Source of the DNA: Malaciobacter marinus
GTDB taxonomy: Bacteria > Campylobacterota > Campylobacteria > Campylobacterales > Arcobacteraceae
DNA length: 64,000 nt
Reading direction: 5' to 3'
NCBI RefSeq assembly: GCF_003544855.1
Contig: NZ_CP032101.1
Coordinates: 1 to 64,000, forward strand
The notes under the pieces were generated by a model, which saw only the letters and a list, made by a program, of their open reading frames with translations, was not told the DNA's origin and ran no database searches. Shown here piece by piece: positions 1-64,000 of this stretch. The translations under genes were made by a program, and so were the position numbers. The first letter of the stretch is position 1, and each line of letters opens with the position of its first letter.

Positions 1-1317
1 ATGACAAATAAAGAGTTTTTAGCAATTATTAAACAAGAATCTACAGCATTAGATTATAATAGATATTTAAAACAGCTAGTTTACAAAAAAATTTCATCTG
101 ATGAAAAAATAGCTGTATTTGAAGTATCAAATAAATATATTGCTTCGTGGATAAAAAGTAAATATAGAAATCTTATACAACACTGCTTTGAAACTATTGA
201 TGGAACAAAACCAGAAATAGAGATAAAGGTTGCTGGTGAAAAGAAAACTAAAAAAGAAATTATTACTGAAAAACTAAAAAATGATACAGCTGAAAGTACG
301 ATATTAAACCCTTCATATACATTTGACTCTTTTGTAGTTGGGGGCTCAAATCAAATGGCTTACAACGCTTCACTTGCTGTATCAAAAAAACCTGGTATTC
401 AATACAATCCATTATTTATTTATGGGGGAACAGGACTTGGGAAAACCCATCTTTTACAAGCAATTGGAAATGATGCAATTCAACAAGGAAGAACAGTTAT
501 TTATGTAACAATTGAACAGTTTATGAATGATTTTACTTTCTCAATTAAAAATAAAAACATGGAGCACTTTAGAAATAAATATAGAAAGTGTGATGTTTTA
601 CTAATTGATGATATTCAATTTTTAAGTGGAAAAGAACAGACTCAAGAAGAGTTTTTCCATACATTTAATGAACTTCATAATGCAAAAAAACAAATAGTTA
701 TGACATCAGATAGACTTCCATCTCAAATTGCTGGACTTGTTGATAGATTAAAGTCTAGATTTGAATGGGGATTAACAGCTGATATCCAAATTCCAGGACT
801 TGAAACAAAAATTGCAATTATTGAAAAGAAATCTGAATTAAATGGAATTCATTTAAGTAGAGAAATTATTAACTTTATTGCAACTAATTTAGATAACTCA
901 ATTAGGGAAATAGAGGGTGTTCTTATTCGAATTAATGCAAGTGCTTCTTTATTAAATCAAGAGATTAATTTGGAATTAGTTCAAGGTTTATTAAAAGAGC
1001 AAATTAAAGAAACAAAAGAGAATATTAAACTACCTGATATTATTAATTTAGTAGCAAGTGAGTTAAATATTAAACCAAGTGATATAAAATCTAAAAAAAG
1101 AACTGCAACTGTAGCAAATGCTAGACGAGTAGTTATATATCTTGCTAGAGAATTAACTCATAACTCAATGCCTGATATTGCAAAGTTTTTAGGTATGAAA
1201 GATCACAGTTCTATTTCACATAATATAAAAAAAGCAAATGAGTTAATAGAAAAAGATGAAAACTTTAAATTAATCATCGAAAATTTGAAAAATAAGTTAA
1301 TAAATAAGGAGTGGTAA
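1..1317 (+). CDS. dnaA: Chromosomal replication initiator protein DnaA
   Basis: Initiator ATPase that binds DnaA boxes at oriC, opens the duplex and helps load the helicase. The 438-residue product has the usual layout: N-terminal domain I, a short lysine-rich linker (about 80-100), an AAA+ core with Walker A GGTGLGKT near residue 142 and Walker B LLIDD near 200, and a C-terminal DNA-binding domain ending in the signature DHSSISHNI near 401. The length is normal for the family. The gene begins at base 1 with ATG, which suggests the replicon was numbered from dnaA. It is followed by a structured intergenic stretch that looks like the origin and then dnaN, the classical order. Identification is secure. 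Confidence 0.98.
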   Translation: MTNKEFLAIIKQESTALDYNRYLKQLVYKKISSDEKIAVFEVSNKYIASWIKSKYRNLIQHCFETIDGTKPEIEIKVAGEKKTKKEIITEKLKNDTAESTILNPSYTFDSFVVGGSNQMAYNASLAVSKKPGIQYNPLFIYGGTGLGKTHLLQAIGNDAIQQGRTVIYVTIEQFMNDFTFSIKNKNMEHFRNKYRKCDVLLIDDIQFLSGKEQTQEEFFHTFNELHNAKKQIVMTSDRLPSQIAGLVDRLKSRFEWGLTADIQIPGLETKIAIIEKKSELNGIHLSREIINFIATNLDNSIREIEGVLIRINASASLLNQEINLELVQGLLKEQIKETKENIKLPDIINLVASELNIKPSDIKSKKRTATVANARRVVIYLARELTHNSMPDIAKFLGMKDHSSISHNIKKANELIEKDENFKLIIENLKNKLINKEW

Positions 1318-1320
1318 AAA

Positions 1321-1440
1321 TAAGTTACAGTAGATAGTGTGAAAAGGTGTGAATATAAACATTTTGTTATTCACTTTCATTTCGTACGATGAAATGGAAG
1401 TTTCAAAGGTATTTTCATCTTTTCACACACACTACTGCTA
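1321..1440. other. Candidate oriC between dnaA and dnaN (DnaA boxes in a dyad)
   Basis: The 158-base gap between dnaA and dnaN holds four DnaA-box-like nonamers with a TTCAC core: TTTTCACAC on the minus strand (1337-1345), TATTCACAC on the minus strand (1347-1355), TATTCACTT on the plus strand (1368-1376) and TTTTCACAC on the plus strand (1420-1428). The outer boxes lie inside an inverted repeat, 1328-1349 against 1416-1437, matching at about 18 of 22 positions. At the centre is a smaller palindrome with 11-base arms (1373-1383 and 1391-1401, one mismatch). Boxes with a TTCAC core in this gap are consistent with known campylobacterotal origins. I cannot place the unwinding element; a second cluster upstream of dnaA would lie outside the window. 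Confidence 0.75.
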
Positions 1441-1475
1441 CCACTACTTAAAAGAAATAATAAGAGGAGATCTAA

Positions 1476-2546
1476 GTGAAATTTATTATCACAAAAAATA
1501 TCATTGAGAATATAGTTTCTTCAATGCAACCATTTTTAGAAAAAAAAGATGCAAGTGCTATTACTTCACATATATATTTAGAAGTAAACAATGATAAACT
1601 TATCATAAAAGCAACAGATTATGAGATTGGATTAGAGTCTCAAATCGAAGAACTAAATGAAAGTCTTAATGGAAAGGCAACTGTTAATGGTTCAAATTTA
1701 TTAGGAATATTAAAAAGATTAAAAGATTTAGAAATAATTGTAGAAACAATAGAAAACAATTTAATTATTAGACAAAATAAATCTACTTTTAAATTGCCTA
1801 TGTATGATCCTAATGAATATCCAAGTTTACCAAAACCTGATAATATAAATAAATTAGATATTAGTATGCTAAATTTAATTAATTCTATTAGAAAGATTAC
1901 TCCTGCAATAGATAACAATAATCCTAAATTTGAATTAAATGGAGCATTAGTTGATATAAAAAGTGATAAAATAAATTTTGTGGCAACAGACACTAGAAGA
2001 TTAGCAGTATCTCATTTACAAAATATATCAAATGATCAAAATCAATTTATAATTCCAAAAAAAGCAATAATAGAGATTCAAAAACTATTTTTAGATGATG
2101 CAACTGTTGCTTATGATTCTACTAATTTAATTATTTCAAATGAAAGAATGACTTTCTTTACAAAATTGATTAATGGAAAGTTTCCAGATTATGATAGAAT
2201 AATTCCAAATAGTTTAAAATATAACTTCTCTTTACCAAAAGATATGTTAATTGAATCAATTAAATTAGTTACATCACTATTCTCAAATATAAAAATTACA
2301 TTTAGTTCAAATACTATTGTATTTGAATCATTAGATGAAGATAGTGAATCAAAAACACAAATTGATATAGATCTAAATATAGAAGATACTTTTTATTTAG
2401 CAGTAAATGCAAAATACCTATTAGATTTTTTAAGTTTAACAAACAATGAAAATGTAAATATTGGTTTTAATGAATCAAACTTACCATTTTATTTAGAAGA
2501 TGAAAAATTCTTTACAATTGTTATGCCAATAGTTTTAGAAAAATAA
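1476..2546 (+). CDS. dnaN: DNA polymerase III beta subunit (sliding clamp)
   Basis: Ring-shaped processivity clamp that tethers the replicative polymerase. At 356 residues it has the length expected for three repeated clamp domains, and it lies between dnaA and gyrB. The N-terminus (MKFIITKNIIENIVSSMQ) and the C-terminal end LPFYLEDEKFFTIVMPI fit the family. The start is GTG at 1476, chosen because a good ribosome-binding site (AGAGGAG, 1464-1469) sits just upstream and no ATG fits as well. The gene is 28 bases ahead of gyrB with no terminator between them, so the two are probably co-transcribed. Highly AT-rich codon use matches its neighbours. Confidence 0.96.
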   Translation: MKFIITKNIIENIVSSMQPFLEKKDASAITSHIYLEVNNDKLIIKATDYEIGLESQIEELNESLNGKATVNGSNLLGILKRLKDLEIIVETIENNLIIRQNKSTFKLPMYDPNEYPSLPKPDNINKLDISMLNLINSIRKITPAIDNNNPKFELNGALVDIKSDKINFVATDTRRLAVSHLQNISNDQNQFIIPKKAIIEIQKLFLDDATVAYDSTNLIISNERMTFFTKLINGKFPDYDRIIPNSLKYNFSLPKDMLIESIKLVTSLFSNIKITFSSNTIVFESLDEDSESKTQIDIDLNIEDTFYLAVNAKYLLDFLSLTNNENVNIGFNESNLPFYLEDEKFFTIVMPIVLEK

Positions 2547-2574
2547 TATAGTACATTAAAGAAGGAAAAATTAA

Positions 2575-4885
<2,311 letters not shown>

Positions 4886-4887
<2 letters not shown>

Positions 4888-4912
4888 AAAGAGGAATATA
4901 TCCTCTTTTTAC
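4886..4912 (+). terminator. Rho-independent terminator after gyrB
   Basis: A perfect 10-base-pair stem (AAAAAGAGGA 4886-4895 with TCCTCTTTTT 4901-4910) and a 5-base loop overlap the gyrB stop codon and end in a T-run. Confidence 0.85.
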
Positions 4913-4954
4913 TCTCCTTTTATCTTTCAAAATTTTTAATTATTTGGAGCTTAT

Positions 4955-5473
4955 ATGAGAAAAAAAAATCTCTTATCTTATGAAGCAAAAATAGTTTTAG
5001 CAATAATTATTTTACTTTTACTGATTTTTTTACCAATACCTTTTTTAGATACAACTATAAAAATAAAAGATTATTTTATAGTAAATTATGAAAAATATAT
5101 TTCATCTTATCCTATTTGGATACAAATAATAGCAGTGATTACTCCTATTGTTATATTTATAATTATTAAGGTATTTCAAAAAAATAGATGTAAATATACA
5201 GAAGATGTATTTTATGGTATAAAATGGACTTGGTCTTGGAATAAAGATAAAGTTGTAAATTTGAAGTGTTATTGTCCTTCTTGTAATGAAGAACTTTATT
5301 ATGATGATACAGTTGCTTATGAAAATTCAACAGTTAGAAAATTTGAGTTTATTTGTGATAATTGTAATAAAGCAGTTGGTACTATTGCAAATGAAAATCA
5401 AAATTTGCGTTCTTCAAAGATTATAAATAATGAAATTCAAAGAATTATTAAAAAAAGAGTATCACAAATGTAA
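4955..5473 (+). CDS. Membrane protein with a C-terminal zinc-ribbon-like motif
   Basis: I do not recognise a named family. The 172-residue product has two hydrophobic segments, about 12-32 and 53-72, that should span the membrane, followed by a soluble tail. The tail holds two CxxC knuckles, C107/C110 and C134/C137, plus C105, spaced as in a zinc ribbon, then a basic end. The likely topology is a small membrane anchor with a cytoplasmic zinc-binding domain. ATG is preceded by GGAG at a good distance. The gene stands alone between the gyrB terminator and its own terminator, so it is a single-gene unit. Function unknown. Confidence 0.75.
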   Translation: MRKKNLLSYEAKIVLAIIILLLLIFLPIPFLDTTIKIKDYFIVNYEKYISSYPIWIQIIAVITPIVIFIIIKVFQKNRCKYTEDVFYGIKWTWSWNKDKVVNLKCYCPSCNEELYYDDTVAYENSTVRKFEFICDNCNKAVGTIANENQNLRSSKIINNEIQRIIKKRVSQM

Positions 5474-5496
5474 GATGGCAATATTGCCATCTTTTT
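5474..5496. terminator. Bidirectional terminator, zinc-ribbon gene / NTF2-like gene
   Basis: GATGGCAATATTGCCATC (5474-5491) is a perfect palindrome followed by TTTTT. It lies between the convergent stop codons at 5473 and 5495; the T-run favours the plus-strand gene. Confidence 0.85.
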
Positions 5497-6202
5497 AAAA
5501 TTTAGAATTGTTATTTTGCCAGTTCTTTTTTGCTAAAATTTTTTCTTTTATTTTCCAAACTTTTTTTATGTTTTTATTTTCTATATAAAAAAGTTCATAT
5601 AAAGCATAATTAATATTTGATTGTTTTATTTCACTTACACTTAAAACAAACTCACCATTTGCTAATATCATATGGTTTTTTATATAAGTATTATCTTTAA
5701 TAATCTTATCATGAATATATTTTTTTATTAAATTTTTGTTATTTTTTGTTGAATTTTTATTTAAAACCTTTGTAGGTAAGCCATTAATTAAATCTTTATT
5801 TTTAATAGTTTGTATATTGTCCCAATGCTCAACAATTAGGCCATTTTCAAATCTAAAAATATCAATAATATGCATATAAGTATTATCTTCTCTTGATAAT
5901 GTTTGTGCGATTACATAATTTTCATCTTCAAATACTCTAATTACTTTTGTTTCTATATCTTTTGTTGATAAATAATCAAGATAAGCTATCAATCCATCTT
6001 TTTGATCTTTTGCATATAAATTATGTTGAATATATTTTTTATCACTTACATACTTTAATACACTTCTATCTTGATTTTTAGTAAATGCTTTTTCTAATAA
6101 CATTACTACTTTTTGTGAATTTGATATCTCTTTTGCATTGATATTTAAAACAAAAAGTGATGATAAAAAAGATATAGACAATATCAATTTTTTAAAATCC
6201 AT
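5495..6202 (-). CDS. Secreted SnoaL/NTF2-like protein
   Basis: The 235-residue product starts with a clear signal peptide (MDFKKLILSISFLSSLFVLN, cleavage after INA), so it should be periplasmic. Residues about 25-140 resemble SnoaL-like NTF2-fold proteins: a helical start, then the strand pattern ending in MHIIDIFRFENGLIVEHWD, the typical close of the cone. The C-terminal 90 residues are less conserved and may form a second alpha+beta domain. SnoaL-like folds bind small hydrophobic ligands or act as isomerases or hydratases, but no catalytic residues can be assigned. The start has AGGAG upstream. It lies 89 bases downstream of an AraC-type regulator on the same strand, which may control it. 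Confidence 0.65.
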   Translation of the reverse strand: MDFKKLILSISFLSSLFVLNINAKEISNSQKVVMLLEKAFTKNQDRSVLKYVSDKKYIQHNLYAKDQKDGLIAYLDYLSTKDIETKVIRVFEDENYVIAQTLSREDNTYMHIIDIFRFENGLIVEHWDNIQTIKNKDLINGLPTKVLNKNSTKNNKNLIKKYIHDKIIKDNTYIKNHMILANGEFVLSVSEIKQSNINYALYELFYIENKNIKKVWKIKEKILAKKNWQNNNSKF

Positions 6203-6291
6203 TTTTACTCCTATGGTAATTTTTTGAAATTATATTTTTTTAGCTTCATTTAGTAAAGGTTAATTTGGTATAAAAAATGGTAAAAATCAAA

Positions 6292-7146
6292 CTAACAGCT
6301 ATTTTTCTCTTTAAATTTGCTAGGAGAGATATTTGTGTGTTTTTTAAAAAATTTTATAAAGTTTGTAGTTTCTATAAAACCCAATTCATAGGCTATTTGT
6401 TTTATGGCGCTATTAGTAGTAATTAATTTTCTTTTTGCTTCAAGTATAATATAACTACTTATTAATTGTTTTGCAGTTAAATTTGTTTTTTGTTTACATA
6501 TAGTATTTAAGTGTTTTGAACTTATATTTAATAAACTACTATAATAATTTACACTTCTATTTTTATAATAGTTTTTGTGGAAAAGATTTTTGAACTTATT
6601 ATATATATCATTGTATTTTTGATTTATATTATTTTTGTTTTGTTTACTAAACTCTTCTTTTGCTTTTAAGATTAAGTAATTAAATAAAGTGCTATTTAGT
6701 TTTTCTTTATACTGATAGGATTTTTTATAATCATTATGTAATTGTTTAAAAATAGTTTGATAATCTTCTTTGCAATTATAAAGAATAGATGGTTTTAATA
6801 ATATATTAAAAATAGAGTCATTTAAACTAAGAAAATTTCTTTTTAAAAACTCATCAGTAAAAAGAATAATATAACCTTCATAATTAGTAGTTTTGCTAAA
6901 ACTATGTATTTGCTCTTTTGATAAAAAAATCATACAATTATCTTTTACATTGTATTTTTTAAAATCAATAAAATGATAATCCAAAGCTTTTGTAAAATAT
7001 AAAATATGATAAAACTTAATTCTATGAGCTTTAGTCATAAAATGAGTATTTAAATCTATATTTTTAAATAACTGCTTAAAAGTTAATATTTCAAAGCCGT
7101 ACTCTTTTAATTTATGTAAAAACTCTACTTCTAATAAATCTTTCAT
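6292..7146 (-). CDS. AraC-family transcriptional regulator
   Basis: The 284-residue product has a variable N-terminal ligand-binding half (cupin-like pattern such as DHFIDFKKYNVKDNCMIFLS near 55-75) and a C-terminal AraC DNA-binding domain. In the latter, the second helix-turn-helix and signature are visible in IKQIAYELGFIETTNFIKFF followed by NISPSKFK. It probably senses a small molecule. The SnoaL-like gene lies downstream on the same strand, and a VOC-domain enzyme gene starts 81 bases away in the opposite direction, so this regulator could control both. The target and inducer cannot be deduced from the sequence. Confidence 0.85.
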   Translation of the reverse strand: MKDLLEVEFLHKLKEYGFEILTFKQLFKNIDLNTHFMTKAHRIKFYHILYFTKALDYHFIDFKKYNVKDNCMIFLSKEQIHSFSKTTNYEGYIILFTDEFLKRNFLSLNDSIFNILLKPSILYNCKEDYQTIFKQLHNDYKKSYQYKEKLNSTLFNYLILKAKEEFSKQNKNNINQKYNDIYNKFKNLFHKNYYKNRSVNYYSSLLNISSKHLNTICKQKTNLTAKQLISSYIILEAKRKLITTNSAIKQIAYELGFIETTNFIKFFKKHTNISPSKFKEKNSC

Positions 7147-7226
7147 AAATAGATTATAAAGAATTAATCATAATAAAGCAAACTACATAATCTTATAGTA
7201 AAATATAAAAAACTTTAGGAATAGTT

Positions 7227-7634
7227 ATGATTATTGAAAATTTAGACCATTTAGTACTAACAGTTAAAGATTTAGATAAAACAGTAAAATTTTATACTGA
7301 AGTTTTGGGAATGAAAAAAGAGATTTTTAAAGATACTAGGATTGCTTTAAAGTATGCAAATCAAAAAATAAATCTGCACAAGCTTGGAAGTGAGTTTGAG
7401 CCAAAAGCTACAAATGTAAAACAAGGAAGTGCTGATTTATGTTTTATTGTAAAAGATGATATAAATGATGTATTTAAATTTTTACAAAAAAAAGCTATAA
7501 AAATTTTAGAAGGTCCAGTTTTTAGAACAGGAGCATTAGGAGATATTTATTCTATTTATATAAATGACCCAGATGGAAATTTGATTGAATTATCAAATTA
7601 TATAAAAAATAATGACACTAAATTGTCATTTTAA
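7227..7634 (+). CDS. VOC-family (glyoxalase / dioxygenase-like) metalloprotein
   Basis: The 135-residue product is a single vicinal-oxygen-chelate domain made of two beta-alpha-beta-beta-beta modules. Likely metal ligands are H8 (NLDHLVL), H51 (NLHKLG) and E121 (PDGNLIELSNY), which fits a divalent-metal VOC enzyme. The closest recognisable group is the small VOC proteins related to virulence protein YwbC-type or dioxygenase III-related proteins, whose substrates are mostly unknown. It is too short and lacks the residues needed to call it a true glyoxalase I. The start has AGGAA upstream. It is divergent from the AraC regulator, so co-regulation is plausible. Confidence 0.8.
   Translation: MIIENLDHLVLTVKDLDKTVKFYTEVLGMKKEIFKDTRIALKYANQKINLHKLGSEFEPKATNVKQGSADLCFIVKDDINDVFKFLQKKAIKILEGPVFRTGALGDIYSIYINDPDGNLIELSNYIKNNDTKLSF
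7611..7634 (+). terminator. Probable terminator at the end of the VOC gene
   Basis: AATGACA (7611-7617) pairs with TGTCATT (7624-7630), followed by TTTT. The stem overlaps the last codons, and the T-tract is short. Confidence 0.45.
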
Positions 7635-7783
7635 AACTTGAATAATAGGTATTTTGATAAATATAGTGTCAAAAATATAAAAAATATAAAAAAGCTATTT
7701 TTTACTATATAATTTAATTATTATTTTTTAAATTTATGATATTATTTAAAGTATATTTTAAAACTATACTTAAAGGGATATTT

Positions 7784-8104
7784 ATGTATGCTAAACAAAT
7801 AAGTTTAAATGAGAAGTTAGATATTGCAAAAACTAGTGAAAATCTTGATGAATTAAAAGTTTTAGCAGATAGCGAATCAATGCTTGTAAGACGTGCAATT
7901 GCTAGAAATATAAATATTGATGAAGATATTGCAAATTTATTAACTTTTGATCCAGTCTTAAATGTAAGTTATATGGCATCTAATAATCCAAAATGTACAC
8001 AAAAAAGAGATTTTTCTAATTACTCACTGGTTGGTTGTGTAGTGTGTGATAAGGATGAAAGAGAACTAAATTGTGTAGAATGTCAAAATAAAAAAATTTA
8101 TTAA
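7784..8104 (+). CDS. Leucine-rich-variant (LRV) repeat protein with C-terminal Cys cluster
   Basis: I choose ATG 7784 (106 residues) over ATG 7736 because AAAGGGATA precedes it; the 16 extra residues of the longer form look non-coding. Residues about 24-70 show an LRV-like repeat, e.g. LADSESMLVRRAIARNINID followed by a second weaker unit ending ASNNPKC. The C-terminus has four cysteines in a CxxC-x8-CxxC arrangement (C85, C88, C97, C100), with C71 nearby. The founding LRV protein from the Azotobacter nif region carries a [4Fe-4S] cluster at its N-terminus; here the Cys set is C-terminal, so an Fe-S or zinc site is likely but unproven. Function unknown. Confidence 0.65.
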   Translation: MYAKQISLNEKLDIAKTSENLDELKVLADSESMLVRRAIARNINIDEDIANLLTFDPVLNVSYMASNNPKCTQKRDFSNYSLVGCVVCDKDERELNCVECQNKKIY

Positions 8105-8202
8105 ATCTATTTATTTAAATAACTAAAGATTTTTATACCTGCTACACTTGTAAGTAAGTTTTTGATAAAATTGGCAAAAATAAAATATTAAAGGTTATTT
8201 AA

Positions 8203-8586
8203 ATGGAAATGAAATATGGCGAAAAAGAGATTGTTGAATTTGATATTAACAATGAAGAGCATTATTGGCCAAATAAAAATGAAAAAAACTATATTATAAA
8301 TATTGAATTACCAGAGTTTATGGCAAAATGTCCAAGAAGTGGATATCCTGATTTTGCAACAATTAAACTTCAATATACTCCAAATAAAAAAGTAATCGAA
8401 TTAAAAGCGTTAAAGATTTATATTAATACTTTTATTTATAGAGAAGTTTCACATGAAAATTCTGCAAATGAAATTTTTGATACATTGTATGAAAAATTAG
8501 AGCCTAAATGGATGAAAGTAGTTGCAGATTTTAAACCAAGAGGGAATGTACATACTGTAATAGAAATAGACAGCGCAAAAATGTAA
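8203..8586 (+). CDS. queF: NADPH-dependent 7-cyano-7-deazaguanine reductase QueF (type I)
   Basis: Reduces the nitrile preQ0 to the amine preQ1 in queuosine biosynthesis, in the cytoplasm. The 127-residue product is the short, unimodular type I form. The catalytic cysteine is C43 in KCPRSGYPDFA and the partner acid is D50. The QueF motif E-L-K-x-x-K-x-Y is seen in VIELKALKIYI near 66-76, and the HEN segment follows. No other queuosine genes are in the window. The next gene, an HTH protein, starts 9 bases later and is probably co-transcribed. I looked for a preQ1 riboswitch in the 98 bases upstream and saw none. Confidence 0.93.
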   Translation: MEMKYGEKEIVEFDINNEEHYWPNKNEKNYIINIELPEFMAKCPRSGYPDFATIKLQYTPNKKVIELKALKIYINTFIYREVSHENSANEIFDTLYEKLEPKWMKVVADFKPRGNVHTVIEIDSAKM

Positions 8587-8595
8587 GGATAAGTC

Positions 8596-9216
8596 TTGGA
8601 GAGATTAGTAACTACTTCTCAGGCGGCTCAAATTCTTGGGCTTTCTCTTCAAGGTGTACACTATAGAATAAAGAACAATCAATTAAAATCTATCAAAAAA
8701 TCTGGGAAAACGTATGTTTACATAAGTGAACATGTAGAAGATAAATCTAAAGAAAATGAAAAACCTGTTGAAATTATAGAAATAAAAGAGTTGATAAAAG
8801 TAAAAGATGAACAAATAGATTTACTAAAAAAAAATATGAAGTGGATGAAAAAACAGTATACTTCAGAGATTATAAGACTTGAAAAAAATCAAAAAAAAAT
8901 CATAGAAGTTTTTAATAGAGAAATAGATTTATTACAAAGTGCATTTAATGAAATGCGTTCAATTTATAAGCCACAAATACAAAATCAAAAAAAAACCCAA
9001 GAAGCTGAAGAAAAAACTCAAAAACCAATAAATGATGAAATAAGATATATAACTTTACAAAAATTTACAAAAATGATGAAAGCTTATGGTAAATCTGACT
9101 TAGAAATTAAAACTATAATTTTAACAGGTGTTAAAAGTAAAGATCATAGGTTTTTATATGATAAAAAAAGTAAAAAAGTAATAATAAAAGATAGTGATTT
9201 TAAAGATTTTTTATAA
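8596..9216 (+). CDS. Helix-turn-helix (MerR/excisionase-like) coiled-coil protein
   Basis: The start is TTG at 8596 with AAGGAT upstream; no ATG fits the frame nearby. The first 45 residues (LVTTSQAAQILGLSLQGVHY and a wing-like KSGKTYVYI) match the winged-helix DNA-binding fold of MerR/excisionase type. Residues about 60-125 are charged and heptad-like, suggesting a coiled coil for dimerisation, and the last 60 form a small basic domain. It lies 9 bases after queF. Such proteins are common as small regulators or nucleoid-type factors; no ligand domain is visible and I cannot name a target. The downstream neighbour is the oppositely oriented SRP RNA. Confidence 0.7.
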   Translation: MERLVTTSQAAQILGLSLQGVHYRIKNNQLKSIKKSGKTYVYISEHVEDKSKENEKPVEIIEIKELIKVKDEQIDLLKKNMKWMKKQYTSEIIRLEKNQKKIIEVFNREIDLLQSAFNEMRSIYKPQIQNQKKTQEAEEKTQKPINDEIRYITLQKFTKMMKAYGKSDLEIKTIILTGVKSKDHRFLYDKKSKKVIIKDSDFKDFL

Positions 9217-9231
9217 AGTAATAAATTTTAA

Positions 9232-9261
9232 GCAAAAAAAAAGAGTGCTTTATAGCACTCT
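9232..9261 (-). terminator. Terminator of the SRP RNA
   Basis: On the minus strand AGAGTGCT, loop ATAA, AGCACTCT is followed by eight or more T. The 5' arm doubles as the 3' end of the SRP RNA. Confidence 0.9.
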
Positions 9262-9364
9262 TCTCCAGATACCCAAACACACCATCAAGTAAGGTGCCTT
9301 GCTGTGTTCCCACCCTGGGGCATTGTCTTAAATGATGATTGCAAAGGTCTAAAGAAGAGCACTC
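9254..9364 (-). ncRNA. ffs: 4.5S / SRP RNA (small bacterial type)
   Basis: Read on the minus strand, the apical part contains CAGG-GUG-GGAA-CAC-AGCA: a GGAA tetraloop closed by three pairs, with the asymmetric CAGG/AGCA internal loop that binds Ffh in all bacterial SRP RNAs. The two ends pair perfectly over 12 positions (CUCUUCUUUAGA with UCUGGAGAAGAG), with further helices between, giving one long hairpin of about 110 nt. The 3' end merges with a rho-independent terminator. The exact mature ends are estimates. With Ffh and FtsY (not in this window), the RNA targets nascent membrane proteins to the translocon. Confidence 0.93.
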
Positions 9365-9389
9365 AAAATAGTAAACTATTCTCAGTGCT
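9358..9389 (-). ncRNA. Leader hairpin of the SRP RNA precursor
   Basis: AGCACT-C-AAAATAG (9358-9371), loop TAAA, CTATTCT-C-AGTGCT (9376-9389) forms a 13-14 pair stem with one internal mismatch. On the transcript it lies just 5' of the mature SRP RNA and uses its first bases, so it could be a processing signal. Confidence 0.55.
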
Positions 9390-9405
9390 TCTCTTTAAGA
9401 GATGT

Positions 9406-9411
9406 ATTCTA
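9406..9411 (-). promoter_or_regulatory. Probable -10 element of the SRP RNA promoter
   Basis: TAGAAT on the minus strand, preceded by a T-rich stretch instead of a clear -35, as is common in Campylobacterota. It would start the transcript near 9399, about 35 nt ahead of the mature 5' end. Confidence 0.5.
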
Positions 9412-9499
9412 ACTAAATAAACTTAAAAAAAATTTTAAAAAAGACTGTTTTAAGGAAAATTGGATATAAATTTGGTCTATTTAAAAAAAAGAGTTTAAT

Positions 9500-10417
9500 T
9501 TGGGAAATAAAATTAGTATATTAGGAATTTTATCTTTAACTTTTGCAATGTTTATTTGGGCAAGTTCTTTTATTGCTTTGAAAGCTGCTATGAATGAATA
9601 TGGAGCACATACAGTTATTTTTGTAAGAATGGTTTTTGCATCTATGTGTTTTTTGATTTTTATTAAAAGTTTTTTAAAATATGACTTTACAAAAAAAGAT
9701 ATATTACTTATACTTTTATTAGCTTTATTTGAACCTTGTTTATACTTCTTATTTGAATCAAAAGCATTACAATTAACTACTGCTTCACAAGCAGGGATGA
9801 TTGCTTCTTTAATGCCTTTAATTACCTCTGTTGCAGCTGTTTTTATATTAAAAGAGTTAATTTCAAAACAATTTATCTTTGGTTCAATTTTAGCTGTATT
9901 TGGTGCTATTTGGTTAAGTTTAGAAGCAACATCAAGTATCACTGCACCAAACCCAATGCTTGGTAATTTTTTAGAATTTTTAGCAATGACATGTGCTGCT
10001 GGTTATACAATTGTCGCAAAACATTTAACTTATAAGTTTTCTGCAATATTTTTAACAGCTGCACATGCTTTTATAGGAACAATATTTTTTCTGCCTCTTG
10101 CATTTTATGAACTTACTACAACACCTTTTGTTTTTAAACTTGAAGGTTTTTTATGGACAGCTTATTTAGGTGTTATTGTAACTTTAGGTGGTTATGGTTT
10201 ATATAATTATTCATTAACTAAAATAAATGCTTCTAAAGCTTCAATTTTTATGAATTTGATACCTGTATTTACTTTAGTGCTTGCCTATTTTATTTTAAAT
10301 GAAAGATTAAGCTATATTGAAATTACTGCATCAATTGTAGTACTTTTTGGTGTATTTATTTCACAAATTAAAATTGTAATTCCTAAAACTATATTTAATT
10401 TATTTAATAAACAATAA
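9500..10417 (+). CDS. EamA/DMT-family transporter
   Basis: A 305-residue integral membrane protein with about ten hydrophobic segments in two repeated EamA halves (roughly 5-140 and 152-290). Typical features are the opening FAMFIWASSFIALKAAM, the end of the first half ASLMPLITSVAAVFILKE and its counterpart MNLIPVFTLVLAYFILNERL. Drug/metabolite transporters of this type export amino acids or other metabolites; the substrate is unknown. The start is TTG at 9500: it has GAG 6 bases upstream, and an in-frame TAA at 9482 excludes any earlier start. The stop overlaps the ATG of the next gene (TAATG), suggesting translational coupling. Confidence 0.88.
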   Translation: MGNKISILGILSLTFAMFIWASSFIALKAAMNEYGAHTVIFVRMVFASMCFLIFIKSFLKYDFTKKDILLILLLALFEPCLYFLFESKALQLTTASQAGMIASLMPLITSVAAVFILKELISKQFIFGSILAVFGAIWLSLEATSSITAPNPMLGNFLEFLAMTCAAGYTIVAKHLTYKFSAIFLTAAHAFIGTIFFLPLAFYELTTTPFVFKLEGFLWTAYLGVIVTLGGYGLYNYSLTKINASKASIFMNLIPVFTLVLAYFILNERLSYIEITASIVVLFGVFISQIKIVIPKTIFNLFNKQ

Positions 10418-10836
10418 TGACATATATTAGTCTATTTTTCATATCTTTTATTTCAGCAACCTTATTACCAATGGGAAGTGAGGCTTTTTTAGTTTTTAAT
10501 ATCAAGGAAAACTATAATATTTATTTACTCTTACTCTTTGCTACACTTGGAAATACTTTAGGTTCTTTGTTAAACTATTTTTTGGGTTTAAAAGGTGAAG
10601 AGTATTTAGAAAATAAAAAATATTTAGATAAAAAAAAGATTGCAAAATATAAAGTTTTTTTTGATAAATATGGAGCTTTTTCATTACTTTTATCGTGGGT
10701 TCCTATTATTGGAGATCCTTTGACATTTATAGCAGGTGTTCTAAAATATAATTTAAAGTTTTTTATACTTATTGTATTATTTGCAAAGTTTATAAGATAT
10801 CTATTTGTTACATTAGTGACTTTATCTATTATTTAA
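10417..10836 (+). CDS. YqaA/DedA-like small membrane protein
   Basis: A 139-residue protein with four or so hydrophobic segments. The pattern SFISATLLPMGSEAFLVF, GNTLGSLLNYFLG, FFDKYGAFSLLLSWVPIIGDP and FIAGVLKYNLKFFI matches the YqaA branch of the DedA/VTT superfamily, thought to act on lipids or on membrane homeostasis. The G-x-G-x-P-type segment PIIGDP is the usual re-entrant loop signature. It is coupled to the preceding transporter by a one-base stop/start overlap, and its 3' end overlaps the convergent histidine kinase by 4 bases. Confidence 0.8.
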   Translation: MTYISLFFISFISATLLPMGSEAFLVFNIKENYNIYLLLLFATLGNTLGSLLNYFLGLKGEEYLENKKYLDKKKIAKYKVFFDKYGAFSLLLSWVPIIGDPLTFIAGVLKYNLKFFILIVLFAKFIRYLFVTLVTLSII

Positions 10837-12728
10837 TAGTTGCTTGTAGGAAGAGTTATAGTAAATCTTGCACCTTTGTAAGAATCACCTTTTATATTAA
10901 TTGTTGAATTTTCAACTTTTATATTTCCCTTCATATGTTTAGTAATAATTTCTTTACTCATATAAAGCCCAATTCCTGTTCCTTGTTTCTCTTTTTTTGT
11001 ACTAAAATATGGTTCAAAAATTTTATTAGTAATTTTAGGTGAAATTCCACCTGCATTGTCTGTTATTATGATTTTTACTCTATTTTTTGTTTGTTTTGTT
11101 TCTATTACAATAATTTTATGATTTTGTTCTTTTTTTACAAGTTCATCTCTTGCATTATTTAAAATATTTATTAATACTTGAATTAATTCATTTTCTAAAC
11201 CAAAAATTTCAATTTCATCAATATTTTTTTCTATATCAATACTTTTTGCTTTAAATTGTGCACTAATTAAAGATAGACTTTTCTCAAATACATCTGTTGT
11301 TGTAAATTTTTCTTTTGTTTTATTTGGTTTAAAGAAGTTTTGAAAGTCATCAATTGTTTTTGATAAGTGTTTTGTAGCTTTAGTAATTGCATCTACACTC
11401 TCATCTAAATCTTTATCAGTTAAGGTACCAAACTCTTTTTGCATTTTAATACCACTTGAAACAGTAGATATTAAAGATAAAGGTTGTCTCCATTGGTGGG
11501 CAATATTTCCTATCATCTCCCCCATTGAGGCCATTTTTGATTGTTGAGCTAATAAACTATCTTTTTTTCTATTTTTATTCATCTCTTCATATATTTTTTC
11601 TTTATATTTTAAGAAACGTTTTTTAAGAATATTTGATATATAAAAAGAAATTACTAATAGTATAATAGTAATTATTATACTTATAATTAAAATATTTACT
11701 ACATAAGATTTATTTCTATTTTTTACTTCTTGTTTTTTTTCTTCTAATATTTTTGTAAATTCATTTTTATAAAAGCCTGTACCAATAATCCAATTCCATG
11801 GTTTAAAACTTTTTATATAAGAGGTTTTTTCATTTTCAATATTATCTTTAAAACTTTGATTATATGTTATAAAGCCATCATTATCTTTTGCTTTTTTTAT
11901 GATTTTGTCTAATAAAATATTCTCTTTTTGTTTTTGTAGTTTTGATTGTTTAATATTATTGTGAACTAATATATTTTTATCAAAATCAAATAAAAAAATA
12001 TATCTTTGATTTTTCTCATTCATCTTTTTTATATATTTTATTATCTCATCTTTTATATCATCTTCAAAATCTTTTATATATTCACCTGTACCAATTGTAA
12101 TATTTAAAGGTTCAAAATATTTATAAAAAGATATTTTTTTATAAATTCTTTTTCCTTCATTTGTAGGTTTACTCCAATAGTAAATATCAAATCTTTGGGT
12201 TTTATTTTCTATAGTTTCTATTATTGTTTTTACAAATTCATAACCTTTAGCATCTTTTAGATTTATATAATTTTTATCTTCAAGGTTTTTGTTTAGTGGA
12301 TAAAGCCTATTATTGCCTTTAATATCATGGATAAAATAATAACCTCTTTTGTCATTAAATCTAACTTCTCTTAGTGCATCTTTAATCATTTTACAAATTT
12401 CAGAGTTAGTTTTAGATTTATTCTCTTTATAGATGTTTGTAGCAATAGCATGAGCTTCATTTACTCTACTTTTTAATTGAGCTTTTAAGGTCTCTTCACT
12501 TCTATCTTTTTTATATAAAATATACTCATAAATTTTTTCAACTTCAAGTTTAATCTCTTTTTGTCTATGTATAAAAAATTCATATTCAATCTTTTTAATG
12601 TCTTCTTTGTAGATGTTTTGGTTATTTAAAATAAGTAAATAAGTAGTTATTGTAGATAGTAAAAGTATAAATAATAAAGGAGCATATTTAATAATACGTA
12701 AAATATTTTTTTCATTACTTTTAAACAT
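10833..12728 (-). CDS. Sensor histidine kinase with extracytoplasmic Cache-type sensor
   Basis: The 631-residue product has one membrane segment at about 14-34, a large periplasmic region 35-345 and a second segment at about 346-366. The periplasmic part carries two sCache_2-like modules; RGYYFIHDIKGNNRLYPLNK and IGTGEYIKDFEDDI in the first are echoed by the later WNWIIGTGFYKNEF. The cytoplasmic part has a linker, the HisKA H-box GNIAHQWRQPL (His near 411), the N-box NILNNARDE, and the G-boxes DNAGGISP and GTGIGLYMSK. No response regulator is adjacent, so it is an orphan kinase here. Cache domains usually bind small organic acids or amino acids. It converges on the YqaA-like gene with a 4-base overlap. 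Confidence 0.92.
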   Translation of the reverse strand: MFKSNEKNILRIIKYAPLLFILLLSTITTYLLILNNQNIYKEDIKKIEYEFFIHRQKEIKLEVEKIYEYILYKKDRSEETLKAQLKSRVNEAHAIATNIYKENKSKTNSEICKMIKDALREVRFNDKRGYYFIHDIKGNNRLYPLNKNLEDKNYINLKDAKGYEFVKTIIETIENKTQRFDIYYWSKPTNEGKRIYKKISFYKYFEPLNITIGTGEYIKDFEDDIKDEIIKYIKKMNEKNQRYIFLFDFDKNILVHNNIKQSKLQKQKENILLDKIIKKAKDNDGFITYNQSFKDNIENEKTSYIKSFKPWNWIIGTGFYKNEFTKILEEKKQEVKNRNKSYVVNILIISIIITIILLVISFYISNILKKRFLKYKEKIYEEMNKNRKKDSLLAQQSKMASMGEMIGNIAHQWRQPLSLISTVSSGIKMQKEFGTLTDKDLDESVDAITKATKHLSKTIDDFQNFFKPNKTKEKFTTTDVFEKSLSLISAQFKAKSIDIEKNIDEIEIFGLENELIQVLINILNNARDELVKKEQNHKIIVIETKQTKNRVKIIITDNAGGISPKITNKIFEPYFSTKKEKQGTGIGLYMSKEIITKHMKGNIKVENSTINIKGDSYKGARFTITLPTSNY

Positions 12729-12758
12729 GCGATATTATAGTGTTTTTTTTATTAATTT

Positions 12759-13655
12759 TTACATATAAAACTCTTTTAAGATTTCATCGTTTTTAGAAAA
12801 TAATTTATAAGTTGTATTATTATAGTTAAACTCTAGATAATTTGCATGTAACCAAAGCCTATAACTACCTGTTTTTTCATATCTTTTTTTATCATCAAGC
12901 TCTTTATTTAAATAAGCTTCTGCTATTTCATCATCAATTCCATAGATAGGATCTCCTATTATTCTATGACCAATAGAATATAAGTGAACTCTAATTTGAT
13001 GTTGTCTTCCTGTATGTGGAATTGCTTCTACTAATGTTATGTTCTTTTTACAATTATAATTTAATGGCTTAACAATAGTTAATGATTTTTTTCCTTTTTG
13101 GGAAGTTTTCATCCTAACACCAATATTTTCCCCCTCTTTTTCTAAATAGTTTTCTATAGTAATATCTTTTTTTAATTCACCTTGAACTATTGCAAGATAT
13201 GATTTTTTATACTCTTTTTCAATAAACATATCTTTTAGTCTTTTTTCACTTTGTTTATTTTTACAAACTATTACAAGCCCAGATGTTTCAGCATCAATTC
13301 TATGGGCTAAATTTGCATTGTTTCCAAAATGATAACGAATCTCATCTAATAAAGAGTATTTTGTGTTTTTTGAAATTGGATGAACCATTAGTTTTGTTGG
13401 CTTATCAAATAAAGCAAAATCTTTAAATTCAAGCAATGGATTAAGACCTCTTGTATGTCCCTCAAACTCTGCTATATATATACTATTTGTATTTATTTTT
13501 TCATTTAAAATAAATGGTTTTTGGTTTTGGTCAAAAACTCTTGCTCTACTTATATACTTTTGCGCTAACTTGGGCTCTATCTTTAAATCTTGCAGTAAAA
13601 AATGTTGTATTTTTTTGCCTAAAATAGCTTTATATTTTTTTAAAATAAAAGGCAC
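12759..13655 (-). CDS. RluA-family pseudouridine synthase
   Basis: Converts uridine to pseudouridine in rRNA or tRNA. The 298-residue product has the RluA catalytic motif HRIDAETSGLVIV with the nucleophile D121, and the second family motif PHTGRQHQIRVHL near 213-225 followed by GDPIYG. The N-terminal 65 residues look like a reduced S4 RNA-binding module (KKIQHFLLQDLKIEPKLAQKYI). The IDAETSG form, where most have LDxxTSG, is a known variant in RluA relatives. The exact target site (RluA, C or D type) cannot be told from sequence. It is 31 bases upstream of the Cache kinase on the same strand, so the two may be co-transcribed. Confidence 0.9.
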   Translation of the reverse strand: MPFILKKYKAILGKKIQHFLLQDLKIEPKLAQKYISRARVFDQNQKPFILNEKINTNSIYIAEFEGHTRGLNPLLEFKDFALFDKPTKLMVHPISKNTKYSLLDEIRYHFGNNANLAHRIDAETSGLVIVCKNKQSEKRLKDMFIEKEYKKSYLAIVQGELKKDITIENYLEKEGENIGVRMKTSQKGKKSLTIVKPLNYNCKKNITLVEAIPHTGRQHQIRVHLYSIGHRIIGDPIYGIDDEIAEAYLNKELDDKKRYEKTGSYRLWLHANYLEFNYNNTTYKLFSKNDEILKEFYM

Positions 13656-13769
13656 AAACTTTTCCTAAAAATTAAGTTTAAATTAACCAAGATTTAATGA
13701 AAAACTTTGGCTAACTTAGTTAAGATATCATACACTAAAAAGCAATAAAAACAAATAAGGGACTAGTAA

Positions 13770-15098
13770 ATGGTTGAAAGATATGCAAGAGAAGAGATGA
13801 GTTCAAAATGGACTATGCAAGCTAAATATCAAGCATGGTTAGATGTTGAAAAAGCTGTTGTTAAAGCTTGGAATAGACTAGGTCTTATTCCTGACGATGA
13901 TGCAAAAAAAATTGTTGAAAATGCTAATTTTTCAGTTGAAAGAATTGATGAAATTGAAGCTGTAACTAGACATGATTTAATCGCATTTACAACAAGTGTT
14001 TCAGAAACATTAGGTGATGAGTCAAGATGGTTTCACTATGGAATGACATCTTCTGATACTGTTGATACAGCTGTTGCTTTACAAATGAAAGACTCTTTGA
14101 ATTTAATTATTCAAGATGTAAAAATGATGATGGAGTCTATTAAAACAAGAGCAAAAGAACATAAATATACTTTAATGGTAGGAAGAAGTCATGGTATTCA
14201 TGGTGAACCTATTACATTTGGATTAGTTCTTGCTGTATGGTATGATGAGATGGCAAGACACTTAGAAAATTTAGAACAAACTCTTAAAGTTATATCTGTT
14301 GGCCAAATTTCAGGAGCAATGGGGAACTTTGCCCATGCACCTTTAGAGCTTGAAGAATTCGCTTGTGAAGAGTTAGGATTATCTTTTGCACCTGCTTCTA
14401 ATCAAGTAATTCAAAGAGATAGATATGCAAGACTTGCTTCTTCTTTAGCCCTACTTTCTAGTTCAATTGAAAAATTTGCAGTTCAAGTAAGACATTGGCA
14501 AAGAACTGAAGTTTATGAATGCGAAGAGTTTTTTGCAAAAGGTCAAAAAGGATCTTCTGCAATGCCACATAAAAGAAATCCAATACTAACAGAAAATATA
14601 ACAGGACTTGCAAGAATTATCAGAGCTTATGCAACTCCAGCAATGGAAAATGTTGCATTATGGCATGAAAGAGATATCTCTCACTCATCAACAGAGAGAT
14701 TTTGGCTTCCAGATTCTTTTATCACTTGTGACTTTATGCTTCATAGAATGAACAATGTTATTGCAAATTTAACTGTTATGCCAGAAAATATGATGAAAAA
14801 TTTAAATTTAACAGGTGGATTAGTATTTTCTCAAAGAGTATTATTAGAATTACCAAAAGCTGGGGTAAGTAGAGAAGATGCATATAGAATTGTACAAAGA
14901 AATGCAATGAAAGTTTGGGAAGGCTTACAATCAGATAAACCAACTACAAATGAAAAAGGTGAATCTTTATATCTTCAATATTTATTAGAAGATGAAGAGT
15001 TAAGAAACTCATTGAGTGAGGAGCAAATCAGAGAGTGTTTTAATTATGACTATTACACAAAAAATGTTGATGCAATTTTTAATAGAGTATTTAAATAA
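13770..15098 (+). CDS. purB: Adenylosuccinate lyase
   Basis: Acts twice in purine synthesis: it splits SAICAR to AICAR and adenylosuccinate to AMP, both releasing fumarate. The 442-residue product has the fumarase/aspartase signature GSSAMPHKRNP at about 261-271, the substrate motif TSSDTVDTA near 92-100 and the HGIHGEP histidine motif near 140. The N-terminus MVERYAREEMSSKWTMQAKY is typical of the PurB form found in Bacillus and Campylobacterota. The start has AAGGG upstream. It lies 35 bases before nrdA, so purine synthesis and deoxynucleotide production may share a transcript. Confidence 0.96.
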   Translation: MVERYAREEMSSKWTMQAKYQAWLDVEKAVVKAWNRLGLIPDDDAKKIVENANFSVERIDEIEAVTRHDLIAFTTSVSETLGDESRWFHYGMTSSDTVDTAVALQMKDSLNLIIQDVKMMMESIKTRAKEHKYTLMVGRSHGIHGEPITFGLVLAVWYDEMARHLENLEQTLKVISVGQISGAMGNFAHAPLELEEFACEELGLSFAPASNQVIQRDRYARLASSLALLSSSIEKFAVQVRHWQRTEVYECEEFFAKGQKGSSAMPHKRNPILTENITGLARIIRAYATPAMENVALWHERDISHSSTERFWLPDSFITCDFMLHRMNNVIANLTVMPENMMKNLNLTGGLVFSQRVLLELPKAGVSREDAYRIVQRNAMKVWEGLQSDKPTTNEKGESLYLQYLLEDEELRNSLSEEQIRECFNYDYYTKNVDAIFNRVFK

Positions 15099-15133
15099 TT
15101 TATAAAATTTTAGGTAAAAAAAAGGCAACAAAA

Positions 15134-17518
15134 ATGGCAATAATGATTCAAAAAAGAAACGGTAGAAAAGAAGTTTTAGATATTACTAAAATTCAAAAGA
15201 TGACTATAGATGCAACAAAAGACTTAGATGGTGTTAGCCAAAGTGAATTGGAATTGGATGCACAAATAAAGTTTATTGATGGTATGAGTTCCTCAGATAT
15301 TCAAGATGCACTTATTAAAACAGCAGTTGAAAAAATTGATATAGATGTTCCAAACTGGACTTTTGTTGCTGCAAGACTGTTCTTATTTGATTTATATCAT
15401 AGAGTTGGTAAATCAACACATGGTATTAAGGGTGAGCCATATTGTCATTTAAAAGATTATCTAAGATATGGAAAAGAAGCTGGAAGATTACTTCCTGCTC
15501 TTGGTGAGGGTTATGATTTAGATGATTTAAATAATTATATTGATTCAGAAAGAGATTTATTATTTAATTATTTAGGGATTAAAACACTATATGATAGATA
15601 TTTAATCAAAAATAAAAAAGCCAATCCAATTGAACTTCCTCAACATATGTTTATGGCAATTGCAATGTTTTTAGCACAAGATGAAGATAATAAACAAGAA
15701 AGAGCAAAAGAGTTTTATGATGCAATTTCAAAATTTGAGGTTATGTTAGCAACTCCAACTTTATCAAATGCAAGAACAAATAGACATCAACTTTCATCTT
15801 GTTATATCGGTTCAAGTCCTGATAATATTGAAGGAATTTTTGATGGTTACAAAGAGATGGCACTATTATCTAAGTATGGTGGTGGTATTGGTTGGGATTG
15901 GAACCAAATCAGAGCCCTTGGTGGAGTTATTGATGACCATAAAAGTGCAGCAGGTGGAACAGTTCCATTTTTAAAAATTACAAATGATTTAGCAATCGCA
16001 GTTGACCAACTTGGAACTAGAAAAGGTGCAATTGCTGTATATGTTGAGCCATGGCATATGGATATAGTTGATTTTATTGACCTTAAAAAGAATTCTGGGG
16101 AAGAAAGAAGAAGAGCACATGATTTATTCCCTTCTTTATGGATAACAGACTTATTTATGGAAAGAATCTTAGAAAACTCTCATTGGACATTGTTTGATCC
16201 ATATGAAGTAAAAGATTTAAGTGAACTTCATGGAGATGCGTTCAAAAAAAGATATGAAGAGTATGAAAAAGATGAGACTATTACAAAAGATACTATGAAA
16301 GCTAAAGATTTATGGAAGAAAATCTTAACTTCATATTTTGAATCTGGAAGTCCATTTTTATGTTTTAAAGATAATGCAAACAGAGCTAATCCAAATGCTC
16401 ATGCTGGACATATTAGAAGTTCAAATCTTTGTACAGAAATTTTTCAAAATACAAATCCAAACTATTATAAAATAAGATTAGAGTTTGAAGATGGAACAAT
16501 CAAAACATATGATGAAGATGAGATTATTAAAGTTGATGCAGGACAAGAGAAAAAAGCAAATAAAATAACTGCACTTGATTCAATCAATGGAAAAAGAGTA
16601 TTTATAGTAGAAAAAGAGAAAATTGATGGTGATACAGCAGTTTGTAACCTTGCATCAATTAATCTTTCAAAAATTAATACAAAAGAGGATATTGAAAGAG
16701 TAGTTCCAACTGCAATTAGAATGCTTGATAATGTGATTGATTTAAACTTCTATCCATTAAGAAAAGTAAAAGCAACTAACTTAAAAACAAGAAGTATTGG
16801 ACTTGGAGTGATGGGTGAAGCACAAATGCTTGCAGAACATCAAATCATGTTTGGTAGTGAACAGCATTTTAAGAAAATTGATTCAGTTATGGAAGCAATT
16901 TCATATAATGCTATTAAATCATCAAGTAAACTTGCAGTAGAAAAAGGTGTATATCCTGCATTTGAAGGTTCAAACTGGTCAAAAGGAATAATGCCACATG
17001 ATCATGCACCTCAAGCTGTTGAAGCCTTGATGAATAAAGATTTATTTGATGGTGGATATGATTGGCAAGAGCTAAAAGAAGAAGTTAAAGAAAATGGTAT
17101 GAGAAATGGTTACTTGATGGCTATTGCTCCAACATCTTCTATCTCTATTTTAGTAGGTACAACTCAAGCAATTGAGCCAGTTTATAAAAGAAAATGGTAT
17201 GAAGAGAACTTAAGTGGACTTATTCCTGTTGTGGTACCAAGATTGAGTCCTGAAACATGGCAATATTATATTCCAGCATATGAAGTTGAGCAAACAGATA
17301 TTATTAAAGCAGCAGCTATTAGACAAAAATGGATAGACCAAGGTCAAAGTACAAATATATTTATGAGTTTAGATAAAGCAAGTGGAAAATATCTACATGA
17401 AATTTATACATTAGCTTGGAAACTAGGATTAAAATCTACTTACTATTTAAGAAGTCAATCTCCTGAAGCAAATAATGATGTTGAAGATAGAAGTATGGAG
17501 TGTGCAGGTTGTCAATAA
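15134..17518 (+). CDS. nrdA: Ribonucleoside-diphosphate reductase alpha subunit (class Ia)
   Basis: Catalytic subunit that reduces NDPs to dNDPs, using a radical passed from NrdB. The 794-residue product starts with an ATP-cone regulatory domain (MAIMIQKRNGRKEVLDITKI, to about 95). Active-site residues are visible: a redox cysteine in SSCYIG near 223, the N-x-C-x-E set in SNLCTEI near 430-434, and the second redox cysteine in VCNLAS near 503. The radical-relay tyrosines are in STYYLRS near 771, and the C-terminal shuttle cysteines are the CxxC in ECAGCQ. Everything needed for activity is present. nrdB follows after 83 bases, which contain only weak AT-rich stems. Confidence 0.96.
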   Translation: MAIMIQKRNGRKEVLDITKIQKMTIDATKDLDGVSQSELELDAQIKFIDGMSSSDIQDALIKTAVEKIDIDVPNWTFVAARLFLFDLYHRVGKSTHGIKGEPYCHLKDYLRYGKEAGRLLPALGEGYDLDDLNNYIDSERDLLFNYLGIKTLYDRYLIKNKKANPIELPQHMFMAIAMFLAQDEDNKQERAKEFYDAISKFEVMLATPTLSNARTNRHQLSSCYIGSSPDNIEGIFDGYKEMALLSKYGGGIGWDWNQIRALGGVIDDHKSAAGGTVPFLKITNDLAIAVDQLGTRKGAIAVYVEPWHMDIVDFIDLKKNSGEERRRAHDLFPSLWITDLFMERILENSHWTLFDPYEVKDLSELHGDAFKKRYEEYEKDETITKDTMKAKDLWKKILTSYFESGSPFLCFKDNANRANPNAHAGHIRSSNLCTEIFQNTNPNYYKIRLEFEDGTIKTYDEDEIIKVDAGQEKKANKITALDSINGKRVFIVEKEKIDGDTAVCNLASINLSKINTKEDIERVVPTAIRMLDNVIDLNFYPLRKVKATNLKTRSIGLGVMGEAQMLAEHQIMFGSEQHFKKIDSVMEAISYNAIKSSSKLAVEKGVYPAFEGSNWSKGIMPHDHAPQAVEALMNKDLFDGGYDWQELKEEVKENGMRNGYLMAIAPTSSISILVGTTQAIEPVYKRKWYEENLSGLIPVVVPRLSPETWQYYIPAYEVEQTDIIKAAAIRQKWIDQGQSTNIFMSLDKASGKYLHEIYTLAWKLGLKSTYYLRSQSPEANNDVEDRSMECAGCQ

Positions 17519-17601
17519 GATAACCTTACACACAAGGTATACAAACTTTTAAAAAAGTATTATAAAATAAATTTAAATTTTAAATATAAGAGGAAATCCT
17601 A

Positions 17602-18633
17602 ATGGATAGAAAAACGATATATAATCCACAATCAAAAGAGAACTTAAATGATAGAAGAATCTTTGGAGGTAATCCTGATGGTATGATTAACTTTACAAAG
17701 TTAAAGTATCAATGGGCACTTAATCTTTGGGATACAATGGAAGCTAATACATGGTTTCCAAAAGAAGTTCAAATGACAGGAGATGCCAAAGATTATAAGT
17801 ATTTAAGTCCATCAGAAAAAAGAATGTATGATTTAGTACTTTCACAACTTATCTTTATGGATAGTTTACAAACAAATAATCTAATGGATAATATCAATCC
17901 ATATATAACAGCACCTGAGGTAAATGCTTGCTTGTCAAGACAATCTTATGAAGAAGCTAACCACTCGAAATCATATGCTGTTATGGTAGAAAGTATTTCA
18001 GATAATACAGATGAAATATATGAAATGTGGAAAACAGATCTAAAATTAAGAGAAAAAAACAACTATATCGCTGATGTTTACAAAAGTTTAGCAGCTGGTG
18101 ATAAAGAAGAAATTACAGACCAAAAAATAGTATTAGCAATGTTTGCAAACCAAATCCTAGAAGGATTATATTTTTATGCAGGTTTTGCAGCTATTTATGC
18201 ACTTGGAAAATCAGGGAAAATGCTTGGAAGCTCTCAGATGATTAGATTTATTCAAAGAGATGAAGTAACACACCTTTTACTTTTCCAAAATATGATTAAT
18301 TCTGTAAGAAAAGAGAGACCTGATTTATTTACTGATGAACTTGAAGTAATAGTAAGAGATATGTTTAAAAAAGCAGTTGAACTTGAAGCTTCTTGGGGTG
18401 CATATATTACACAAGGACAAATTTTAGGTTTTACAGATGCAATAATCACTCAATATATTCAATACTTAGCAGATAGAAGACTTGAAGCAGTAGGATATAA
18501 ACCTATGTATAATGTAAAACACCCTATTCCTTGGGTTGATGGTTATGCTTCATTTAATGATCAAAGAACTAATTTCTTTGAGGGGAATGTTGTTAACTAC
18601 TCAAAAGGAAGCATAGATTTTGACGACTTTTAA
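17602..18633 (+). CDS. nrdB: Ribonucleoside-diphosphate reductase beta subunit (class Ia)
   Basis: Ferritin-like subunit that builds the diiron-tyrosyl radical for NrdA. The 343-residue product keeps all expected ligands: D87 (MDSLQTNN), E118 and H121 (EEANHSKSY), E187 (NQILEG), and E221 and H224 (DEVTH). The radical tyrosine is Y125, seven residues after E118 as in E. coli R2. The tyrosine argues for class Ia and against the tyrosine-less Ic type. The start has AGAGGAAA upstream. It forms a unit with nrdA and is followed by a terminator. Confidence 0.96.
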
Positions 18634-18634
18634 A

Positions 18635-18663
18635 AAAAAGAGTTTTATTAATAGCTCTTTTTA
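18635..18663 (+). terminator. Terminator after nrdB
   Basis: AAAAAGAG (18635-18642) pairs with CTCTTTTT (18655-18662), starting two bases after the nrdB stop codon. Confidence 0.75.
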
Positions 18664-18924
18664 GAAATTTCTGCGTTATCGCGGAAATTTCATCACTCAC
18701 TTACAATAGTAAGCTCCTAATAAAATTACCACTCTAGCCTTGAACTTTCAAAAAATAACTATCACTAAAACTCTTTTTGATATTCATTTATTTATAAAAA
18801 TAATAATTATAAAGAGATAGAGGAGAGGTTAAAAGAGACAATGTAAATAAAAGCTAGAGGAATATCAATTTCCAGCATTTGTTAAAGCTGAGTTGTTTTA
18901 AATTTTTTTCGAAAAAGTCGAGGA

Positions 18925-18978
18925 CTGTTTGAGTAAGTAAAGTGCTAAATGCACTTTACTTAGGAGTTCCGCAGACAG
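18925..18978. repeat. Long inverted repeat / hairpin
   Basis: Outer arms CTGTTTG (18925-18931) and CAGACAG (18972-18978) enclose a perfect inner stem TAAGTAAAGTGC / GCACTTTACTTA around the loop TAAAT. No T-run follows, so it does not look like an ordinary terminator. Confidence 0.6.
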
Positions 18979-19205
18979 AAAAGAAATTTAAAATGACGAG
19001 GGAAGCTTTGCCTTTAACAATTAGCTGCTTGCTTTTTGCAATACTTTTTTCAATAAAAAAGTATTATATAGAATATTATAGTTCTTTCGTTATTCATATA
19101 ATAAGCCATTTAAACACTCACCTTAACAAAACCATTAATTTCTAAGAATAATCACTTTAAAAGCTATTTATACATAAAATAACACATATTTTAAAAGGAT
19201 TGACA

Positions 19206-19463
19206 ATGTTAAAAGATAAAGCATTAGGTTTTATAAAAAAGCAGATACTAGATTTAAATGATTTTTCTTATGAAGTAGAAGAAGATGACCAGTTTATACA
19301 TGTTATTTTTACAGAAGCATTAGGAAAAGAAATAGAAAAAGAGTTTACATTTAAACTAGTAAATGATACATTATATATGCACTCAATTTCATATGGGTGG
19401 AAACCTGTAGAAAAAGGTGTAGCAAATAAATATTTTTGGATAGATTTATTAACAAAGGATTAA
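19206..19463 (+). CDS. Small conserved-looking hypothetical protein
   Basis: I choose ATG 19206 (85 residues) over TTG 19200 because AAGGA lies seven bases before the ATG and only one before the TTG. The product is acidic, with alternating hydrophobic strands (FSYEVEEDDQFIHVIFTEA, FTFKLVNDTLYMHSISYGW) suggesting a small beta-rich fold, and it has no signal peptide or membrane segment. It ends one base before the nitroreductase gene, so the two are almost certainly one operon. I do not recognise the family; co-expression with a flavin reductase is the only functional hint. Confidence 0.7.
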   Translation: MLKDKALGFIKKQILDLNDFSYEVEEDDQFIHVIFTEALGKEIEKEFTFKLVNDTLYMHSISYGWKPVEKGVANKYFWIDLLTKD

Positions 19464-19464
19464 A

Positions 19465-20220
19465 ATGAATGAAATATTACAAGAGTTATTAAATAGAAAA
19501 TCAATAAGAAACTTTACAGGTGAAAGTGTAAAAGATGAGGATTTAAAACTTATTTTTGAAGCTGCACAAAGAGCACCAACATCAGTGAATGGACAACAAG
19601 TTTCTATAGTATATACAAAAGATAAAGAAAAATTAAAACAAATCAGTGAGTTATGTGCAGGTCAAGAGCATATTAAAAATTGTGAAGTTTTTGTTATGTT
19701 TGTGATTGATTATAATAGAACAGCTTATACTCTTGAAAAAATAAATCAAAAGCAGATGATTCAAGAATCAGCTGAGGGAATTATTGTAGGTTCAGTTGAT
19801 GCAGGTATTATGCTAAGTACTTTACAAACAGCTGCTAGATCATTGGGATATGGAACAACTGCTATTGGAGCTGTTAGATTATCAGTTGAAAAATTTATAG
19901 AAATACTAGATTTACCAAAAAATACATATCCACTTGTAGGGTCTACTATTGGTGTACCTACAAAAGAAGCATTACAAGCACCTTTAAAACCTAGAATACC
20001 TTTTGATTCTTTTGTATTTGAAGATAAATATGATGATAAAAAAGCAAAAGATGGTATTGAATCTTATGAAACTATTTTAAGTGATTTTAGAAAAGCAAAT
20101 GGTATGAATTACAAAACATCTTATAAAGAAGAGATGGCAAGATTTTATACAAAAAGTTATACTAGAGATATTAAAAAAACTTTTGAACATCAAGGCTTTA
20201 TTTTTAAGGATAGTAATTAA
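19465..20220 (+). CDS. NfsA/FRP-type NAD(P)H nitroreductase (flavoprotein)
   Basis: Oxygen-insensitive flavin reductase family; such enzymes reduce nitro-compounds, quinones or flavins with NAD(P)H and FMN. The 251-residue product fits the NfsA/Frp subgroup: N-terminal FMN-binding RKSIRNFTGESV, the AAQRAPTSVNGQQVS segment near 32-46, and the GSVDAGIMLSTLQTAARSLGYGTTAIG helix with the downstream IGVPTKEA and LKPRIPFDSFVFEDKY segments typical of Frp-like enzymes. The physiological substrate is unknown. It follows the small hypothetical gene by one base and is not followed by a clear terminator before the next kinase gene. Confidence 0.9.
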   Translation: MNEILQELLNRKSIRNFTGESVKDEDLKLIFEAAQRAPTSVNGQQVSIVYTKDKEKLKQISELCAGQEHIKNCEVFVMFVIDYNRTAYTLEKINQKQMIQESAEGIIVGSVDAGIMLSTLQTAARSLGYGTTAIGAVRLSVEKFIEILDLPKNTYPLVGSTIGVPTKEALQAPLKPRIPFDSFVFEDKYDDKKAKDGIESYETILSDFRKANGMNYKTSYKEEMARFYTKSYTRDIKKTFEHQGFIFKDSN

Positions 20221-20295
20221 AAAATAAAAAAGATACTATGAAGATACTATTTTAAGTTAAACTTTTAAAAGAATAATTTAAAAGGAACCTGCTTT

Positions 20296-22035
20296 ATGCA
20301 AAGTAATAAGATATTAAACTCAAGTCTTTTAATATTAACTTTTATAGGTTTAGCAAGCTTTATAGTAGCATTTATTTCAGTTCTTCAAATAAATGATGAT
20401 ACAAAAGAGTTTGATAAAATAAAAAAGATTTCAACTATATCAGAAGAGATAAGATATTATGATGAAGTTTTGACTATGAGTGCTAGAGTTGCTACTTTAA
20501 ATCAAAACGATTATTGGATAAAAAGATATTATGAAAATATCAATCCATTAGAAAATAGTATAAATGAAGCTATAAAGTTAATGCCTTCTTTAAAAGATAA
20601 ATTTAAATCTATTGAAAAGACAAATAAAAAACTTATTTCTTTAGAAGAAAAAGCTTTAGAATTAAGTAAAAAAGGTAATTATAAACAAGCTGAAAATTTA
20701 CTATTTTCTTTAGAGTACAAAAATCTAAAACAAAGTTATATAGTAGGATTAGATTCAGTTTTAAGCGAGATAGAAAAGAAAAATAAAACTCTTCAAAACC
20801 ATCTTTTTGTAAATATAAACTTCTCTTCTTTTGTTATTCTTTTTTCAATTTTATTTATGATGGTTATTTTTTATTTTATTTTTAAAGAGCTACTTAATAA
20901 AAGTAAATATATAAATCATATACTTGATTCACAAAATGCGATAATCTTTATAACTGATGGAAAAAGATTAAAAGTAGCAAATAAAACTGCACTTGAATTT
21001 TTCAAATGTAAAACACAAGAGCATTTAAAACAGAAGTTCTTATTTTTATCAGATACTTTTACTAAAGGTGAAAACTATTTAAGTGGTAAAGATTGGTTAC
21101 TTAATGCTTTTGCTTTAAAAAATAAGATTTTAAAAATAAAAATAGATAATAAAATTTTTCAAATAAACATATCAAAAGATAAAATTGATGATGTAAACTA
21201 TGTTGTAAGTTTAGTTGATGTTACAGAATTAACACAACTTCAAACACAACTTCAAAAAACAGTAGATATTCAAGTTGAAGATATTAGAAAAAAAGATTTA
21301 ACTTTAATTGCTCAATCAAAAATGGCAACAATGGGAGAAATGATAGAAAATATTGCTCACCAATGGAAACAGCCCTTATCTATAATTACTCTTAGCTCAA
21401 CAGGAGTAAAAATGGAAAGTGAGTTTAATGAGTTAACAGATGATTATTTACAAAATGCATTAACAAATATAGAAAAATCTGCAAACTATTTATCACAAAC
21501 AATTGATGATTTTAAAGATTTCTTTAAAAATGACAGTCTAAAACAACAATATGTATTAGAAGAAGCCTTTAATAAATCAAAAACTTTAATAGCTTCAAAA
21601 CTAGAAAAAAGAGATATACATATAATTACTTCTTTTGATAGTGGAACAATATATGGAAATAAAAATGAGATAATTCAAGTATTTATGAATCTATTAAGTA
21701 ATAGTATAGATGCTTTTGATGAGTTTGATTTAGATACAAAAGTTATATATTTTTCTACAAGATACGAAAAAGAGTTTGTTGTTATAAAATTTTGTGATAA
21801 TGCTGGAGGAATACCTAGTGCAATTATTTCAAAAATTTTTGAGTATAAGTTTTCTACAAAAGGTGAAAATGGTACAGGAATAGGTCTATATATGAGTAAA
21901 CTTATTATTGATAAAATAGATGGTCAAATTCAAGTAAAAAATAGTACTTTTACTTATGAACAAACAGAGTATAAAGGTGTGGAGTTTACAATTAAATTAC
22001 CATTAAAAGAGCCTAAAGGCTCTTTTATGCAATAA
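20296..22035 (+). CDS. Sensor histidine kinase with helical periplasmic sensor and PAS-like domain
   Basis: The 579-residue product has membrane segments at about 9-31 and 178-200. They flank a helical, probably four-helix-bundle periplasmic domain with the pattern YDEVLTMSARVATLNQNDYWI, also seen in sensor kinases and chemoreceptors. A PAS-like domain follows (about 210-310), then a coiled linker, the H-box ENIAHQWKQPL (His 355), the N-box LLSNSIDAF, and the G-boxes DNAGGIPS and GTGIGLYMSK. The H-box has K where the other kinases in this window have R. No response regulator is adjacent. The 3' end overlaps hcp on the other strand by 11 bases. Confidence 0.92.
   Translation: MQSNKILNSSLLILTFIGLASFIVAFISVLQINDDTKEFDKIKKISTISEEIRYYDEVLTMSARVATLNQNDYWIKRYYENINPLENSINEAIKLMPSLKDKFKSIEKTNKKLISLEEKALELSKKGNYKQAENLLFSLEYKNLKQSYIVGLDSVLSEIEKKNKTLQNHLFVNINFSSFVILFSILFMMVIFYFIFKELLNKSKYINHILDSQNAIIFITDGKRLKVANKTALEFFKCKTQEHLKQKFLFLSDTFTKGENYLSGKDWLLNAFALKNKILKIKIDNKIFQINISKDKIDDVNYVVSLVDVTELTQLQTQLQKTVDIQVEDIRKKDLTLIAQSKMATMGEMIENIAHQWKQPLSIITLSSTGVKMESEFNELTDDYLQNALTNIEKSANYLSQTIDDFKDFFKNDSLKQQYVLEEAFNKSKTLIASKLEKRDIHIITSFDSGTIYGNKNEIIQVFMNLLSNSIDAFDEFDLDTKVIYFSTRYEKEFVVIKFCDNAGGIPSAIISKIFEYKFSTKGENGTGIGLYMSKLIIDKIDGQIQVKNSTFTYEQTEYKGVEFTIKLPLKEPKGSFMQ
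22005..22029. terminator. Bidirectional terminator between kinase and hcp
   Basis: AAAAGAGCC (22005-22013), loop TAAA, GGCTCTTTT (22018-22026): a perfect 9-pair stem lying inside the overlapping 3' ends of the two convergent genes. U-tracts form in both directions. Confidence 0.85.
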
Positions 22036-23350
22036 GAAGTTTTTTTAAATCATCTTTTGCATTAGTTGTAAGTGTAAGATTAAAAGTTTCGCTTAAAAAG
22101 TTAAATATATCTTCATTTACAAATTGTGGAGGTTTTGGTCCTAAATAGATATTTTTTACTCCTAAAGAAAAAAGAGCAAGTAAAATAATTACTGCTTTTT
22201 GTTCCATCCAAGATAGTACAATTGATACAGGAAGGTCATTAATTGGTGTATCTAAGGCTTGGCTTAGTGCTTTTGCAATCTCAACAGCGCCATTACTATC
22301 ATTGCATTGTCCTAAGTCTAAATATCTTGGAATACCTGTTCCTTCAATCTCTCCAAAATCAATATCATTAAATCTAAATTTACCACAGCTTGAAGTTAAA
22401 ATAACTGTATCTTTTGGAAGAGTTTGAGCTAATTCTCTATAATATTCTCCACCTTTTCCTGGTGCATCACATCCTGCAACAACAAAGAATTGTTTAATTT
22501 TTCCATCTTTTATTGCATCTAAAATTTGTGGTGCTAATGTTAATATAGTTTTATAATGGTGCCCTGTTACAAGTGTTGTATCTTCGTTTAAATCAACTCC
22601 ATTTGCATCTTCGCACTCTAAAGTTCTTTTTATAAGTTCATCAAAGTTATCATCTTCAATTTGTGTAGCTCCCTCAACTCCAACTATTTTGTAAGTAAAT
22701 AGTCTATCAAGATATGTACAGTTTTTCTTTGGAGGCACAATACAGTTTGTATTAACTACAAAAGTTCCAGTAAATTTTTCCATAAGTTTTGCTTGATCGA
22801 ACCAAGCTTTACCTACATTTCCTTTTAAATGTGGATACTTTCTAAGTTCTGGATAACCATGTGCTGGTAACATCTCAGAGTGAGTATATATATTTATACC
22901 TTTATCTTTTGTAGCTATTAAAAGTTTTTCTAGCATTTCAAGATTATGCCCACTAACAAGTATAGCTTTACCTTCAACTTTGTTTTGAGTAACTTTTACA
23001 GGAGTTGGAATACCAAACTTTGAAGTGTGAGAGTTTGAAAGTCTATCCATAACTTTAACTCCAGCATTACCTACTTTCATTAATTGATTTATATGGTCAT
23101 CAAAATTAAAATTTACATTTGTTAATGTAAAGTATAAAGTTTCACTCATAACATCATCAATCTCTTTTGTTAAGGTTGAATCTAATTCATTTAAATGTTC
23201 TCTATAAGCACTAAGCCCTTTTAATCCAAATATCATAATATCTTGAAGTCTTGAAAGGTTTTCATCTTTTCCACATGTTCCAACACTAGCACCACTACTA
23301 CCACAACCATCTTTTTGACTCATTTCACATTGATAACAAAACATACTCAT
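22025..23350 (-). CDS. hcp: Hybrid cluster protein (hydroxylamine/NO reductase), short form
   Basis: Redox enzyme with a hybrid Fe-S-O cluster, linked to nitric oxide and nitrosative stress. At 441 residues it is about 110 shorter than E. coli Hcp, which fits the class lacking the helical insert. The N-terminal cluster cysteines are C5, C8, C16 and C26, with a wider last gap than usual. Hybrid-cluster ligands are all recognisable: GHN (His), HSEM (Glu), NTNC, AGCD, SSCGK and GQCN (Cys), and WMEQKA (Glu and Lys). It sits behind an FNR-type promoter and 76 bases downstream of a GltD-like reductase, a possible electron donor. E. coli uses Hcr for that job, and no hcr is present here. Confidence 0.93.
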   Translation of the reverse strand: MSMFCYQCEMSQKDGCGSSGASVGTCGKDENLSRLQDIMIFGLKGLSAYREHLNELDSTLTKEIDDVMSETLYFTLTNVNFNFDDHINQLMKVGNAGVKVMDRLSNSHTSKFGIPTPVKVTQNKVEGKAILVSGHNLEMLEKLLIATKDKGINIYTHSEMLPAHGYPELRKYPHLKGNVGKAWFDQAKLMEKFTGTFVVNTNCIVPPKKNCTYLDRLFTYKIVGVEGATQIEDDNFDELIKRTLECEDANGVDLNEDTTLVTGHHYKTILTLAPQILDAIKDGKIKQFFVVAGCDAPGKGGEYYRELAQTLPKDTVILTSSCGKFRFNDIDFGEIEGTGIPRYLDLGQCNDSNGAVEIAKALSQALDTPINDLPVSIVLSWMEQKAVIILLALFSLGVKNIYLGPKPPQFVNEDIFNFLSETFNLTLTTNAKDDLKKLLIA

Positions 23351-23376
23351 TAAATAATCCTTAATATTTTTTGTTA

Positions 23377-23418
23377 ATTATAAGGATTTTAATAAGTTGT
23401 TTCATTGATTAATATCAA
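23377..23418 (-). promoter_or_regulatory. FNR-type promoter of hcp
   Basis: TTGAT-TAAT-ATCAA at 23405-23418 is a perfect FNR/CRP-family consensus palindrome. On the minus strand a TATAAT -10 box lies at 23382-23377. If transcription starts 7 bases further, at 23370, the palindrome is centred at -41.5, the class II activator position. AAGGAT precedes the hcp ATG. This matches known anaerobic or NO-responsive control of hcp in other bacteria; which Crp/Fnr regulator binds is unknown. Confidence 0.8.
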
Positions 23419-23426
23419 TATAAAGA

Positions 23427-24644
23427 TTAACAGGCTTCTTGTTCTTTCAAGTTTGCTATATAATTTTCTATAGCAATAGCAACTCTTTTTGATAAAGCAA
23501 CAGCTTCTACAACTGTTCTAGCACCTGTTACTACATCTCCTGATGCAAATACACCCTCTCTTGTAGTTTCTCCATTTTCATTTGTAACTACTAATCCATC
23601 TCCACCAACATTAATTCCTTTTGTATTAGACACAATTAAATCTCTTGGTTGTTGGCTAATTGATACTAAAATAGAATCTGCTTCTTCAAAGCCTTCAATA
23701 TTTTCTTTTTCTTCATTTGTATTTAGATATTTTATACCTTTTGGAGTAAATTCAAGTGGCAACTTATAAAGATTGAATTTTACTCCATCAATTTTTGCAT
23801 ATTCAATTTCTAATTTTTCTGCACTCATTTGCTCAAAACCTTTTCTATACATAATAGAAACTTCTCTTGAACCATTTCTAATAGCAGTTCTTGCTACATC
23901 CATGGCTACATTTCCAGCACCAACAATTACTACTTTTTTACCAAGATTGTAGGCTTTTGGACTTTTTAAATAATCAATTGCAAAGTGTACATTTCCTAAT
24001 GATTCACCTTTTAAACCCAGTTTTTTAGGTGTCCAAACACCTGTTCCTATAAATACTGCTTTGTAACCATCTCTAAATAATTCATCAATTGTAATGTTTT
24101 TTCCAATTAATGTATTTGGTCTAATCTTAACACCAATATTTTTTAGTTTTAATAGCAATTCATCAAGTATTGATTTATCAAGTCTAAAATCAGGTATTCC
24201 ATATCTTAAAACACCTCCAATTTTATCATGACCTTCATACATTGTGATTTCATAACCTTTTAATGCAAGAATCATAGCAAGACTTATTCCTGCTGGTCCA
24301 CTTCCAATAATAGCAATACTATGACCATTTGATTTAGGTTTTTCAAACTCTTTATAGTTCATATAGTATGTTGAAATATAGTTTTCTATTCCTCCAACAT
24401 TTACAGGTGTATATTTTTTATTTAGTACACAGTGTCCCTCACAATGTTTTTCATGGGGACAAACTAATGAACAAATAATTGATAAAGGATTATTTTCAAA
24501 TATTTTTTCTCCTGCAATTTTTATATCTCCTGCTAAAAATAATCTAATCATCTCAGCAATAGGAGTATTTACAGGGCATCCTTTTTGACATTTTGGTTTT
24601 TTACAGTCCAAACATGTCTGTGCAGAATTAATAATATGTTGCAT
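23427..24644 (-). CDS. GltD-like FAD/NAD(P)-dependent oxidoreductase with Fe-S clusters
   Basis: Relative of the glutamate synthase small subunit. The 405-residue product begins with a cysteine-rich Fe-S domain (CLDCKKPKCQKGCPV near 11-25 and CSLVCPHEKHCEGHC near 58-72). Next come an FAD Rossmann motif IAIIGSGPAGISLA near 109 and the NAD(P) motif VVIVGAGNVAMDVA near 240, and the FAD end motif VFASGDVVTGARTVVEA near 365. Such proteins serve GltB, or act as stand-alone NADPH-ferredoxin-type reductases. No gltB is nearby; hcp follows on the same strand, so it could supply electrons to Hcp. That partnership is inferred from position only. Confidence 0.88.
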   Translation of the reverse strand: MQHIINSAQTCLDCKKPKCQKGCPVNTPIAEMIRLFLAGDIKIAGEKIFENNPLSIICSLVCPHEKHCEGHCVLNKKYTPVNVGGIENYISTYYMNYKEFEKPKSNGHSIAIIGSGPAGISLAMILALKGYEITMYEGHDKIGGVLRYGIPDFRLDKSILDELLLKLKNIGVKIRPNTLIGKNITIDELFRDGYKAVFIGTGVWTPKKLGLKGESLGNVHFAIDYLKSPKAYNLGKKVVIVGAGNVAMDVARTAIRNGSREVSIMYRKGFEQMSAEKLEIEYAKIDGVKFNLYKLPLEFTPKGIKYLNTNEEKENIEGFEEADSILVSISQQPRDLIVSNTKGINVGGDGLVVTNENGETTREGVFASGDVVTGARTVVEAVALSKRVAIAIENYIANLKEQEAC

Positions 24645-24659
24645 TTTTCACCTTTTAAA

Positions 24660-24674
24660 TTAAACTTAGTTTAA
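24660..24674. promoter_or_regulatory. Small inverted repeat upstream of the GltD-like gene
   Basis: TTAAAC-TTA-GTTTAA lies about 15 bases before the GltD-like start. It may be an operator. The rest of the 234-base gap to the next gene is AT-rich with no other structure that I can see. Confidence 0.3.
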
Positions 24675-24878
24675 AAATTTTATATAAATTAAATGATAAG
24701 TATATGATAAATTTGAAAAATAATAGATAAATTTCTTGTTTTTGTACCTATAAAAAATCTATTAAAGCTGTAATTTTAAATAAGATAATAAAGTAATTTA
24801 TTAATTTTAGCCATATTTTTATCTCTTCTTATAATTTTTAAGATATAATAATTAAATTTTCAATAAAGAGTAAGTTAG

Positions 24879-25574
24879 ATGCAAGTAGGTAAAAAAATTT
24901 TTTTATTATCCCTGTTGTTACTGTTATTAATAGTTTCTTGTGTATATAAACATGCCAATGAGTTTATGAATAGTACAGCTTCTGTTGTTGAAGATAAAGA
25001 AGTTCAATTACAAGAAAATAATAATAGTGATGTAGTAGAAGTTGAGTTAGAACCAGTTGATTTACAATTAAAAGAGACTCATGATTCAGTAACAGAAAAA
25101 ATAATTAAAATTGAAGAAGAGATAAAAAAACCTGAACCAATTATTTTAAAAAGAGTTGATGAGGGTTATAGAAGATCAAACGGCGAACTTTCTTATAAAG
25201 ACTTATCTAAAAAATCAAAAGCAATTCAAGATGAATTATATTCGATTATGAGAGATGAATCTTTTGAATTTTCAAAAGCAGGTATTGATTATTTAAGTAA
25301 AAATGACGAGCTTTTAAATAAAATCTATAAAATTATGGAAAATAATGATAACTTGAGTTTTGAAATTGCTGGCCATGTAAGTATTAGACCAGGAGATGAT
25401 AAGTACAATAGATATATTTCAGTAATGAGAGCTGCAAATATAAAGAAAAAACTTATATCTATGGGCATAAAAAATACAAGAATGAAAGGAAGAGGATATG
25501 GAGATAAGATACCTTTAATTCAAGATGAAATCAAGATTTTCAATAGAATAGAATTTAATATCATAGGAGAATAA
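24879..25574 (+). CDS. OmpA-like (peptidoglycan-associating) lipoprotein
   Basis: The 231-residue product has an N-terminal hydrophobic signal ending in a plausible lipobox (LLLIVSC, Cys 21), then an acidic, probably extended linker to about 100. The C-terminal OmpA/MotB-like domain (about 112-231) contains FEFSKAGIDYLSKNDELLNK, FEIAGHVSI, the helix RAANIKKKLISMGI and the closing RMKGRGYGDKIPL and FNRIEFNII. OmpA-C domains bind peptidoglycan, so the protein should link the outer membrane to the wall. Strand-helix order is normal, but the usual NxxL-S-x-R-A stretch is modified to YISVMRAANI. The next gene starts 2 bases later, so the pair is an operon. Confidence 0.75.
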   Translation: MQVGKKIFLLSLLLLLLIVSCVYKHANEFMNSTASVVEDKEVQLQENNNSDVVEVELEPVDLQLKETHDSVTEKIIKIEEEIKKPEPIILKRVDEGYRRSNGELSYKDLSKKSKAIQDELYSIMRDESFEFSKAGIDYLSKNDELLNKIYKIMENNDNLSFEIAGHVSIRPGDDKYNRYISVMRAANIKKKLISMGIKNTRMKGRGYGDKIPLIQDEIKIFNRIEFNIIGE

Positions 25575-25576
25575 TT

Positions 25577-25969
25577 GTGATAGAAATAGCTTCGAAAATA
25601 GTATTATGTTTAGTATTAGCAACAATTATTGGATTTTTAATAGGTTACATACTAGGTAGAGCTACAAGAAAACAAGAGTATGCGCCAATGCCACAAAAAC
25701 CTACTAAAAATGTAGGGAATGTTTATAATAAGCCAGTTATATTTAGTTGTCCACGACCAGCTGGTAAAGATGATTTAAAACAAATAGAAGGAATTGATTC
25801 TTTAATTGAAGCACAATTAAATCATCTTGGAATTTTTCACTTTGATCAAATTGCAAATTGGAGTGATAAAAATTCTGATTGGATAGAAAATTATTTGGAA
25901 ATAGAAGAAAAAATAAAAGAAGAAAATTGGGTAGAACAAGCAAAAGGCTTTACTAAACCTCTTGTATAG
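25577..25969 (+). CDS. Membrane-anchored helix-hairpin-helix protein
   Basis: The start is GTG 25577 with AGGAGA upstream. The 130-residue product has one N-terminal membrane segment (about 5-27, rich in G-x-x-x-G) and a proline-rich linker. The C-terminal domain is of the type also found in NuoE-like and NADH dehydrogenase-associated proteins: RPAGKDDLKQIEGIDSLIEA, then LNHLGIFHFDQIANW and WVEQAKGF. This HhH-like module normally has the pattern DDLKxIxGIGPxIExxLNxLGIxxFxQIAxW, so this is a good match. Its role in these small anchored proteins is not established. It is coupled to the OmpA-like lipoprotein. Confidence 0.7.
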   Translation: MIEIASKIVLCLVLATIIGFLIGYILGRATRKQEYAPMPQKPTKNVGNVYNKPVIFSCPRPAGKDDLKQIEGIDSLIEAQLNHLGIFHFDQIANWSDKNSDWIENYLEIEEKIKEENWVEQAKGFTKPLV

Positions 25970-26048
25970 TTTTTATACTTAATTTGTAATCATATTGGAA
26001 TCAACTAGTGTTATAATTTAACTACTTAAATATAAAAGGAGTTAGATT

Positions 26049-26150
26049 ATGATTACGGAATATTCTTTATTATATATGGCAACAGCTAGTTTTCACTTAG
26101 CAGGATTATCAACGATTTTTTTACTACAAAGATATAGAATCTTATAAACA
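26049..26150 (+). CDS. Tiny predicted membrane protein (33 residues)
   Basis: ATG at 26049 is preceded by an ideal AAAGGAG (26035-26041, spacing 7) and a TATAAT box at 26012-26017. The product starts MITEYSLLYMATAS, has one hydrophobic helix of about 20 residues and ends LQRYRIL, with arginines after the helix as expected for an N-out single-span protein. It lies alone between the HhH gene and the convergent phosphatase gene, with only five bases separating it from the latter's stop codon. No family is recognised. Support is from expression signals and helix pattern, not homology. Confidence 0.55.
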
Positions 26151-26155
26151 AAAGT

Positions 26156-26605
26156 TTAAGACTTTTGTTTAATAAGTTCTATTACGCATTTTTCAATCAT
26201 GCTATAAACTTTGTCAAAGCCCTCAAAACCCTCAAAGAAGAAAGGGTCAGGTACATCTTGTCCCTCAAAACCAAAATTACCCAATTTAATTGCATCCTTA
26301 CAACCTAATTTTTTCAAATCTTGCATATTTCTCTCATCTAAACCAACAACTAAATCATAAGTTTGAAAATCTTCTAAGTTTACTTGTCTTGCTATTTGTC
26401 TTGATATATCAATGCCATTTTCTTTTGCAATACTAATAGAGTGTTCGCAAGGACTCTCTCCTATATGCCAACTTCCTGTTCCTGCACTATCAACTTTTAT
26501 ATCTAATTGATTATCTTTTATATATTTTTGGGCAATACCTTGTGCAATAGGAGACCTACAAATATTTCCTAAGCATACAAAAATAATTGATTTAATTTTA
26601 CTCAT
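26156..26605 (-). CDS. Low-molecular-weight protein-tyrosine phosphatase
   Basis: The 149-residue product has the P-loop C11-LGNIC-R17-S with the extra cysteine typical of this family, and the C-terminal general-acid motif DPFFF near 118. In bacteria these phosphatases often act on tyrosine kinases that control polysaccharide export, or are paired with arginine phosphorylation. No tyrosine kinase is nearby. It overlaps the 3' end of the carbon-nitrogen hydrolase gene by 8 bases and is the last gene of a three-gene minus-strand operon with a phosphomannomutase, which would fit a polysaccharide link. Confidence 0.93.
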   Translation of the reverse strand: MSKIKSIIFVCLGNICRSPIAQGIAQKYIKDNQLDIKVDSAGTGSWHIGESPCEHSISIAKENGIDISRQIARQVNLEDFQTYDLVVGLDERNMQDLKKLGCKDAIKLGNFGFEGQDVPDPFFFEGFEGFDKVYSMIEKCVIELIKQKS

Positions 26606-27323
26606 AATCTATTCCTACATCTAAAAATTTTCTTATTTTTCTTATTTGTTTTTTATCAAATAAAACTTGTAGTAACTCTTTTGAATCATCAAGTATAACT
26701 TCTCCAAAAGGATTTATTATGCTACTTGATTTACAACAGTTGTCATCTGCACTATTTGACGCTATAACAAAACATTGATTTGAAATTGCAAGTGCTTTTA
26801 CTAAAGTCTCAAAGTGTTCTTTTCTACCTTTTCCCCACATAGCAGGTACAAGTATTATATCTGCACCTTTTAACCTATTCCAATATTTTGTAAATCTAAG
26901 TTCAAAACATATTAAAGTTGCAACCTTAAGTTGCCCTATTTTAAAAAATTTTATTTTTTTATCATTTTTGGGTTTAGAAAAGTATTTTTGTTCATTTCCA
27001 AGTTTAAAAAGTCTATATTTATCTTGGGTATGAATAATTTGTTTTTGATAAAACATATAAAATCTATTGTAGTAGTTACCATCTTTAAAAATGGTTAGTG
27101 TAAGAGCTATAGCCTTATTTTTTGATAACTTTTTTAATCTTTTTATGGCTTTTTTTGAAAACTCTGCAACTTTGTGTATATTATCATAAGAGTAACCAGA
27201 TAGTGCAAGTTCAGGTGCAAGAATTAAAGAATCATTCTCGCACGAATTTATTAGGTTTTCTAAATAATTAAGATTTTGTTCTAAATCTTTTGTGTAATTA
27301 GTTTGAAGAGTTACTAAGTTCAT
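26598..27323 (-). CDS. Carbon-nitrogen hydrolase (nitrilase superfamily)
   Basis: Amidase-type hydrolase of 241 residues with the catalytic triad E38 (LAPELALSGY), K102 (HTQDKYRLF) and C139 (LICFELRF). Subsequent motifs include DIILVPAMWGKGRKEHFE and IASNSADD. It is slightly shorter than the usual 260-280. Candidate substrates include omega-amides or deaminated glutathione, but nothing here discriminates. The 5' end overlaps the phosphomannomutase gene by 26 bases and the 3' end overlaps the phosphatase gene by 8 bases, so translation is likely coupled along the operon. Confidence 0.88.
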   Translation of the reverse strand: MNLVTLQTNYTKDLEQNLNYLENLINSCENDSLILAPELALSGYSYDNIHKVAEFSKKAIKRLKKLSKNKAIALTLTIFKDGNYYNRFYMFYQKQIIHTQDKYRLFKLGNEQKYFSKPKNDKKIKFFKIGQLKVATLICFELRFTKYWNRLKGADIILVPAMWGKGRKEHFETLVKALAISNQCFVIASNSADDNCCKSSSIINPFGEVILDDSKELLQVLFDKKQIRKIRKFLDVGIDYE

Positions 27324-28695
27324 CTTTTGCCAATAAAATTAGTTTATTAACTTCTTCTTCATACTCTTTTGCAGTTTGTTCATTTGTTGATTCAAATCTA
27401 GTAACTAATACAGGAGTAGTATTTGAAGCTCTAACCAATCCCCATCCATGTCTAAAGTTTATTCTAACCCCATCAACATCGATTATATCAACTATTTTAG
27501 GAAAATTCTTTGGAGGATTTTTAAGAAGCTCTTTTATTTTGTCTATTAATAAAAACTTTTCATCTTCTGTTGTTTTTATTTTAATCTCTTCTGTTGAGTA
27601 TGTTTTTGGAAGTTTTTCTATTTGTTTATCAATATCCATTCCATTATGAATTAACTCTAAGATTCTAAATGTAGCATAAACTGCATCATCAAAACCATAA
27701 TATCTATCATTAAAGAAAATATGCCCTGAAACTTCAGCTGCTAAATGAGCATTTACTTCTTTTAGTTTTACTTTTAAATTACTATGTCCTGTTTTGTACA
27801 TAATAGCTTTTCCAGTCTTATTTATAATATCATACATAACTTGAGTGCATTTAACTTCTCCAACTACAATTGGGTCTTTCATCGTTTTTGCAAAAAGAAG
27901 TGCTAAAATATCACCTTTGACATTATGTTTTTTAGTTAAAAATGCAATTCTATCTGCATCACCATCATATGCAAATCCATATAAAGCATCACCTTTTAAA
28001 AGCTCTTTTAAATCGTGTAGATTTTTTTCTTCACTTGGGTCTGGATGATGATTTGGAAATGTTCCATCAGGATCACAATATAAGCCTTTGTAATTTAGTT
28101 CTAATCTATCTAAAATCTCACATAAAACAGTATTTGCTACACCATTACCACAGTCAATTGCAAAAGGAATGTCAAAACCTTTTAAAAATGAGAACTCTTT
28201 TAACATATAATCTATATACATAGCTTTTGCATTAATTTTTTCAAACTGTTTATTGTCTTCTATTTTTATGTTTTGATTTTTGATGATTTCATCACCTAAT
28301 GTATATATGTCTTCTGCAAAAAATGGAGTATTATTTACTGAGATTTTAAAGCCATTATATTCGCTTGGATTGTGACTTCCTGTAATCATAACAGAAGCAT
28401 TTGGTTTTATGCCATTAAATGTTTGATAAGATGCAAAATAGTTAACTCCAGTTGCTACCATCCCCATGCCAAGAACTTTAACGCCAGCTTTATTAAATCC
28501 ACTTGTAAGGTATTCAAATAGTCTTGGAGAATGTGTTCTTGCATCATAACCAACCACAACATATGGAGTTTTAACTGTTTTTTTAATAATTTCTAAACCT
28601 AAATAATAAGCAATTAGTTTAACACTTTGTTCATTTAGTTCTTCATCAACTATTCCTCTAATATCATACTCTCTAAAAATAGACTTTTTAATCAT
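27298..28695 (-). CDS. Phosphomannomutase/phosphoglucomutase
   Basis: Interconverts hexose 6- and 1-phosphates to supply GDP-mannose or UDP-glucose for surface sugars. The 465-residue product has the phosphoserine loop ITGSHNPSEYNGFK (Ser near 105), the metal loop DGDADRIAF near 245, the sugar-binding EVSGHIFFNDRYYG near 325 and the phosphate-binding RASNTTPVLVTRFE near 425, in the normal alpha-D-phosphohexomutase order. This length and these motifs fit the AlgC/ManB dual-specificity group rather than GlmM. It is the first gene of the operon with the amidohydrolase and the phosphatase. Confidence 0.92.
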   Translation of the reverse strand: MIKKSIFREYDIRGIVDEELNEQSVKLIAYYLGLEIIKKTVKTPYVVVGYDARTHSPRLFEYLTSGFNKAGVKVLGMGMVATGVNYFASYQTFNGIKPNASVMITGSHNPSEYNGFKISVNNTPFFAEDIYTLGDEIIKNQNIKIEDNKQFEKINAKAMYIDYMLKEFSFLKGFDIPFAIDCGNGVANTVLCEILDRLELNYKGLYCDPDGTFPNHHPDPSEEKNLHDLKELLKGDALYGFAYDGDADRIAFLTKKHNVKGDILALLFAKTMKDPIVVGEVKCTQVMYDIINKTGKAIMYKTGHSNLKVKLKEVNAHLAAEVSGHIFFNDRYYGFDDAVYATFRILELIHNGMDIDKQIEKLPKTYSTEEIKIKTTEDEKFLLIDKIKELLKNPPKNFPKIVDIIDVDGVRINFRHGWGLVRASNTTPVLVTRFESTNEQTAKEYEEEVNKLILLAKDELSNSSN

Positions 28696-28792
28696 AAAGA
28701 CCCTTACTACAATTTTTTTATTATTATATCGTTTGAAGCTTTAAGAGTACTAACTTTAATTTTGATATAATTTTTCTTTTAAGGAGAAAAAT

Positions 28793-29422
28793 ATGATTGA
28801 ATTAAGTAATTTATATATGTTTATAATTACCTCATTTTTATTATGTATTGCCCCAGGACCTGATAATATTTATGTATTAACACAAGGTATGACAAAATCA
28901 AAAAAAGCAGCAATTATTACAACAATAGGGCTTTGTACAGGACTTATTATTCATACAAGTGCAGCAGCTTTTGGTATCTCTATGATTTTTAAGACTTCAC
29001 AAATAGCTTTTGATATTGTAAAGTATCTAGGAGTAATATATTTACTTTATATTGCATATCAAGTATATAAACATAGAAATGAACCATTAAATCTTGATAC
29101 AAAAGCTTCAAAGAAAGACTTGAAAGCTTTATATTTTAAAGGTTTTTTAATGAACATTTTAAATCCAAAAGTATCAATATTTTTCTTAGCATTTTTGCCT
29201 CAATTTGTAAGTGTTCAAAATGGAAATGTACCTTTACAAATGATTATTTTGGGATTAATTTTCATGGGTTTAACTATTATTTTATTCTCTTTGATAGGAA
29301 TTGCAGGAAATCTTTTAAGTGAAAAATTATTAAATAATCCAAAAATAGTAAAATATATGAATATCTTAACCTCATTTGTATTAGTAAGTTTAGGGGTAAA
29401 ACTAGCACTTTCTCAAAGATAG
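28793..29422 (+). CDS. LysE/RhtB-family amino-acid exporter
   Basis: A 209-residue membrane protein with about six hydrophobic helices. The family signature APGPDNIYVLTQGMTKSKKA appears near 20-39 and the second conserved segment FLMNILNPKVSIFFLAFLPQF near 118-138. Members export amino acids or their analogues, such as threonine or homoserine, using the proton gradient; the substrate here is unknown. AAGGAG precedes ATG. It is a single gene, divergent from the phosphomannomutase operon. Confidence 0.92.
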   Translation: MIELSNLYMFIITSFLLCIAPGPDNIYVLTQGMTKSKKAAIITTIGLCTGLIIHTSAAAFGISMIFKTSQIAFDIVKYLGVIYLLYIAYQVYKHRNEPLNLDTKASKKDLKALYFKGFLMNILNPKVSIFFLAFLPQFVSVQNGNVPLQMIILGLIFMGLTIILFSLIGIAGNLLSEKLLNNPKIVKYMNILTSFVLVSLGVKLALSQR

Positions 29423-29425
29423 TGA

Positions 29426-29449
29426 CACTTAAGTGATAGCTATCTATCA
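29426..29449. promoter_or_regulatory. Palindromes upstream of the peroxidase cassette
   Basis: CACTTAAGTG (29426-29435) overlaps TGATAG-CTAT-CTATCA (29434-29449), 25-45 bases before the peroxidase ATG. They could be an operator for the following cassette or a weak terminator of the LysE gene. Confidence 0.35.
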
Positions 29450-29473
29450 ACATAATTATGGTAAAATAAAAAA

Positions 29474-30397
29474 ATGAAAATATTATTTTTAATTATGATG
29501 CCTTTTTTATTGTTAAACTGTAAGGAATTGATTTTACCTATAAAATCTGGAATAGCTTATGATTTACAAAAAGCACTTTTAGGTAAAAAGCTCTTTTTTG
29601 ATAAAAGATTAAGTAAAGATAATACAATTTCTTGTGCTTCTTGTCATGATCTTGATAATGGTGGAGATGATAATAGAGATTTTTCTATTGGAGTTGATAA
29701 TAAAAAAGGTAAGATAAACTCTCCTACAGTTTTTAATACACGATATAATTTTACACAATTTTGGGATGGAAGAGCAAAAAACCTAAAAGAACAAGTTAGT
29801 GGACCAATACATAACCCAGTAGAAATGGGAACATCGTTAGAAGAAATAATAAAAAAATTACAAAATGACAAATATTATAAAAAACAATTTGCCTTAATAT
29901 ATAAAAATGGTTTTACAAAAGAGAATTTAGTTGATGCAATTTCTGAGTTTGAAAGTGCTTTAGTAACTCCTGATTCAAAATTTGATTTATATCTAAAAGG
30001 CGATAAGTCTGCTTTAAATGAAGATGAAATTGAAGGATATAAATTATTTAAAAAAAATGGTTGTATTTCATGTCATAATGGAATAAATATTGGTGGTAAT
30101 TTATTTCAAAAAATGGGTATTTTAAAAGAGTATAAATCAAAAGTAGGAAACTTAGGAAGGTATGAAGTTACTAAAGATATTGAAGATAAAAGTTATTTTA
30201 AAGTTCCAACATTAAGAAATATAAATAAAACATCTCCTTATTTTCATGATGCTTCTGCAAAAACTTTACATGATGCAGTTTCAATAATGATGGAATACCA
30301 ATTAGGTATGAAAGCAAATAAACAAGAAATAGAAAAAATAATAAAATTTCTAAAAACATTAGATGGAAAAAGACCAGAAATATTGGATAAAAAATGA
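29474..30397 (+). CDS. Di-heme cytochrome c peroxidase (MauG/CCP family)
   Basis: Periplasmic peroxidase family. The 307-residue product has a signal with a plausible lipobox (FLLLNC, Cys 16), so it may be a lipoprotein. Two heme-c sites are present: C54-ASC-H58 and C197-ISC-H201. Conserved CCP motifs include GKKLFFDKRLS, FNTRYNFTQFWDGRA, GPIHNPVEMG, FKVPTLRNI and TSPYFHDASAKTLHDAV. It could reduce hydrogen peroxide using cytochrome c, or oxidise another substrate as MauG relatives do. The stop overlaps the next gene (ATGA), joining it to a kinase, a response regulator and a second kinase, so it may be part of, or the target of, that system. Confidence 0.93.
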   Translation: MKILFLIMMPFLLLNCKELILPIKSGIAYDLQKALLGKKLFFDKRLSKDNTISCASCHDLDNGGDDNRDFSIGVDNKKGKINSPTVFNTRYNFTQFWDGRAKNLKEQVSGPIHNPVEMGTSLEEIIKKLQNDKYYKKQFALIYKNGFTKENLVDAISEFESALVTPDSKFDLYLKGDKSALNEDEIEGYKLFKKNGCISCHNGINIGGNLFQKMGILKEYKSKVGNLGRYEVTKDIEDKSYFKVPTLRNINKTSPYFHDASAKTLHDAVSIMMEYQLGMKANKQEIEKIIKFLKTLDGKRPEILDKK

Positions 30398-32286
30398 AAA
30401 AAGTTTTAATTATTATATTTATATTTATTTCTCTTATTTTTTCATTGGTTTATACAACTGATCATTCAAACAAGAAAATAGAAGATTTTTTTAAAATGCA
30501 AGAAAATATTTCATATTTGATTTCTACAAATAAAAATTTTGATATTTTTATGTCAAGCAGTATTTCTTACAATAATTTTGATGTTATTCAAAAAGATATA
30601 TTCAAAATAAAAGATATATTATCTCAAATAAAAAAAAGTAATTATTTTGATGAAGAATTATTTACTTTTAATGATGATTTTTTACAAATTAGTGATTTAT
30701 TTAAGAAAAAGATAAAAACTATTGAAAAACTAAAATCTACTAGTGCTGTTTTAAATAATTCATATAGATATATACAAACAATTTATGAAAAGCTTGATAA
30801 TAAAGTTTTTAATACAATTTATACACGAATTATAGGCTTAGAGTTTAATAGTGAAATTGATATTAAAAAACTTCAAAATCAAGTAAATAGTTTTAAAGCT
30901 AAAGACAATACTGAAAAAATATTTCTTGTTCATGCAAAAAATATTTTGCAATATTTTGAAAAATTCCAAAAACAAAAGCAAGAGATAGAAATTTTAAGAT
31001 TAAATAAAAAGTTAGATAAGTTTGAAAAAAACTTCAATGACTACTCAAATGTATTCATAGAAGATATAAAAACTGTTTTATGGAGTATTATTATACTTTT
31101 ATCAAGTAGTTTAGTACTGTTTTTATTTTATTATACAAAAATAGCTTATCAAAAAATTCAATTAAATAGATTTAAACAAGCAGTTGAAAACAGTGATAAT
31201 ATTATTATGACAACTGATTATCATCAAAAAATAAAATATGTAAATGAAAACTTTATTAGACATACTGGATATACCTATAAAGATGTTATTGGTAAAAGAG
31301 CTTCTATTTTAAAATCAGGACTTAATAGTAAGAAATTTTATAAAGACTTAAACAAAACTATTTATAGTGGTAAAAGATGGTATGGTGAGTTTGTAAATAA
31401 AATAAAAGATGGTAAGTTAAGTTATGAAAAAACCTCTATTTCTCCTATTTTTGATGAAAAAGGTAAAATTATTGAGTTTTTAGCTATTAAACTTGATGTT
31501 ACAAAAGAAAAAAACATAGAAAAAGAGCTTAAAGAAAAAGAACACTTATTATCACAACAATCAAAAATGATAGCACTTCATGAAATGCTTGATAGTATTG
31601 CTCATCAATGGAGACAACCCCTTTCTACTATATCAACAGCAGCAAGTGGAATGAGATTGAATAAAGAGTTTGATTCTTTAGATGATAAAACTTTTTATGA
31701 ACTGATTGATTCAATAGTTGATAATACATTGTATTTATCAAAAACAATAGATAGTTTTAAAACATTTTTTAAGACAAACCATGAAAATACACTTTTTAAT
31801 ATAAAAAATACTGTTAATAAAGTACTTGATTTGATTGGATATAAATTCAATGAAAATAAAGTAGAGTTTATTTCAAATATTAAAGAGTTAAATATTGAAG
31901 GTTTAGAGCATGAACTTATTCAATCTTTAGTAAATCTTTTTAATAATTCTCAAGATGCAATTGCTAAAAATCTTGATAAAGATGATGAAAAATTTATCTT
32001 TCTAGATGTTTATGATGATAATGAAAATGTAGTAATAAAAATAAAAGATAATGCTAAAGGTATTGATGATGAAATTATTGATAAAATTTTTGAACCATAT
32101 TTTACTACAAAACATAAAAGTCAAGGAACAGGTATTGGTTTATATATGACTTATGAAATAATTTCAAAACATTTCTATGGTACAATAGAAGTTAATAATA
32201 GCACTTATATGTATAAAGATAAAGAGTACACAGGTGCTTTATTTACAATAACAATACCAAGTAAAAAAGATGATAAAAATAAATAA
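30394..32286 (+). CDS. PAS-containing sensor histidine kinase
   Basis: The 630-residue product has membrane segments at about 4-20 and 229-249. They flank a roughly 200-residue, lysine-rich, helical periplasmic sensor. A PAS domain follows (about 263-375, with ENSDNIIMTTDYHQKIKYVN and KRWYGEFVNKIKDG), then the H-box LDSIAHQWRQPL (His 404), the N-box LFNNSQDAI, and the G-boxes DNAKGIDD and GTGIGLYMTYE. The DNAKGI G-box replaces the second glycine of the usual DNAGGI. It overlaps the peroxidase gene by 4 bases and the response-regulator gene by 17, so it is very likely the partner of both. Confidence 0.92.
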   Translation: MKKVLIIIFIFISLIFSLVYTTDHSNKKIEDFFKMQENISYLISTNKNFDIFMSSSISYNNFDVIQKDIFKIKDILSQIKKSNYFDEELFTFNDDFLQISDLFKKKIKTIEKLKSTSAVLNNSYRYIQTIYEKLDNKVFNTIYTRIIGLEFNSEIDIKKLQNQVNSFKAKDNTEKIFLVHAKNILQYFEKFQKQKQEIEILRLNKKLDKFEKNFNDYSNVFIEDIKTVLWSIIILLSSSLVLFLFYYTKIAYQKIQLNRFKQAVENSDNIIMTTDYHQKIKYVNENFIRHTGYTYKDVIGKRASILKSGLNSKKFYKDLNKTIYSGKRWYGEFVNKIKDGKLSYEKTSISPIFDEKGKIIEFLAIKLDVTKEKNIEKELKEKEHLLSQQSKMIALHEMLDSIAHQWRQPLSTISTAASGMRLNKEFDSLDDKTFYELIDSIVDNTLYLSKTIDSFKTFFKTNHENTLFNIKNTVNKVLDLIGYKFNENKVEFISNIKELNIEGLEHELIQSLVNLFNNSQDAIAKNLDKDDEKFIFLDVYDDNENVVIKIKDNAKGIDDEIIDKIFEPYFTTKHKSQGTGIGLYMTYEIISKHFYGTIEVNNSTYMYKDKEYTGALFTITIPSKKDDKNK

Positions 32287-32944
32287 TATAAAAGTTTTAT
32301 ATGTAGAAGATGATGAACTAGCAAGAGAAAATGGGATTGAGTTTTTACAAAACCATTTTGATACTATTTATGAAGCAAGTGATGGTCTTGAAGCACTAAG
32401 TTTATATAAAAAATATAATCCTGATATAATAATAACAGATATCCAAATGCCAAAGATTGATGGCTTAGAATTAATTAGTCGCATTAGAAAAGAAGATACA
32501 AAAACACAAGCTATTATTACAAGTGCATATAGTACAAAAGAGTATTTACTAAAAGCTGTTGAACTTCATTTAGTAAAGTACTTAATAAAACCAATAAAAC
32601 ATGATGAACTTTTACAATCTTTACAAGATTGTATTGATACTTTAAAAAGTAACAATTCAAATATTATACAAATTTGCGATAATATTAGTTTTGATACTTT
32701 TAATAAAACTTTGACAAAAGATAAAGAGCTTGTAAAGTTAAGAGCAAAAGAGATACTACTTTTAGAGCTATTAATAAAAAATCAGAATAGATATGTGACT
32801 TATCAAGAAATAGAAAATTATGTTTGGGCAGATGATGTTATGAGTAAAGATGCTTTAAAAACTTTAGTAAGAAGATTAAAAGCCCATTTTTGTTGCAATA
32901 GCATTTCAAATCTTTCAGGGGTTGGCTACAAAATTGATGTTTGA
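32270..32944 (+). CDS. OmpR-type response regulator
   Basis: The 224-residue product has a receiver domain with the acidic pocket D14/D15, the phospho-acceptor D57 (IIITDIQMPKIDG), a switch threonine/serine (IITSAYS near 83-89) and K107 (YLIKPIK). A C-terminal winged-helix effector follows (about 130-224) with LRAKEILLLELLIKN, VTYQEIENYVW and LKTLVRRLKAH, so it is a DNA-binding transcription factor. It is sandwiched between two histidine kinase genes with overlaps of 17 and about 8 bases. It is the only response regulator in the window and the natural receiver for both kinases. Confidence 0.94.
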   Translation: MIKINNIKVLYVEDDELARENGIEFLQNHFDTIYEASDGLEALSLYKKYNPDIIITDIQMPKIDGLELISRIRKEDTKTQAIITSAYSTKEYLLKAVELHLVKYLIKPIKHDELLQSLQDCIDTLKSNNSNIIQICDNISFDTFNKTLTKDKELVKLRAKEILLLELLIKNQNRYVTYQEIENYVWADDVMSKDALKTLVRRLKAHFCCNSISNLSGVGYKIDV

Positions 32945-34253
32945 TATAAATATAGTTTTAGCATATGGAGTAACTTTTGGAATACTTTTGATGAGTATTT
33001 TATTTACTGCAATTAGATATGTTTATTTAAAAGAGCTATTTTATTTAGCATATTGCTTAATGCAGATTTTTTCCCTTGCATACATAGTTATATATAGTCA
33101 ATTTTTTGAGATTCCACCAATTTTTAAAGAGATATCACTAGGTTTTGCAACAATCTTTGCAATAATCTTTGCATTTGCTTTTTTTAAAGTTGAATTTATT
33201 CCAATATTTAAAAGCATAAAAGAACTAATGATTTTTACTGCTTTTTTGATTTTTGTTTTAGCAACAGTTTTTTATCATTATATGTTATTTGAGTATTTAC
33301 CTTATTCTGTTGTCTATTTTTTACTATTTTTATCAGTAATTTTTAATATAAAAGATGGTGTAAAACCTACATTGATTTATGTTGTAGGTTGGTCTTTTGT
33401 ATGCTTATTTTTATATATTATTCAGTTTAAAACTCTTTATGTAAGAAGTGGTTATGTTGATTTAGTTCTTGTTGCATTTGCTATTGAAGCAATTTTATTT
33501 ACTTTTAGTCTAGCAAACAAGCAAAAAGAGTTAAAAAATCAAAATATAAACTATGAAAATATGTTATTACATCAAAGCAGATTAGCAAAATCAGGAGCTA
33601 TGATAGGTAATATTGCTCATCAATGGAGACAACCTTTAAATAACTTGTCATATATTTTTATGAATATAAAAACAAGATTTGAAAATGGTAAACTAAAACA
33701 AGACTATTTTGATAAAAAGTTTATGCAAGCAAATGAACAATTGCAGTTTATGTCAAAAACAATTGATGATTTTAAAGACTTTTATACACCAGCAAAGAAT
33801 AAAGAGGATTTTTTAGTAAAAGAGTCTATAAATAAGGCTTTGACTATTTTAAATGCAAGTTTAAAGCAACAAAGAGTGGATTTAACTCTTACTTTTCATA
33901 CAAGTGAAGTATCAAAAATCTATGGTATTTCAAATGAATTCTCTCAAGTTATATTAACCTTGATAAAAAATAGTATTGAGGCTTTATCAAACCAAGAGTA
34001 TCCCAAAATTGATATTGATGTCTACTCAAATCACTCAAGCTTAATAGTTAAAATAAGTGATAATGGAGCAGGTATTTCTAAAAAAGAGCTACCTAAACTT
34101 TTTAAACCTTATTTTACTACAAAAGAAGATGGCTTTGGTATTGGACTTTATTTGGTTAAGACTATTATAGAAGATAGTTTTAAAGGAACTATTGAAGCTA
34201 AGCCTTTGAAAAAAGGCTTAGAGTTTATAATAACTATTGAAAAAAGCTTTTAA
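32937..34253 (+). CDS. Multi-span (7TM-type) sensor histidine kinase
   Basis: I choose ATG 32937 (438 residues), with TTG 32934 or TTG 32922 as alternatives; the ribosome-binding site is poor for all. The N-terminal half has about seven hydrophobic helices to residue 190, resembling the 7TMR-DISM membrane module but with no extracellular domain. A coiled linker leads to the H-box GNIAHQWRQPL (His 228), the N-box LIKNSIEAL, and the G-boxes DNGAGISK and DGFGIGLYLVKT. It overlaps the response-regulator gene by about 8 bases. With the upstream kinase it forms a two-kinase, one-regulator set. It may sense something within the membrane. Confidence 0.88.
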   Translation: MFDINIVLAYGVTFGILLMSILFTAIRYVYLKELFYLAYCLMQIFSLAYIVIYSQFFEIPPIFKEISLGFATIFAIIFAFAFFKVEFIPIFKSIKELMIFTAFLIFVLATVFYHYMLFEYLPYSVVYFLLFLSVIFNIKDGVKPTLIYVVGWSFVCLFLYIIQFKTLYVRSGYVDLVLVAFAIEAILFTFSLANKQKELKNQNINYENMLLHQSRLAKSGAMIGNIAHQWRQPLNNLSYIFMNIKTRFENGKLKQDYFDKKFMQANEQLQFMSKTIDDFKDFYTPAKNKEDFLVKESINKALTILNASLKQQRVDLTLTFHTSEVSKIYGISNEFSQVILTLIKNSIEALSNQEYPKIDIDVYSNHSSLIVKISDNGAGISKKELPKLFKPYFTTKEDGFGIGLYLVKTIIEDSFKGTIEAKPLKKGLEFIITIEKSF

Positions 34254-34293
34254 AAGCTATATTATAAGCTTATAAAAATTTATAAGTATTGTT

Positions 34294-35136
34294 CTATTTT
34301 TTCTTTAAAGCTTCATATGCAACTAATATTTTTTTTCTTTCAATTCCCCATCTATATCCAGTCATAGCACCAGATTTTCCTAAAACTCTATGACAAGGTA
34401 TTAAATATCCAATAGGATTTGATCCTATTGCATTTGCAACGGCTCTTACTGCTTTTGGATTCTCTAAATATTTTGCAACCTCTTGATATGTAGTAATTGA
34501 ACCATCTGGAATATTAATCAAAGCTTTCCACACATTTATTTGAAAGTTCGTTCCTTTTAAATAAAGACTAAATTTTTTGTCTTTTTTTATAAATATACTA
34601 TCTAAAACCTCAGTTGCTTTTTTATTATCTTCAATCAAATCAGCTTTTGCCCATATTTGTTTAAATCTTTTATATACATCTTCTTTATTTGTATCATAAA
34701 AACCTAAAAAACATATCCCTCTTTTTGTTAGTGCAATTAAGGCATTTCCAAAAGGTGTATATCCATAACCATATGTTATTTGAACATTTTGACCTAGCTG
34801 TTTATACTCTTTTGGAGTAACTCCAATTACATTGACAAACAAATCATGCAATCTACTTGGACTTGATAGTCCTAAATCCAATGAACTTTCTAAAATAGAT
34901 GTTGATTCTTTTAAGTGTTCTTTTGCATAATTTAATGTAATTGATTGTAAAAATTGAATAGGTGTAACACCAACGTACTCTTTAAATACTCTAATAAAGT
35001 GATATTTGCTCATACCAATATATTCAGCAATTGTATCAATACTTGGTTGTTCTTTAAAGTTTTCATCAATAAATTTTATTGCTTTTACGATTTTATTGTA
35101 GTTTTCATTTTGTAAATATAGTTTATCTTCGCTCAT
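34294..35136 (-). CDS. Ada-like AraC regulator / O6-methylguanine-DNA methyltransferase
   Basis: I prefer the ATG at 35136 (280 residues, MSEDKLYLQNENYN). A GTG at 35178 would add 14 residues, but it lies inside the hairpin that looks like the glyA terminator. Residues about 15-115 are an AraC-type helix-turn-helix with GMSKYHFIRVFKEYVGVTPI. The C-terminal domain is a suicide methyltransferase: FQINVWKALINIPDGSITTY and the acceptor PCHRVLG, with the cysteine near residue 248, then SGAMTGYRWG. The N-terminal phosphotriester-repair cysteine domain of E. coli Ada is missing. It should repair O6-methylguanine and may also activate genes. It follows glyA on the same strand. Confidence 0.88.
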   Translation of the reverse strand: MSEDKLYLQNENYNKIVKAIKFIDENFKEQPSIDTIAEYIGMSKYHFIRVFKEYVGVTPIQFLQSITLNYAKEHLKESTSILESSLDLGLSSPSRLHDLFVNVIGVTPKEYKQLGQNVQITYGYGYTPFGNALIALTKRGICFLGFYDTNKEDVYKRFKQIWAKADLIEDNKKATEVLDSIFIKKDKKFSLYLKGTNFQINVWKALINIPDGSITTYQEVAKYLENPKAVRAVANAIGSNPIGYLIPCHRVLGKSGAMTGYRWGIERKKILVAYEALKKK

Positions 35137-35148
35137 CTTATATCTTAT

Positions 35149-35183
35149 AAAAAATGGTTTAAGTGGAAAGTATACCACTTAAA
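35149..35183 (-). terminator. Probable glyA terminator (upstream of the Ada-like gene)
   Basis: On the minus strand TTTAAGTGG, an 8-base loop and CCACTTAAA (35183-35158) make a perfect 9-pair stem followed by CCATTTTTT. It spans the GTG alternative start of the Ada-like gene. Confidence 0.65.
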
Positions 35184-35206
35184 CCTTAAATAAGTACAAG
35201 AAACTA

Positions 35207-36469
35207 TTAGTAAGTAGATTGAGAATAAATAACAAAATTAGAAGCAAGAGCTTCAAGTTCTTTGTTTATATCATCTTGAAGTTTTGTGTTTTCAATGTCG
35301 TCTAAAACATCGCAAATTTTATTTGCAATAAACTCAAACTCTTTCTCTTTCATTCCTCTTGCTGTTAATGCAGGACTTCCTATTCTAAGACCACTTGTTA
35401 CAAATGGACTTCTAGTTTCACCTGGAACTGTGTTTTTATTTACTGTTATACCTGCATTCCCAAGTGCTGCATCTGCATCTTTTCCTGAAAATGGTTTATT
35501 TAAAAATGATACTAATACTAAGTGATTATCTGTTCCATCACTTACTAAATCATATCCTCTTTTTACTAATACATCTGCTAATACTTTTGCATTTGCTTTT
35601 ACTTGTTTTGCATAATCTTTCCATGATGCTTGTAAAATCTCTCCAAATGCTACTGCTTTTGCTGCAATTACATGTATTAATGGCCCACCTTGAATTCCTG
35701 GAAATATTGCTGAATTAATCTTCTTTGCAATATCTTCATCATTTGTTAATATAAGTCCACCTCTTGGTCCTCTTAATGTTTTATGTGTAGTTGTTGTTAC
35801 AACATGTGCATGTGGAAATGGTGATGGATGTTCATTGGCTGCAATTAAACCTGCAATATGTGCAACATCAGCAAAAAGAAAAGCACCAACTTCATCTGCT
35901 ATTTCTCTAAATCTTTTAAAGTCAATCTCTCTTGCATATGCACTTGCACCACAAACAATAATTTTTGGTTGAACAATTTTTGCAATTTCTAAAACTTTAT
36001 CATAATTAATTCTTCCATCAAGCTCAACTCCATAATAAAAAGCAGAGTAGTTCTTTCCTGAAAATGATGGTTTTGAACCATGAGTTAAATGTCCACCATG
36101 AGATAAATCCATACCTAAAATTTTATCACCAGCTTTTAATAATGCTGCATATACTGCACCATTTGCTTGGCTTCCTGAATGTGGTTGTACATTTGCATAT
36201 TTACAATTAAAAATCTCACAAGCTCTATCTATTGCTAGTTGTTCTACTTCATCAGCAAATTCACAACCTCCATAATATCTTTTATATGGATATCCTTCTG
36301 CATATTTGTTAGTAAATACTGAACCCATTGCTTCCATTACTGCTGGGCTTGTAAAGTTCTCACTTGCTATCATCTCTAAATGATTTGTTTGTCTTTTTAA
36401 CTCTTTTTGTATTATTGAATATACTTTCTCATCTGCTTGTTCTAAGTTTGCGCTTGTTATATAACTCAT
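35207..36469 (-). CDS. glyA: Serine hydroxymethyltransferase
   Basis: PLP enzyme that converts serine and tetrahydrofolate to glycine and methylene-THF, the main source of one-carbon units. The 420-residue product has the expected N-terminus ([20 protein letters not shown]), the PLP lysine in [13 protein letters not shown] (near 229), [11 protein letters not shown] near 97 and the C-terminal [21 protein letters not shown]-like segment near 350. The length is normal. It stands alone apart from the Ada-like gene downstream, from which a hairpin probably separates it. Confidence 0.97.
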
Positions 36470-36560
36470 TTATTGCTCCTGTTTGTTAACTTTATTAAAT
36501 TCCAAAATTTAAAGAAGTATAACCAAAAATTTTTTTTTCTACAATCCAGATATTGCTAAA

Positions 36561-37907
36561 TTACTTAAAGCTATCATTTCTTGGATAAATAAATGATATT
36601 GTTTGTTCTTTAAATACTTCTTTTGGATTCTCTTTTGCAAACATAACTATTTTTACATCTATTGGAGTATCCTTTTTATCAGATAGAAATAATCTTTTTT
36701 TAGTCTCTAAAATTAGAACTTTTTTAACTCTTTTATCTATACCCAATTTAAATGGTTTGAATCTTTTAAGTGTAAAGTTTTTGTTATCAAGAATTTTTAT
36801 GTCAAAGGTATATGCTTTTTTATCTCTATTTTGAATTGTTAATAAATAGTTATTTGTAACATGACCATCTTCTTTTATATTATAAAGTTTTGTTGTTTTG
36901 TTTACATTTAGCAAAAAGTACTCTTTTTTAGATGCAGAAATAACTAATAATACAAAACATATCCCAATTGCTACGTAGTACATTATGTTTCTAATACTAA
37001 AGTAGTTCGTTTTTTTATCATTTATAACTTCGTTTGTACTTCCCCAATCAACAAGTGTCTTCTTACCAAGTTTTCCCATTACACTTGTACATGCATCTAC
37101 ACACTCAAGACAGTTTATACATTCAACTTGTAGACCTTTTCTAATATCTATTCCTGTTGGACAAATTTTTACACAAGCTTCACAAGCAGTACACTCTTCA
37201 TGCTCTTGTAGTTGCTTAGCTTTAAAGATAGTTTTTTCTCCATTTTTATATATCTCCCCTCCTCTATTTGTATTATAAATAGCTTGGATTGTATTATCAT
37301 CATATAAAACAGATTGTATTCTAGAATAAGGACATACATATGTACAAAAGTGCTCTTTTGTAAAAACAATATCATAAACTAAAAAAAGTGCAACAGTTAC
37401 AATAAACATTACCATAAATACATGATCTTTTGGTTCTTGCATATATCTAAAGAAATCTTCTGGTGGAATAAAATACCACATAAAGTTTGTAGCAATTATA
37501 AGTGATAAGATACCAAATAGACTAATAGATAAAATCTTTTTGATTTTATTTTCTGTTTTTGAATAATCAACATCTTTTACTTTATTTTTAATTCTTCTTA
37601 GATTAAAAATCTTAGACTCTATTAAATCCCTATAAATTACTCTAAAAATAGTTTGAGGACATGCCCATCCACACCAAATTCTACCACCAATAGCAGTAGT
37701 TGCAAAAATACCAATAAATAAAATCATAAGTAAAAATGGCATGATGTAAAGCTCTTGCATCTCAAAAGCAAAACCTAAAAAGTGAAATTCCATTCTATCA
37801 AAAGATAGTAGTAGCATATGATTACCATTTATTGTAATAAAGGGCAATACTAAAGTAAAAATTGTAATGGCAAAGAAGTTTAAATATCTCTTTTTTGCAT
37901 ATGTCAT
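36561..37907 (-). CDS. ccoG: Cytochrome c oxidase accessory protein CcoG (FixG/RdxA-like)
   Basis: Membrane Fe-S protein needed for copper handling in cbb3-type oxidase assembly. The 448-residue product has membrane helices near 8-28, 55-80, 125-150 and 160-180, and a late one near 310-330. The first cysteine motif is WCGWACPQT near 83, then CTYVCPYSR near 189. Two [4Fe-4S] ferredoxin motifs follow, CTACEACVKICPTG and CINCLECVDAC, near 239-285. The last 110 residues form an Ig-like FixG C-terminal domain. No ccoNOPQ genes are in the window. The gene appears monocistronic. Confidence 0.93.
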   Translation of the reverse strand: MTYAKKRYLNFFAITIFTLVLPFITINGNHMLLLSFDRMEFHFLGFAFEMQELYIMPFLLMILFIGIFATTAIGGRIWCGWACPQTIFRVIYRDLIESKIFNLRRIKNKVKDVDYSKTENKIKKILSISLFGILSLIIATNFMWYFIPPEDFFRYMQEPKDHVFMVMFIVTVALFLVYDIVFTKEHFCTYVCPYSRIQSVLYDDNTIQAIYNTNRGGEIYKNGEKTIFKAKQLQEHEECTACEACVKICPTGIDIRKGLQVECINCLECVDACTSVMGKLGKKTLVDWGSTNEVINDKKTNYFSIRNIMYYVAIGICFVLLVISASKKEYFLLNVNKTTKLYNIKEDGHVTNNYLLTIQNRDKKAYTFDIKILDNKNFTLKRFKPFKLGIDKRVKKVLILETKKRLFLSDKKDTPIDVKIVMFAKENPKEVFKEQTISFIYPRNDSFK

Positions 37908-37983
37908 AAAAGCCTCCTAAAATATTTAATAACACTTTAGTGACATTTGGTGGCAAAAAAGTAAGCTTGAAAGTAAAAAGTGA

Positions 37984-38021
37984 AAAAAAGTGACAAATTA
38001 GATAATATTATCTAATTTGTC
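37984..38021 (-). terminator. Terminator of proA
   Basis: A perfect 30-base palindrome (37992-38021, arms of 15) includes the proA stop codon. On the minus strand it is followed by ACTTTTTTTC. Confidence 0.85.
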
Positions 38022-39240
38022 CATTTCCATAAATCTTATATTTAAATGTAGTAAGGTCATTTATTCCCATAGGACCTCTTGAATGAAGTTTATTAGTAGA
38101 TATACCAACTTCTGCACCAAGTCCAAAAGCACCTCCATCAGTAAATCTTGTACTTGCATTTGCATATACACAAGCTGCATCAACTTCATTTAAAAATTTA
38201 TTTACAACAGAGTAATTTTCACTAATTATACATTCAGAGTGTCCAGAACCATGTTTATTGATGTGACTAATAGCATCACTTACATCTTTTACTACTTTAA
38301 TAGACAAGATATTTGCTAAATACTCTGTATCAAAATCCTCTTGTGTAGCAAGTGGAATATCAATATACTCAACTGTTTCTTCACAACCTCTAAGCTGAGT
38401 ATTTTTACTCATAAAATTTTCATGTAGTGGTGGTAAGACATAGTTTGCTACATCTTTATGAACTAATAAAGTCTCCATTGAGTTACAAACACCAGGTCTT
38501 TGACATTTTGCATTGATTGCAATTTCAATTGCTTTTTTACCATCTGCAAACTTATCAATATATGTGTGACATAATCCTTTATCATGTTTAACAACAGGAA
38601 TAGTTGCATTTTGGCTTATAAATTTAATTAGAGCTTCTCCTCCTCTTGGAACAAGTAAATCAACGTATTTATCTTGTTTTATAAACTCTGCTACCCCTTG
38701 TCTTGTAGAGTTAGGTAATAATGAGATAGCTTGTTCAGGAAGTTTATTTACTGCTAATACATTTCTTAAAATATCTGCAATTGCTTTATTACTATGTTGT
38801 GCTTCTTTTCCACCTTTTAAAATACATACATTCCCACTTTTAAAACAAAGGGCAGCTGTATCACTTGTTACATTTGGACGGCTTTCATAAATTATTCCAA
38901 TTACTCCAATAGGAATTGATACTTTTTGAATATTTAATCCATTTTCTGTTACCCATCCATCAAGAGTTCTTCCTACAGGTTCTTTAAGACTTGCTATTTG
39001 TCTAATTGCATTTGCCATAGCTTTTACTCTGTCATTTGTTAGTAAAAGCCTATCTTTTAAATCCAAGCTTAAATTTTCTTGCTCTGCTGCTTGCATATCT
39101 TTACTGTTATTATGTACAATAAAGTCACTATGTTCTATTAAGGCATCTGCCATTTCATTTAGTACTTTATTTTTAACTTCTCCACTAAGTGTGGCTATTT
39201 CTCTACTGATTTTTTTTGATTGTTCTAAAAATTGTTGCAT
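38008..39240 (-). CDS. proA: Gamma-glutamyl phosphate reductase (glutamate-5-semialdehyde dehydrogenase)
   Basis: Second enzyme of proline synthesis; it reduces glutamyl phosphate to the semialdehyde with NADPH. The 410-residue product has the catalytic cysteine in CQRPGVCNSMETLL (near 250), the NAD-binding segment GVIGIIYESRPNVTSDTA near 112-129, SGNVCILKGGKEA near 134, and the ProA signature RFTDGGAFGLGAEVGISTNK near 375. Length and motif order are normal. proB is not adjacent. The stop codon lies inside a perfect palindrome that works as its terminator. Confidence 0.96.
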   Translation of the reverse strand: MQQFLEQSKKISREIATLSGEVKNKVLNEMADALIEHSDFIVHNNSKDMQAAEQENLSLDLKDRLLLTNDRVKAMANAIRQIASLKEPVGRTLDGWVTENGLNIQKVSIPIGVIGIIYESRPNVTSDTAALCFKSGNVCILKGGKEAQHSNKAIADILRNVLAVNKLPEQAISLLPNSTRQGVAEFIKQDKYVDLLVPRGGEALIKFISQNATIPVVKHDKGLCHTYIDKFADGKKAIEIAINAKCQRPGVCNSMETLLVHKDVANYVLPPLHENFMSKNTQLRGCEETVEYIDIPLATQEDFDTEYLANILSIKVVKDVSDAISHINKHGSGHSECIISENYSVVNKFLNEVDAACVYANASTRFTDGGAFGLGAEVGISTNKLHSRGPMGINDLTTFKYKIYGNGQIR

Positions 39241-39334
39241 TTGAATTTTCCTATGTGTACAGTAAGTCTTTGTTATTTTATCAAAAGTTTGTTTATATTT
39301 TAGGTTTTATAAGTAGTTTTATTAATTTAAGATA

Positions 39335-39362
39335 ATTAAAAAGGGATATATTACCCCTTTTT
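39335..39362 (-). terminator. Terminator of trxA
   Basis: On the minus strand AAAAAGGG (39362-39355) and CCCTTTTT (39345-39338) pair across a 9-base loop, right after the trxA stop codon. Confidence 0.8.
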
Positions 39363-39363
39363 A

Positions 39364-39681
39364 TTATGCTAATGAATTTAATTTGTCAGAAAGTGCTTGT
39401 TTAGAAGAAGCACCAACCATTTGATCTACAATTTCACCATCTTTCATAAAGATAATTGTAGGAATAGATCTGATTCCATATTTAACTGCTAAGTCTTGTT
39501 GCTCATCAGTGTTTACTTTACAAATGTTTGCTTTTCCATCAAACTCTTCACCTAACTCTTCAATTACTGGTGCTAGCATTCTACAAGGTCCACACCATGG
39601 TGCCCAGAAATCTACTAATGATACACCATTTGCTACTGTGCTCTCAAAATTCTCTTGTGTTAATTCAATATATTTTCCCAT
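39364..39681 (-). CDS. trxA: Thioredoxin
   Basis: Small cytoplasmic disulfide reductase. The 105-residue product is a complete thioredoxin with the active site W29-C30-G-P-C33, the buried aspartate in SLVDFWAPW, the cis-proline in GIRSIPTIIFM and the closing glycine in DQMVGASS. It has its own strong promoter (TTGACA, 17-base spacer, TAAAAT) and its own terminator, so it is transcribed alone. A HxlR-type regulator gene diverges from it, and their promoters overlap. No trxB is in the window. Confidence 0.97.
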   Translation of the reverse strand: MGKYIELTQENFESTVANGVSLVDFWAPWCGPCRMLAPVIEELGEEFDGKANICKVNTDEQQDLAVKYGIRSIPTIIFMKDGEIVDQMVGASSKQALSDKLNSLA

Positions 39682-39721
39682 ATTTTTTTCCTTATTATTT
39701 TGTATTTGTCAATTTGGCGAA

Positions 39722-39774
39722 ATTTTATCTGTTTAGATACTATTTGTCAAGTATGCACTTTTTAGTTTTATAAT
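39722..39774. promoter_or_regulatory. Overlapping divergent promoters of trxA and a HxlR regulator
   Basis: For trxA (minus strand) there is TTGACA (39750-39745), a 17-base spacer and TAAAAT (39727-39722). For the HxlR gene a TATAAT lies at 39769-39774, with a possible TTGTCA at 39744-39749 as a distant -35. An inverted repeat ATACT-N8-AGTAT (39737-39754) covers the trxA -35 and could be the HxlR operator. Confidence 0.65.
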
Positions 39775-39835
39775 AACCTTTAAGTAACTATTAAAATTAA
39801 TCTTTGTAAACTTATAAAAACTATAAAGGCTTTTT

Positions 39836-40204
39836 ATGGAATCTAACAACAAAAAATACAACTGTTTTTTTCAATTAGCAACTGATATTATTGGTGGAAA
39901 ATGGAAAGGTATGGTTCTTTGGGCTTTAAAAAAAGATGTTAAGAGAAATGGAGAATTAAAAAGATTAATTCCAAATATTTCTCAAAAAATGTTAACACAA
40001 CAATTAAGAGAATTAGAAGAAGTAGGAATTGTACAAAGGATTGTTTATCCTCAAGTACCTCCTAAGGTTGAGTATAAGTTAACAAAAGCTGGTGAGAAAT
40101 TGATTCCTATTTTATATGATTTACATGATTGGGGTAAAGAGTATGCTGTTGATAATGAGATAGGATTAAGATTTGATGAAGATGCAAATTGTGTAATAGA
40201 TTAA
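39836..40204 (+). CDS. HxlR-family transcriptional regulator (1)
   Basis: A 122-residue winged-helix protein of the HxlR type. It has ATDIIGGKWKGMVLWALKK for the first helices, LKRLIPNISQKMLTQQLREL for the recognition part and RIVYPQVPPKVEYKLT for the wing. C10 lies just ahead of the first helix, where the redox- or electrophile-sensing cysteine of YodB, HypR and QorR is found, so a thiol-based switch is plausible. It diverges from trxA with overlapping promoters and converges on a zinc-free alcohol dehydrogenase relative. Its paralogue lies on the other side of that gene. Confidence 0.92.
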   Translation: MESNNKKYNCFFQLATDIIGGKWKGMVLWALKKDVKRNGELKRLIPNISQKMLTQQLRELEEVGIVQRIVYPQVPPKVEYKLTKAGEKLIPILYDLHDWGKEYAVDNEIGLRFDEDANCVID

Positions 40205-40224
40205 ACTTTTAAGTTTAATCTATT
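40199..40224. terminator. Bidirectional terminator
   Basis: GATTAAACTT-TT-AAGTTTAATC (40199-40220) is a perfect 10-pair stem with T-rich flanks. It lies between the convergent HxlR (1) and YhdH-like genes. Confidence 0.8.
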
Positions 40225-41192
40225 TTTACTAGATATCTTCCAGTAGCTTTTGATGTTAATATTTTCTCATATGCATCTTTAATTTCATCTAGAGTAATTT
40301 GGCTTGTAAGTTTTTCTAAATTAGAATTTTTATACTCTTTTGCTATCTTTTCCCAGATTTTTTCTTTTTTCTCTAAGGGTATTTCAACTGAATCAATTCC
40401 TATAAGTCTTACTCCTCTTAATATAAAAGGAAATACATTTGTATTTAACTCATGTGATGAAGTTAATCCACAACAAGTTGCAACTCCACTATGTTTTATT
40501 TGTTTTAGTGCATGGGCTAAATATTCCCCTCCTACTGTATCAACTACTGCATCATAAACTTCACTTAACATTGGTTTTTTATTTGAAATATCAAAATCTT
40601 CTCTTAATATTACTTCATTAGCTCCTAAAGATTTTAAATACTCTATTTTATCTTTTTTACCTGTGATAGTAACTACTTCATATCCAAGTTTTGCTAATAT
40701 CGTCACTGCAATACTTCCCACTCCACCTGTTGCACCTGTAACTAATACTTTACCACTAGTTATTGAATTTTCTTGAAGTTCATTAATGCTAAGTGCTGCT
40801 GTTAATCCAGCAGTACCAAATGTCATTATCTCTTTTTCATCAAGACCTTTAGGAATTTTAATAAGCCATGAAGCTGGTATTTTTACATATTCTTGATGTC
40901 CTCCATCTGTATTCATACCTAAATCATATCCAGTGGCAACTACTTTATCACCTTTTTTAAAATTTGAATTATTTGATTCTACAACTTCACCTGATACATC
41001 TATACCTGTTATATGAGGAAAAACTTTTGTAACTCCTTTATTTCCAATAGAACTTAATGCATCTTTGAAGTTTAAAGAAGAGTATAATGCTTTTACTAAT
41101 ACTTCATCTTTTTCTATTTTGGGAATATCAATATCTTTTATAGAACTAATAAACTTTTTATCCTCTATTTTTTCTACTACAAATGCTCTCAT
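40215..41192 (-). CDS. YhdH/AcuI-like medium-chain dehydrogenase/reductase
   Basis: Zinc-free MDR family enzyme of 325 residues. The N-terminus (MRAFVVEKIEDKKFISSIKD) and segments LYSSLNFKDALSSIGNKG and FPHITGIDVSGEVVES fit the YhdH/YhfP/AcuI group. The NADPH site is VLVTGATGGVGSIAVTIL near 150, and the C-terminal ATGRYLVKID is characteristic. AcuI reduces acryloyl-CoA and protects against that toxic electrophile; other members reduce quinones. It is bracketed by two HxlR regulators, one convergent and one divergent, which suggests electrophile-inducible expression. I am sure of the family but not the substrate. Confidence 0.88.
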   Translation of the reverse strand: MRAFVVEKIEDKKFISSIKDIDIPKIEKDEVLVKALYSSLNFKDALSSIGNKGVTKVFPHITGIDVSGEVVESNNSNFKKGDKVVATGYDLGMNTDGGHQEYVKIPASWLIKIPKGLDEKEIMTFGTAGLTAALSINELQENSITSGKVLVTGATGGVGSIAVTILAKLGYEVVTITGKKDKIEYLKSLGANEVILREDFDISNKKPMLSEVYDAVVDTVGGEYLAHALKQIKHSGVATCCGLTSSHELNTNVFPFILRGVRLIGIDSVEIPLEKKEKIWEKIAKEYKNSNLEKLTSQITLDEIKDAYEKILTSKATGRYLVKID

Positions 41193-41224
41193 TAGTTTTC
41201 CTTTTTCTTAATAGTTTAAAAAAG

Positions 41225-41234
41225 TTTAGCTAAA
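41225..41234. promoter_or_regulatory. Palindrome between YhdH-like gene and HxlR (2)
   Basis: TTTAGCTAAA lies in the 109-base divergent promoter region and is a candidate operator. No independent support. Confidence 0.3.
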
Positions 41235-41301
41235 ATAAATAAGAAGCACAAGAGCTTACACAAAAGATATATAGTTTCAAAAAAGATACTAATGAGGTTT
41301 T

Positions 41302-41649
41302 ATGAATAAAGATATTGATCTAATAATAGATAAAGAAAATGAAAAATGTCCAGTTGAAACAGCTTTGGATGTGATTGATGGAAAATGGAAAATTTTAATA
41401 CTTTGGTATTTAAGAAGAGATACAAAAAGATTTAATGAATTGCAAAAACAAATGCCAAAGATTACACAAAAAATGTTATCACAAAAATTAAAAGAATTAG
41501 AATTAGATGGAATAATTAATAGAGTTGTTTATCCAGAAGTACCTCCAAAAGTTGAGTACTCTTTAAGTGATTATGGAAAGAGTTTAAAACCAATTTTAAA
41601 GCAGTTGTATTTTTGGGGAGAAAAGCATAAAAAGAATAAAGAGATATAA
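41302..41649 (+). CDS. HxlR-family transcriptional regulator (2)
   Basis: A 115-residue HxlR winged-helix protein, clearly a paralogue of the one at 39.8 kb: DVIDGKWKILILWYLRRDTK, MPKITQKMLSQKLKELELDG and RVVYPEVPPKVEYSLS align along its length. C16 in NEKCPVETALD occupies the position of the sensing cysteine of this family. It is divergent from the YhdH-like reductase across 109 bases, the usual arrangement for a HxlR regulator and its target. It is followed by a hairpin terminator. Confidence 0.92.
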   Translation: MNKDIDLIIDKENEKCPVETALDVIDGKWKILILWYLRRDTKRFNELQKQMPKITQKMLSQKLKELELDGIINRVVYPEVPPKVEYSLSDYGKSLKPILKQLYFWGEKHKKNKEI

Positions 41650-41668
41650 AATAAACTCTTTATTCTTT
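41635..41668 (+). terminator. Terminator of HxlR (2)
   Basis: AATAAAGAG (41635-41643) pairs with CTCTTTATT (41656-41664) across a 12-base loop, followed by a T-rich stretch. The stem includes the stop region. Confidence 0.6.
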
Positions 41669-41673
41669 CTTTA

Positions 41674-43074
41674 TTAAGCTTCTTTATTAAAGTTTTTATC
41701 TAGTGCTGTTCTAATTCTTAAGTTTACTTCATTATATCCAAGTATAGCCATGATATCATAAACAGAAGGAGCTTGTGTTCCACCTGTAAGTGCTATTCTA
41801 ATTGGTTGGAATAATTGTGGAAATTTTAGTTCAAACTCTTTTATAAAAGGTTTAGTAATATCTTCGTAATCACAAGCTAAATGCAATGATTCTTGTTTCT
41901 CTTCTAAAGTTTTTAAGTATGCATCCATAAATTTTGAAGTATCTTCTTTTATAAATTTTCTTACACCTTTTTCTTCATATTGAGTTGGTCTATTTATTAT
42001 AATATTTATTGCATTTTTTAATTCTATTAATGTTTGGGCTCTCTCTTTTGATAAGTCTAATATCATCTCTTTTTTATCATGTCCTTGTAAGTGACAATCA
42101 AAAAATTCTAACTCTTTTGCTAATCTATCATTTGATACATTTTTGATGTAGTGTGAATTTAACCATAAAAGTTTCTCTTGATTATATGATGATGCAGACT
42201 TATTTATATTTGAAGGATCAAAAAGCTCAAGCATCTCTTCCATTGAAAATATTTCTTGATCTTTATTTGACCATCCAAGTCTTACTAAAAAGTTTAGTAG
42301 TGCTTCTGGTAAATATCCTTGTCTTTTATATTCCATTACATCCAAGGCACCATCTCTTTTAGAAAGTTTTTTCCCTTGAGGATTATTTATCATAGGAACA
42401 TGGAAAAATTTTGGAATATCAAAACCTAAAGCTTCATATATAATAATCTGTTTTGCTGTATTTGTTAAATGGTCATCCCCTCTAATTACATCAGTCATAC
42501 CCATTAGTGCATCATCAATTGCAACAACAAAGTTATAAGTTGGATTACCATTACTTCTTGCAATAATAAAATCATCTACTTCATTGCAGTTTATATTCAT
42601 GATTGACTTTACACCATCAACAAAAGTGATTTTTCCCTCAAGTGGAGCTTTGATTCTTACTACTGGCTCAATGCCACTTGGAGGTGTTCCTGTAAAGTCT
42701 CTGTATCTTCCATCATATCTTGGAGTTTGTTTATTAGCCATTTGCTCTTCTCTTAAAGCTTCAAGCTCATCTTTACTCATATAACAATAATAAGCTTTTC
42801 CTTCATCTAAAAGCTGTTGAATATATTTTTTATAAATATCCATTCTTTTTGATTGATACTCTACTTCTCCATCATAACTTAATCCAACCCACTTAAAAGC
42901 TTCAAGTATTGCTTCCATAGCTTCGTCATTATTTCTTTGTGTATCTGTATCTTCTATTCGTAATCTAAATTCACCATTTGTTTTTCTTGCCCATAAATAA
43001 TTATATAAAGCTGTTCTTAATCCACCAATATGTAGATATCCTGTTGGGCTTGGTGCAAATCTTGTAATTGCCAT
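41674..43074 (-). CDS. gltX: Glutamate--tRNA ligase
   Basis: Class I aminoacyl-tRNA synthetase. The 466-residue product has the HIGH-type motif APSPTGYLHIGGLRTALYNY near 7-26, the YCYMSKDELEALREEQ segment near 105, and KLSKRDGALDV near 237-247. The C-terminal anticodon domain is normal. Campylobacterota often have two GltX proteins, one discriminating and one acting on tRNA-Gln; I cannot tell which this is. The start ATG overlaps the stop of a 33-codon ORF (TAATG), which itself overlaps rlmN, so this is a tightly coupled three-gene operon. Confidence 0.95.
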   Translation of the reverse strand: MAITRFAPSPTGYLHIGGLRTALYNYLWARKTNGEFRLRIEDTDTQRNNDEAMEAILEAFKWVGLSYDGEVEYQSKRMDIYKKYIQQLLDEGKAYYCYMSKDELEALREEQMANKQTPRYDGRYRDFTGTPPSGIEPVVRIKAPLEGKITFVDGVKSIMNINCNEVDDFIIARSNGNPTYNFVVAIDDALMGMTDVIRGDDHLTNTAKQIIIYEALGFDIPKFFHVPMINNPQGKKLSKRDGALDVMEYKRQGYLPEALLNFLVRLGWSNKDQEIFSMEEMLELFDPSNINKSASSYNQEKLLWLNSHYIKNVSNDRLAKELEFFDCHLQGHDKKEMILDLSKERAQTLIELKNAINIIINRPTQYEEKGVRKFIKEDTSKFMDAYLKTLEEKQESLHLACDYEDITKPFIKEFELKFPQLFQPIRIALTGGTQAPSVYDIMAILGYNEVNLRIRTALDKNFNKEA

Positions 43075-43175
43075 TATTTTCCATCCTTATTTTTATAACT
43101 TCTAAAAAATCCAATTGCTGAGACTATTGCAACTATACATATAAATACTATCATTACAATATCAAGAATTTCCAT
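43074..43175 (-). CDS. Tiny predicted membrane protein between rlmN and gltX (33 residues)
   Basis: On the minus strand ATG at 43175 is preceded by AAAAGGAAT at a good distance. The ORF overlaps the end of rlmN by 14 bases, and its stop overlaps the gltX start codon by one base. The product begins [10 protein letters not shown], has a single hydrophobic helix of about 22 residues and ends [10 protein letters not shown], a basic tail that predicts a cytoplasmic C-terminus. Removing it would leave an 87-base gap between two otherwise tightly packed genes. No family recognised; the case rests on start signals, coupling and helix composition. Confidence 0.65.
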
Positions 43176-44229
43176 TTGATTCCTTTTCTTTTAACTGCCC
43201 ACATGCTGCTGAGATATCAAGACCTTTTGATTCTCTAATAGTACAAAGCAATCCTTTATTTATTAAATATTCTTGAAATTTTACCATATCTTTACTTTCT
43301 GGTCTTTGATATGGTGTGCCAGGATATGGATTAAAGTAGATTAAATTTACTTTTGCTTTGATACCATTTAATAGTTTCAATAATTTATCAGCAGATTTTA
43401 TATCATCATTTTTATCTTTAATTACAAGATATTCAAACATAACTTTTTTTCTTGTATCAACTGGAAAATTTCTCACAGCGTTAATAATACTTTCAATATT
43501 ATATGCTTTGTTCATTGGGATTAGTTCACTTCTTAATTTGTCATCAACTGCATGTAAAGAAATTGCTAGTTGAATTCCTAAATCCTCTTTTCCTAGTTTT
43601 TCTATTTTACTACTGATTCCAGAAGTAGAAACTGTTTGTCTTCTTCTGCTTATTGCAAGTCCATCAAGTTCACTAAAAACTTTAACTGCTTTTACAAAAT
43701 TCTTATAATTATCAAGTGGTTCACCCATTCCCATATAAACAATATTAAGTGATTTATTTTCAGCTATATTGTTATCTCTTTTGATATTTACAATTTGTGC
43801 TATATATTCGCCAACTGTTAAATTCCTTACAAAACCACCTTTTGCTGTTAGGCAGAATGTACACCCTACTTTGCATCCAACTTGTGAAGAAATACAAACA
43901 GTATATTTCTCACTTCTTTCTATTTTTCCATCTTCACTAATTTTTTTCTTTTTCATCAAAAGTAGAACAGCTTCAACTGTTAATCCATCATGTAGTTGAA
44001 AAAGATATTTTATACTTCCATCTAAACTTTGCTCTTTTTTAACTATTTTCATAATATCCAAAGCATAATTTTCTTTTAATTGTTCTTTTAAATCATTTGG
44101 AATATTTTTCATTTCATCATACGATGATGCATATTTTTTATATATCCAGTTATAAACTTGTTTTGCTCTAAACGAAGGTTTCAACTCTTCTTTTAACTCG
44201 TCTAATGTAAAGTCATATATTGATTGCAT
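43162..44229 (-). CDS. rlmN: 23S rRNA/tRNA adenine-C2 methyltransferase (radical SAM)
   Basis: Methylates A2503 of 23S rRNA and A37 of some tRNAs. The 355-residue product has the radical-SAM cysteine motif [16 protein letters not shown] near 116-130, the RlmN-type N-terminus [31 protein letters not shown] near 165 and the SAM-binding STSGI segment. The methyl-carrying cysteine is in SAACGQL near 344. The C-terminal end is normal. It is the first gene of the operon with the small membrane ORF and gltX. Upstream lies a 500-base intergenic stretch with parS sites. Confidence 0.95.
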
Positions 44230-44351
44230 TATTACCTTTCATTACATCTATTCTTAGGTTTAATTATACTCTTTTTCTACTCTATTTCTGCTTTTAATAA
44301 GATAAATTGTTTAGGCTAATATTTTATCTATATGTTAAGAAACTTAATAAG

Positions 44352-44367
44352 TGTTTCACGTGAAACA
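44352..44367. promoter_or_regulatory. parS site (1), ParB-binding palindrome
   Basis: TGTTTCACGTGAAACA, a perfect match to the bacterial chromosomal parS consensus, within a slightly longer palindrome GTGTTTCACGTGAAACAC. Confidence 0.93.
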
Positions 44368-44573
44368 CTGAAATGAAACCCTATTTTTGTCTTTAATAAA
44401 GTATTGATATAAAACTATAAAGTTAAATAAAGATTGTTAAATAAGTACTAAGTAATAGTACTAGTATGATAAAGTCTAAATAAATATGATTATATAAAAA
44501 ATAAATTATTGTATAATTGTATGATTATTTTAGTTTATTATTATTTATATATTTTATACTAATTAGAAAAATA

Positions 44574-44589
44574 TGTTTCACGTGAAACA
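44574..44589. promoter_or_regulatory. parS site (2), ParB-binding palindrome
   Basis: A second identical TGTTTCACGTGAAACA, 222 bases from the first and in the same gene-free stretch. Confidence 0.93.
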
Positions 44590-44597
44590 TCGTAATG

Positions 44598-44698
44598 AAA
44601 TGCAAATAGTTTTGCATTTTTAGATGTTGAAAGCGTAATGGTCTGCAAGCATGCAGCCATGAAGCTAGGGAAATAAGTAATAAAATGCAAATAGTTTT
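44598..44698 (+). repeat. 16-base direct repeat flanking a small hairpin
   Basis: AAATGCAAATAGTTTT occurs at 44598-44613 and again at 44683-44698. The first copy forms half of a 9-pair hairpin; the second has lost the pairing arm. The 69 bases between include the GCAG-type stem. Confidence 0.7.
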
Positions 44699-44712
44699 AA
44701 AAAATTGAAGAT

Positions 44713-44737
44713 AATTGTAGTTATTTTAACTACAATT
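44713..44737 (-). terminator. Hairpin at the end of the nucleoside phosphorylase gene
   Basis: AATTGTAGTTA-TTT-TAACTACAATT, a perfect 11-pair stem overlapping the stop codon. On the minus strand the T-tract is weak, so termination may be partial. Confidence 0.55.
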
Positions 44738-45278
44738 ACTTAATAATATTTTTCTCTAGTAGTGAATTAGTCAATTTAGACATAGCTTCTTTATGATTTT
44801 TTAGAAAATCTTCATGTGCAGTTTCATTTGTATAATTTGTAACGACAAATATTCCACCAACTGGAATCTCAAACTCTTTTGCAACTTGTAAAACTGCAAA
44901 AAATTCCATATTTTCAACTCCAATACCATAGGCATTGAACTTCTTACTTAAAGAAAAATTTGAAGAAATATAGTTGGAGCTATTTACAATTGTATCATTT
45001 TTTACAAACTTATTTTCTGATTCTAATACATTATCTAATGGAGTATATGAATTATTCTGCAAAAAAGACAATTCAATATTTGCTGCTCTTTTTGACTCTA
45101 TAATATCAAAAATATTATGTTCTCCATATGAACCTGCACTTCCAACAAAAAGTATAAAATCTGGTTTATCAAAAAGGCATTTTCTTGTAAGATTAATTGA
45201 TGTCTCAATTAATCCTACACCCATAGGTTCAGCAAACTTAAAAGTTTCATTTCTACCAGCACAAATTATCATTTGCAC
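44736..45278 (-). CDS. Short purine-nucleoside phosphorylase-like protein
   Basis: A 180-residue protein of the PNP/MTAN (nucleoside phosphorylase) fold. Recognisable segments are EPMGVGLIETSINLTR near 18-33, ILFVGSAGSYGEHNIFDI near 42-59, and the substrate glutamate region GIGVENMEFFAVLQVAKEF near 118-136, followed by VTNYTNETAHEDF. It is shorter than the 230-280 residues usual for PNP or MTAN: the typical N-terminal strand-loop is missing, so activity is not certain. Short forms like this are known to me from Campylobacterota. It overlaps the SIMPL-type gene by 10 bases, in an operon led by hisF. Confidence 0.75.
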   Translation of the reverse strand: MQMIICAGRNETFKFAEPMGVGLIETSINLTRKCLFDKPDFILFVGSAGSYGEHNIFDIIESKRAANIELSFLQNNSYTPLDNVLESENKFVKNDTIVNSSNYISSNFSLSKKFNAYGIGVENMEFFAVLQVAKEFEIPVGGIFVVTNYTNETAHEDFLKNHKEAMSKLTNSLLEKNIIK

Positions 45279-45952
45279 TCCAATTTGTAGTTAACATTCA
45301 TTTTTATATTTTTTGTTGTTTGTTGTGGTACAGAAATTGAAGCATTTGATGATGATTTTGCACTATACATAACTTCACTTCCTCTGTAATAAGAATTTTG
45401 TAAAGAGTGTATATTTATATTTTTAATTTCACACTTCTTTTTTAAATCATTTGATAAGTTTTTTGCATATTTTTCTATCCAAGTTATTGATTCATATCTT
45501 AAAAGATCAATAGCGATATTTGCTGAAGTATCTTTAACCTTCCATGATAAGTTTGAAACAATAATAGAAGTATCTCTATGATTTTTTAAATCAATTAATC
45601 CATTAATAAACCTACTGATTTTTTTTGGGTCATTTGATTCAATACCATATTTTATCTCTCCAATATAACCATCTATATGTGGAGTATTACTTTTGTATTT
45701 ATATCTAGGTCTTATATTAAAAGTACCAAGTTTTTTTTCTACATAATTCATATCTTTAATATAATTATCAAACTTTTCAAGCTTTGAAGAGACATTTTTC
45801 TCACTATCTAATTCAACAACTAATTTAATATCTGAATTTAAAATATCAGGTGTTAATTTTTTTGTAAAAGTTTTTGAAAAATCAATTTCATATGATAAAA
45901 GTGATAACGGAAGTACAGAAGATAATACTGCACATTTTAAAATTTTATTCAT
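45269..45952 (-). CDS. Periplasmic SIMPL (DUF541)-like protein
   Basis: The 227-residue product has a signal peptide (MNKILKCAVLSSVLPLSLLS, cleavage after LSY) and a body resembling the SIMPL fold. It has alternating strands and helices with the pattern LGTFNIRPRYKYKSNTPHID-GYIGEIKY, a region corresponding to the dimer core, and a C-terminal strand NIKMNVNYKLECK. SIMPL proteins are periplasmic oligomers with ill-defined roles, and some bind ligands such as pilus or stress factors. It lies one base after hisF and overlaps the nucleoside phosphorylase-like gene. Its place in a histidine operon is likely positional only. Confidence 0.7.
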   Translation of the reverse strand: MNKILKCAVLSSVLPLSLLSYEIDFSKTFTKKLTPDILNSDIKLVVELDSEKNVSSKLEKFDNYIKDMNYVEKKLGTFNIRPRYKYKSNTPHIDGYIGEIKYGIESNDPKKISRFINGLIDLKNHRDTSIIVSNLSWKVKDTSANIAIDLLRYESITWIEKYAKNLSNDLKKKCEIKNINIHSLQNSYYRGSEVMYSAKSSSNASISVPQQTTKNIKMNVNYKLECK

Positions 45953-45953
45953 T

Positions 45954-46715
45954 TTATATCCTTACGGGAATGTTATTTTCTTTTAAGTAGTGTTTTAAAT
46001 CCATTATATCTATCTCTTTATAATGAAATATAGAAGCAGCTAATGCTGCACTAGCACCACAATTAAATGCATCTTTAATATGCTCCATTGTTCCAGCTCC
46101 ACCACTTGCTATAACTGGAATATCAACTAAAGAAGAGATTTTTTTTGTAATATTAAGTTCAAATCCAGTTTTAGCTCCATCTGTATCCATAGAGGTTAGA
46201 AGTATTTCTCCTGCACCTCTATTATAAACTTCTTTTGCCCATTCAACTGCATCAAGTCCTGTATCCTCTCTTCCCCCTTTTACAAAAACATGGTATGTCC
46301 CATCTTGAACTTTTTTAACATCTATTGCAACAACAATACATTGTGTACCAAATCTTTTTGCACTTTCATTTATAAAATTAGGATTGTTAACTGCTGATGA
46401 ATTAATTGATACTTTATCACAACCTACATTTAGTAGTTTATATATATCTTCAAGTTTTCTAATACCTCCACCAACTGTTAAAGGAATAAAAACTTCTTTT
46501 GCTACACCTTTTACAATATCCACAATAGTATCTCTATTTTCATGGCTTGCAGTTATGTCAAGGAAAGTTATTTCATCTGCACCTTCATTATTATATCGTT
46601 TTGCAACTTCTACGGGATCACCAGCATCTTTCAATCCAACAAAATTTACCCCTTTCACTACTCTTCCATCTTTTACATCTAAACAAGGTATAATTCTTTT
46701 TGCAAAGTTACTCAA
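45954..46715 (-). CDS. hisF: Imidazole glycerol phosphate synthase cyclase subunit
   Basis: Cyclase half of the HisH-HisF synthase, forming imidazole glycerol phosphate and AICAR in histidine synthesis. The 253-residue product is a (beta-alpha)8 barrel with the catalytic aspartates D13 ([19 protein letters not shown]) and about D132 ([10 protein letters not shown]), and the phosphate-binding loops [11 protein letters not shown] and [11 protein letters not shown]. Length and motifs are normal. hisH is not adjacent, as is common in this phylum. It is followed after one base by the SIMPL-like gene. Confidence 0.96.
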
Positions 46716-46787
46716 TATTTTTTCCTTAATTTTAATATTGAAAAATATTATCTAATTGTAAGTTAAAATTAGATATAATATCTGCTT

Positions 46788-47597
46788 ATGGAAAATATTA
46801 AAGCTAAAAAAAAATACGGACAAAACTTTTTAATCGATAATGCTGTTTTAAATGGAATCATCCAAGCGATGCCCAACAATGAAAACTATCTTGTTGAGAT
46901 TGGGCCTGGCTTAGGTGATTTGACAGAAAAATTAGTCAAGTACAAAGATATGACTGCTTATGAAGTAGACACTGATTTAGTTAGTGTTTTAAGGTCTAAA
47001 TTTAAAGACGAAATAGATAGTAACAAACTTGAATTAATACATACAGATGTATTAAGAACTTGGGAGAGCCAAAAGACGTTACATGAGGGTAAATATGATT
47101 TAATAGCAAATTTACCCTACTATATCGCAACAAACATTATATTAAGAGCGTTAGAAGATGCTAATTGTGAGCATATAATAGTAATGATACAAAAAGAAGT
47201 AGCAGTAAAATTTACTGCAAAAGTAAATGATAAAGAGTACTCTTCTTTGGGTATTATTTCTCAATTATTAACAAGCGATTCAAAGATACTTTTTGATGTA
47301 TCTCCAGAATCATTCAACCCTGCTCCAAAGGTTGTTTCTTCTATTTTGTATTTGAGAAAAAACATGACAAATTCTTTAAGTGGTGATTTTAAAAAGTTTT
47401 TAAAAGCCTGTTTTTCACAGCCAAGAAAAAAACTTTCAAAAAATCTATCCTCTATTTTAGAAAAGTCAGAAATTTCTCAGATTTTCAATGAACTTGATAT
47501 AAATGACAATAAAAGACCTCATGAAGTTAGCGCATCTTTGTATAGCCAAATGTATACAAAGGTTAAAAATGGAAGAGAAAAAAGTTCAAGAGGATAA
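46788..47597 (+). CDS. rsmA: 16S rRNA adenine dimethyltransferase (KsgA)
   Basis: Dimethylates A1518 and A1519 of 16S rRNA during 30S maturation. The 269-residue product has the SAM motif VEIGPGLGDLTEKLV near 35-49, the acidic motif AYEVDTDLV near 56 and the catalytic NLPYYIATNI at about 108-117. The C-terminal helical domain is present. The start ATG lies 72 bases from the divergent hisF. Its stop overlaps the RNase J start by 29 bases, so translation is coupled and the two functions, rRNA maturation and RNA decay, are co-produced. Confidence 0.96.
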   Translation: MENIKAKKKYGQNFLIDNAVLNGIIQAMPNNENYLVEIGPGLGDLTEKLVKYKDMTAYEVDTDLVSVLRSKFKDEIDSNKLELIHTDVLRTWESQKTLHEGKYDLIANLPYYIATNIILRALEDANCEHIIVMIQKEVAVKFTAKVNDKEYSSLGIISQLLTSDSKILFDVSPESFNPAPKVVSSILYLRKNMTNSLSGDFKKFLKACFSQPRKKLSKNLSSILEKSEISQIFNELDINDNKRPHEVSASLYSQMYTKVKNGREKSSRG

Positions 47598-49539
47598 GGC
47601 CGAACAGCAAAATCCTAAACAACAAAAGAGTTCAACGAATACAAGGCCAAGAAGTAATAATAAACCTACTTCAACAACTACAAATAATACAGAAAAAACA
47701 AGTACTTCTACAGAAGATAACAAAAAGAATATAAACAATAACAATCAAAGAAAAAGAAAACCAAGACCAAAATTCCAAAAAGGTGATGGTTGGATAAGTG
47801 ATCTTAAAAAAGCACACTTAATTAATGAAAAGATTCATAGAGATAGATTAAATCCACACTATAAATTAAATTTAAATACAAATGCCAAAGTAAGAATCAC
47901 TCCACTTGGTGGATTAGGTGAAATTGGTGGAAATATGATGGTAATTGAAACTGAAAACTGTGCAATTATTGTTGATGTTGGTATGAGTTTCCCTGATGAT
48001 GATATGCACGGAGTTGATATTTTAATTCCAGATTTTACTTATATTAGAGAAATAAAAAATAAAATCGCAGGAATAGTAATTACTCATGGTCATGAAGATC
48101 ATATTGGTGCAATGCCATATTTATTTAAAGAGATGCAGTTTCCTGTTTATGGAACATCATTACCATTAGAGATGATTGGTTCAAAATTTGATGAACATAA
48201 AATGAGAGAACATAGAAAATTCTTTAGAGCTATACAAAAAAGAACTCCTATAAAAATCGGTGAGTTTGAAGTTGAATGGATGCATATTACTCACTCTATT
48301 ATTGATTCATCATCAATTGCTGTAAAAACAGAAGCTGGAACTATTATTCATACAGGTGATTTTAAAATTGACCATACACCAATTGATGGATATCCAACTG
48401 ACTTACATAGATTAGCACATTATGGAGAGCAAGGAGTTTTACTTCTTACTAGTGATTCAACAAATTCACACTCTCCTGGTTTTACAAAATCTGAAAAAAC
48501 AGTTGGCCCTACTTTTGATAAAATTTTTGCAACTGCAAAAGGTAGAGTTATTATGTCAACATTTTCATCAAATGTTCATAGAATATCTCAAGCAATTGAT
48601 AGAGGAATTAAACATAACAGAAAGATTTGTATTATTGGAAGATCAATGGAGAAAAATCTTGATTTAGCAATGACATTAGGTTATATAAAATTTCCTAAAG
48701 AAGCTTTTATTGATCCACATGAAGTAAATAAATACAATGATAATGAAGTTCTTATTGTTACAACAGGAAGTCAAGGTGAACCAATGAGTGCATTGTATAG
48801 AATGTCTATTCATGAACACAGACATATTAAAATAAAACCTACAGATCAAGTTATTTTATCAGCAAAAGCTATTCCTGGGAATGAAGCTAGTGTATCAGGT
48901 ATTATGAATCATTTATTAAAAGCTGGAGCTAAAGTTGCGTATAAAGATTTTAGTGATATTCATGTTTCTGGTCATGCAGCACAAGAAGAACAAAAACTTA
49001 TGTTAAGACTTATTAAACCAAAATTCTTTATGCCTGTACATGGTGAATATAATCATGCATTAAAACATGGTGAAACGGGTGTAGACTGTGGAGTTTTAGA
49101 AAGAAACTTATATATTATGAGTGATGGAGAACAAGTTGAAGTTACTCCAAAATATCTTAAAAAAGTTAAAACTGTAAAAACTGGTAAAGTATATATTGAT
49201 AATCAATTAAATAATAAAATTGCAGATGATATTGTGATTGACAGACAAACAATGGCAAATGAAGGTGTTGTTATGATTGTTGCACAAGTAAATGAAGATG
49301 ATAGAACATTAGCTCAAAAACCAAGAGTTACATCATTTGGATTAGTTCCAAATAAACAAGATAGATTTTTTGCAAAAGAGATTGAAGATATTTTATTAAT
49401 TGCTCTTAAAAATGCAAAACCTGGAATATTTAAAAATAACAAAATTTTAGAAGATGAAATTAGAAAAGTAGTAAGAAAACATTGTTTTAGAAAATATAAA
49501 AAATATCCAATGATTGTACCTACATTAATCGTTCAGTAA
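47569..49539 (+). CDS. rnj: Ribonuclease J
   Basis: Metallo-beta-lactamase-fold exo/endoribonuclease for mRNA decay and rRNA maturation. I choose ATG 47569 (656 residues), which has AAAGG six bases upstream; ATG 47503 lies deep in rsmA and has no site. Residues 1-75 are a low-complexity Asn/Gln/Thr/Lys-rich tail (for example KKNINNNNQRKRKPRPK), as in Helicobacter RNase J, probably an RNA- or partner-binding extension. The core has the metal motif H173-G-H-E-D-H (THGHEDHIG), then GDFKID and the beta-CASP motifs. The Arg/Lys-rich tail is unusual outside Campylobacterota. It heads a run of four or more coupled genes. Confidence 0.94.
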   Translation: MEEKKVQEDKAEQQNPKQQKSSTNTRPRSNNKPTSTTTNNTEKTSTSTEDNKKNINNNNQRKRKPRPKFQKGDGWISDLKKAHLINEKIHRDRLNPHYKLNLNTNAKVRITPLGGLGEIGGNMMVIETENCAIIVDVGMSFPDDDMHGVDILIPDFTYIREIKNKIAGIVITHGHEDHIGAMPYLFKEMQFPVYGTSLPLEMIGSKFDEHKMREHRKFFRAIQKRTPIKIGEFEVEWMHITHSIIDSSSIAVKTEAGTIIHTGDFKIDHTPIDGYPTDLHRLAHYGEQGVLLLTSDSTNSHSPGFTKSEKTVGPTFDKIFATAKGRVIMSTFSSNVHRISQAIDRGIKHNRKICIIGRSMEKNLDLAMTLGYIKFPKEAFIDPHEVNKYNDNEVLIVTTGSQGEPMSALYRMSIHEHRHIKIKPTDQVILSAKAIPGNEASVSGIMNHLLKAGAKVAYKDFSDIHVSGHAAQEEQKLMLRLIKPKFFMPVHGEYNHALKHGETGVDCGVLERNLYIMSDGEQVEVTPKYLKKVKTVKTGKVYIDNQLNNKIADDIVIDRQTMANEGVVMIVAQVNEDDRTLAQKPRVTSFGLVPNKQDRFFAKEIEDILLIALKNAKPGIFKNNKILEDEIRKVVRKHCFRKYKKYPMIVPTLIVQ

Positions 49540-49548
49540 GGATAAGAA

Positions 49549-50511
49549 ATGAATTATAAAGAGCTTGCAAAAGAAGTATTATTAACAGAAGCAAAAGAGT
49601 TAGAATTAGCTGCAAAAAACCTTGATTTTGATTTTGAAAAATTAGTTGATTTGATTGTTAATTCAAAAGGAAAGTTAATAGTAACAGGTGTAGGTAAATC
49701 TGGATTAGTGGGAACTAAAATAGCTGCAACATTAGCTAGTACTGGAACTAGTTCATTTTTCTTGCATCCAACAGAAGCAATGCATGGCGATTTAGGAATG
49801 ATAGGAAAAGATGATATTGTTTTAGGGATTTCATATAGTGGAGAGAGTGAAGAATTAATTCAAATTCTTCCCCATTTAAAAAGATTTGATATTCCTTTAA
49901 TAGCAATGGCAAAAAACAAAAATTCAACGCTTGGAAAATATGCAGATTTCTTTTTAAATATAAATGTTACTAAAGAAGCCTGTCCCTTAGATACAGCCCC
50001 AACCTCTTCTACTACTTTAACAATGGCAATGGGAGATGTTTTGGCAGTTTGTCTTATGAAAAAAAGAGAGTTTAAAAAAGAAGACTTTGCTTCATTTCAT
50101 CCTGGCGGAAGTTTAGGAAAAAAACTTTTTATAAAAGTTGATGACTTATTAAGAAAAGAGAATTTACCTGTAGTTTCACGTGAAACAAAATTAAAAGATG
50201 CAATTGTAACTATGAGTGAGGGAAGAATTGGAAGTGTAATTATAGTTGATGAAAATGAAAAAGTAATAGCACTTCTAAGTGATGGAGATTTAAGAAGAGC
50301 TCTTATGAATAAAGATTTCTCAATTGATTGTGCAATAGAAAAAGTTGCAACAATGAACCCAAAAGTTATAAATGATAAAAACATTTTAGCAAGTGATGCT
50401 TTACAAATAATAGAAGATTATAAGATACAACTTCTAATAGTAGTTGATGATAAAGAGAAACTAGTTGGAGTTTTACATATTCATGATTTAATTGAAGCAG
50501 GTATAAAATAA
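49549..50511 (+). CDS. kdsD: Arabinose-5-phosphate isomerase (KdsD/KpsF)
   Basis: Converts ribulose 5-phosphate to arabinose 5-phosphate, the first step toward KDO for lipopolysaccharide. The 320-residue product has an N-terminal SIS domain (GVGKSGLVGTKIAATLASTG near 45-64, SYSGESEE near 92, CPLDTAPTSSTT near 145) and a C-terminal pair of CBS domains (about 205-320), the standard layout. A parS-type palindrome lies inside the linker codons (50172-50187). The start has AAGGATAAG upstream. It sits 9 bases after RNase J and 8 bases before a pseudouridine synthase gene. Confidence 0.95.
   Translation: MNYKELAKEVLLTEAKELELAAKNLDFDFEKLVDLIVNSKGKLIVTGVGKSGLVGTKIAATLASTGTSSFFLHPTEAMHGDLGMIGKDDIVLGISYSGESEELIQILPHLKRFDIPLIAMAKNKNSTLGKYADFFLNINVTKEACPLDTAPTSSTTLTMAMGDVLAVCLMKKREFKKEDFASFHPGGSLGKKLFIKVDDLLRKENLPVVSRETKLKDAIVTMSEGRIGSVIIVDENEKVIALLSDGDLRRALMNKDFSIDCAIEKVATMNPKVINDKNILASDALQIIEDYKIQLLIVVDDKEKLVGVLHIHDLIEAGIK
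50172..50187. promoter_or_regulatory. parS-like site (3) inside kdsD
   Basis: AGTTTCACGTGAAACA matches the parS consensus at 15 of 16 positions (first base A for T). It encodes V-S-R-E-T in the linker of kdsD. parS sites inside genes are common in other bacteria. Confidence 0.8.
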
Positions 50512-50519
50512 GGAAAACC

Positions 50520-51326
50520 ATGGCTAATGAAAAAAATATCACAAAACAGAGAGAAGATTTAGTAAGATTAAATAAATTTCTTTCTCATAATAGTACATAC
50601 TCAAGAAGAGAAGCAGACAAAATCATTGAAGAAGGAAGAGTATCAATTGATGGAAAAGTTGTAACAAACCTAGCAACTAAAGTATCAGAAGATGATCTTG
50701 TTAAGATTGACAAAAAAGTGATTAAAGCTGATAAAAATAGAATGTATACAGTTATAGTTTATAATAAACCAAAAGGTGAACTAGTAACAAAAAGTGATCC
50801 TCAAGGAAGAAAAACTATTTATGATACATTAGGTAAAAAATATAAACACTTCTTACCAATTGGAAGATTAGATTATGCTAGTGAGGGTGTAATTTTACTT
50901 TCTGATAGTGTAGATGTAGTAAATAAATTAATGCATTCAAATTTAGAAAGAATATATAAACTTAAAGTTGATGGTGAAGTTGACCACAAAGTAGAAAAAG
51001 CTATGCTAGATGGCTTAGAATTAGATGATGCTAGTGAGGGTGCCCATGAAAAATCAAAGATAAAATCTATGACTTTTGCACCCTTTGTTGCATATCAAGT
51101 TCTTTCTGCAAATAACAACTTTTCAAAACTAAAAGTTGTTATTAGTGAGGGTAAAAACAGAGAATTGAGAAGATTTTTTGGACACTTTGGACTAAATGTA
51201 ATGGATTTAAAAAGATTAGAGTTTGGTGGAATTTCATTAAATAACTTGCCAACAGGAAAAAGCAGATACTTAAATAAAGAAGAGTATAGAAATCTAAGAA
51301 AATATTTAAATAGTGATGATGATTGA
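50520..51326 (+). CDS. RsuA/RluB-family pseudouridine synthase
   Basis: Modifies rRNA uridines, probably in the large subunit (RluB type). The 268-residue product has an N-terminal S4 domain (VRLNKFLSHNSTYSRREADK to about 67), then VYNKPKGELVTKSDPQGRKT near 80-100 and the catalytic motif GRLDYASEGVILL with D118. The motif EGKNRELRRFFGHFGLNVMDLKR near 200-222 is the RsuA/RluB-type closing element. It is 8 bases after kdsD and overlaps rarA by about 14 bases. RluB, RluE or RluF cannot be distinguished here. Confidence 0.9.
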   Translation: MANEKNITKQREDLVRLNKFLSHNSTYSRREADKIIEEGRVSIDGKVVTNLATKVSEDDLVKIDKKVIKADKNRMYTVIVYNKPKGELVTKSDPQGRKTIYDTLGKKYKHFLPIGRLDYASEGVILLSDSVDVVNKLMHSNLERIYKLKVDGEVDHKVEKAMLDGLELDDASEGAHEKSKIKSMTFAPFVAYQVLSANNNFSKLKVVISEGKNRELRRFFGHFGLNVMDLKRLEFGGISLNNLPTGKSRYLNKEEYRNLRKYLNSDDD

Positions 51327-52503
51327 TTTATCAAACCAACTAAGACCAACAAGTTTAGAAAACTTTGTTGGTCAATCTCACATTATAGGTAAGGACAAAG
51401 CTTTATATAAGCTTTTGATAAAAAAAGAGATACCACATCTATTTTTTTATGGGAAGCCAGGAACTGGAAAAACTACTCTTGCAAAAATAATTGCTAAACA
51501 CATTAATAGTGACTACTACTATTTTAACGCCACTACTATAAAAATAGATGAATTAAGAAAAGTTTTTGACAAATATAAAAATTCATTAATTAAACCCATT
51601 GTATTTATAGATGAAGTACATAGATTATCAAAAAATCAACAAGAGGTGTTATTACCAATAATGGAGAGTTATCAAGCCATAATTATTGGTGCAAGTACAG
51701 AAAATCCGTTTTTCACCCTAACCTCTGCTATTCGTTCTAGATCATTTTTATATGAGTTTAAACCATTAACAAATACTGAATTAGATGGAATAATTCAAAC
51801 AGCATTAAATAATAGTAATATAACGTTAAGTAAAGAGGCTAGAGAGTACCTAATTGCTTCAAGTAGTGGAGATGCAAGGGCGATGCTTAATTTGCTTAAT
51901 TTTGCTTCTAAAATAGAGAATAATATTAGCTTTGAAACTTTAAAAGAGTTACGATCAAATGTAATTGGTGATGGAGTTAGTTCAAGTAATAGTCACTATG
52001 ATCTTGCAAGTGCAATGATAAAATCTCTAAGAGGTTCAGATGTAGATGCAGCACTATACTATTTAGGAAGATTAATAAATGGTGGTGAAAGCGTCGATTT
52101 TATAACTAGAAGAATGGTTATTTTTGCAAGTGAAGATATAGGAAATGCAAATCCAAATGCTTTAAATCTTGCAGTAAGTACAATGCATGCTTGTAATAAA
52201 ATAGGATATCCTGAAGCTAGAATAATATTAGGACAATGCGCTGTTTATTTAGCATCATGTCCAAAATCAAATAGTGCTTATAATGCTATTAATAAAGCAT
52301 TGGCTGATATAAAAGATGGTAGAATTTTAGAAATACCAAAACACATTGACTCTTTTCATAAAGGATATAAATATCCCCATGATTTTGGAGGATGGGTAAA
52401 TCAAGAGTATTTAAATGAGCCAGTAAGTTATTATAATTCAAGTAAGATTGGATATGAAAAAACTTTAAACGAATGGTTAAAAAAAATAAAAGGAATAGAG
52501 TAA
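51319..52503 (+). CDS. rarA: Replication-associated recombination protein A (AAA+ ATPase)
   Basis: RarA/MgsA/WRNIP1-family ATPase acting at stalled forks. I show ATG 51319; GTG 51313 and ATG 51316 are in frame and equally close, so the exact start is open. The product (about 394 residues) has Walker A GKPGTGKTTLAKII near 46, Walker B FIDEVHRLSKNQQE near 95, sensor 1 GASTENPF near 127 and the arginine-finger region. The C-terminal RarA domain is visible in VDFITRRMVIFASEDIGNAN and YKYPHDFGGWVNQ. Residues are in the usual order. It overlaps the pseudouridine synthase gene upstream and the hemJ start downstream (TAATG). Confidence 0.94.
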   Translation: MIDLSNQLRPTSLENFVGQSHIIGKDKALYKLLIKKEIPHLFFYGKPGTGKTTLAKIIAKHINSDYYYFNATTIKIDELRKVFDKYKNSLIKPIVFIDEVHRLSKNQQEVLLPIMESYQAIIIGASTENPFFTLTSAIRSRSFLYEFKPLTNTELDGIIQTALNNSNITLSKEAREYLIASSSGDARAMLNLLNFASKIENNISFETLKELRSNVIGDGVSSSNSHYDLASAMIKSLRGSDVDAALYYLGRLINGGESVDFITRRMVIFASEDIGNANPNALNLAVSTMHACNKIGYPEARIILGQCAVYLASCPKSNSAYNAINKALADIKDGRILEIPKHIDSFHKGYKYPHDFGGWVNQEYLNEPVSYYNSSKIGYEKTLNEWLKKIKGIE

Positions 52504-53033
52504 TGGACCTAATGCAATACTATTTATGGATAGTAATATTTCATATTATGGCTATGATGTCATGGATGGCAATGCTTTTTTACCAGCCAAGATTATATGT
52601 ATATCATACAGAACACAAAAATAAACCGGATTTTGTAGAAGTTGTAAAAATGCAAGAGTATAAAATGTATAAGTATATTGGTCTTCCTGCTATGTGGGCA
52701 ACAGTAATAAGTGGTTTACTTATGATTTATTTAAGACCTGAAATGCTTAATTTAAGTGACCCATGGCTTTTTGCAAAACTATTTTTTGCTGGGCTTTTAG
52801 TAGCTTACTCTTTTTCAATGGAATATTTTAGAAAAAGATTAGAAAAAGGAATATATCCAAAAAGTGGGAATTTTTTTAGAGCATATAATGAAGTTCCAAC
52901 AGTACTTTCTATTTTAATAGTAGGATATGTAGTTGTAAAAACTTTCTCATTATTATTTACTTTTATTACCCTACTTTTTGGTGCTTTTATTATCTATAAA
53001 GTATTAAGACAAAAACCAAAAGATGAAGCATGA
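52503..53033 (+). CDS. hemJ: Protoporphyrinogen oxidase HemJ
   Basis: Membrane enzyme that oxidises protoporphyrinogen IX in heme synthesis. I choose ATG 52503 (176 residues, MDLMQYYLWIVIFHIMAMMS) because it overlaps the rarA stop and has AAAGGAAT upstream; the in-frame start at 52473 lies inside rarA. The product has four or five membrane helices. H14 (VIFHIMAMMSWMAMLFYQPR) and a lysine in the third-helix area (FAKLFFAG near 86) correspond to the conserved histidine and lysine of HemJ. The RLYVYHTEH segment is typical. It overlaps the next gene (ATGA). Confidence 0.9.
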   Translation: MDLMQYYLWIVIFHIMAMMSWMAMLFYQPRLYVYHTEHKNKPDFVEVVKMQEYKMYKYIGLPAMWATVISGLLMIYLRPEMLNLSDPWLFAKLFFAGLLVAYSFSMEYFRKRLEKGIYPKSGNFFRAYNEVPTVLSILIVGYVVVKTFSLLFTFITLLFGAFIIYKVLRQKPKDEA

Positions 53034-54439
53034 TGTTTGAGAAAGTTTATACATTAGATACAAATATATTACTTGAAGATGCAAAAAATATTTTCAATCT
53101 AAGTGATGAAAATAAAAATCTAATAGTTCTACCTGAAACAGTTTTAGATGAGATTGATTCTAAAAAAACAGGCTTTGATGAGATTAACTTTCAAGCAAGA
53201 GAGTTTGCAAGAATTTTAGAAAATTCACAAATTATCCAAAGTAAAAAAGTAGCAGATTTTAAAATTGTTACAATTAAAGTTTTTGATATATTTGAAGCAA
53301 CAATTGATGTTATTTCAAAAGAAGAGTACTTAATTAATATAAAAAATGTTGCACCAAATATCATAAATGATAGAAAAATCCTTGAAGTTGCTAAGTTTGT
53401 TGAAGGTCATTATAAATGTGAGTCTAATTTTTTATCTTTAGATATTATGGCAAGAACAAGAGCAGTCTCTATGGATATCAAAACTGACTCTTTGCTTGGA
53501 ACTAGTGAAAAAGAGTTTAATTATGAATTTATAAAAACTATTACAATACAATTTGAACAGTTAGAAACAATCAATAACTCCTCTATTTTTGAATATGATG
53601 AAGAACATAAAGCTTATAATTTTGCTTATTGTTTTAAGGTGAAAGGTTCAGACCAAGTATTATTAGCTTGTGTTCAAAATAAAAAAATTATTGTACTTGA
53701 TGAATCAGAGATAAGAAATCAAATAATTACACCTTTAAATAAAGAACAATTGTTTTTTTCAAATGCAATTTTAAAACATTTTTTTAATGTTTTAATAGTT
53801 GAAGCAAAAGCAGGAAGTGGTAAAACTTTGTTAGCATTAAGTGGTGCATTAAAGCTAGTTAGACAAAAATATTTTCAAAGAATAATATATATAAGAAACT
53901 CTATTGAATCACTAGATAAGGGTGAAGATATTGGTTATTTACCAGGTTTTGAAGAGAAATTTAAAATATATAACCACCCTTTAATGGATAGCTTAGATTA
54001 TATTGTAAGAACTGAGCATAAAAAGAAGTCAAATAAAAAGAATTTTCAATATGATGAACTTGATGATGTAGAAGTAAATGCTCGAATAGAACAACTTATT
54101 CAAAATTATAACATTGAAACAATGTGGGTAGGTGAAATGAGAGGAAGAACACTATCAAATGCATTTGTTATAATTGATGAAGCACAAAATATGTCAAATA
54201 AAACTATGCAAATGGTGCTTTCAAGAGTTGATAATAGCTGCAAAGTTGTAATCTTAGGGAGTAATAAACAAATTGATAACTTTTATGTAAATAAGCATAC
54301 AAATGCACTTACAACTCTTTTAAAATCTACTAAAAATGAAAACGATTTGGTAAAACCTTTTGCCATAAAATTAGAAAAAGTTCTACGAGGTCCAATTACT
54401 GAATGGGCTGAACAAATTTTTAGCTCTAAACACAAATAA
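53030..54439 (+). CDS. PIN-PhoH fusion ATPase
   Basis: The 469-residue product joins an N-terminal PIN-like nuclease domain (YTLDTNILLEDAKN with acidic D10, about 1-145) to a C-terminal PhoH ATPase. Walker A is VEAKAGSGKTLLALSG near 256-271 and Walker B FVIIDEAQNMSNKTMQMVLSR near 380. The PhoH motif GYLPGFEEKFKIY lies near 303, and KVVILGSNKQID is the usual downstream element. PhoH2-type proteins are thought to be RNA helicase/nucleases, and similar fusions occur across Campylobacterota. It overlaps hemJ by 4 bases and ends the coupled run. Confidence 0.92.
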   Translation: MMFEKVYTLDTNILLEDAKNIFNLSDENKNLIVLPETVLDEIDSKKTGFDEINFQAREFARILENSQIIQSKKVADFKIVTIKVFDIFEATIDVISKEEYLINIKNVAPNIINDRKILEVAKFVEGHYKCESNFLSLDIMARTRAVSMDIKTDSLLGTSEKEFNYEFIKTITIQFEQLETINNSSIFEYDEEHKAYNFAYCFKVKGSDQVLLACVQNKKIIVLDESEIRNQIITPLNKEQLFFSNAILKHFFNVLIVEAKAGSGKTLLALSGALKLVRQKYFQRIIYIRNSIESLDKGEDIGYLPGFEEKFKIYNHPLMDSLDYIVRTEHKKKSNKKNFQYDELDDVEVNARIEQLIQNYNIETMWVGEMRGRTLSNAFVIIDEAQNMSNKTMQMVLSRVDNSCKVVILGSNKQIDNFYVNKHTNALTTLLKSTKNENDLVKPFAIKLEKVLRGPITEWAEQIFSSKHK

Positions 54440-54507
54440 ATCATTTTAAATTAAATTTAGCAATATTTAGATACCTTTACATAATAAAATATGTAAAGGT
54501 GTACACA

Positions 54508-55434
54508 ATGAAAATAGTATTTTTAGATAGAGCTACATTAGGTTTTGACATATCATTAGATGGGTTTAATAAGTTTGGGGAAGTAGTAATCTATGATACT
54601 ACAAAACCAACTGAAACACTAACTAGAGTAAAAGATGCGGATATTGTTATTACAAATAAAGTTGTAATAAACAAAGAAATAATGGACAACTCAAATCTTA
54701 AATTAGTTTGTATTGCTGCAACTGGAATGAACAATGTTGACCTAGAATACGCTAAAGTTAAAGGAATTCAAGTTAAAAATGTTGCAGGATATTCAACTGA
54801 TAGTGTAACACAATTAACATTTTCTTATGTATTTCATTTTATTCAACAGTTAAATTATTATACTTCATATGTAAATGAAGGAAATTGGGAAAAGTCAGAT
54901 ATCTTCACACATATAGACAAACCATTCTATGAATTAAAAGACAAAAATTGGGGAATAATAGGATTGGGAAATATTGGAGAAAATGTTGCAAAAATAGCAA
55001 AATCTTTTGCTTGTAATGTAAGTTATTATTCAACAAGTGGTAAGAATAATAATACAAACTATGAAAGTAAAAGTCTTGATAAATTACTTAAAGAATCAGA
55101 TATAATTTCTATACATTGTCCTTTAAATGAAACAACTACTAATTTGCTTAATAAATCAAATTTAAATTTGATTAAAGATGGAGCAATACTTATGAATTTA
55201 GGTAGAGGTGGAATAATAAATGAAGATGATCTTGCAAATATAATTGATAGAAAAGAACTATATTGTGGGATTGATGTAGTATCAAAAGAACCAATTGAAG
55301 AAAATTCAGCCTTATTAAAAGTAGAAAATAAAAACAGATTAGCATTAACTCCTCATATTGGATGGGCATCAATTGAAGCTAGAAAAAGACTTGTTGATAT
55401 GATAATTAATAACATATCAGAATATGTAAAATAA
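54508..55434 (+). CDS. D-2-hydroxyacid dehydrogenase
   Basis: I choose ATG 54508 (308 residues) with AAAGG upstream; the earlier GTG 54499 lies on top of that ribosome-binding site. The NAD Rossmann motif is GIIGLGNIGENVAKIAKSF near 148-166. Catalytic residues are visible: R in NLGRGGIINEDDLANII near 232, E in VSKEPIEE near 261, and H in PHIGWASIEA near 285. The N-terminal substrate domain has the usual ITNKVVINKEIMDN segment. It could be D-lactate, hydroxypyruvate or 2-oxoacid reductase; the sequence does not decide. It is preceded by a short gap after the PIN-PhoH gene and has its own weak promoter region. Confidence 0.9.
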   Translation: MKIVFLDRATLGFDISLDGFNKFGEVVIYDTTKPTETLTRVKDADIVITNKVVINKEIMDNSNLKLVCIAATGMNNVDLEYAKVKGIQVKNVAGYSTDSVTQLTFSYVFHFIQQLNYYTSYVNEGNWEKSDIFTHIDKPFYELKDKNWGIIGLGNIGENVAKIAKSFACNVSYYSTSGKNNNTNYESKSLDKLLKESDIISIHCPLNETTTNLLNKSNLNLIKDGAILMNLGRGGIINEDDLANIIDRKELYCGIDVVSKEPIEENSALLKVENKNRLALTPHIGWASIEARKRLVDMIINNISEYVK

Positions 55435-55463
55435 TACATATTGTAATTTGTATTGGAGTATAA

Positions 55464-55943
55464 ATGAATTATTTACAATATACATCTAAAGAGATGTTCT
55501 CTTCAACTGAGTTAATCAGAAAAAGTAAAATGATATTTGAAAAAATAAATAAACATGAAATTGAAAAGGCAATTATATTAAGAGATGGAAAGCCAAGTTT
55601 TATGTTATTAGATTTTGAAACCTATGAAAAGTTAATGCAAGAGTATATGCAGTTGAAAACTACAAGCAAAGAAAAAATTATGCCTAAAGTTGATAAAGAA
55701 GTAAAAAGTAATAGTGAAACTATAACTCCTTCTGAAACTAAAATTCATAAAATAACAAATAATCCTAAAACATCTATAGAAGAAATTGATGAAAATGAAC
55801 TAAAAAAAGCATTTGAAGATATTGATAACATAAACTTTAGCAGTTCTTTGGATAATGATGCTCAAGAGGTACTTGATGAAGTTTATATTGAAGAGCGACC
55901 AATTGAGAAAAACGATGAATCACTAAAAGATTTTTGGGATTAA
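55464..55943 (+). CDS. Phd/YefM-like N-terminal protein with acidic tail
   Basis: The 159-residue product has a Phd/YefM-type antitoxin-like N-terminal domain: MFSSTELIRKSKMIFEKINK and KAIILRDGKPSFMLLDFETYEKLM (about 10-62). This is followed by a long lysine/glutamate-rich tail without secondary structure signals. Type II antitoxins of this fold are about 80-90 residues and sit next to a toxin gene; no RelE or Doc-like ORF is adjacent here, and the tail is atypical. It could be a stand-alone DNA-binding protein descended from an antitoxin. The start ATG has TATTGGAG upstream. It lies 29 bases after the dehydrogenase gene. Confidence 0.7.
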   Translation: MNYLQYTSKEMFSSTELIRKSKMIFEKINKHEIEKAIILRDGKPSFMLLDFETYEKLMQEYMQLKTTSKEKIMPKVDKEVKSNSETITPSETKIHKITNNPKTSIEEIDENELKKAFEDIDNINFSSSLDNDAQEVLDEVYIEERPIEKNDESLKDFWD

Positions 55944-56055
55944 ATAAAAAAATTGAAAGTTTATTAAAAGGCTTAGATTAAAATAATAATATAAAATTAT
56001 ATTTGAAGTATAATTTTAGTATTATAAATACTTATATTAAGCTATAAGGATAGTC

Positions 56056-57882
56056 ATGTTAAATAAACTTTCAATAATGCTAAAACTTAAACTAAATAGT
56101 GCACTAATAATATTTAGTTTATTAATAGCAGGTGTTATTATTTATAACATATTGAACTCTTTATCAAGGGAGTATATAAACTCATTAGCTATTGCAAAAC
56201 AAAATGAAACATTAAATGCAATATATATCAATGGACTTTTATATAACTCATCTTCTGGCGTAGTTTTTCAAAATCCAAACTCGAAAAAAGCAAAAAATAC
56301 TATGCAAAATGCAATTAATAATACGCAAAAAGCTGCAAATAAATTTAAAAAAATAAATAACTCATTGTACATGGAGTTTGAACAAAAAGTAATTGATTTT
56401 TTACTTATATCAAATGATTTAAATAAAAAAGTAATTAATAAAAAAGTATTAGAAAAAGATGATATGAAAAAATCGCTTAAGGCATGGAGGAACCTGAAGT
56501 TTACTATTATTGATATATTAAAAATAATCAAAAAAAATTCAGATATGGCGCAAAAAAATTTTCATAATACAATAAAACAATCAATAATCACTGTTATTGC
56601 ATTAATGTCAATTTTTTCTGTAGTAATACTTATATTTAATATTCTTCTTTCAAAAAGTATTATATCTCCACTAAAAATATTAAAAGATGCTATGAAAAAG
56701 CTTACAGATTCATCTAACAAAGATATTAAAATACAGATAAAAACAGAAGATGAAACAGCCCAAATTGCAAAATATTTTAATGAATATATTAGTAAAATAG
56801 AAAAAGATCATCTTGAAGATACATTAGTTATAAAAGATGTAAATTATGTAGTAAATGAGATAAAAAAAGGTAATTTAAGCACGAGAGTTACAAAAACTAG
56901 TTCAAGTAAATCTGTAAAAGAGTTAGTAAATGCATTAAATAGCATGCTTGATACTTTAGCTGATATCGTAGAACACGCATCTAAAACACTTAATAAATAT
57001 AAACATGAAGATTTTACTCAAAAAACATCAATTAATGCACAAGGTGAAATTCAAAACTTATTAAATGGTATTGATTCATTGGGAGAATCTATTTCAAAGA
57101 TGCTACTTGAAAGTACAAGAAGAGGAGTTGAATTAAAAAGTAGCTCAGATACATTACTGAAAAATGTAGATGTATTAAATGAAAGTTCAATACAAACAGC
57201 AACAAATCTTGAAGAAACAACTACTGCTTTAGAGCAAATAACATCTAATGTAAAAAATAGTACATTAAAAATGAATGAAATGACAAGCTTAGCTAGTAAG
57301 GTAAGCTCTTCTACTAAAGAGGGTAAAGAACTTGCTTTAAAAACAAGTTCATCAATGGATGAAATTAATGAGCAAGTTAATTTAATAAATAACTCAATTA
57401 CAGTAATTGACCAAATAGCTTTTCAAACAAATATATTATCATTAAATGCAGCAGTAGAAGCAGCAACTGCTGGAGAGTTAGGTAAAGGTTTTGCAGTAGT
57501 TGCAGGTGAAGTTAGAAACTTAGCAACTAGATCAGCACAAGCAGCAAAAGAGATAAAAGAGTTAGTAGAACATGCAACAATTAAAGCAAATGATGGAAAA
57601 GAGATTTCAAATAATATGATAAATGGATATGAGAGTTTAAATGACAATATTGAGCAAACTTTAAATATTATTGAGTATGTTTCTACTTCAAGTAATGAAC
57701 AAGAAAAAGGTATTGTTCAAATAAATAATGCAATAAATGAACTTGATAAAAAGACACAAAAAAATGCAACTATAGCCTCACAAGTACAAGAAATAGCACT
57801 TTCTTCTGAGAAATTAGCAACTACAATAGTCTATGAATCAAATAATAAAAAGTTTATAGGTAAAAATGAAGTCTTATATTAA
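56056..57882 (+). CDS. Methyl-accepting chemotaxis protein
   Basis: Chemoreceptor of 608 residues. Membrane segments at about 15-33 and 175-197 flank a roughly 140-residue helical periplasmic domain of four-helix-bundle type. A HAMP domain follows (ending near 250), then a second HAMP-like segment ([17 protein letters not shown]), and a long cytoplasmic signalling coil. The conserved tip is [41 protein letters not shown], residues about 452-492, with the usual E/Q-rich adaptation segments around it. The ligand is unknown. It is a single gene ending in a shared terminator. Confidence 0.93.
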
Positions 57883-57895
57883 AAGTAAATTTTAT

Positions 57896-57926
57896 ATCAA
57901 AGCCCAATATTAAATTGGGTTTTGAT
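57896..57926. terminator. Bidirectional terminator
   Basis: ATCAAAGCCCAAT (57896-57908) pairs with ATTGGGTTTTGAT (57914-57926), 13 pairs with one G-T. It lies between the chemoreceptor gene and the convergent TRAP gene. Confidence 0.85.
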
Positions 57927-57929
57927 AAC

Positions 57930-58997
57930 TTATAAATTATCTTTTATGTATTGATAATCAGAAATAATTGTCCACTCTCTAATACTTTGCATATAATCTT
58001 CTTGTGATTTAAAAATCTCTTTTAAAAGTGGTGATTTTGCAGCCATACTCTCTCTTAGCTTTTTATTTGAATCTTTTAACAGTTTTTTTACATCTTCTGG
58101 AAAGCTTTTAACTTTTATTTGAGGATGCTCTTTTTTCATTTTTTGCCAAGCTTTTGCATTCATATCATAATTTTGAATATACATATCATAAGCTGCTAAT
58201 CTAAATGCCAAGACTAAAATCTCTTGTAGATTTTTTGGAAGCTTTTTATAAGATCTTTTATTAACAATAAATTGCAATTCTGAAGCTGGTTCATGCCATC
58301 CTGTATAGTAGTATTTTGCAACTTTGTGAAAGCCCATATTAATATCCATTGATGGGCCAACCCACTCTAAGGCATCAATTGTATTTCTTTCAAAAGCAGT
58401 ATAAAGTTCACCTGGGGCAATATTTGTAACTAATGCTCCTGCTTTTGCCATTATTTCACCTGCAAAGCCTGGAATTCGGATTTTAAGACCTTTTAAATCT
58501 TCTACCGATTTAATCTCTTTTTTAAACCAACCTCCCATTTGAACACCAGTATTTCCTCCTGGAAAAGATAATACTTTATGAATCTTATAAGTTTTTTGCA
58601 TTAGTTCTAATCCACCACCATGGTAAAACCAAGCATACTGTTCAGCAGCTGTCATTCCAAATGGCATTGAAGTAAAAGGTAAAGTATTTATATCTTTGCC
58701 TTTCCAATAGTATGAAGCACTATGTCCAATATCATATTGTCCTGCTTTAACCATATCTAAAATACCTAAAGGTGCTTTATGTTTGCTAGCACTATCAACT
58801 CTGATAATTAGTTGACCATTTGACATAACTTTTGCTAAATTAGCCATTTTTATTGAAGTATCAATTAAAGGACTTGCAGTTTTACCCCAAGTAGTAGCCA
58901 TTTTAAGTTTATAAACTCTTTGATTTGCAAACACTGTCATACTCATAGCTATAAGTAAAACAGATATTACTCCTAGTTTTCCAATTAATTTTTTCAT
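57930..58997 (-). CDS. TRAP transporter solute-binding protein (DctP-type)
   Basis: Periplasmic binding protein of 355 residues with a signal peptide (MKKLIGKLGVISVLLIAMSM, cleavage after VFA). The DctP-family features are LKMATTWGKTASPLIDTSIK, the substrate-loop IRIPGFAGEIMAKAGA with its arginine, APGELYTAFERNTIDALEWVGPSMD and the C-terminal IRE segment. The MGGWFKKEI segment and the AFERNTIDALEWVGP motif suit a 2-oxoacid binding TRAP protein of the TakP group. The DctQ and DctM membrane subunits are not in the window, so the protein is an orphan here. The next gene downstream on this strand is far away. Confidence 0.92.
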   Translation of the reverse strand: MKKLIGKLGVISVLLIAMSMTVFANQRVYKLKMATTWGKTASPLIDTSIKMANLAKVMSNGQLIIRVDSASKHKAPLGILDMVKAGQYDIGHSASYYWKGKDINTLPFTSMPFGMTAAEQYAWFYHGGGLELMQKTYKIHKVLSFPGGNTGVQMGGWFKKEIKSVEDLKGLKIRIPGFAGEIMAKAGALVTNIAPGELYTAFERNTIDALEWVGPSMDINMGFHKVAKYYYTGWHEPASELQFIVNKRSYKKLPKNLQEILVLAFRLAAYDMYIQNYDMNAKAWQKMKKEHPQIKVKSFPEDVKKLLKDSNKKLRESMAAKSPLLKEIFKSQEDYMQSIREWTIISDYQYIKDNL

Positions 58998-59016
58998 TTT
59001 TCTCCCTTTAAAAAAA

Positions 59017-59640
59017 TTATTTTAGAATAGACTCTTTTAAGCTTTTCTTCTTTTCCCATCCTATTGTTTTAAGTTCTGGCTCTTTTAAAAAATCCTTTGA
59101 ATATCCAATACATAAATATCCAATTAATTTATACTCTTTTGAAACATTTAGTATTTTTCTTATTTTTTTTGGTTTTACGATAGATACCCACCCAAGACCT
59201 AAGTTTAAAGCTCTAGCTGTTAACCACATATTGCATATAGCACAAACAACAGAGTATTCTCCACTTTTTTTCATATATGTTTGTCCAAGAATCTCTTTTT
59301 TTGGTTTTTTATAAAAAACTGCAATATTTATAGGTGATTCTTTTATTCCCTCAAGTTTTAATTTTTTATAAAGTGGTCTATTTTCAAACTTTTTAAAGCT
59401 CTTTTTATAACTTATTTCAAATTGATTATATACTTTATCTTTAAGGTTTTTATCTTCAATGATTTTAAAATGCCAAGGCTGTGAATAGCCAACAGATGGT
59501 GCTTTTAAAGCAGATTCTAAAATAATATTCAACTTTTTTTTAGATACTTTTTTATTTATAAAATTATTACCTCTTATATCTCTTCTTGAACTAATAATCT
59601 TATTTAAAGTGTTTAAATCTTTTTTATTAAACCTTAACAT
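59017..59640 (-). CDS. Nitroreductase-fold protein, BluB-like (DMB synthase)
   Basis: The 207-residue product is in the flavoprotein nitroreductase superfamily. It carries the BluB-type motif RRDIRG (19-24, with the conserved aspartate D21) and the substrate segment APSVGYSQPWHFKII near 43-57. The helical region TARALNLGLGWVSIVKPKKI near 142-161 follows, and the end motif PELKTIGWEKKKSL matches the BluB C-terminus. BluB cleaves reduced FMN to 5,6-dimethylbenzimidazole, the lower ligand of vitamin B12. Its start overlaps the stop of the NifX-like gene by one base. Other cobalamin genes are not in the window; a general nitroreductase remains possible. Confidence 0.75.
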   Translation of the reverse strand: MLRFNKKDLNTLNKIISSRRDIRGNNFINKKVSKKKLNIILESALKAPSVGYSQPWHFKIIEDKNLKDKVYNQFEISYKKSFKKFENRPLYKKLKLEGIKESPINIAVFYKKPKKEILGQTYMKKSGEYSVVCAICNMWLTARALNLGLGWVSIVKPKKIRKILNVSKEYKLIGYLCIGYSKDFLKEPELKTIGWEKKKSLKESILK

Positions 59641-59942
59641 TAATATTTAATAGGTTTTAATTTATCAAGTAAAAAAGATTCAATAATTTCATCAATACTT
59701 TTTTGAGTATCTACGCTTAAAACAGAAATATTTTTTTGTTTAAAATCAATTAAATAATCAGTCTCATTTATTACAATAATATGATCAATCCAGCAATTTG
59801 CTTCTTTTCTATTTTTAAAAAAGTCACAATTTACTATTCTACCTTCATCAAGATCAATATAAGCCCAATAATTAGACTCTTCAATAGCACTTATAATAGC
59901 TTCATGTCTTCTGTTGCAGTCTACTGGAATTAGTATATTCAT
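59640..59942 (-). CDS. Small NifX/NifB-like (DUF-type) protein
   Basis: A 100-residue protein whose N-terminus MNILIPVDCNRRHEAIISAI and the following strand-helix pattern resemble the NifX / NifB C-terminal domain fold (dinitrogenase iron-molybdenum cofactor-binding family, RNase H-like). The ligand-type histidine or cysteine set is only partly visible (C9, C39, C50). The resemblance is moderate. It is translationally coupled to the BluB-like gene (one-base overlap), so a cofactor-related role is reasonable but inferred. No nif genes are nearby. Confidence 0.55.
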   Translation of the reverse strand: MNILIPVDCNRRHEAIISAIEESNYWAYIDLDEGRIVNCDFFKNRKEANCWIDHIIVINETDYLIDFKQKNISVLSVDTQKSIDEIIESFLLDKLKPIKY

Positions 59943-60004
59943 TTTTTCCCTCGCATATTTTAGCTTCTAAAATGATATCTAATAATGATTTAAAAATATA
60001 TGAT

Positions 60005-61783
60005 TTATAAGTACTCTTTTTCAAACCATTTAGAAAATATAAATAAAGACCATAAATGTTGTTTAAATTTTCTATTTTTTGCTAAATTATAAATTTGTTT
60101 TATATACTCATCATTAAAAAGTTCTGTTTGTTTATTCACTCTTAAAATTAGATTTAAAACTTCATCTTTATACTCATTTTGAATCCATTCATTAAAGGGT
60201 GAATTAAATCCTTTTTTTGTTCTATTTATGATTGTTTGTGGTATATATTTTGAAGCAATTTTCTTAAGTAAATATTTGTTTGTGTCTCCTACTTTTATAT
60301 TTGAATCCACACTAAATAAATAGTTTACTAAATTAAAGTCTAAAAAGGGAGTTCTAACTTCTAAAGAATTAGCCATGGAAATTTTATCAACTTTACTGAG
60401 TAAGCCCTGCCCTAGCCAAACTTTTAAATCTGTATAACTCATCCAGTCAACTGGATCTTTTTTTGCTGTTTCACTTTTAAAAGTTGGTACTTTTTTAAAT
60501 AGCTTTTTTTTCTGAATAGATGTAAATACTTCTCCAAAACCATTATAAACATTCTCTTTTTTTATAATTCTTCTTAAGTACTCACTCTCTTTTGTATTAT
60601 TTTGTAAAGCAGAGATTATACTATTTAAAAATTGTGTTTGATTTTTATCTAATGTTTTTTCAAACTCATAATATTTTAAAAATTTTGCATAATTATCATA
60701 ACCTAAAAATATCTCATCACTGCCCTCACCGCTTAAAACAGTTTTTATTCCCATTTGTTTAATTTTTTTTGTTAATATATACAAAGGAATTGCTGCGCTA
60801 TCTGCGTGAGGTTCTTCTAAAGCTTCTAATGTATCTTCAAAGCTATTTATAAAATCTTTTTGAGAGATAATTAAAGGGTGATGATTTGAGCCTATGTGCT
60901 TTGCAGTGATATTTGCATACTCTAATTCGCTATAATTTTTGTATTCATCATAACCCACACTAAAGGTATTTATTTTTTTACCAGAAATTTTAGTATATAG
61001 TGCAGAAATAAGTGAACTGTCAATACCTCCACTTAAAAGTGAGCCAACTTCTACATCTGATGTTAGTCTAGCCTCAACACTCTTAAATAAAAGCTCTTCT
61101 ATATCTTTTAAAGCTGTTTGTTCATCTTTTATTTTTTTATATGTATTAATCTTATAATACTTCTTAATTTGCAAGCTATCATTTTTTAATAAAAGATAAT
61201 TTGATGCTTCAAGTTTTTTAATATCTTGATAAAAAGTATTATCATCTAAACTTACGAAATATTGCATATATTGTGATAAAGCAACTTTATTTAATTTTGG
61301 TTTTTTATCTAAAAGTTCTAAGATAGCTTTTATTGAAGAAGAGAAAATAAACTTATTATTTGCAAAGTAGTAGAAAAAAGGTTTTTTCCCATATCTATCC
61401 CTTGCACAAAAAAAGCTATTTTGCTTTATATTATAAATACAAAAACTAAACATTCCATTTAGGTAGTTTAAAAAATCTTTTTCATATTTTTGATAAAGCC
61501 TTATAATAACTTCTGTATCAGATTTGGTTTTACATTTTAAATCATGCTCTTTTATTAACTCTTGATAATTATAAATTTCACCATTAAAAACTATTACAAT
61601 CTCATCAAAAACCATAGGTTGGTTTGCTTCATTGTCCAAATCAATAATTGAAAGTCTTGTATGGGCAAAAGTATTGTTATTAAATGATTTAATAGCTTGA
61701 AAATCAGGTCCTCTATTTTCTATATATTTGATTGCATTTTTGAATTTATCGTTTGTAAAATTTGCACCTAATATTCCACACAT
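60005..61783 (-). CDS. asnB: Asparagine synthetase (glutamine-hydrolysing)
   Basis: Makes asparagine from aspartate and glutamine, with ATP. The 592-residue product has the N-terminal glutaminase nucleophile C2 (MCGILGANF), the class II GATase loop RGPDF near 26 and ARDRYGKKPFFYY near 127. The ATP pyrophosphatase motif is GSLLSGGIDSSLISAL near 246-261, followed by VLSGEGSDEIFLGYDNYAKF. The full-length form is intact. Homologues also act in surface-polysaccharide loci, so an amidotransferase for another substrate cannot be excluded. It ends one base into the AEC transporter gene's stop. Confidence 0.93.
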   Translation of the reverse strand: MCGILGANFTNDKFKNAIKYIENRGPDFQAIKSFNNNTFAHTRLSIIDLDNEANQPMVFDEIVIVFNGEIYNYQELIKEHDLKCKTKSDTEVIIRLYQKYEKDFLNYLNGMFSFCIYNIKQNSFFCARDRYGKKPFFYYFANNKFIFSSSIKAILELLDKKPKLNKVALSQYMQYFVSLDDNTFYQDIKKLEASNYLLLKNDSLQIKKYYKINTYKKIKDEQTALKDIEELLFKSVEARLTSDVEVGSLLSGGIDSSLISALYTKISGKKINTFSVGYDEYKNYSELEYANITAKHIGSNHHPLIISQKDFINSFEDTLEALEEPHADSAAIPLYILTKKIKQMGIKTVLSGEGSDEIFLGYDNYAKFLKYYEFEKTLDKNQTQFLNSIISALQNNTKESEYLRRIIKKENVYNGFGEVFTSIQKKKLFKKVPTFKSETAKKDPVDWMSYTDLKVWLGQGLLSKVDKISMANSLEVRTPFLDFNLVNYLFSVDSNIKVGDTNKYLLKKIASKYIPQTIINRTKKGFNSPFNEWIQNEYKDEVLNLILRVNKQTELFNDEYIKQIYNLAKNRKFKQHLWSLFIFSKWFEKEYL

Positions 61784-62700
61784 TAAAAATCTCCTATAAA
61801 ATATTTGATTATAAAAATATAAAAATATAAAAGCAAGGAAAAGGTAATTGTGGAGATTAATATGCTTGCAGTTACATCATAGGGTTTACAGTTATATAAA
61901 GCAGCTAAATTAACATTGTTTACTGCAAGAGGTATCATTAGTTGCATTAAGACTACAGAGGCTACATATGAGCTTAAATCGCTTTGTAAAACAAAAAAGA
62001 TTCCAACAGCAGGAAGTATAAAGTGTTTTACCAAAGAAATGTTAAGTGATAACTTCCAATTCATCGTTCTTATTTTAACTTCACTTAAATATACACCAAA
62101 GATTACTAATTGAATAACCATTGAAGCATATGCTCCCATTTCAAGAGTTCTTGAAATATCTTTATGAATAGGAACATTAAAATAGTTTATAGCAATAGCA
62201 AAAAAAGCAACCCAAAGTCCAGGAAGTTTTAAAATTGAATAGATTGACTTTTTTAATGTAAAAGAGTCTTTTGCAAAGAAATATATACTAAAAATATAAA
62301 TAAAAAACATATTTGCAATATTTATAATACTTGTGTAAGGAACAGATTGTTCACCAAATAAAGCAATCCCTAATGGAACACCAATATTTCCAGTATTACC
62401 CACTAATGACACAGCGATAAATATAGTTCTATCTTTTGAATCAGTAAATATTTTTTTTGAGAATATTATTAAAAAGAATACAACACTTAAAACTGCATAT
62501 AAATAAATAATTGGTGACATTACAAATGCATAATCAATAGGAGATTTAGTTAGTCCCCAAAATATTAAAATTGGTTGTAAAAAATAAAAAGATAAAATTA
62601 CATAGCTTTTTTCATCGATTTTTTCTTTAAAACTTTTTTTTAAAATTAGTCCAATTACAATAAAAGAATAAACAGGAAGTACTGAAATTAAAGTTTGAAT
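61783..62700 (-). CDS. AEC-family permease, probably starting at ATT
   Basis: Auxin-efflux-carrier-like permease. A start at ATG 62520 gives 245 residues, missing two membrane helices. The frame is open for 60 more codons upstream to ATT 62700 and encodes a typical AEC N-terminus (TLISVLPVYSFIVIGLILKK). An in-frame TAA lies about nine codons above, and no ATG, GTG or TTG is available between. AAAGG sits 7 bases before the ATT. The full product is about 305 residues, the usual length. Later conserved segments are SLVGNTGNIGVPLGIALFG and VLMQLMIPLAVNNVNLA. The substrate is probably an organic anion. It overlaps asnB by one base. Confidence 0.85.
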   Translation of the reverse strand: MQTLISVLPVYSFIVIGLILKKSFKEKIDEKSYVILSFYFLQPILIFWGLTKSPIDYAFVMSPIIYLYAVLSVVFFLIIFSKKIFTDSKDRTIFIAVSLVGNTGNIGVPLGIALFGEQSVPYTSIINIANMFFIYIFSIYFFAKDSFTLKKSIYSILKLPGLWVAFFAIAINYFNVPIHKDISRTLEMGAYASMVIQLVIFGVYLSEVKIRTMNWKLSLNISLVKHFILPAVGIFFVLQSDLSSYVASVVLMQLMIPLAVNNVNLAALYNCKPYDVTASILISTITFSLLLYFYIFIIKYFIGDF

Positions 62701-62801
62701 GAAGTTACCTTTATAATATAATAAATTTTATTTTATCATAAAGAAGTAAAAAATATAATTTAGTCTTAGAAGTATTAGGATTTAGATATTATGTCGTAAA
62801 T

Positions 62802-64000
62802 TTACGACATAATACCTTTTATCATAAAGAATATTGATGCAGATAAAAGTCCAGCTGCAGGAACTGTTATTAACCATGCAGCAACAATTTTTTTGATTGC
62901 ATCTCTTTTTACATACTTAACTCTTTTTTTAGCTTTAAAATCTCTTTTTTCAATTCTTACTTGCTCTATTTTTTCTTCAATTAGTTTATAAAGTTCAACA
63001 ACTCTAATATATTCAGATTTGCTTTTTTTATTTTTATCTTCTAAGTCAATTAATTCCGCTTCATATTTATCAAGAATTTTTTTGTCTTTTTTTAATTTTT
63101 TTCTAATATCACTTAATATTTTTGATTCACTTGAATCTAAAAACTCTCTTAAGAACCCTACTCCAAATACTCCACCTACTGCAATATGTGTTGAAGATAC
63201 AGGTAGTCCTAATTGACTAGCAATAATAACAGTAATAGCTGCTGCCATTGCAATTGAAAATGCTCTTACTTGATCTAATTCTGTAATTTCTGAGCCAACT
63301 GTTTTGATGATTCTTGGTCCATAAAGAGCTAAACCTATTGCAATACCTAATGCACCTACAGCCATAACCCAAAAAGGAATTCCTACTTGTGAAGAAACAG
63401 ATGATTTAATAATTGCATCATTTATAGCAGCAAGTGGACCAATTGCATTTGCAACATCATTTGCACCATGAGCAAAAGATAAAAGTGCTGCTGAGAAAAT
63501 CAATGGTATTGTAAATAGTGAGTTAATGCCAAGTCTTGTATTGTCAATTTTTTGTGCAGATTTTTCAATTAGTGGTCTTACTACAAAGAAGACTATAAGG
63601 GCAATTATTAATCCTACTAAAGAAGCTGTCAAAAAATTAACTTTAATTAAATGTTTTATTCCCTTTACGATTAAATATGTAGAAAAGGCCCAAGACATAA
63701 TGGCAATTAAATATGGAACAAACTTTTTAGCTGAGCTTACCATATCTTTTTGAAACATAATATTTTTTTTAATAAATAATAAAAACAGTGCCGCAACCAC
63801 TCCACCAAAAACTGGGGAGATTATCCAAGAAGCTGCAATTTTAGCCATGGTTCCCCAAGAAACTATGGCAAAACCAGCTGCTGCAATTCCTGCACCCATA
63901 ACACCACCTACAATTGAGTGTGTTGTTGATACAGGAGCACCAACAGAAGTTGCAAAGTTTAACCAAAGTGCAGCTGAAAGTAGTGCTGCTGTCATTGCCC
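62802..64000 (-). CDS. Pit-family inorganic phosphate transporter (partial)
   Basis: Low-affinity phosphate/cation symporter. The frame is open to the edge of the window, so the N-terminus is missing here. About 399 codons are visible; the full gene should be longer. The signatures STTHSIVGGVMGAGIAAAG near 23-41 and SFAHGANDVANAIGPLAAIN near 175-194 mark the two PHO4 repeats, and STHIAVGGVFGVGFLRE near 268 the second STH motif. A cytoplasmic, heavily charged loop (about 290-365) lies before the last two membrane segments, typical of bacterial PiT relatives. No phoU/pit-accessory gene is visible before the AEC gene. Confidence 0.92.
   Translation of the reverse strand, partial: AMTAALLSAALWLNFATSVGAPVSTTHSIVGGVMGAGIAAAGFAIVSWGTMAKIAASWIISPVFGGVVAALFLLFIKKNIMFQKDMVSSAKKFVPYLIAIMSWAFSTYLIVKGIKHLIKVNFLTASLVGLIIALIVFFVVRPLIEKSAQKIDNTRLGINSLFTIPLIFSAALLSFAHGANDVANAIGPLAAINDAIIKSSVSSQVGIPFWVMAVGALGIAIGLALYGPRIIKTVGSEITELDQVRAFSIAMAAAITVIIASQLGLPVSSTHIAVGGVFGVGFLREFLDSSESKILSDIRKKLKKDKKILDKYEAELIDLEDKNKKSKSEYIRVVELYKLIEEKIEQVRIEKRDFKAKKRVKYVKRDAIKKIVAAWLITVPAAGLLSASIFFMIKGIMS

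Follow-up and report, generated by a model that had tools for sequence, protein, structure and literature searches.

In bacteria, parS is the site at which the partition protein ParB is loaded onto the chromosome, so that after replication each daughter cell has a copy of the origin drawn into it. The chromosomal parS sites of type Ib ParABS systems, known from Bacillus, Caulobacter, and Pseudomonas, share with the locus described here the 16-bp palindrome, the small number of sites and the clustering near the origin. Intragenic and clustered parS sites are already known elsewhere, as nine of ten parS sites are intragenic in P. aeruginosa (PMC4368675). The closest described system belongs to the same phylum as the organism studied here: a parS of H. 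pylori was put forward in 2006 and has been crystallised together with ParB (PMC11229316; PMC7383237; PMC9178275), and the H. pylori parS/Spo0J structure (PDB 4umk) contains the closest solved relative of the ParB protein reported below. The site used in the work on H. pylori ParB, TGTTCCACGTGAAACA, differs by one base from the sites reported here. A preliminary description of this stretch of DNA had stated that the phylum has few described parS sites, which needs to be qualified, since these H. pylori studies already exist; within the literature searched, described parS sites of the Campylobacterales seem to be limited to this species, and no paper on parS in Arcobacter was found in a search covering few subscription papers.

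The window, which is the whole stretch of 64,000 nucleotides analysed here, starts with dnaA and carries two copies of the 16-bp sequence TGTTTCACGTGAAACA in the gap between rlmN and pnp:

1..1317, plus strand: dnaA, landmark of the origin
43162..44229, minus strand: rlmN, left neighbour, with conserved synteny
44230..44735, no strand: non-coding rlmN-pnp gap, 506 bp, 22% G+C, housing sites 1 and 2
44352..44367, no strand: putative parS site 1, TGTTTCACGTGAAACA, perfect palindrome, exact match in the rlmN-pnp gap
44574..44589, no strand: putative parS site 2, TGTTTCACGTGAAACA, perfect palindrome, exact match in the rlmN-pnp gap
44736..45278, minus strand: pnp-type phosphorylase, right neighbour, with no parS in its own coding sequence; parS inside pnp in several sister families

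The two perfect 16-mers had been described as lying 222 bases apart, in a gene-free stretch about 44 kb from dnaA, and these particulars are correct: the coordinates are exact, the starts at 44352 and 44574 are spaced by 222 bp, dnaA occupies positions 1-1317, and 506 bp separate rlmN from pnp. Yet this gap is not empty, as it contains, besides parS, a hairpin at its pnp end and a structured repeat at 44586-44676. Sites 1 and 2 share a 27-nt repeat of 89% identity that extends 11 nt past the palindrome. Among the 60 intergenic gaps in the gene list of the window, the rlmN-pnp gap is the second longest; the longest (18634-19464) encloses an 87-aa open frame at 19200-19463. A small RNA in the rlmN-pnp gap was considered and rejected, with Rfam giving no match even at an E-value of 5, and the SRP-like look that the gap has by eye was dismissed as well, the true SRP RNA being located at 9259-9355.

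In the complete Malaciobacter contig of 2,917,098 bp the exact sequence TGTTTCACGTGAAACA occurs at 44352 and 44574 only, and allowing up to one mismatch adds a single further match at 50172, so that all three lie 44-50 kb from dnaA. A first-order Markov model predicts about 2e-4 exact and 0.025 single-mismatch copies per genome by chance, and a reversed control pattern gave no match in this genome at the cut-off of up to one mismatch. That the palindromes arose by chance or as by-product of a repeat is hardly credible given this expected number of exact copies: a structured repeat does adjoin site 2, but the third site is coding and has no such repeat reported beside it, and the conservation across genera already contradicts this explanation. 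The palindromes very probably constitute two of three chromosomal parS sites which would form the centromere, because their sequence, their rarity, their clustering near the origin, their conservation in relatives and the presence of ParA and ParB with matching specificity residues all point to this identity. The features that characterise chromosomal parS are found here: matches to the 16-bp palindrome (two exact, one with one mismatch), few copies clustered near the origin in this genome as well as in its relatives, and a ParA together with a ParB that contains the GERR motif and R173/G201-type residues. The earlier proposal that the palindromes represent origin-proximal parS and are usable as origin landmark is supported by the genome-wide count of the palindrome and its near matches, which revealed no scatter away from the origin, and by the positions in relatives.

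Such sites were found in 49 of 60 relatives, amounting to 108 sites in total versus 4 for the reversed control pattern. dnaA was located in 37 genomes, and in the 32 single-contig genomes of the order that allowed a comparison, the parS site nearest to dnaA is about 1-99 kb away; among the sites listed, G020 (1.51 Mb) and G112 (166 kb) each contribute one that is far from the origin. The GC skew sampled at 20 places in the present genome is noisy, with positive values prevailing up to about 1.5 Mb and negative ones beyond, and it agrees only broadly with an origin at position 1. These sites may serve as a conserved landmark of the origin domain for Arcobacteraceae and for much of the Campylobacterales. 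Two Helicobacter-like genomes (G113 and G123, identity inferred from ParB) differ from the present one in that their sites are not part of the rlmN-kdsD block, at a distance of 5-12 kb from dnaA. Some genomes of the families f9 and f12 (L102, L105, L111), which are probably Campylobacter- and Helicobacter-like, carry a central AT in the site (TGTTTCATATGAAACA). In genera g7, g8, g12, and g13, some of which have small genomes, parS apparently drifted to TGTTCCATATGGAACA and relatives thereof (G011, G012, G016, G026, G027, G030, G035, and G036). Residues of the ParB helix-turn-helix were considered as cause of the site divergence seen in certain genera, and no simple correlation was observed. 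The genera with TGTTCCATATGGAACA-type sites could offer a natural series to study the co-evolution of ParB and parS.

The third match, which was overlooked in the preliminary description, is situated inside a gene downstream of the gap:

49549..50511, plus strand: kdsD/kpsF, host of putative parS site 3, with Pfam domains PF01380 (SIS) and PF00571 (CBS)
50172..50187, no strand: putative parS site 3, AGTTTCACGTGAAACA, one mismatch, inside kdsD

Site 3 takes in the final base of codon 208 together with codons 209-213, GTT TCA CGT GAA ACA, encoding Val-Ser-Arg-Glu-Thr within the first CBS domain of KdsD. With up to two mismatches it is present at the same codon positions in all 20 family genomes examined, and with up to two mismatches it is kept in 45 of 46 distinct homologues, which had been chosen by protein identity (at least 74% to the window protein) regardless of the site. 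Throughout these 46 homologues, codons 209-212 (GTT TCA CGT GAA) use one codon each wherever the amino acid is kept, and this invariant four-codon run ranks first of 87; the arginine of the site is always encoded by CGT, while elsewhere in the same genes CGT accounts for 4% and AGA for 82% of arginine codons. The homologues share kinship, and these codon figures are descriptive rather than independent trials. As judged from codon usage, this stretch of kdsD is constrained at the DNA level and not by the protein alone, because synonymous positions are frozen and CGT is used despite the preference for AGA.

The family has conserved the surrounding gene block, gltX-rlmN-pnp-SIMPL-hisF-ksgA-rnj-kdsD-rluB-rarA-hemJ-phoH, and sites were present in it in each of the 20 genomes examined. 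The gap between rlmN and pnp varies from about 30 to 506 bp across the family loci, and an intergenic site with up to one mismatch was found in 19 of 32 loci (17 loci in one comparison plus L150 and L180, whose sites lay past the end of the BLAST alignment), leaving about 13 of 32 in which it is missing and in which the kdsD site persists. This absence from over one third of the family loci makes the presumed role of the intergenic pair less secure. We propose that the kdsD site represents the evolutionary anchor of the cluster in Arcobacteraceae and that the intergenic pair are accessory copies. It is very unlikely that, conversely, the intergenic pair is the functional centromere and the match in kdsD a mere passenger kept by the need of the protein for Val-Ser-Arg-Glu-Thr. 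Both exact matches are indeed intergenic and the kdsD copy has one mismatch in this genome; however, this explanation does not account for the frozen synonymous positions and the invariant CGT, in most other families KdsD lacks these residues at that place, and the kdsD site is retained in the loci that lack the intergenic one.

Some family members carry an extra parS, located either in rarA or downstream of phoH. Elsewhere in the order, other families have parS within pnp, where it is again read as Val-Ser-Arg/His-Glu-Thr, or beyond rlmN within the gene of a rluD-like pseudouridine synthase (L133, L135, L219, L222, and others), where the other open frame translates it as Leu-Phe-His-Val-Lys-His directly following the conserved HQIRVH motif; families f16 and f18 possess both the pnp and the kdsD site. 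The rluD-like gene of the window itself (12759-13655), 31 kb away, contains no parS site. Across the genomes compared, the neighbourhood stays fixed while the putative parS sites shift between genes. The suggestion that selection had favoured a dedicated, uncluttered site does not hold in view of these data: the site with the highest conservation in the cluster is located inside the coding sequence of kdsD, the intergenic parS is restricted to 19 of 32 family loci with gaps of very different length, and the sites of sister families sit inside pnp and the rluD-like gene. If the centromere reading is correct, nature would provide here a clear-cut case of a centromere site that is fixed in codons and has shifted from gene to adjacent gene, with the region staying in place and SMC-ScpAB undetected.

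The parB gene is encoded at 2,097,144-2,098,007 on the minus strand and adjoins parA and the genes of the ATP synthase b-subunit. This arrangement differs from the type Ib ParABS systems, as parA and parB are 820 kb away from dnaA and the origin and not beside the parS sites, and as no SMC-ScpAB was found. ParB contains the domains ParB_N and HTH_ParB, its best match in the PDB is H. pylori Spo0J (4umk, 222 bits), it carries the GERR motif, and the four positions governing the preference for parS versus Noc sites are occupied by R/T/Q/G. Arginine and glycine are present at the equivalents of Caulobacter R173 and G201, which were reported to be absolutely conserved in ParB, instead of the Q173/R201 of Noc-type proteins (PMC7383237), while the Caulobacter contact residues Q162, G170, and R204 correspond to H, F, and K according to manual mapping. 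Binding of the palindromes by a different protein, for example a ParB paralogue of the Noc type or a protein regulating rlmN or pnp, is highly improbable. The palindromes are located upstream of rlmN, and a ParB-like domain also occurs in a second protein, encoded at 749 kb; however, the latter is a methyltransferase-like fusion of 568 aa that falls below the family cut-off, control of a promoter offers no explanation for the same site inside kdsD, pnp, and the rluD-like gene of relatives, and the sites stay near dnaA across the order. In the 568-aa protein (G000:C1:749155-749526, L007) a ParB-like N-terminal part is fused to a DNA methyltransferase-like part; its gene adjoins a DNA adenine methylase-like gene and looks like a part of a mobile element.

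Transferring the known ParABS mechanism to the parS reading of all three sites, ParB dimers would be loaded with CTP at these sites, clamp and slide along the flanking DNA, and thereby build a single partition complex covering the gltX-phoH region, and ParA would separate the duplicated complexes soon after this region is replicated. Loading of SMC-ScpAB at parS, a common but not defining trait of chromosomal parS, was not found here: SMC gave no match above the family cut-off in 21 genomes and ScpA was absent in 31 genomes, in both cases with positive controls. The SMC-loading role that ParB plays in other bacteria is thus probably absent, and ParB probably works with ParA alone, because SMC-ScpAB was not detected.

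Site 2 is bordered by the structured repeat mentioned above:

44586..44676, plus strand: structured repeat with two hairpins and an outer stem, starting with the last four bases of putative parS site 2

The repeat has a fold z of -4.2 and scores 98 bits with the covariance model R1, which was built from five parS-adjacent copies. The model matches 53 of 101 family genomes and one copy in the genome studied here; the strongest matches, mostly from genus g17, adjoin parS, which is partly expected from the way the model was built, and weaker copies lie scattered at a distance from parS. In an alignment of 26 distinct rows, which was fitted to the structure and favours it, 94% of the cells are paired, and in this structure-fitted alignment 81 two-sided changes were counted versus 21 (sd 5) in shuffled and up to 17 in slid controls. 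For all copies, some of which do not touch parS, the parS-end base and the one opposite to it are A-T in 18, G-C in 5, C-G in 1, and G-T in 1, and in parS-adjacent copies a parS ending in A, G, or C is paired with the matching partner base each time. The outer stem makes use of the last four bases of parS and the partner changes with the last base of parS, so the repeat could be a working part of the centromere, in which a hairpin or cruciform might limit ParB sliding to one side or tune loading; we consider this unlikely. The repeat may instead be a mobile or terminator-like element that is incidentally bordered by parS. No Rfam family matched the repeat, a scan of viral contigs with its core gave no match, and an attC/integron-like nature was rejected by eye, as pairing occurs inside and not on the AAC/GTT boxes. 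The structured repeat was also observed at L282-L292 and L294, and it sometimes occurs in tandem arrays (G159, G195, and G177).
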